Of a stretch of 64,000 bases of DNA, positions 1 to 64,000 are shown in pieces. The notes beneath the pieces are model-generated. The model saw nothing but the letters and a program-made list of their open reading frames with translations. It ran no database searches and was not told the DNA's origin. Numbering within the stretch: the first letter of the stretch is position 1; every line of letters starts with the position of its first letter. The position numbers were made by a program, and so were the translations under genes. This DNA comes from Lampris incognitus (taxonomy: Eukaryota; Chordata; Actinopteri; Lampriformes; Lampridae), in the NCBI RefSeq assembly GCF_029633865.1, contig NC_079213.1:95701320-95765319 (forward strand), read 5' to 3'.

Positions 1-138
1 GACAGCTTTTATCCATAAGCCATAAGACTCTTGAACACATAGACTCTGGACACAGAGCACACACACACACACACCGTCATCATCGGCGGTCACTCGGAGT
101 TGAGTACGACTGTCCTCCTTCTATGTCCTTGTGGGTCT

Positions 139-465
139 TCAGGTGGGCATAGAAGCCAATCCTGGAGCCACATACTTTAGGGCAATGTGGGCAACGGTGT
201 GAAGAAGTGGTTGAGGATGTGGTTTGGGCCTTTCCGGTAACTCGCTTCTCTCTGAGTCTGTGCTTGTTTTCAGCAGCACAGTGGAGGTCATGAGGTCATG
301 GTTGTAGCACCCAGCACCCTTACGGACAGCCAGTCTCCAGGCCTCCCTGTTTTTTGCTGCTTGCTCCAAAGTGTTAAGGTCAGTGCCAAACCTTTTGATG
401 TGGGCCTTGATGTTAGTATCTTTATATCGCTTCTTTTGTCCTCCCGGGGTACGGCGTCTTGTCAT
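139..465 (-). pseudogene. LINE C-terminal domain fragment
   Basis: This open segment of about 108 residues begins near RRTPGGQKKRYKDTNIKAHI and continues with NREAWRLAVRKGA, the usual C-terminal end of this LINE family after the RT and thumb. It is in a different frame from the RT segment above, so at least one frameshift lies between 709 and 465. Confidence 0.7.
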
Positions 466-708
466 GAGCTGAGAGTAAAGGACTTACTTTGGGAGGCGAG
501 AGTCAGACATGCGGAGGACATAGCCAGTCCATCTCAGCTGATGTTGTGCGATGGTGGTAGTTATAGTAGGCATGTTGGCCTCCACGAGAATGCTGAAGTT
601 GGTGTGCTTATCCTCGCAGCTGATCTTAAGGATCTTCCTGAGGCATCGCTGTTGGTATGCTTCAAGTGCCTTCAGGTGCCTGCTATATGTGGTCCATGTT
701 TCTGACCC

Positions 709-2587
709 TTACAGTAGGGTGGGCAGTACTGCTGCTTTGTACATTTTTGTTCTGACCTGAAGGTCACGGTTTTCAAAAACCCTTTTACTCAATCTTGAGA
801 AGGCCCGGCTAGCACAACTGGGACGATTGTGTATTTCAATATCAATGTTGGCTTTGGAGGAGAGAAGGCTGCCAAGATATGGGAACTGTTCCATGTTTTC
901 GAGTCTGGCGTTGTCTAAAGAGATGGATTGGGGTAAAGTAGGCATATTTCTGTTGGGTGGGAGTTGGTAGAGGATATGGGTCTTTTTTATGTTAATGGCC
1001 AGGCTAAGCTGCTTGTATGCCTTTGCAAAGGAATCCAGTATGCTCTGTAGTTCCTCTTCTACAAGGGACACTAAGGCATTGTCATCAGTGTACTGCAGCT
1101 CTATGATGGATGTGGTGGTTGTTTTACCTTTAGCCCTGAATCTGTTAATATTCAGAAGATTCCCATCAGTCCTGTACATAATTTTGACTCCCTGAGGCAG
1201 ATTGGGATCCATGAGGTGGAGGATGGTGGCAATGAAGACAGAGAAAAGGGTTGGGGCAATGACACAGCCTTGTTTAACGCCTATGTGGACCTTGAAGGAC
1301 TCTGTCTCATCTCCATAAATGCTGAGTACTCTAGCTGACATATTGTCATGCAGTAGTCGTAGTACTCTGATATATTGGTCAGGGCAGCCTATTCTTGACA
1401 GAACTAACCAGAGGGCCCGCCGGTTTACGGAATTGAAAACTTTGGTTAAGTCTATGAAGGCCATGTATAATGGCTGATTCTGTTCCTGGGCATTTTCTTG
1501 GAGTTGGTGAGCAGTAAAAATCATGTCCATGGTGCCTCTGTTAGGATGAAAACCACTCTGGGATTCTGGCAGAATTTCCTCTGATATTGGGAGTCTGTTG
1601 GCCAAGACCATAGCCAGGGGTTTCTCTGTGGTGGAAAGCAAGGAAATGCCACGGTAGTTTCTGCACTCAACTTTGTCCCCTTCCTTAAAGATAGAGACAA
1701 TGAGTGCATCCCCAATTTGCAGTGGGATTTCCTCTTTTTCCCATATTTTAAGTAGCAGGGCATAAATATGTCTGAGGAGTGTTGGTCCACCTACCCTCAG
1801 TACTTTTGCTGGTATTCCACCAGGACCAACAACCTTGTTGATTTGTATCTTCCTGATGGCATCCTGGACTTCTCTTAGACTAGCTGGTGCTGCCATGTCC
1901 TCCTCTTTGGGTTGTTGATGGAGTTGTTGGAGGGCATCTATCTCAGGGCTAGAGTCCTGGTTTAAAAGAAGAAAAAAAGAAGAAAGCCACTTATTTGTCA
2001 TTGTATTCTTGCAACATTTTTTTTCTCTGCATTTAACCCATCCTATTGTATAGGAGCAGCGGGCAGCTGCAGCGCCCGGGGACCAACTCCAGTTCTTCTT
2101 TCCATTGCCTTGGTCAGGGGCACAGACAGAAGTATTAACCCTAACATACATGTCTTTTTGATGGTGGGAGGAAACTGCAGCACTCACACAGACACAGGGA
2201 GAACATGCAAACTCTACACAGAAAGGACCTGGGATGGCCTGGAGCTCAAACCCAGGACCTTCTTACTGAGAGGCAGCAGTGCTAACCACTGGGCGACCAT
2301 TGTTAGCACTGTTGGTCCTGGTTGTGCTCTCTCCACCTCTCTTTGATTGACTCGTTGTCTGTTAGCAGTGTGTGCCCGTCTTTGGAGCAAAGGGGCATTA
2401 GATGGTGGTGGCTGGGATTGTAGATTGCTTTAGTAGCATCGAGGAAGCCTCTGGTATCCCCAGCATCTGCAAGGTGCTGGATGTCAAGGGCCTTTTCGTC
2501 CACCACTGGTTCTTCAATTGACCAGGCTTTGGATGGCTGATTTTGCTCTTGCATGGGCAACTTGTTTATTTTGGCAGTTGATGTCAT
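709..2587 (-). pseudogene. LINE reverse transcriptase domain (SINE-interrupted)
   Basis: The segment 2587-2324 encodes the linker before RT, ending WREHNQD. After the SINE, reading resumes with QDSSPEIDALQQL and runs through RT motifs: NYRGISLLSTTEK, PESQSGFHPNRGTMDMIFTA, YMAFIDLTKVFNSVNR, GVKQGCVIAPTLFSVF and, at the catalytic site, LQYTDDNA (Tyr-Thr-Asp-Asp where Ala/Val is usual at position 2). The apparent 492 aa open frame includes about 75 residues read through the inserted SINE, so its own start codon is not meaningful. Confidence 0.85.
1963..2314 (-). mobile_element. tRNA-like SINE inserted in the RTE LINE
   Basis: The insert is bounded by a 9 bp duplication GTCCTGGTT (1954-1962 and 2315-2323), which falls inside the LINE codons for NQD. 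It matches the element at 36377-36737 over most of its length. On the minus strand it begins at a GCACTG..TTAGC-type A box region, has a B-box-like stretch GGGTTTGAGC, and runs to a 3' part containing CCATCCTATTG (plus-strand reading). Orientation is minus, the same as the LINE. Confidence 0.8.
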
Positions 2588-2740
2588 TCTGTGAGATGGT
2601 AAAGGCTTGCCTCTAGATGTTGATTAATCATTGGATTTCCAGGTCATTTTCATCAAACCGATCCTGGTGGTTCTTCATCTTATGTCCAAGAGTGGCTTTA
2701 CAGATGCCAGTGCTGCAGTCCTGAGCATATCCTAGGGGCT

Positions 2741-3804
2741 TTAAATATCATCTGGATACTTCATGGGCATTGACATATTGAGCATGGCCTGGAACTGTTG
2801 ACAAGAGGAGGTATCAGTAAGTGTTTCAAAGTTGAGCTTTGGGCGGCTCTGCTTTTTCTGCACCCTTCTTTTCCAGTGAAATTTGATGGACAGGGTGGAG
2901 CGGATAAGGCGGTGGTCAGTCCAGCAGTCATCTGCACTGATCATCACTGTTTAGTACTTCACGTCGGTCTCTTTGATGGATGATAATGTAGTCACTGAGG
3001 TGCCAAATGTTAGAACGAGGGTACCTCCACGTTGTTTTAAATGTGTTCTTCTGGCGGAAGAGTGTGTTGGTGATGATTAGGCTGTGTTCTGAGCACGTTG
3101 TTAACAGCAGGATGCCATTGACGTTTGTGTTTCCAACTCCTTCCTTGCCAATTATGCTTCTCCACAAATTGTAATTTTGTCCCAATCTGGCATTGAAATC
3201 TCCAAGCAGGATTAGCTTATCCTCCTTGGGGACTTTGGTGAGGATATTGTCCAGGCTGGCATAGAAGGTTTCCTTTACTTCAAGTCAAGTGTTGCAGCAT
3301 ATGCACTGATGACAGTGATGCTTTGGTTATTTACAAGTGCCAGTCGTATTGTCATCAGGCATTCATGGATGCCCAGAGAAAGCTCAGCAAGGTGGCAAAT
3401 GAGGCTATTTTTGATGGCAAAGCCCACATCATGGCTCTTCGGCTCATCAGTTGCTTTTCCTTTCCAGAAAAAAAGTGTTAACATCCTTCTCCTCTTTCAG
3501 CTGCCCTTGGTCGGCCAATCGGGTTTCAGAGAATGCAGAAATATCAATCCAGAAACTTCTCAGCTCTCAGGCAATGATGGCAGTACGCCATTCAGATCGA
3601 TTGCTGGATTGATTGTCCATGAGGATTTGCATGTTCCAGGCTCCAAAATTTACAAGTTTCTGTTTCTGACCAAAGGGTGGTGATCTTTCTGGATGCAGTG
3701 GTGCAGGCAGGAGGTATGAGGCAGACTATGTTAAGGGCAACTTTTCTAGCCCCCTCCCCAACTGGGGTGAGTGGAGTGGATCCTAAATAGGACTGCTCAG
3801 TCAT
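2741..3804 (-). pseudogene. LINE endonuclease domain, broken into several frames
   Basis: Consecutive open segments on the minus strand (3804-3592, 3484-3275, 3185-2928, 2947-2741) read as one endonuclease/exonuclease/phosphatase-type domain. They contain an SETRLA-like motif region near 3540, WKGKATDEPKSHDVGFAIKN, ITVISAYA, a region around LLLTTCSEHSLIITNTLF, and near the end DCWTDHRLIRSTL, the usual DHRL catalytic motif. Frame changes between segments show that it is dead. In intact elements this domain nicks target DNA to prime reverse transcription. Confidence 0.8.
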
Positions 3805-4257
3805 GGGTGCGGCAGCCGAGAAGCCTCTCTGCCTCAGTCCGTGTGTGCCAGGTTGTGGCTAGGGGCTGCCAGACTTCACTGTCCTGCCCCCGTCACCTCT
3901 CCCTGATCGCCACAGGGCTTTGACCCTGACAGCTTGACAGCTTTTTACGTGGAGAGGCTGATTCACCTGTAGCCAACACACAGTCCTTGGCAGGGGGTGC
4001 CCAGAATCCAACGGCAAGGAGAATCCAGACAATTTGGGATCACCCTCTGTTGCAGCCTTCATCCTCCTTCACTGGCATTGTGACCTGTAGACATCTTCCA
4101 CCAGTCCCGCCGTTGAGGTCTTTGTTGGATTGCACTTCACCTCTCTCTTGACCTATCCGCCTTGGGTGACCCTACATGGATCCTGGTAGGGAGCTCTTGG
4201 GATCACTGGTACACACAAGCTTCTCCAGCACGACAAGATGGTGATCCAGGAGAAGAA

Positions 4258-4259
4258 AC

Positions 4260-4291
<32 letters not shown>

Positions 4292-4299
4292 GCACACAC
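4258..4299. repeat. (CA)n microsatellite
   Basis: Imperfect CA/TACA dinucleotide tract directly beyond the 5' end of the RTE LINE. Confidence 0.9.
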
Positions 4300-7200
4300 C
4301 TCTGTCTCTGCCCCCCCCCTCTCGCAAAATGTACACGCTTCACTTTATTCTGCTCTGTTCACTGTTACCACTACTGCACTATGTATAGATACATTTAACA
4401 TATTTATAACTACATACCTCTGTATATACTGTTTTATTTCCATGTCAGCTGTTAATTTTAGATTTAGTTCGTGACTTTAGTTTAGTTTAAATTTAAGTTT
4501 ATTCTTCTCCGGCCTGTACACAATGTGAATTTTAGCTTACTTTATTTATTTTTAGTTTTTTTTTTCTTTAGTTTTTAATTGCTCATGCTGGACTGTAAAT
4601 ACTGTAATTTTTTTATTGATAATTTTGTTGTTTATTTGCAGATTTTTTTTAACTTAACGTGTTATTCTTTAGGTTTTGTTTTTTTCAGGTTGAACTGATG
4701 CCTAAGCATGCCAGCAATGCCTGCCACACTGTATTGTTGTGCATTTGACAAATAAAATAACTCGAACTTAACAGAAAATTTCTCTAATCGGAGGGAAATT
4801 TTAAAGAACTGTTCAGTGGGTGATGACATGAGCAATGGAGGCAAAGGCATATTATTATGCTGTGTAGTAAGATTCAGTTTAGTAAAAAGCTGTTTTCATC
4901 CAATTAAATGTTCACCACTACATAAAATGCAATAATATCACAATGCAGAACTTGAGGACTAGTAAATAAAATGTGTTGGGCCTGGAGGCATTGCAGAGCT
5001 CATGACTTATTAAAGCCATGACCTAAAAACCCGACAGCATGACATGTGCTTTTGGCATTTTTTTGTGAGGTGTTAATTCATGCATGCATAGTGTGTCTAC
5101 CATGCTTCTGCACTTCCCAAATTGCAACACCTTCCAGGGCCAGTGGTTTTAATCACCTGGTTTTATCATCGTGTTCTCTAATTTGAAGCCAAACAAGATT
5201 TTCTGCAATTACCATCTGTTTACTCCCATGTTCATCATTAATTTGGTAAAGTTCTGCAGCCTGTTTTTGACTTGTAACTGGCTGGCTTGGTTGTGAAAAT
5301 GTGTAAATTGTGTCTTTATCCAGAATTGAGACTGTGACAATAAAAACATTCCTGCTTCACCCAATGCTAAAGTGTAGAAGTCGAGATGCCGTGGCTTGAC
5401 CATACAGTTAATGTGGCATTTATGCTGTGAACATTTCCATATAAATCAATAGCTCCCCTGTTAAGACGGGAAAACAACAAAGCAATTTATAGCATATTGC
5501 ACTTGGTGAGCATCTAGGGTCCTGAAAACATGGTGCTTTTCTTTAAAGCACACTGCTGTCAAAATATCTTGACGCGTTCCATCATTTTCTGTAAGCAATT
5601 CAAAGTTTTCAGTTCATCTGTTTATTTTCTGTTTTCTGCAGCTTCTGCTTTTTCACTGACAACGTACTAGAAATTACGTCAAAGCAGTGAGAAAAGGCGA
5701 GCCTCCCTTCACTGCTTATGGATTCAGCCGGTTGCCATGGCAGCAGCTGCCACTTCCTGGCAGTGTGTCTTCCTGTGTTCATTCACTTTTGTGCGTGTGT
5801 TCGGGGGGGGGGGGGTTTACAAAAATCTGTGTTTACAATACCATATATGGGCTTTTATGAACGATGAGCTCAGGGCTTCCCCCAAGTTAAATAAACACAG
5901 TCAAGGGTACGTACGTGTGCACACAAACACACACACATAAAACCTTTGCATATGTATGCAAGTGGGCTCTGCGGCACAAACAGAATCGCCCTTGCCGCTT
6001 ATCATGTAATTTAAACTACATCAATTTGCATACAATTATCTCCACTTACTGTTAAATGGAATGTAAATGTGCTTGCTACTTGACACGGTATTTCAAAGGA
6101 CTGTGAAATGAAGGATAAAGCATAACGTGGTTTATTCTGGGTCAGAGTCTGGTAGTTGAGCTTATTGTAAACTATGCCAGGGCTTTCCTTACACCCCATA
6201 TGCCCACCATGACCAAACTAACGTTCGAAGTTTGCAAACTATAATAGTCTTCCCTCTCTCTTTGCCTTTTTCTTTCTCTCCCACGCTCTCTCTCTTTCTA
6301 TCTTAAGAGGTAAACTCTCCTTGCTTTTAGTATCTCAAAGACAGCATCAAAGATGTTTGAGATTAAGCTCGTCTTAGTGGAAATTTCGGTGAGCGCGCAC
6401 ACACACACACACACAAACCCTGCACACTACATCCTGCTCAGAAGAACGTCTGCAAGGGAGAGATGGTGAGGGAGGGGGAAGACTGAAGGTAACAGTAACA
6501 TGTCAAAAAGTCAACATGATGTGTATTTTAGAGAACTGGAGTACCTGAGATCTCCATGTTTGCAGAGGGGTCTCTGTCCTGCTCCAATAGGTGATTACCT
6601 ACCCACATACTTTGGGCCAATTACCAAGATCCTTGCCCTGTGTGGTATCTGGGAGGAAGGGGTTAGGGGTTCGGGGTTAGCGGCTGGAGAAAGGCCAGGT
6701 CATTTATATTCAGCATGCTGGCGGGCATGCACTCTGTCTACATCAATGACCTCAGCTATTTCAATGCAATGTAAAGCCATTCCATAACTCATAGCACTGA
6801 ATCCACTAATGGAGGCCAGGGGTGAATGGATGGAGGGATGGGTGAATGGATGGAGGGATGGATGAATGTGTGGAGCTGGAGGGATGACAAGAGGAGAGGA
6901 GGCAAGGAGGAGAGGCGAGGCGAGGCGGCAGACTGCTCTCTGGGAATCAAAAATGCAAATGAGCCCTAGCCTACCACCTCCCACCCCTCTGCCCTGTCGC
7001 CCCGCCTGGCCTGGCTGGTATTAACACCTGTTGGAGGTCATCCAAACCACTGGTGCGCCCTTTTCATTAAGCGCTGAGTGCGATAAATCACATCGTTTGT
7101 ACAGCAAGCATGGTCAGCACGGAGCGACGACAGAACAACTCCCACAATTCACTTAGACAGATGCCTAATTAGGCAACGAGCCTGTGTGTCTAATATTGGG

Positions 7201-8200
7201 CACACACACTGGAAGACTCATAAAATCCTAACTCATTTTGTAAATGCAGAGCATCACAGAGACAGCAACAGCTCTCAGATTCCTTGTCTCGGTTGTGAAT
7301 GTGCTCACACTAGAGGATTGGATAATTATGGGCTGTCATACACTGAACAATATAACTGACACTAACACTGCTGATTCCTGACACGTGACTGACGTCAGGA
7401 CTTCTGGTGTCACAGAAACCTGCATGATCCAACCTAACACCAATTATCAGCAATAAAGACTTAGCGCTTAATAAAAATAAAACATGATGCATTTTCTCGT
7501 TTCCTTCTTCACATTCACCTCACCTCACTGGAAAACTTGGCCCTCGTCAGCCTTTTGGTGCTTTCTACTGTGAGTGTATCTGTTCCCCACACATCACAGG
7601 ACTTTGTCCAGAAACACTTCAGGAACTGGGTTGTAAAGAATCACCAAACATTTCTGAAATGATGGAGTAAAACCAGACCAAACCAGTCTGCAAGCACAAT
7701 GGGTTAGTCCAAATCAAGCCTGTAAACCCTTCAAACTAGCAGATAATCTTTTTCTGACTATATCTCTGATAAGAACTTCTCTTCCGAGTGTTGGGATAAG
7801 CAAATCTGGAGTAAATCTGACTGATGACCCTGTAGTGTATTCCCAGTATACTATGTGAGGCCCCGGAGACGCTGAGCTAAGCTTTGGCGAGGTTTCACTG
7901 TATTATGGCATGTTAAATATGCTCAGATGGGCAATGTTGTGCATTGTTATGCCAGGCTACATCATATGATGCTATGCCGGTCAGGTTTGATGTCTGTATT
8001 GCATCATGACATGTGATGTGTTGCGCTACCGTCTCCTTAGAGATGCTGCATCACTGTCAGGTCAGGTGCTACAATGAGGTAAAGAGAAGGACAATTAGGT
8101 AGACAACCTTAAACGGGATTCTTGTCTTGTACAGTCTTTGGCATAAAGCGTTTCCCCGTTAATTCGACTTCATTGTTTTTATATTTCTGGGTAGGATTTA
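4300..8200. other. Intergenic, no gene seen
   Basis: This is A+T-rich sequence with only short, unconvincing open frames. It holds a G-run at about 5801-5814, a short CA tract at 6398-6415 and a GGATGAATGGAT-type tetranucleotide stretch at about 6822-6870. No splice-bounded coding block was recognised on either strand. Confidence 0.5.
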
Positions 8201-8203
<3 letters not shown>

Positions 8204-8240
<37 letters not shown>

Positions 8241-8242
8241 TA
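8204..8242. repeat. (TA)n microsatellite at the left edge of the Tc1 element
   Basis: An alternating TA run is interrupted once by ACA. The foldback Tc1 element begins directly after its last TA, consistent with TA target choice. Confidence 0.9.
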
Positions 8243-9439
8243 CACTACCGTTCAAAAGTTTGGGATCACCCAAACAATTTTGTGTTTTCCATGAAAAGTC
8301 ACACTTATTCACCACCATATGTTGTGAAATGAATAGAAAATAGAGTCAAGACATTGACAAGGTTAGAAATAATGATTTGTATTTGAAATAAGATTTTTTT
8401 TACATCAAACTTTGCTTTCGTCAAAGAATCCTCCATTTGCAGCAATTACAGCATTGCAGACCTTTGGCATTCTAGCTGTTAATTTGTTGAGGTAATCTGG
8501 AGAAATTGCACCCCACGCTTCCAGAAGCAGCTCCCACAAGTTGGATTGGTTGGATGGGCACTTCTTTGAGCAGATTGAGTTTCTGGAGCATCACATTTGT
8601 GGGGTCAATTAAACGCTCAAAATGGCCAGAAAAAGAGAACTTTCATCTGAAACTCGACAGTCTATTCTTGTTCTTAGAAATGAAGGCTATTCCATGCGAG
8701 AAATTGCTAAGAAATTGAAGATTTCCTACACCGGTGTGTACTACTCCCTTCAGAGGACAGCACAAACAGGCTCTAACAGGTACTATTTAATGAAGATGCC
8801 AGTTGGGGACCTGTGAGGCGTCTGTTTCTCAAACTAGAGACTCTAATGTACTTATCTTCTTGCTCAGTTGTGCAACGCGGCCTCCCACTTCTTTTTCTAC
8901 TCTGGTTAGAGCCTGTTTGTGCTGTCCTCTGAAGGGAGTAGTACACACCGGTGTAGGAAATCTTCAATTTCTTAGCAATTTCTCGCATGGAATAGCCTTC
9001 ATTTCTAAGAACAAGAATAGACTGTCGAGTTTCAGATGAAAGTTCTCTTTTTCTGGCCATTTTGAGCGTTTAATTGACCCCACAAATGTGATGCTCCAGA
9101 AACTCAATCTGCTCAAAGAAGTGCCCATCCAACCAATCCAACTTGTGGGAGCTGCTTCTGGAAGCGTGGGGTGCAATTTCTCCAGATTACCTCAACAAAT
9201 TAACAGCTAGAATGCCAAAGGTCTGCAATGCTGTAATTGCTGCAAATGGAGGATTCTTTGACGAAAGCAAAGTTTGATGTAAAAAAAATCTTATTTCAAA
9301 TACAAATCATTATTTCTAACCTTGTCAATGTCTTGACTCTATTTTCTATTCATTTCACAACATATGGTGGTGAATAAGTGTGACTTTTCATGGAAAACAC
9401 AAAATTGTTTGGGTGATCCCAAACTTTTGAACGGTAGTG
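8243..9439. mobile_element. Foldback (palindromic) Tc1/mariner element, copy A
   Basis: The element is 1197 bp, bounded by TA on both sides, with ends CACTACCGTTCAAAAG and its exact reverse complement. Left arm 8243-8777 and right arm 8905-9439 are each 535 bp and read as near-perfect inverted repeats. The 127 bp spacer (8778-8904) contains more transposase sequence in the minus orientation. Each arm carries the start of a Tc1 transposase, so the element is two head-to-head 5' halves and cannot make full transposase. It is presumably moved by an autonomous relative. Confidence 0.95.
8773..9060 (-). pseudogene. Tc1 transposase N-terminal fragment (95 aa), copy A right arm and spacer
   Basis: Begins MARKRELSSETRQSILVLRN and continues with a helix-turn-helix (REIAKKLKISYTGVYYSLQR), the paired-like DNA-binding domain of Tc1 transposases. 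A GRPR-like AT-hook (SGRPRCTTEQED) follows, then the start of the second helix-turn-helix. It stops before any DDE catalytic residues. The same N-terminus is repeated on the plus strand at 8622-8816 in the left arm, where it diverges after TGSN into spacer sequence. Confidence 0.9.

Positions 9440-9448
<9 letters not shown>

Positions 9449-9497
<49 letters not shown>
9449..9497. repeat. (CA)n microsatellite
   Basis: CA dinucleotide run between the Tc1 copy A right end and the 52 bp palindrome. Confidence 0.95.
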
Positions 9498-9498
<1 letters not shown>

Positions 9499-9500
9499 TA

Positions 9501-9552
9501 GCGCACTCATCAGCTGCTAATGCGGTACCACATTAGCAGCTGATGAGTGCGC
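9501..9552. repeat. 52 bp near-perfect palindrome
   Basis: Two 22 nt arms (9501-9522 and 9531-9552) are exact reverse complements. The centre is C-GGTACC-A, itself a palindrome apart from one C/A pair. It can form a cruciform or hairpin. It directly follows a (CA)n run. Confidence 0.9.
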
Positions 9553-9687
9553 GATGCACAAAACAGGCCTGTACTGCAATGTATTAAAACTTTTTTTTTT
9601 CTGTATCTGTATTGATATTCCGCTCCTCGTTAGTTCACCACTTATAACAACACCATTGACAGTTTCGGGGGAAAAAAACGCTATATG

Positions 9688-10053
9688 TTCCATCCATCCA
9701 TTCATTATCCAAACCGCTTATCCTATGCAGGGTCGTGGGGATGCTGGAGCCTATCCCACCAGTCATTGGGCAGCAGGCAGGGAGACACTCTGGACAGGCC
9801 ACTAGTCCATCACACACACAACACACACACCTAGGGACAATTTAGTATGGCTAATTTACCTGACCTACATGTCTTTGGACTGTAGGAGGAAACGGGAGCA
9901 CCCGGAGGAAAGCCATGCAGACACGGGGAGACAATGCAAACTCCACACAGAGGACAACCTGGGATGACCCCTGAGGTTGGACTACCCTGGGGCTCGGACC
10001 CGCGACCTTCTTGCTGTGAGGCAAATGTGCTAACCACTGCACCACTGCATATT
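9688..10053 (-). mobile_element. SINE-like interspersed repeat with (ATCC) end
   Basis: The plus strand starts with a CCATCCATCC-type run and then reads AAACCGCTTATCC..GTCATTGGGCAGCAGGC. It continues into the tract shared with the 36.4 kb and 2.0 kb SINEs (TGCAAACTCCACACAGAGGA, then ACCTTCTTGCTGTGAGGC). The end near 10053 is GCTAACCACTGCACCACTGC, the reverse complement of the SINE head. It is a minus-oriented copy. A shorter piece of the same (ATCC)-end region is at 62690-62860. Confidence 0.7.
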
Positions 10054-10180
10054 ATATATATATTAAAATACATAATTTTTAATTGGAAGGTATTACTTGG
10101 GCTGTAAAAACTGGTGAACAGACTCTTTTATAGGAGCTGCTCAGTAACTGATGGTTGGGGGGGGGGGAGAAAGAGAGAGT

Positions 10181-10182
<2 letters not shown>

Positions 10183-10255
<73 letters not shown>
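10183..10255. repeat. (GA)n microsatellite
   Basis: An uninterrupted GA run of about 36 units, preceded by a G-run and short GA pieces. Confidence 0.95.
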
Positions 10256-10257
<2 letters not shown>

Positions 10258-12175
10258 TCACTTTATCAGAGAAAACCAGAGAGAAAACCAGAATGAGGTG
10301 GTGGAGGCTCAGCCCATGTCACTGCCACAGCTGCTAAAAGGTCACTGGAGCAACTGCAAGCAACAGTTCCTGATCTTTCACTCAAAAGAAGAAGAACAGA
10401 GAGTCAAAAGACTCCAAGGAAAATAACGCTTGACACGCAACCCGAGAGCTAATTGTAAAAGAGACCACAGCGCTCTTAGCAGGTGGAGCCCAGCGTACTG
10501 ATGCATGTCACATAACAACCAATGTACAAACAGTAAAAGGAGGTAAGACATGGACAACAATGGTGGCGAAACTGGAGAGTACTATAATGTGTTAGGGTTA
10601 ACCCTAACCCTAACTGCCAGGAAAGATCATAAATCTCCCCATCTACATATCTTCAAAATGTTTTTTTGATTGTCTCTGTGAATGTAATGGATGGTTTGAA
10701 CCACCAGGAGTGTCTCTAATTATGCCTTGGACTTACGTAGTCACTTGGAGCGTCTTAACGTCATGGACTTTTTCAGTTATTACAGATTTGCTTATCCCGA
10801 CAGTTGCAGTCCCAACACTAACAAGCTGATTAACATTAAACCAAACATTCATTTTCTTCAGGGCCTCCAACTGGAAATTCACATAAATAAAAGTATTTTC
10901 ATACACCAGTGACAAGCAATGCAAGGCCACCTGAGGAGCTTTTTCACTGAGCTGCTTGAGCTATTTCTGTTGCCAAGAAGTTTGAGCTGCTTAAAAATAA
11001 TACCCACTTGAATCAGACATTTTATACATTGTTAGCTATGTTTGCATTTACTGTACACACCGACTCTACTTGAGATACTGTCATGTAGACCTTAACAGTT
11101 TGGATACGGGTGATTTCCAAAATCTTATCTGGTTTCTAACTGGTCAGAAGTGTTTGATTAGCTAGTGCCAAATGTCTGGGTGGGTGTACACATCCTGTTT
11201 ATCCAGGTTCCGGGGTTTATTTTAACCATGACCCCTGTGCCATTTCCCCCAGGGTTCATGAGGTTAGGCTCCGAGGGCAGTTCATCAATGATAGGGACAG
11301 CTGAAGTGTGTGTGTGGGGGGGTGAGGGGATATGTCAGTGTGTGCTTGTGTGCACGCACATGTGTATTTTAGTTTGGAAATGTTCAACACTGGCCTGTTC
11401 AGGGCATCACAAAGTAATCGTGTGTGTGTGTGTGTGTGTGTGTGTGCAGGGGGAGGGAACAGTCTGAAAAGATATCAAAGGTCCTCTTCACAGCCTCACA
11501 GCTGCATAAATATCCATCAGGTAACAGAACGCCATTCTTCTCTTCAAACTGTGCAGGGAACAAACAAAAATAGACAAAAGACAACAAGGTCCCCGCTGAC
11601 CATGCAAACAGCCCTGGGTCTTACAGATGAGGAGTTTGTCCAAGCTCAGATGTTTATGTCCTGACCTCAAGAAACAGACCTCTTTGGTGCATTCCCTCCA
11701 TTACTCGGCAGCGCAGATGGGGCTGTCATTGGAGAAAAGAGGTTGTTGGTCACCTTATGTAACACGATGTTAAGTAGTTGTTGTATAATACCTAGGAGAA
11801 GAGTCCGAGGTTGGTACAAACAACTGAGGCCGGCATACACAGCAGGACAGTGCCTCAGTAAAGGAAAAGTCAATCTTCACCAAGCTTGCAGCACCATGGA
11901 GAAATGCAGCTTCTGTAAAAGCCTAGAAATGAGAATGTAGGGTAGCAGAATGCAAATGGCGAAAATCAGGCCTTCCCATCCACTATGACATTTATAAGGA
12001 AAACCTGCATGAACGTAACCTTTTTTTTAAATAATGCAAGACAATCCTACTTCTCTGATATGATTTTAAAAAAAACTCTAACAATGCTTGTGTTCTATTT
12101 TTAGTTTTTCATAGTCTGACTAGTCTTTCAGTGTCAACTCCCGCTGAACATTTATTGGCCTGTAAATCATCATAA
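10256..12175. other. Intergenic, no gene seen
   Basis: No recognisable coding block. It holds an 18 bp TTAGGG/CCCTAA palindrome at 10591-10608 and a (GT)n run at 11419-11446. Confidence 0.5.
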
Positions 12176-12177
12176 TC

Positions 12178-12557
12178 AGCAGTCACTGAGGGTCGAGTAT
12201 GACTGTCCTCCTTCTAGGTCCTTGTGGGTGTCCTTGCGGGGGGACGCCTGCATGTGACAGCTTTTTATGTGGAGAGGCTGATGCGCCTGTAGCCATCACA
12301 CGGTCTTTGGCAGGGGGTGGCCAGAGTCCAATGGCATGGAGAACCAAGACAATTGGGGACCACCCTCTATTGCAGCCTTCATCTGCCTTCACTGGCATTG
12401 TCTTCCGCTAGTTCCGCTGTTGAGGTCTTTGTTGGATCGCACTTCGTCTGGAATTTCCCCTTTGACCTATCTGTCTTGGATGACCCTACAAGGAGCCAAG
12501 CTCCAGAAGGCATAGCTCTTGGATCATTGGTACATGCAAGCTTCGCCACCACAACAA
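12178..12557 (-). mobile_element. Internally deleted RTE derivative (5' leader joined to 3' end)
   Basis: 12180-12240 matches the 3' end of the RTE LINE near 85-140 (GACTGTCCTCCTTCTA, CCTTGTGGGT). 12255-12557 matches the LINE 5' leader at 3945-4246 (GACAGCTTTTTA, GTGGAGAGGCTGAT, TGCAGCCTTCAT, TTGAGGTCTTTGTTGGAT). Endonuclease and RT are absent. It is a short non-autonomous derivative of the LINE, like the 5'+3' RTE-derived SINEs known in other vertebrates. Confidence 0.8.
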
Positions 12558-12574
12558 GGTGGCGAGGCCTGTAT

Positions 12575-13491
12575 ATGCAATGAGTTCACTGAGTTTTTCA
12601 GAGATAAAATTAACAATTAGAAGTTCTATAAATCATCTGGCATAAAATGTATTACCTTTTTATCCAGGTAAAATGACTTCAATAATAATGTCTGAATTCA
12701 AGACCATTGATCATCATACCCTGAAGAAAATTGTCACGCAATTAAATCTATCTACCTACTGTCTTGATCCTTTGCCTACTGTGTTTATCAAAGAGTATTT
12801 CCATTATTTATTAAAAGACATGCTACGAATTGTTAACTATTCGATTTCATCTGGCCTCTTCTCACAGGGTCCAAAAACGGCAGTTATTAAACCCCTACTA
12901 AAGAAAACTCTAGATTCCTCTGTACTTAATAACTACAGACCAATTTCAAATCTACTATTTATAGGTAAGGTCAATGAGAAGGTTTTTTTTTTCAATCAGC
13001 AGCTTATTTGTTTCCTTAAGATTAATGATTTATTTGACATCTTCCAATCTGGATTTCAGCTCAACCACAGTACTGAGACAATGCCAATTAAGGTGGTTAA
13101 TGACATCCATCTTAACTTTGCCACTGTCAACATATCAGTTCTAGTTTTATTGGATTTAAGTGCTGCATTTGATACTGTTAACCATTCTATACCATTAGCT
13201 AGACTAGAAAACTGGGTCAAACTACCTAATATGGTCCTTCGCTGGTACAGGTCATACCTGCAAGACAGAGATTGCTTTGTCTCCATTGGCAGCTTTGTCT
13301 CCCAGAAGGTTAATGTGACATGTGGAGTTCCTCAAGGATCAATCCTTGGGTCTCTCTTATTCAATCTTTACATGCTACCATTAGGAAAGCATTTGCAGCA
13401 CAACAATATTGCCTACCATCATTATGCTGATGATACACACATTTATATTGCCCTCTCACCCTCTGATTATAGTCCAATTGATTCCCTATGT
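12575..13491 (+). pseudogene. L2/CR1-type LINE reverse transcriptase, 5' half (separated from its 3' half)
   Basis: The reading frame starts inside the RT region (FTEFFRDKI at about 12578), so the copy is 5'-truncated. It passes through NNYRPISNLLFIGKVNEK, DIFQSGFQLNHSTET, VLLDLSAAFDTVNHSIP, TCGVPQGSILGSLLFNLYML and the catalytic YHHYADDTHIYI. It is cut at SPIDSLC (13491) by hAT copy 1. A 316 aa open frame runs a further 130 bases into the hAT end and has no meaning there. The missing downstream part is at 19369-18675 on the opposite strand. Confidence 0.9.
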
Positions 13492-15870
13492 CAGCGGTCG
13501 GGAACCTATGGCTCGCGAGCCATATATGGGTCTTCCGGTGACGGCATATGGCTCCCAGACAATTTTGAGTTGAAAATTTTTTTAAAAAAAATCAGTTTGG
13601 AACTGATTTTAAAATACTTGTGATATTTCTTAATAATACTGTGTCATTTTAAAGTAAACAGAAATTAGTTTTGAAGATAAATTTCACGGGTCACGGTCGT
13701 GGGTCGGGTCGGGAACCAATGGCTCGCGAGCATGTCCGGGTCATTGTAAAGGCGAAGAAATCAATTTTATCAGATAGCCAACTAGTTTATCCGCTTCAAC
13801 CCTTGTAACGGAAAAGATGGCGAAAAGAAAAAAAGACGATGATTACCGTGCATTCCAGGCTGCGTGGACAGAGGAATTTGCATTTGTGGAGAGAGCAGGA
13901 TCTGCGGTATGTCTAATATGCAATGATAAAATGCATCGATGAAACGGTCAAATATAAAGCGGCACTTCGATACGCACCATGCTTCATTTGCATGGAAATA
14001 TCCAGCGGGGGACGGCAGGAAAAGGGCATGCGAGGAGCTACAGCGGAGAGTGCAGACGAGTCAGCAGCAACTACGTGTGTGGACCAAGCAAGGTGACGGG
14101 AATTCCGCTAGCTTTGCGGGTGCTTTGGCAATAGTAAGGAATGGAAAGTCATTCACAGATGGCGAGTATGCCAAAACACTCATGCTTGATGTGGCCAATG
14201 AACTGTTTGATGACTTCCCAAATAAAGACAAGATAATCAAACGAATAAAAGACATGCCCCTGTCAGCAAGAACTGTGCACGATCGTAGCATCATGATGGC
14301 AAATCAAGTCGAGGAAACAAATTAAGGACATAAACGCCGGGACATACTTTTCTCTCGCGTTAGATGAGTCAACAGACGTTAGCCATCTATCTCAGTGCAG
14401 TATAATTGCCAGGTATGCTGCAGGTGACACACTGCGTGAGGAAAGCTTGGCTGTTTTGCCAATGAAAGGGACAACAAGAGGAGAGGATTTATTCACGTCT
14501 TTCATGGAGTTTGCTAAAGAAAAAAAACTACCGATGGATAAACTTATTTCTGTCTGTACTGATGGTGCACCCTGTATGTTGGGGAAGAACAAAGGATTTG
14601 TAGCGCTTCTCCGTGAACATGAAAAGAGAGCCATCCTAAGTTTTCATTGCATCCTGCACCAGGAGGCGCTTTGCGCTCAGACGAGTGGATAGGGGCTTGG
14701 TGAGGTGATGTCGCTGGTCATTCGAGTGGTCAACTTTATTGTTGCCCGAGCTTTAAATGATCGCCAGTTTAAAGCTCTGTTAGAAGAAGTTGGGAATCAT
14801 TATCCCGGTCTGCTTTTACACAGCAACGTGCGTTGGTTGTCAAGGGGGAAGGTGCTCAGCCGTTTTGCAGCTTGCCTGAGTGAAATCCGGACTTTTCTTG
14901 AAATGAAAGGCGTCAAGCATCCTGAGCTAGACAACACTGACTGGCTCCTGCAGTTTCACTATCTCGTGGACATAACTGGCCATCTGAACCAGCTCAATGT
15001 GAAAATGCAAGGTATTGGAAATACAATCTCATCCCTTCAACAAGCAGTGTTTGCATTTGAAAGCAAGCTGGAAGTCTTTCTCAGGGACATTGAAACAGGT
15101 CGTCTTCTGCACTTTGAAAGACTGCAACAATTTAGAGATGCATGCTTAGCAAGTGACTCCACTCAACATCTGGATCTCCAGCAGCTAGCTGGCTTTACGT
15201 CCAATCTCCTGCAGTCAGGAGATTGGACGGAGATTGGAGAATTTCGTGCGTGCACTGGTCTTTTCAAGTTCATCACTCATCCACATGAGTGTGCAGTGGA
15301 CAAAATCGACCTGACATGCATCCCCGGGGTCTCTATCGGAGACTTTGAGCTGGAAGTTGCTGACCTGAAGGCATCAGACATGTGGATGAGTAAGTTCAAG
15401 TCACTTAATGGAGAGTTGGAAAGTCTTGCGCGACAGCGAGCAGAGCTGGCGAGGGAACACAAGCGGACAGAAATGAAAAATCTTCAACCTGAAGACCAGC
15501 TGATTCTTAAAACTTGGAACGAGCTTCCTGTGACATACCACACAATGCAGCGTGTGAGTATTGCCGTATTGACCATGTTTGGCTCTACATATGCTTGTGA
15601 GCAGTCATTCTCGCATATGAGGAACATTAAGACCAACCTACGCTCACGTTTAACTGATGGAAGCCTCAACGCCTGCATGAAGCTCAGCCTCACCACGTAT
15701 GAACCAGACTACAAGGCCATCAGCAAAACCATGCAGCACCAGAAGTCGCATTAAAAGTAAGACATATTTAATTTATTATACGTTAAAAATACTATATGGC
15801 TCTCGATGAAATATATTTAGAAATATTTGCCTTTTATGGCTCTCCCAGTCAAAGAGGTTCCTGACCCCTG
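13492..15870 (+). mobile_element. hAT transposon, copy 1 (chimeric after inversion)
   Basis: Begins CAGCGGTCGGGAACC and ends with the reverse complement of CAGGGGTCAGGAACC, imperfect terminal inverted repeats typical of hAT elements. Subterminal palindrome TGGCTCGCGAGCCA lies at about 13510-13523 with a related site near 13721. The left flank 13484-13491 is CCCTATGT and the right flank 15871-15878 is GACTAGGT: they do not match each other, but they match the flanks of copy 2 crosswise. Length 2379 bp. Confidence 0.93.
13817..15754 (+). pseudogene. hAT transposase, copy 1 (frameshifts and nonsense)
   Basis: An upstream ATG at 13817 opens about 41 codons with the first half of a BED-type zinc finger (AVCLICND). 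A frame slip just before 13939 puts the second half (IKRHFDTHH) in another frame. The frame from 13939 is broken by a 2 bp deletion near 14310 (stop at 14325) and by TAG at 14690-14692. The rest (14705-15754) is open and encodes the RNase H-like core end and the C-terminal hAT dimerisation block (STYACEQSFSHMRNIKTNLR). Otherwise it is nearly identical to copy 2. It belongs to the family annotated in vertebrates as GTF2IRD2/ZBED-like. Confidence 0.9.
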
Positions 15871-15994
15871 GACTAGGTGGTCACCAAAGTCTCTGGGCTC
15901 TTTTCTTTTTTTTTTTTGTTAACCTCGTCTGTAATTTCTGACACACACCAGACCCACAACTGTGGAACCCGATTTGCCTTGATTTGATGATTTG

Positions 15995-16184
15995 AAAGCC
16001 CTCAGGAAGCAGTTGGCGACCAAAGGGTGGCCGTTAAAGCGCCCCGGCCACCGGTGGTGTGACGAAGCGTCACCGTCACAGGCCCGGGACCGTCGCTCTG
16101 ACGGAGATTCGTCGCGACCAGAAATCTACTGAGCTGCTCATCCGCAAACTGCCTTACATCTGCCTGGTAAGAGAGATCGCCCAG
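15995..16184 (+). pseudogene. Histone H3 pseudogene fragment (about residues 14-76)
   Basis: KALRKQLATK is followed by a one-base insertion. After it the frame reads [20 protein letters not shown] and [19 protein letters not shown], then LVREIAQ: clear histone H3 from about Lys14 to Gln76. The codon for Lys27 is TAA, Lys36 is Thr and Tyr41 is His. It has no H3 N-terminus or C-terminal half, so it is a dead fragment. It lies inside the inverted segment, 125 bp from hAT copy 1. Confidence 0.85.
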
Positions 16185-16189
16185 GAAAA

Positions 16190-18520
16190 GAACGCCAAAA
16201 GAAACGGTATTTAGCAGAATTTACCTAAATTAGCAAATTTTAACTCTTTAAAAACCGTAACATCGTTATTATGACACGAGATGCCGCTCCATTCCCAGTG
16301 TCATGTCGTTAGCGTCATCGTTAGCGCTGGTAACAACTATTAAATGGTGCATATTAGCATTGTCAGTGTACGGGGACTTGATGATAACTTGATATGTTCG
16401 TTTATTGCATTTAGGATACACGTTTATACGATGGCAATGATGCCTTATAGTGGTGTTAAAACACCACCCGGTACGATACAGTAGCACTGGCTAGCCAATA
16501 CGTAACCCTTTCCGGTATCCATGGTAACGTTTGCATGCGTGATGCAACTTTCCATATTAAATCGGCTAACGAGTAACTATTTACCAAAGAAAAAAAAGAC
16601 AAGACTTTTTAAAGAATTTAATAATTTATTCAAACGTCTTTACTTTTACTTTTAGTTCTTTACTTCATCCTACGCCCTTTTTGAACATGGTCCAGTTATT
16701 GAGTCATTACAGAGAGTTTGCAAAATAAGTTTACTATTATTTCCACTTGTTCTTGTATTCCTGCCTGTTTATTTTATTTGTCATTTTAGCATGTTCAAAA
16801 TAAAATCAATCTAATCTGAAATCTGAAAACAAAGACGATAAGAATGTGTTTAATCTGCCCCTGAATTTGTCCAATATAAGGATTTATTTTTCTTCAATGT
16901 ACCATCATGCCATGTTTCTATTTGTCCCACTTTAAATAGAAATAAATCAAGATGAGACCAGATTTAAATTGTACTGTAACAGGAAATTTATTCCAGGGTC
17001 TGGTAGTAGTATGCTACCTAAGTTCAAATAATTAACTAATGGACTGGAACGTATCCTCCCTAAAAAAAAAAAAGTTAACCCTTTGCTTTAAGTAAACGCA
17101 CAAAAAATAATATAAAGTAAAATAAATGATCTTCTACTATAATTTGTAAGTTATCAATTATTAAGATTAATGCTTGTTCGTTTTAATAATTGTCTGTGTT
17201 TGTGTGTGAGACTAAGGGCATACTCACACTTGGCACGGTTGGCTTGTACCGTGCCCGAGCATGATTGTACCCCCTCTCCACTTAATAAAAGACTTACCTA
17301 GCCTCTTTGACAAACGCATACGCATCACGTCTTTAGCTGTAGTTCTCTGTAGTTTCCATTTTCTCGGCAGGCGTCACGTGAGCTGACTGGGCTCCACCAG
17401 CACTGGCTCAACGAAATGAATGGGTGATAACAATTACTTGAACCTACTAGTAGGTTTAGTCAGCCCTACTTGCCCATATACGTATTTGGGACAGATGTGT
17501 GATGATAACCTAACTCATATCCTATTCAATAAACTGATAACAGTCAAATCGGGTGCCCACTTGCACATTCAAGTTCAATTTAAGGTTCAAGTTTATTTAT
17601 GCACCGCAGCACAGAGCCCGACCCTCTCAATCCCGCTGGAATAATTAATCTGAGCCTGAACCGACATGATCGAGTTAAGCCTGACAGGGTTCGGTTTGAG
17701 AATTGCAAACTCTAGTGTTCAGTCATTTACATTTTCCCACATAACGAGATTCAAGAATGAGTTTCAACTTTTGCTGTGTATTTTGAGCACAAAATGAAAG
17801 AAAGCAAACAATCGGAGCCTGACGCTCCTAATTCACTCAGTTAATTTCCCTCATCAGATTATTTGTCTCTATCTGGCGTGACATGCATTTGCTGCATCCA
17901 TGCCATTGTAATAATGTGAAAATATTTACCCACTGGCTAGATTTTAAGTGCAACATATCAGGTCAGGGATCTGAAGGCTTTCAGATGGATCTGCATCATC
18001 AGAATAATAACGGTTATTTGCACAACACTTTTTAAAAACCTGCTGTGCTTCACAACAAAGTGGAATGGAAATAAAAGCAAAGAAGTGCGGTTGGGATATG
18101 TGATGATTTATTTTATTCCTTTAAGAGCACCTCAAATTTTGTATGACAACATAATTTGACAGTAATAACTTACAGATGTGGAATACGTCATACTAATTGA
18201 CGGCACATTAAAATGGGGCTCAAGTGAGCAAGGATGTCTCATTTTGTTAAATGTCTGTTGCTTCAACTCCTCTCTCCTCTCATTTCTGTATGTTTTTATT
18301 TCTGTGATTGTGACACGTGCCATGGGGACGGTTCGAGATGAAGGCAGACATGGTTTTAGGCGATTAACATAGGCTTTATTTACTAATGTTTTTCACTCGC
18401 GTGGGCCAGTGTGCTGCTCCGACGTGAGCCACGCCCCTCTCTCCGCTTGCAGCCAAGGCTAAACCACGCCCGTCCACCACATTGGTGTATGTGGTTATTT
18501 GCATAGAGAGCAGGGAAGTG
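16190..18520. other. Intergenic, no gene seen (inside the inverted segment)
   Basis: A+T-rich sequence with no convincing coding frame. No tandem repeat of note and no recognised element. Confidence 0.5.
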
Positions 18521-18524
18521 AGAT

Positions 18525-18660
18525 CTGATCACAAGTGGTCACTCGAGACGCATGTGGACATGCATTCTAGGACGCATTGCCAGGTGTGAACTGATGTACT
18601 TAGAGCTGTCCATTTGTGATTACCCAAGACACCAGGTCTAAACAGCCTCTAAGTGAGCAA
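18525..18660. repeat. MITE-like repeat related to 22386-22495
   Basis: Shares the order GAGCTGTCCA, then TGTGATTACCCAAGAC or TGTAATCGGATCACCCAAGAC, then CCAGGTGT/CCAGGTCT and AAGTAGCC/AAACAGCC with 22432-22495. Both also have CACCTG/GCCAGGTGTGAA ends resembling a short fish DNA-transposon family. No certain boundaries. Confidence 0.5.
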
Positions 18661-18674
18661 GTCAGTGTTCATAA

Positions 18675-19369
18675 GCCCTACAAAACAAGAAAGTTTTGAG
18701 CTTGGATTTAAAAGTTGCCACATTTTGGGTGTATCTAAGTATTTCTGGGAGGTTGTTCTAGGTGTAAGAAGCATAATGTCTGAATGACACTTCACCATGT
18801 GTTGTCTTAGGTCTATAAACAGTTAGTAGTCCTTTTCCAGATGACCTAAGGGTTCTTAATGGTTCATACAGAATAAGAACATCTAGGAAATATTTTGGCC
18901 CCAAGCCATTTAGGGTTTTATAGACTAATAAACGAATTTTAAATTCAACTCTCTGGCACAGTGGAAGCCAGTGAGAACTAGTGGGACATGGTCATATTTT
19001 TTAGTTTTTGTGAGTACCCTTGCAGCTGCATGTTGAACATGCTGTAGTTTTCAGAGAGTTTTTTTAGGAAGGCCGGTGTACAACCTGTACTATCCTACGA
19101 TAGATGAAAGCATGGATAAGCTTTTCCAGGTCTGTTCTGGATAGTAGGCCTCCAAGCTTTGCTATATTTTTAAAGTAGTAATATGTTGACTTTGTTAATG
19201 CAATAACACTCAAGTTTCTAGCCTTATTTGTTGTCTATAGTGATAGAGATTTTAGGTAGCCACTGACCTTAATTCCCTAATTTTTTGGAAATCAAAAACG
19301 ACTACCTCTGTTTTGTCCTTGTTTAGCTGGACATCCAGTCATTTTATCAGGGAACACGATGACATAGGG
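18675..19369 (-). pseudogene. L2/CR1-type LINE reverse transcriptase, 3' half (inverted)
   Basis: Read on the minus strand from 19369 it gives CHRV, NDWMSS, LNKDKTEVVVFDFQK, then SVIALTKSTYYYFKNIAKLG and GLLSRTDLEKLIHAFIYRRI, and later GEVSFRHYASYT and VATFKSKLKTFLF. This is the downstream part of the same RT type as 12575-13491. It begins exactly at the hAT flank CCCTATGT that ends the 5' half (SLC, then H). Small deletions and stops are present. Confidence 0.9.
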
Positions 19370-21747
19370 CAGGGGTCAGGAACCTTTTTGACTGGGAGAG
19401 CCATAAAAGCCAAATATTTCTAAATATATTTCATCGAGAGCCATATAGTATTTTTAACGTATAATAAATTAAATATGTCTTACTTTTAATGCGACTTCTG
19501 GTGCTGCATGGTTTTGCTGATGGCCTTGTAGTCTGGTTCATACGTGGTGAGGCTGAGCTTCATGCAGGCGTTGAGGCTTCCATCAGTTAAACGTGAGCGT
19601 AGGTTGGTCTTAATGTTCCTCATATGCGAGAATGACTGCTCACAAGCATATGTAGAGCCAAACATGGTCAATACGGCAATACTCACACGCTGCATTGTGT
19701 GGTATGTCACAGGAAGCTCGTTCCAAGTTTTAAGAATCAGCTGGTCTTCAGGTTGAAGATTTTTCATTTCTGTCCACTTGTGTTCCCTCGCCAGCTCTGC
19801 TCGCTGTCGCGCAAGACTTTCCAACTCTCCATTAAGTGACTTGAACTTACTCATCCACATGTCTGATGCCTTCAGGTCAGCAACTTCCAGCTCAAAGTCT
19901 CCGATAGAGACCCCGGGGATGCATGTCAGGTCGATTTTGTCCACTGCACACTCATGTGGATGAGTGATGAACTTGAAAAGACCAGTGCACGCACGAAATT
20001 CTCCAATCTCCGTCCAATCTCCTGACTGCAGGAGATTGGACGTAAAGCCAGCTAGCTGCTGGAGATCCAGATGTTGAGTGGAGTCACTTGCTAAGCATGC
20101 ATCTCTAAATTGTTGCAGTCTTTCAAAGTGCAGAAGACGACCTGTTTCAATGTCCCTGAGAAAGACTTCCAGCTTGCTTTCAAATGCAAACACTGCTTGT
20201 TGAAGGGATGAGATTGTATTTCCAATACCTTGCATTTTCACATTGAGCTGGTTCAGATGGCCAGTTATGTCCACGAGATAGTGAAACTGCAGGAGCCAGT
20301 CAGTGTTGTCTAGCTCAGGATGCTTGACGCCTTTCATTTCAAGAAAAGTCCGGATTTCACTCAGGCAAGCTGCAAAACGGCTGAGCACCTTCCCCCTTGA
20401 CAACCGACGCACGTTGCTGTGTAAAAGCAGACCGGGATAATGATTCCCAACTTCTTCTAACAGAGCTTTAAACTGGCGATCATTTAAAGCTCGGGCAACA
20501 ATAAAGTTGACCACTCGAATGACCAGCGACATCACCTCACCAAGCCCCTGGCCACACGTCTGAGCGCAAAGCGCCTCCTGGTGCAGGATGCAATGAAAAC
20601 TTAGGATGGCTCTCTTTTCATGTTCACGGAGAAGCGCTACAAATCCTTTGTTCTTCCCCAACATACAGGGTGCACCATCAGTACAGACAGAAATAAGTTT
20701 ATCCATCGGTAGTTTTTTTTCTTTAGCAAACTCCATGAAAGACATGAATAAATCCTCTCCTCTTGTTGTCCCTTTCATTGGCAAAACAGCCAAGCTTTCC
20801 TCACGCAGTGTGTCACCTGCAGCATACCTGGCAATTATACTGCACTGAGATAGATGGCTAACGTCTGTTGACTCATCTAACGCGAGAGAAAAGTATGTCC
20901 CGGCGTTTATGTCCTTAATTTGTGTTTCCTCGACTTGATTTGCCATCATGATGCTACGATCGTGCACAGTTCTTGCTGACAGGGGCATGTCTTTTATTCG
21001 TTTGATTATCTTGTCTTTATTTGGGAAGTCATCAAACAGTTCATTGGCCACATCAAGCATGAGTGTTTTGGCATACTCGCCATCTGTGAATGACTTTCCA
21101 TTCCTTACTATTGCCAAAGCACCCGCAAAGCTAGCGGAATTCCCGTCACCTTGCTTGGTCCACACACGTAGTTGCTGCTGACTCGTCTGCACTCTCCGCT
21201 GTAGCTCCTCGCATGCCCTTTTCCTGCCGTCCCCCGCTGGAGATTTCCATGCAAATGAAGCATGGTGCGTATCGAAGTGCCGCTTTATATTTGACCGTTT
21301 CATCGATGCATTTTATCATTGCATATTAGACATACCGCAGATCCTGCTCACTCCACAAATGCAAATTCCTCTGTCCACGCAGCCTGGAATGCACGGTAAT
21401 CATCGTCTTTTTTTCTTTTCGCCATCTTTTCCGTTACAAGGGTTGAAGCGGATAAACTAGTTGGCTATCTGATAAAATTGATTTCTTCGCCTTTACAATG
21501 ACCCGGACATGCTCGCGAGCCATTGGTTCCCGACCCGACCCACGACCGTGACCCGTGAAATTTATCTTCAAAACTAATTTCTGTTTACTTTAAAATGACA
21601 CAGTATTATTAAGAAATATCACAAGTATTTTAAAATCAGTTCCAAACTGATTTTTTTTATTTTTTTCAACTCAAAATTGTCTGGGAGCCATATGCCGTCA
21701 CCGGAAGACCCATATATGGCTCGCGAGCCATAGGTTCCCGACCGCTG
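19370..21747 (-). mobile_element. hAT transposon, copy 2 (chimeric after inversion)
   Basis: Minus-strand copy of 2378 bp, nearly identical to copy 1, with the same terminal repeats and TGGCTCGCGAGCCA subterminal palindrome (about 21717-21730). Flanks on the plus strand are ACATAGGG (19362-19369) and ACCTAGTC (21748-21755), which do not match each other but pair with those of copy 1. Confidence 0.93.
19486..21303 (-). CDS. hAT transposase, copy 2, long open frame (605 aa)
   Basis: The frame opens at MKRSNIKRHFDTHH, which is the second half of a BED zinc finger, so the true protein should start upstream. An ATG at 21425 begins MAKRKKDD and reaches the CLIC half of the finger, but a TGA (in place of Arg in copy 1) and a frame slip shared with copy 1 separate it from this frame. 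Inside: SLALDESTDVSHLSQCSIIA (catalytic Asp region), LISVCTDGAPCMLGKNKGF (second catalytic region), CILHQEALC, and at the C-terminus YACEQSFSHMRNI with NLRSRL (hAT dimerisation). It is a transposon protein, not a host gene, although databases label relatives GTF2IRD2-like. It probably lacks full DNA binding. Confidence 0.88.
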   Translation of the reverse strand: MKRSNIKRHFDTHHASFAWKSPAGDGRKRACEELQRRVQTSQQQLRVWTKQGDGNSASFAGALAIVRNGKSFTDGEYAKTLMLDVANELFDDFPNKDKIIKRIKDMPLSARTVHDRSIMMANQVEETQIKDINAGTYFSLALDESTDVSHLSQCSIIARYAAGDTLREESLAVLPMKGTTRGEDLFMSFMEFAKEKKLPMDKLISVCTDGAPCMLGKNKGFVALLREHEKRAILSFHCILHQEALCAQTCGQGLGEVMSLVIRVVNFIVARALNDRQFKALLEEVGNHYPGLLLHSNVRRLSRGKVLSRFAACLSEIRTFLEMKGVKHPELDNTDWLLQFHYLVDITGHLNQLNVKMQGIGNTISSLQQAVFAFESKLEVFLRDIETGRLLHFERLQQFRDACLASDSTQHLDLQQLAGFTSNLLQSGDWTEIGEFRACTGLFKFITHPHECAVDKIDLTCIPGVSIGDFELEVADLKASDMWMSKFKSLNGELESLARQRAELAREHKWTEMKNLQPEDQLILKTWNELPVTYHTMQRVSIAVLTMFGSTYACEQSFSHMRNIKTNLRSRLTDGSLNACMKLSLTTYEPDYKAISKTMQHQKSH

Positions 21748-21755
21748 ACCTAGTC

Positions 21756-22140
21756 AACTGACGTCCTCTGCGTGGCTCGGGACACGTGCGTTTTGTAGCA
21801 GCTGTAAGATGGTTGCTCACAGACCCAAGAACACCAGGAACGGGATCTGCATATTTATTCTAACGAAAGTCGGATGGGGCACAGTCAATTCACACACAGT
21901 GGCAAGCTGTCTCACACTCCCCATTACAAGAGCTGCTCGACTTTTGCCGCGAATTCGCAGCCACGTCACTCCTGTGTCTCTTGTGTGTCACTAATTGAAG
22001 TCCCCCTTACTATAACAGGTAAACCGGAACAACATATTTATTTGTTAAACATAAGGTTGGCGATATCCAGACTATAACAGAAAATATTACACACAGTTTT
22101 TGAGAATGTTCACCAAGAGAAAAAATACATAAACTAAAAA
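21756..22140. other. Intergenic, no gene seen
   Basis: A short 61-codon open frame from 21809 has no recognised motif. It would have been continuous with sequence now at 15871-16200 (reversed) before the inversion. Confidence 0.4.
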
Positions 22141-22149
22141 TAACATGAA

Positions 22150-22400
22150 CAAGTCAAGTTAAGTCAAGTCAATTTTTTTATATATAGCCAATATCACAAA
22201 TTACAAATTTGCCTCAGTGGGCTTTACATCAACACGACATCATGTCCTTAGACCCCCCGCCCCCCTCCCCTCATCGGATACGGAACAACTATCTAAAAAA
22301 AAATCCTTTAACGGAGAAAAATAAGACGAAACTTCAGGGGGCGCAACAGAGGAGGGATCTCGCTCCTAAGACCATACTGACTCCGCTACACGTTTAAACT
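22150..22400. repeat. Fish interspersed repeat (LINE/DNA-transposon tail type)
   Basis: Contains GTCAAGTCAATTTT, then CCAATATCACAAATTACAAA, GGGCTTTACATCAACACGAC, CTTAGACCC and GGGGGCGCAACAGAGGAGGG, a wording common to many teleost interspersed repeats. A related tail piece (GGCAAATTTGTAATATTGGG, AAAATTGACTTGAC) is at 49025-49080 in the opposite orientation. Confidence 0.55.
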
Positions 22401-22821
22401 TCAAATGCGATTGGGTGCATTGACACCTGTACTTGGAGCTGTCCACATGTAATCGGATCACCCAAGACGCATGTTAATGCCAGGTGTAAGTAGCCCCACA
22501 AAGGTGTACCTATCTCAACTATGAGCTGTAGCACCAATATTTTTATACATTCTTTTTGTCATCTGTGCAACTTTGTCTTTTTTTGTTGTTATTTTTATTC
22601 AGTTACTTTTTCTTGCTGCTAATTTTATTGCCTTATCTTTTTATTTATTTCAATTCTTTCCTTTTTTAAATTAATCTTGTTATTGTAGCCTATTTTTTAT
22701 GTAAAGCACACGATTGATTGAACTGCATGTGTGTATGAAATGCGCTCTATCAATAAAGTTGCCTTGCCTGGAAACGAAAGCGAGACAATAAATGACGAGC
22801 TACGTCGACTTCTGAACAGTA

Positions 22822-23200
22822 ATCAATGGCCCTAACTCAAAACAAGCTTTGCCCCTAAACTCCACATCTCTTGTGGCTGCAATTAGTGCTGTCTGGTATA
22901 TCAATCAATAGAAACAATTTGTTCTGCGTAAATCCTGACTGATACTCCAAGGGACACACTTTTGGGCTCTGAGATCTCAACATCACAGAAACGCCACTGG
23001 CTAAAAGATCTAAAAATAAAGATGCCCAGTTTCCTCACTGACAAAATGGTGCCTTGAAAGCAATGTGTTTGATGGCAAAGTTTTAATATTTTGCTCCTTA
23101 TATCCCTAACAGCCTTCATTTTCCTGAAAGGTAAGGCCACTACAAACAAACAAATAAATAAATAAATCTTGCCCTGCAGTCTTTGGTACAATGACAAGAG
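22822..23200. repeat. Diverged direct repeat, unit 1 (partner at 26980-27400)
   Basis: Shares in order ACAAGCTTT.CCCCTAAA, GGTATATCAATC, GCTAAAAG, AAGATGCCCAGT.TCCTCA, TGACAAAA.TGGTGCCTTGA and GTTAAGGCCACT-like blocks with the second unit, same orientation, about 4.15 kb apart. A 127-codon open frame on the minus strand here is probably incidental. Confidence 0.7.
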
Positions 23201-23310
23201 TATGAATAGAAGAACAAAGAAAGACTTTGACGTCAGGTGAGAGCCCAGATTTGACTGCTCTCGTACAAACAGGCACAAATACAATAGTTTTTCGGTGACA
23301 CGACTTTATT

Positions 23311-23313
<3 letters not shown>

Positions 23314-23375
<62 letters not shown>
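23314..23375. repeat. (CA)n microsatellite
   Basis: Pure CA run of about 31 units. Confidence 0.95.
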
Positions 23376-23377
<2 letters not shown>

Positions 23378-23379
23378 TC

Positions 23380-26160
23380 ACATGGGCCATGAACTCTCAC
23401 TTCTACAAGAGGGCAAATACTGCTTCCTTACTTGAATTCTGACTTCTTGATTTTTTTTCCTGTTAGTCTAGGGTGGGTTCCTGTGAGTTGTGTATGTGTG
23501 TGTGTGGGCGCACGTGCATGCGTGCGTGTGTGCATGCTTGTATGTTTAGGTAACAGGAGGATACAGCTGAGTCCGTCTTATCTTAGATCACACAAAAATG
23601 TGTGAAACCCCAACTTCATGGAGCTCCTCTCGTTCCACTCCTCTCCTCGCTGGGTTTCAGTTTGCGGTGGCAGCTGTGAACAGTCTCTCCTCTCCATTTC
23701 CCTCTGTTCTCCTCTCTATAGGCAGTCACATACGCATAGAGAGCAAACTTGCAGTAAGCGCCATGTAGTGTGGAGGCTGAGACTGTCAGAGGCTGTTAGA
23801 AATAGGCGGCCATTTCTGAGAAGAGCCTCCTGACAGTTGCAGTATGACTGGAAGCCCTGTGAGTTTATCGGCTCGATGATGGACTTCTTGTTCTTGTGCA
23901 GCCACTAAAATGCAAATGTGTACAGTAACTGGTAATAGCTGGGGTGCACGGGAAGTTCAGCTAATGCAAGTCAGTTAGGTCAACATTCTCTCTAGGGTGT
24001 CTGTGCTGTTTGCATCTTCAAAATCTTAATTCAACTATTAACTCAAAGCATCGTATTCATCACTTCTATTTCCCTCCTGCCCATGGTTCTTAGATTTTTC
24101 CAAACTGTTTAGCATTGATACAATCTTGATATTGTTTCAAGCCTATGATGTTGTTTTAGTTTACTCCAGCACATTTAGAAGACTGCAAAATGTTTTTAGT
24201 CAAATCAACTTCAAGGCAATAACAACAGCAAAACCATTTAAGTCTGCCGGCAGATACTCATCTGCATAGGTCCGTGGAAGAAGTATGACATCAAACTTGC
24301 TATTGCAGTGTTACACATGCATACGTTTACAGAAATCAGAGTGCACTTTTTCCCCCCCATGAAAAGCTACAATGATGAACAACCAAACGGCTAGAAATCT
24401 AAGTCTCCTCAGAGTGTTCTTGATTTGCCTTTTTCACAGTGGAGGATCGTATTTAGATCTATCTCAGATTGAATTTAGGTCACCAAGATGGCTTGCTTCC
24501 ATCGAACCACAACGTTTTTTTGCTGCCTGTCCGCGAAATCGGGAGAAATTAAGGACTATTAGTTCACTGATGAGCCAACGCATGCTTTGTCATCGATATT
24601 TTCTATCAGGCTCTGCTCATCAAACTGCAATGTTTGGGTCTTTATTCCCCACAGGCTAGGGACAAAAGGAGGCGGTGCATTGCTTGTATTTAGAAAGCCG
24701 CTAAGTGGGAGGCTTGCATTAACAAAATCCATCTTTCAGCAAGAGGGAGGGAGGCCAAGAGAGAAAAGGGCCAAGAGACACATTTCAACTCCTTGGCCAT
24801 TATCTGTGCCATCAAAATGAAGGTGCAAAAAAACAATGCAATGCTTCTGGCCTCTGGCTGACTAGCTGCTGGGTGTCGGTGGTGGGGTGGGATGTTGATT
24901 GCTCAACTGAGGTTATTGCTTTTTAATGTGATGTATGCAATATTAACTATGCACCAAATCCTGGAGATGAAAACACATTTCATCCACGGCCGACTGTCAG
25001 CTATGTGTACCTCATGGAATATTTATTTCAGAACTCAGGTCACCAAATGTAACTCACATTTCTACAACAAATTAGTTCTGTGAACCAGAAATTGCCATCA
25101 CTTACAACAGTACTGTTATAGCGCTTTCCTCAGTTATTCTCCACTCTTGGCTTTAGCTCCCATTAGATACTTTTCTGCATGTGTCATTTGCAGGCACATT
25201 TCTAATTATCTCAGTGAAGTTTTAACACCACCGGCCTTTTTTTTTTTGGCTTACTCTCACTTTCTTGCTTTCCATTAAACTAGCCAATGACTAAAACAAA
25301 TTCATTATCATAAGTTCATGTGTTTTTTGTTTTCATGCTATGTTGGCTACTTCACTTCACACATTCGAGAAGGCCGCGTGCTGTGTTATTGGGGCACCGT
25401 CTGGGCGATACTTTGGCATACAGTAGGTGTTTGTCCTTTCAAGTTCGACCCTATTTCAGGTGTTTCCTGCCGCTCCAAGTCAAGCTGCTCTGTTGTCAGC
25501 CCTGCCAAGTAAAGAGACTCGGGCTACAAATGCTTCAAAGGACCTTTAGCTGTACATGTGTCAGGAAGCAAGGTTCACATGATGCACCACTTGCTCTTTC
25601 TCCTCTCTCTCTCTCTATCTCTGTGTTGCTCCACTTCAATATTCTGTCTCATCTTGAGCCCAGCACCTACTGACAGATGTGGAGGAAAACGTCCTTTGGC
25701 TCTCCCACTAAAATTATCTTGATGACCCCCTCCCTCCCCCCCAAACACACACATAAAATCCACGAACCCTACACCCCTCCCCTCTCTGTCGGACGGTATG
25801 GTGAGCTTGTCTTCTTATATACATTGAGGTTTCGATACTGGGAAAATGATACTTCATCGGTATGGTTCAGAGCTTCACCGCATTTTCAGATACCAGTCAT
25901 ATATATCTGGTTACCTGAAACGGAGTCCTATGTGAAACGCTTTACTGAGCCAAAACTTTTGCGGAAAACCTCAAACTGGAAGTTATCGAATGAACTCGTA
26001 ATTAATACTCAGACAGACAACGAAATGTCCTCATTTTGCTTTTTATTCATTTATTACCTAAAAAAAAGAAAAATGTTCTATCACAAGTCACACTGAAATG
26101 TATTGCTTAAGAAAAAAAATATATTCATATAATTTTTAGGGTTGTTTTTTTTTCTTCTTT
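23380..26160. other. Intergenic, no gene seen
   Basis: Several 60-140 codon open frames occur but have no family motif or splice context that I can support. In mammals cirbp lies next to midn on this side; I looked for its RNA-recognition motif and did not find it in the longer frames. Confidence 0.45.
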
Positions 26161-26189
26161 GTTTTGTCTTTTTTTTTTTTTTTTTTTGG

Positions 26190-29100
26190 GAAACTGATAA
26201 TTTCCATTATATTCCACCAAAAACAAAAGTATAGGACATAGGCATCAATTGCTCTTAATGTCCCAACCACCTTCTCCCCCACTTTAGAAAATGCACAAAG
26301 AAATACATAATTCACAGTTACCATTTTGGTTTCATAAATTAATACAGTCACACATGTGCTACACCGGTCTAGAGCTAGAACATTGTAAATTGTATTCTTG
26401 AATCCTGTTATTATTTTCAATGGTTGGCTACAAGAAAGAACAGGCAACTTAACTGATGTGATCAGAATTCCACCAACATGTACCCCCCTCCCCCATCTTT
26501 ATACCCCTGCCAACCCAACCCATTAGTTTAAATACCAGCAGCCCATTGTCTTTTTTGTTTTGTTTCATCTTTTTCAGTTTCACAAAGAAGTGAGGCACAC
26601 ACAGAATATAGTTCATACATATACAAAAGAAAAGTTAAATCAAATTTGGGAGGGAGTGGGGGTAAATTGTCCTTTAATAGGTTGAATCCAAGGAAACAGG
26701 AAGTGCATGTCGTCTGAAGTCCTCAGAGGACCTTTTCCATTCTGAATCAGGGCTATTTGTTGCCATGTAAGTAAGTACTGTGGTCAAAACTTCCTCAACG
26801 AACATAATGCGTTTTCCAAATTTGTAGCTCTTGCAGCTTGTTGGTGGGTAGGACAGAGTCAGAAGAAGGGTACGAGAGGAGGAGGACGAGGAACGGACAA
26901 CGGAGAGACCATCGAGCATGGCAACACAACAGAGAAATGGGAGTAAGACAATATTTGAGGAATAAAACCGACCTTTTTAAGAGTTATCAATTCACTCAAA
27001 CAAGCTTTACCCCTAAAAATCTACTACTCCCATGACTGCGACTACTATCGTGTCTTGTATATCAATCCATGGAAAACAATTTCTTCAGCTTAAATGTGAC
27101 ACTGACACTGCAAGGGCAACGTTTTAAGGCACAGAAGCCTTGACATAATAGAGACTCCACCAGCTAAAAGCACTAAACAAGAGATGCCCAGTGTCCTCAG
27201 TGACAAAAATGGTGCCTTGATGACAACACGTCTGACGACACACACAAAGTTCAAAAACTGAAAACATTTCCACCACCCCCCGCCCCATTGTCCCCAAGTG
27301 TCTCATTTTTAGTGAAAGTTAAGGCCACTTAAAAAAAAGATGAGGTTCACCAAAAAGGGTAATCTCTCACTGCAATCTCTGGGAGTGCAATCATGGTAAA
27401 GGTGGTCAATCAATCAGACATAGACAGATAAACAGACAGACAGTCAGGCTAGACGCTCCTCTAGAATGAGTTTGAACATGATGGAAAGTACTGTATTTCT
27501 GCTGGTCCATTGGTTCCCTGCTAATATGTCCATATATATGAGTCTTGGTTGTTAACAACGGTTGGGAGAAGGTGGCTAGATGGTTCGTAGGCTGTCTGGA
27601 TCCTTGAGAAACATGGGGGGAAAGCCAGCGTTTTAGCATTTAGCGAGTCAGTTGCTCCTTTGCTCATCATCATCATCATCATCATCATGATCGTCACAGA
27701 GCAGGAATGTTCACTGCTCAACGAGTTATTAGTCCAGTCTTACTTCATCTGTTTTGGCTTTGCATCGCAATACTTGGAACAGGACACTGCTGTTCTAATG
27801 ATGAAAAATTAAAAAGAAGAAAAATAATCTGACAAAAGCAGCGTTGTGTAATCTTTTTTTTTCTTTTTTACAAATTCATGCATGTTGTTGACCTCCATCC
27901 CCACAGCACCAGTTTTCTTAAGTCTTTTTTTTCTTCTTCCTTTTAACAATAGTAAAAAGATCAGTATATTTCACACTTTTGCATGCAAAGAAAAGTCATT
28001 CCCCCTCCCATTTTTATCTCCTCACGTGTAGCAGCAAAACTGTGAAAGGCCTAACCTGATATGTCAGTGGATGAACTAGTGGAGGCACTAGAAAATGACG
28101 CTGGATACAGACCCCCCCCCTCTTCTTTCTCTTGGCCAGAAATGGAAAATATAGACAATATTATCCGGCCGTACGGTCTAGGAATACAGTCTGACCTGTG
28201 TTTCCAGTGGACCTAAAATCGGGGAACCATCTTTAAAAGACCGGTGTCTCGTTCTGGTACGGTATAAAGTGATGATCCATGCATCCGCGGCACTGATCTT
28301 CATGAGCTGAGTAACTACGGGGATTTGGGGTGAATACAGTTTTGACCCAAAAAAAAAAAATTATGTTTTCAGACATGGGATACATGAAATCAATTTACAC
28401 TGAAGACACACATACACACACACCCTCATAAACCCTTGCCAATTGTCACATTAATGTATACAAACCCTAATACAAACCCCCTAGCAAGTCCATTCAGGTC
28501 TGTACGATATAAGGTGGACTGAATGGAAATTCTTCCTCATCATTTGTTGTGGCTAAATGACTAATATATGAACGAGCTAATGAATGATTGAATGGATATA
28601 TGTACTTATCGGTAGTCAATGACTTGACTAAAGCCACAGAGGGCTGCTGTTTTTTGAAAACAGCAGATAGGAAGAGAAATAAAAATAGATTTTTTTTCCA
28701 TATACATCTTTAAAGATTTTTAAATCCTCTAAAGCACTTTCTGTTAATATCGATTCATTTGTTTATTCGTTTAATCATCCCTATCGACACCATTTGTTAC
28801 TAAGATTGATATCAATACGTCTTCCATGTTATTTTTTTTAAATTTTTTTTATTCCGACTCCCCCAGGCCCCCCCACGTAATTTCTTGCACACTTTGACCA
28901 ACTGTTTCAAATCATGGAAATGTGCAAATCAACGACTACTTTGAACTGTTATACGTAAACCTGAATGCTTTGTGAACAATGCTACATATTTTTGTTTAGA
29001 AAATAACAACGATCATAATAATAATAATAATAATGTCTACAGTTGGAAAAGAAGCATAACCCCTCTGTAACAGGTAAAAACAAGACTCTGTTGTGTGAGT

Positions 29101-29788
29101 TTTGAGATCAGTAAGAATGCCCGTTGCAGTAGTCCATAGGTTGGCAGCCTGATGATGGCTGCCTTCCATTCATGAGCTTGAGAAACACCGAAGCCTTACC
29201 AAGGCCTCGGCGCTCCTTTTCTGTTTACTAGTCCAGTGTGGATCTCTCCATAGCTGTCCAGAGTTCACCTTTTTTTGGGGGATGGGGGGGGGATGGGGAC
29301 AAGTCGAAGAAATAAAACTCAACACCACTACCATCACCCACTGAATTGTGTCCCGTTCCAAGTTCGGGTATGGTTCGGTCTTGAATAGGGCAGCATGTCA
29401 TCTGCAGTCTCTGTGTCTACGTTAAGCGTAGCTCAAGTCCTTTACCCCGTTAAGTCCAGGTTATTTTCCTTTCAACAACCAAGCATCGCAAGAATGTTCT
29501 GCTGTTTTTCACAAGGTTGGCTGTCAGGGACACGACGGGACAAGCTTCACTGGGGAGCATTTTTCCTGTGACAGCTGCTGGTCACAGGAAGCCTTTATGG
29601 TTACTGATTTCTGAATCATTTCATCATGAAAACCGATCTTCACACTACTGTTTTAACTCCTGCAAATCCATCCCCTTGAACAAAAACAAAACAAAAAACA
29701 AAAACCTCTAAAAAAAAAAAATCAATTCCACTCAATCCTTTCCCTCTCTCCTCATCTAAACGCCCAGGGGGGCTCCGGACCCTCTGGC
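26190..29788 (-). other. midn: Probable midn 3'UTR and downstream region
   Basis: No coding potential is visible below the stop codon. The region is A+T-rich on the coding strand, with candidate AATAAA signals (TTTATT on the plus strand) near 28758 and 28855. A long A-run of the coding strand at about 26170-26188 follows a UTR-like stretch. Where the transcript ends cannot be decided from sequence: 28.7 kb and about 26.2 kb are both possible. A short (CAT)n run lies at 27664-27688 and (TAA)n at 29018-29033. Confidence 0.45.
26980..27400. repeat. Diverged direct repeat, unit 2
   Basis: Partner of 22822-23200. It lies in what may be the midn 3'UTR, so either a UTR segment was duplicated downstream or both are copies of an unrecognised dispersed repeat. 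Confidence 0.65.
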
Positions 29789-59609
<29,821 letters not shown>

Positions 59610-60045
59610 TCGATAACCTGTGGTCAGAGAAGGGAGACAAGACGCGCAAAAGAAGCGGGGGGGTTTGAGCAGGATGGAAAGCAGATCCGTATTGTTTGTT
59701 TGTTTGTTTTTCAGTTAAATTATCCCGGCGTCTTCGACAAGATGGGATCTGGGTGCATTCAAAGGGAACATTCAGAGATTTCTCTCGGTGCCTCTAAATT
59801 TTCCTTTCTCTCTCTCTCTCCGCTCGCCGACAGAAGGTTATCGAAATCAGTCCGCTCCCTCCGGTTATCATGAGGATATTCCCAGGAACGTCACCTACAT
59901 AAGGCTTAGTCGGGTTTTTGTGGGGTTTTTTTTTTCGCAATGTGCACGCCAAAGTCTCCCAATTCCTAAACGCTACACACAGTACATGGACAAACGGCAG
60001 TAAGAAAGACAAGCAGGTGGGGGGAAAATGCAACGGACTGTTACC
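59610..60045 (-). other. midn: Proposed midn 5'UTR exon end and first (non-coding) intron
   Basis: A good acceptor (CAG at 59620-59618) precedes 8 nt of leader and the ATG. Upstream, the minus strand reads CACAAAG followed by GTAACA, a donor with the exon ending at 60045. Together they would remove a 427 nt intron (60044-59618) in the 5'UTR. The donor choice is an inference; other donors are possible. Confidence 0.5.
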
Positions 60046-60224
60046 TTTGTGACAGAAAAATGCGAGGAGGACAATTTAAAAACAAAACAAAAAAGAAGCT
60101 AAAAGTCCTTCTTGATCGTTGTGAAGACCTCTGCGAGCTTTAGAGGACAAAGTATGCCTTGAAAGCGAAAAGCCACGCACGGCTAGAACCAAGAGGCTTT
60201 CCGCTGCGCACTCATATCCGCGGG

Positions 60225-60400
60225 AGCTCCAATGAAAAGTCGACAATGAACATTGTGACAAAGTATGCCACTTCCACCATAGTTAAGCCGCGCCCACAAC
60301 CCCTTCCCCCGCGACGCCACCTGCCCAATCACAGCGGCACTACTTTGGGTCTATGCTAATCCCAACCAATAGGGAGCGGAGATGTACACCCACGTGGAGG
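60225..60400 (-). promoter_or_regulatory. midn: Probable midn core promoter with CCAAT boxes and GC box
   Basis: The compact, CpG-containing block upstream of the proposed 5'UTR exon holds CCAAT on the plus strand at 60229-60233, 60325-60329 and 60366-60370 (inverted relative to the gene). A GC/KLF-type box CCGCGCCCAC is near 60288-60297, and an E-box CACGTG is at 60391-60396. No clear TATA box was seen. The start site is not located. Confidence 0.5.
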
Positions 60401-60737
60401 GCAGGAAAGTTTAGACCATTCATAATAAATTACAACAGGACAAAAAATATGTCGCTACACCACAGCCAAAATGCGCAGCCCACTGACACAACGCTGCCAT
60501 AAACAGCCGGGGTATTTACTGATACCTCGACCCACCTTCCAAAGATAGCACACATATGCATGCAAACTCTTATTGTATCTTATCATTATCTTGTGTTTTT
60601 GGTTGACAAGTTACATCAGCAGCGTTTCTCTGGGACACCAGGGTCAAATATTCTTACTGATATAGCCTCCGTGTCATCACGAAATACCGCCCTGAGCGCT
60701 GCTTCCTGGTCGATGTCAGCCTTGAGTAGTGCAGCGC

Positions 60738-60745
60738 TGACGTCA
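60738..60745. promoter_or_regulatory. Consensus cAMP response element TGACGTCA
   Basis: A full palindromic CRE lies about 1.13 kb upstream of the midn ATG and about 370 bp upstream of the nearest CCAAT box. Partial CRE/AP-1-like sites occur nearby (TGACGCA near 60810; ACGTCA near 59888 in the proposed 5' intron). Mammalian midnolin is an immediate-early gene, so CREB control would be logical; this is inference. Confidence 0.5.
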
Positions 60746-62689
60746 TCCTCTTTCCTCTGACCTCCGCCACACAACGCGCAGACCAAATAATCGCCGGAGG
60801 TATGCAAATGACGCATTAGCCGGGGTATTCTCTTTAGGAAGAGCCCAAAGCCTAGGTCATCGGCATTATCCGATCTCTCATCTTTTGCACATTAAGAGAG
60901 AGGGGGGCGGATGGGGGCATCCAAGTTTAAAAAAAAAAAAGAGTGACCCGCGTCCTCTTGAGTAATCTCATGAACGTTTCGACATGATGTGTTTTTTCAG
61001 TCTCGGGGTACGGGGGGAAAGAGTTACTTACGCACGGATTCATAAGATCCAGACGCCGCTCGCCAAAAGAAAGAAAAAGAAAAGCATGAACTCGTTCAAT
61101 ACAAACACGGGCTTTAAATTTGAAAATTATATCATCAGTCGCCCTCTAGTGGTCGAAGGGCGAACTTTCACAAAATAAACAATTTAAGCGTGCCTCTGAT
61201 TCAGCGTTGTTGCTATGTTACTATATTCACTTATGACTTGATAGCACGCGGGGCAGAATTGGGAAGTATGATGACTATCATACAATTTTGTGAGCCATCC
61301 CTTCTTTGGCAATACAACTCAAGGTCCACTCATCCAAATGTCTTATACAATAAGCATGACTGGGTTAAAGCCAGTTACTCTGGCCAACGCCATAATAAAT
61401 AACGCTACAAAGGAGAGGCGTACGTACCGACTTCACACATCCATATTGCATCCATATTATATACATTGGCTGTCTCAGAGGAAACCTGCTGTCTGGAACA
61501 AGCCAAAAATTCAACCTCATGATCTGTCGTTGGTTTTTTTTTGTAAGAAAATCATGCCCACGTATTTTACATGGAAGATGGCAGTCAGCTGTTCGCTTCA
61601 AATCAATCTCCTCGTCCGCCTTTGTCAAGCGTTTACAACACATACACATGGGCTATAGCAATAATACCGTGAAGTAAAGGTACAGTAAAATACAGTAAAG
61701 CAATGCCATAATCAATCACCAGACATGAATAATGCACCTGCCTTGGTGCAAACGTGTGCTTACCAATTATTGTGGCGAAAACTGTGAAGCTCCGCGTAAA
61801 AGTATCTGACGTTACACTGTGCTGCCCCAGCTTTGGCATGTAACGTGAGCGGCAACTGTGAGAAACGCTTAAAATAAATCCAGATACTAGAAATATCCAC
61901 AAGGTGAGAACACGAACAAAAAGTCGGGGTGAAGAAAAAAAGAAATCACTCTGCCAGATCTGTGTGGTTTTACACGGTGTTGCGGTGTACACTGTGTATT
62001 CCAGTCCGGACGGTCCTGATCTGGTCCAAACAAGAGACCCGATCCCCGGTTTGCCGGCTGACGCACGTCTACGTTCACCGGTGTATATCGCTTACTAAAG
62101 CGCAGTTGAGGAAGTGAGACACTTCTTTAAGGGAGTCCTCTCGGTTATGGGTGTAGCCTTCGTGTTATGTCAGCGTGTGATTTAAGGTTGCCCCCTCATT
62201 TCGTACCCCCCCCCCCCGTGCCTTTTTTCTTTTTTTTAATCCCGATTGAAACAAAGTATCAGATGTGACCCGCGCGATAGAGACCGACCGCTCGTGCAAA
62301 GCGGCAGCGCTTGCTGCAGCCGGTCCGTGCAGGGAGAAAAGCCTTTTTCGTGGTTTCCACGGCGGAGCCCGTGTGAAACTTCAGCGACGCGTAATTTACG
62401 ACCTTAAGAGAAAGTCAATGAAACGAAAGCTTTACGGTATCATGGGTGTTGCTGTTCTTTTGACGACACAGATAAAAAAAAAAGTCACCGGCAAACAGAC
62501 CGCCTGGAAACCAGGAGTGTACGGTAAACACAACCTGATTTGCAGGAATTTGGCCCTGCATCTCTCCAGAAGCAACCCCAGACAACAGCAGGTCCCAAAC
62601 TCATTAGACCTTTGTCAGAACAGCTCATTATTTCAGTAGTTAGGTCAGCATTGGCACTCTCAACTTCAATTATCATTTCTATTTTTCCA

Positions 62690-62860
62690 CCCATCCGTCC
62701 ATCCATCCATCCATCCATCCATCCATCCATCCATCCATCCATCCATCCATCCATCCTCCAAGCCGCTTAACCCAAACGCTGGAGCCTATCCCAGCAGTCA
62801 TTGGGCGGCAGGCAGGGAGACACCCTGGACAGGCCGCCAGGCCATCACAGGGCCCTATTT
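62690..62860. repeat. (ATCC)n run with adjoining SINE-like fragment
   Basis: About 14 ATCC units (62697-62756), then AAGCCGCTTAACCC, GGAGCCTATCCCAGCAGTCA and TTGGGCGGCAGGCAGGGAGA, the same arrangement as at 9690-9800. Truncated after CAGGCCATCACAGG. Confidence 0.8.
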
Positions 62861-63410
62861 CAGCAGCTCATATATATTCTGTGTTTCAAAATCCAATACC
62901 TCTCCCAGATCTTAAATCTGCTCACTAGATTTGAGGGTTTTAGTTGGTGTTCAGTATTGTTTGTGTTGATAGTCAACCCACAGTAAATATGCTGTGTTAC
63001 CATTCTGGTAAATTGGAATAGACATTTTGAATTAAATAGTTTTGACTCAATTTGTCAGCTATTGTTACCACTTTAAATCCGTTACTGTGCCACATTAGGC
63101 TTGTATTTAATAACTGGTGCGGCCCAGCAGACATGCCGCAGATGGTCACTTCTACTCGGCCCAGCTACATCACACTTGTCTTGCTCAGATGGCTGATAAT
63201 CATCACACTGAGGTTCACAGCGAGGCAGTAATCGATAGCTAGCACAGTGTGTCAGAAAGAAAAACACAGAACAAATACTGCTTAGAAAAATGCTAACATC
63301 TCAGCTGAGATCTGTCCTTCAAGCTGCAGGACAGACCGTCTGGTCTGATTACAAGACACGTTACATACAGTAAGACACCGGATCACACTATCTCAGAACT
63401 GAATCACCTT

Positions 63411-63446
63411 TGTGTGTGTGTGTGTGTGCGCGCGCGCGCGCGTGTG
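63411..63446. repeat. (GT)n-(GC)n alternating tract
   Basis: Pure alternating purine-pyrimidine run of GT then GC units, a sequence type that adopts Z-DNA readily. Confidence 0.9.
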
Positions 63447-64000
63447 CATTTGGGAGAGGGCAGAGTTGCTTAAGAAAACATTGGCGTTATCTCCCACAGA
63501 CTCCTTGAACAAACAGGGGTGCCTGTCTTTGCCTAACTCCAGTAGCCATTTCTATCTCTGCCTCTGTCTCCATGTATTTGCGTTTCCCTCTGCTGTGCGT
63601 TGGTCCCTTTATCTGCTCTTGTCGCCGTATCTTACACAGCTGATACCGCCGAACAGTTTGTCCAGTGGTTATGCTGAGCACCTGAAATGGCGGTCTCTCA
63701 GTCACCTGAGGACGGAGAAACACGAAGGTTTAAACATTCGTGAAATGCGGTCTATTGTTGTGATTGAGCCGTATCAACCATCAGTCTGAACGCACATCAA
63801 TTATTTGCCAATCTGCAGAGACTCTCCCTCTCGCTCTCTCTTTCTGTCTTTTTCTTTGTTCGTGTTGCTAAAAAGATATCGTCTTTTCCGTTTAAATGAT
63901 TTTGTTAAATTTGTTTAAAGAAGTATGTTAACTAAAGACTGGTTCTCTTTCTCTCTCTCTGATAGCCCTTTTCGACCAAAATAGCTCTGGTTCAGGCACC

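Follow-up and report, generated by a model that had tools for sequence, protein, structure and literature searches.

The window, by which we mean the whole 64,000-nucleotide stretch of DNA that was analysed (contig C3, positions 95701320-95765319, in an assembly of 1.48 Gb and 537 contigs), holds two copies of a hAT transposon that lie in opposite orientation and bracket 3483 bp of other DNA together with two inner 8-mers. Copy 1 (13492-15870, plus strand, 2379 bp) and copy 2 (19370-21747, minus strand, 2378 bp) both have a broken transposase frame, as read from their sequence, their alignment to the family and their translation. The exact order along the plus strand is CCCTATGT, copy 1, GACTAGGT, the intervening DNA, ACATAGGG, copy 2 and ACCTAGTC, with the 8-mers flush against the element ends, and the coordinates and 8-mers that the initial annotation gave for both copies proved exact on recheck. 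These flank letters define two target sites, which we call s and t. The duplication of s, CCCTATGT, occupies 13484-13491 on the plus strand, and its second copy is inverted at 19362-19369 (ACATAGGG on the plus strand); the duplication of t, ACCTAGTC, occupies 21748-21755 on the plus strand, and its other copy is inverted at 15871-15878 (GACTAGGT on the plus strand). Between the inner duplications lies the inverted segment itself (15879-19361, minus strand, 3483 bp).

Site s falls within an open L2 reverse-transcriptase fragment (13000-13491, plus strand; Pfam domain match to RVT_1, E 2.1e-19) that is cut by copy 1 and that continues, by translation and alignment, on the minus strand at 18601-19361, where 18601 is the edge of the stretch used rather than a mapped end. 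Site t falls within a dispersed repeat, R, whose pieces were placed by alignment to its paralogues. The piece at the breakpoint (15871-15967) and the remainder inside the inverted segment (17554-18655, approximate limits taken from alignments) are parts of one R, the former adjoining in paralogues the stretch that matches 17554 onward, and the other end of the repeat lies outside the inversion at approximately 21756-22500, where it is itself interrupted and where the stretch 22410-22500 matches the R paralogues. About 1.6 kb that lies within R here (15968-17553) is missing from those paralogues, and a by-eye reading of its translation picks out, around 16000-16190, a coding fragment that resembles histone H3. 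Elsewhere in the window, 8233-9449 and 49703-50929 are copies of another element in inverted orientation, with 14 differing columns of 1227, each composed of inverted arms of roughly 550 bp around 127 bp and set in TA-rich surroundings; being 40 kb apart, they form a further pair that could recombine. Rfam gave no match in the window at gathering scores.

The hAT family and the exchanged flanks

Of 1206 candidates, 40 family copies were scored as a control set; 39 of them retain both ends and the remaining one is truncated. Perfect 8-bp target-site duplications, by which a hAT DNA transposon is recognised, flank 35 of those 39, and the four without matched flanks are the window pair and the copies L010 and L034. 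The outer 8-mer of each window copy is instead the reverse complement of the other copy's inner flank, as the initial annotation had reported, and exchanged target-site duplications of this kind are one feature expected of an inversion by crossover between independent transposable-element insertions (non-allelic homologous recombination, NAHR). The family prefers targets of the form nnnTAnnn, with T at position 4 in 35/35 and A at position 5 in 34/35; because of this preference two unrelated duplications would coincide with a probability of about 1.7e-3 (a coincidence seen in 1 of 595 pairs of copies), and two crossed matches would arise by chance at about 3e-6, compared with 2e-10 for random 8-mers. 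Chance identity of the crossed 8-mers was ruled out at the figure of about 3e-6, which takes the family's own target preference into account. A composite transposon spanning 13484-21755 was also rejected, the outer CCCTATGT and ACCTAGTC not forming a direct repeat, and L010 and L034 do not add further exchanged pairs, neither having an exact flank match among the other 38 copies compared. A by-eye reading of its flanks suggests that L010 could be a normal insertion whose duplication has since been damaged.

One other family copy that was inspected, L005, retains a transposase frame of 645 aa, within which the hAT C-terminal dimerisation domain is found (PF05699, E 1.1e-07); both window copies are broken. 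No solved structure matched the L005 transposase at E 0.001. Among the best 120 of 540 matches its nearest relative comes from Pogonophryne albipinna (97% identity over 86% of the length), and relatives in the same set that are about 81-82% identical are named as bat, frogs, caecilian and copepod, besides fish. This spread suggests, from protein similarity, horizontal transfer of the family or, for some of the relatives, contamination. The transposase relatives and the L2 content point to a teleost as the probable host.

Collinearity of the two breakpoints

When the segment is flipped back in silico, both breakpoints become collinear, through the L2 reverse transcriptase at s and through repeat R at t, so that the proposed inversion, flanked by inverted hAT copies whose duplications are exchanged, is supported at both of its ends; as assembled, the inversion is real. 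At s, the L2 does resume at the very next codon, as had been claimed, but its minus-strand continuation starts at 19361, eight bases inward of the 19369 originally given, since the second copy of the duplication takes up 19362-19369. Once joined, the L2 proves degenerate, with many stops and frameshifts outside the open fragment, and for that reason the junction at s does not lend itself to a check at base level. Comparison of the joined L2 with 38 loci gave matches in four, one of which spans the junction: this independent copy of the L2, which lies in flanking DNA of the family copy L017, aligns across s with 263 of 462 bases identical (57%).

Breakpoint t, which lay outside the tests proposed in the initial annotation, is collinear as well. 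Seven R paralogues were fetched, and in three the alignment passes through the rejoined site, the other four not reaching it; 16 bases align beyond it in L042 and L048, and 38 in L047, a copy whose placement, like that of L045, is uncertain because R is partly palindromic near t. In the multiple alignment two of the seven, L042 and L048, carry the target site uninterrupted, with GACTAGGC present once at the position that GACTAGGT occupies in the window, and by comparison with the R paralogues no bases were lost or gained at t. Among 40 scored of 1372 candidates in the assembly there was no second copy of the whole inverted segment and no haplotig of the locus in the other orientation, and the other matches to the segment are partial (reaching 95% identity in stretches shorter than 100 bases and no more than 85% in longer ones).

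Relationship between the two copies

Of the 2376 bases that align between copies 1 and 2, 13 are different, and there are indels besides. They were compared with 38 other fetched copies of the family in an alignment of 2404 columns, and the pair shares eight private events, none of which is present in full in any of those 38. The shared private changes run from column 39 to column 2339, and comprise substitutions at columns 39, 711, 2129 and 2339, at 212-217 a 5-bp deletion beside a further change (the gaps at 214-216 also occur in L028, whose deletion is larger and different), a 1-bp frame-breaking deletion at column 459, and a hairpin-shaped replacement at columns 1752-1767 (one letter of which, at column 1754, also occurs in L032). 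Since the frame-breaking deletion is common to both copies, this damage is older than the duplication. The hairpin-shaped replacement lies at 15198-15229 on the plus strand in copy 1 and at 20011-20042 on the minus strand in copy 2, and, by family alignment and 30-mer search, is confined to these two copies; a 30-mer covering it occurs at exactly two places in the 1.48 Gb, allowing up to three mismatches, and these are the two copies. In both it supplants the family sequence with a 14-bp perfect hairpin around a 4-base loop, and looks like the product of a template switch in which one arm served as the model for its partner.

When states exclusive to a single pair of copies were counted by script over all 780 pairs, the window pair came out at the top with eight events (seven if 212-217 is taken as one event), followed by L034/L039 with four and by L006/L016 and L001/L020 with two each; only nine of the 780 pairs have any. 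The second-ranked pair is a further set of sisters (support 100, four events common to them alone), 22.5 Mb apart on contig C3, in which L039 has matched flanks and L034 has the unmatched flanks CTATACGC and GACTATAT. A family tree built without the poly-T tract and the hairpin block sets the window pair apart from the 38 others with support of 98, and the stem leading to the pair (0.0045) exceeds both tips in length (0.0026 and 0.0018). At 30 sites that are polymorphic in the family the pair differs at two, and among other pairs the 5% quantile is one, the 25% quantile three and the median five, a value for the window pair that is low and not extreme; the argument for sisterhood is carried by the shared private events and not by overall similarity. 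The evidence says that these are sister copies rather than independent insertions, and the alignment is most simply read as a single defective locus that grew old before being copied once, its products now forming the two ends of the inversion.

The differences that now separate the copies are six point differences outside a block of four sites (in about 2376 bases), a 2-bp deletion in copy 1 and changes in the poly-T tract. Within the block, at columns 1030-1224, copy 1 has the four rarer letters of L020 and copy 2 (window 20550-20744) has those of the family majority; both copies agree with L020 in a change at column 1228, and copy 2 agrees with it at column 528. These letters are most simply read as a short gene conversion in which another family member overwrote part of copy 2, or as allelic variation. 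The suggestion that a crossover might be mapped from private variants along the two copies led nowhere, since no reciprocal switch point was found, and the chimera of two distinguishable parents that is looked for under NAHR is not seen, the private events being shared from end to end. A crossover between near-identical local copies would, however, leave no visible chimera.

Histories of the locus and their wider setting

Inversion at both breakpoints, exchange of the duplications and sisterhood of the copies are each shown by the sequence, and we infer that one event both duplicated the element and inverted the DNA. The history that we tentatively favour, with a confidence just short of even and over a local transposition followed by an inverting crossover, is hybrid-element insertion (HEI) from one aged, defective copy. 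Such a copy would have stood at s, in the L2, or at t, in R, for long enough to acquire its private mutations, whereupon, with transposase presumably supplied in trans, a single event would have placed a second copy in inverted orientation, flipped the intervening DNA and exchanged the 8-bp duplications. Both this model and a crossover were written as string operations. The HEI product of one element at s inserting into an empty t, with copies 1 and 2 taken as the sisters, equals the window letter for letter, and the assertion that a single insertion cannot give the pattern fails, because HEI from one pre-existing insertion yields the same letters. When two matched insertions are made to cross over in the model, copy 1 standing for each of them, all 24 crossover positions that were tried lead to this structure too, and the symmetry of the product makes the order of sites s and t indistinguishable. 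Inverted copies, exchanged duplications and junctions free of loss or gain, as expected of HEI, are all found, the last at base level at t only. According to the excerpted text of PMC2775673, the outcomes of HEI and of ectopic recombination are strikingly similar, with identical copies expected from the one and chimeric copies from the other. For maize Ac, the part of PMC3744419 available describes a restriction by hemimethylation on the choice of end pairs, and HEI from one element would be disfavoured if the same limit held here.

The sister copies are evidence against two independent parents; they do not separate HEI from a local copy followed by a crossover, a serious contender that we rate only slightly lower. 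In that history the defective donor was kept, an ordinary insertion of its daughter landed 3.5 kb away in inverted orientation, and the 2.4-kb arms then recombined, possibly repeatedly, flipping the segment. Recombination is to be expected of long inverted arms that are nearly identical and only 3.5 kb apart, family copies in this genome do seem to recombine, to judge from the probable conversion block in copy 2, and sisterhood, exchanged duplications and collinearity are explained as well as by HEI, down to the same letters; all that tells against it is the need for two events where one is enough. The initial annotation had proposed two separate insertions from the family pool followed by a crossover (NAHR), of which the inversion is supported and the separate insertions are not shown, a crossover within a locally made pair being still plausible. 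The exchanged duplications at both copies fit that proposal, and for the Galileo inversions of Drosophila a crossover of two insertions is the accepted reading in the excerpted text of PMC2775673, but here the copies are sisters over their whole length, with private events that are whole in none of the 38 other copies and a 30-mer signature found nowhere else in the assembly, so that independent insertions would require near end-to-end gene conversion or a sublineage since lost, or absent from this individual, and appear improbable. A segment misoriented in assembly is less probable still. Such errors typically arise from arms like these, 2.4 kb long and about 99% identical, yet the 118-Mb contig, in a 1.48-Gb assembly of 537 contigs, suggests long reads that would span the 8.3 kb, no alternative copy of the segment appeared among the 40 scored of 1372 candidates, and misorientation would erase the inversion while leaving both sister copies in place, still inverted relative to each other.

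Inversions that are bounded by transposons and show exchanged duplications are already a known kind of event. Hybrid-element insertion of P elements is known from experiments, whereas the case in the window is inferred from one genome and concerns a hAT element. For the P element, whose HEI is cited in both PMC2775673 and PMC3744419, a structure like that of the window is predicted from one insertion, with identical copies (legend of Figure S1 A in PMC2775673). The Galileo inversion 2z3 of Drosophila buzzatii likewise has an inverted segment bounded by inverted transposon copies with exchanged duplications, but in the same excerpt (PMC2775673) its copies are chimeric, which points to a crossover, while the window pair are sisters from end to end; Galileo also belongs to the P superfamily and makes 7-bp duplications, as against a hAT element, 8 bp and a 3.5-kb segment here. 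Closer in superfamily is the alternative transposition of maize Ac/Ds, in its sister-chromatid and reversed-ends forms, which also involves a hAT element with 8-bp duplications and, in the parts of PMC3744419 and PMC8225341 available, produces inversions and duplications from the ends of two element copies. Reversed-ends transposition, as outlined there, requires two elements at the outset, and the duplications that it makes show a different duplication pattern; Ac is limited by hemimethylation, in a plant, whereas the window probably comes from a vertebrate. Non-standard transposition in a vertebrate is described for Sleeping Beauty in transgenic mice (PMC1584263 and PMC8225341, in excerpt), although that system is engineered and of another superfamily, in contrast to a natural hAT element. 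Among the matches listed in the openly licensed literature, judged by title or start of abstract, there was no natural vertebrate hAT case of HEI, alternative transposition or inversion; within the same scope the literature on exchanged duplications concerned Drosophila only, and the vertebrate rearrangements were those of engineered Sleeping Beauty in mice. That the locus records a natural germline HEI by a vertebrate hAT element, with a second copy of a defective element, a 3.5-kb inversion and the exchange of the duplications all arising at one stroke, is a reading to which we give somewhat less than even odds, a shade below the preference for HEI itself.

If the reading by HEI is true, exchanged duplications would be ambiguous as proof of a crossover whenever the copies are sisters. 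It is common to treat exchanged target-site duplications as demonstrating that two insertions have recombined ectopically. Both breakpoints of this locus would qualify by that standard although the copies are sisters, and the standard by itself therefore cannot distinguish a crossover from aberrant transposition. Separating the mechanisms needs the family as an outgroup, which an assembled genome supplies, in a comparison that is applicable to other transposon-bounded inversions.
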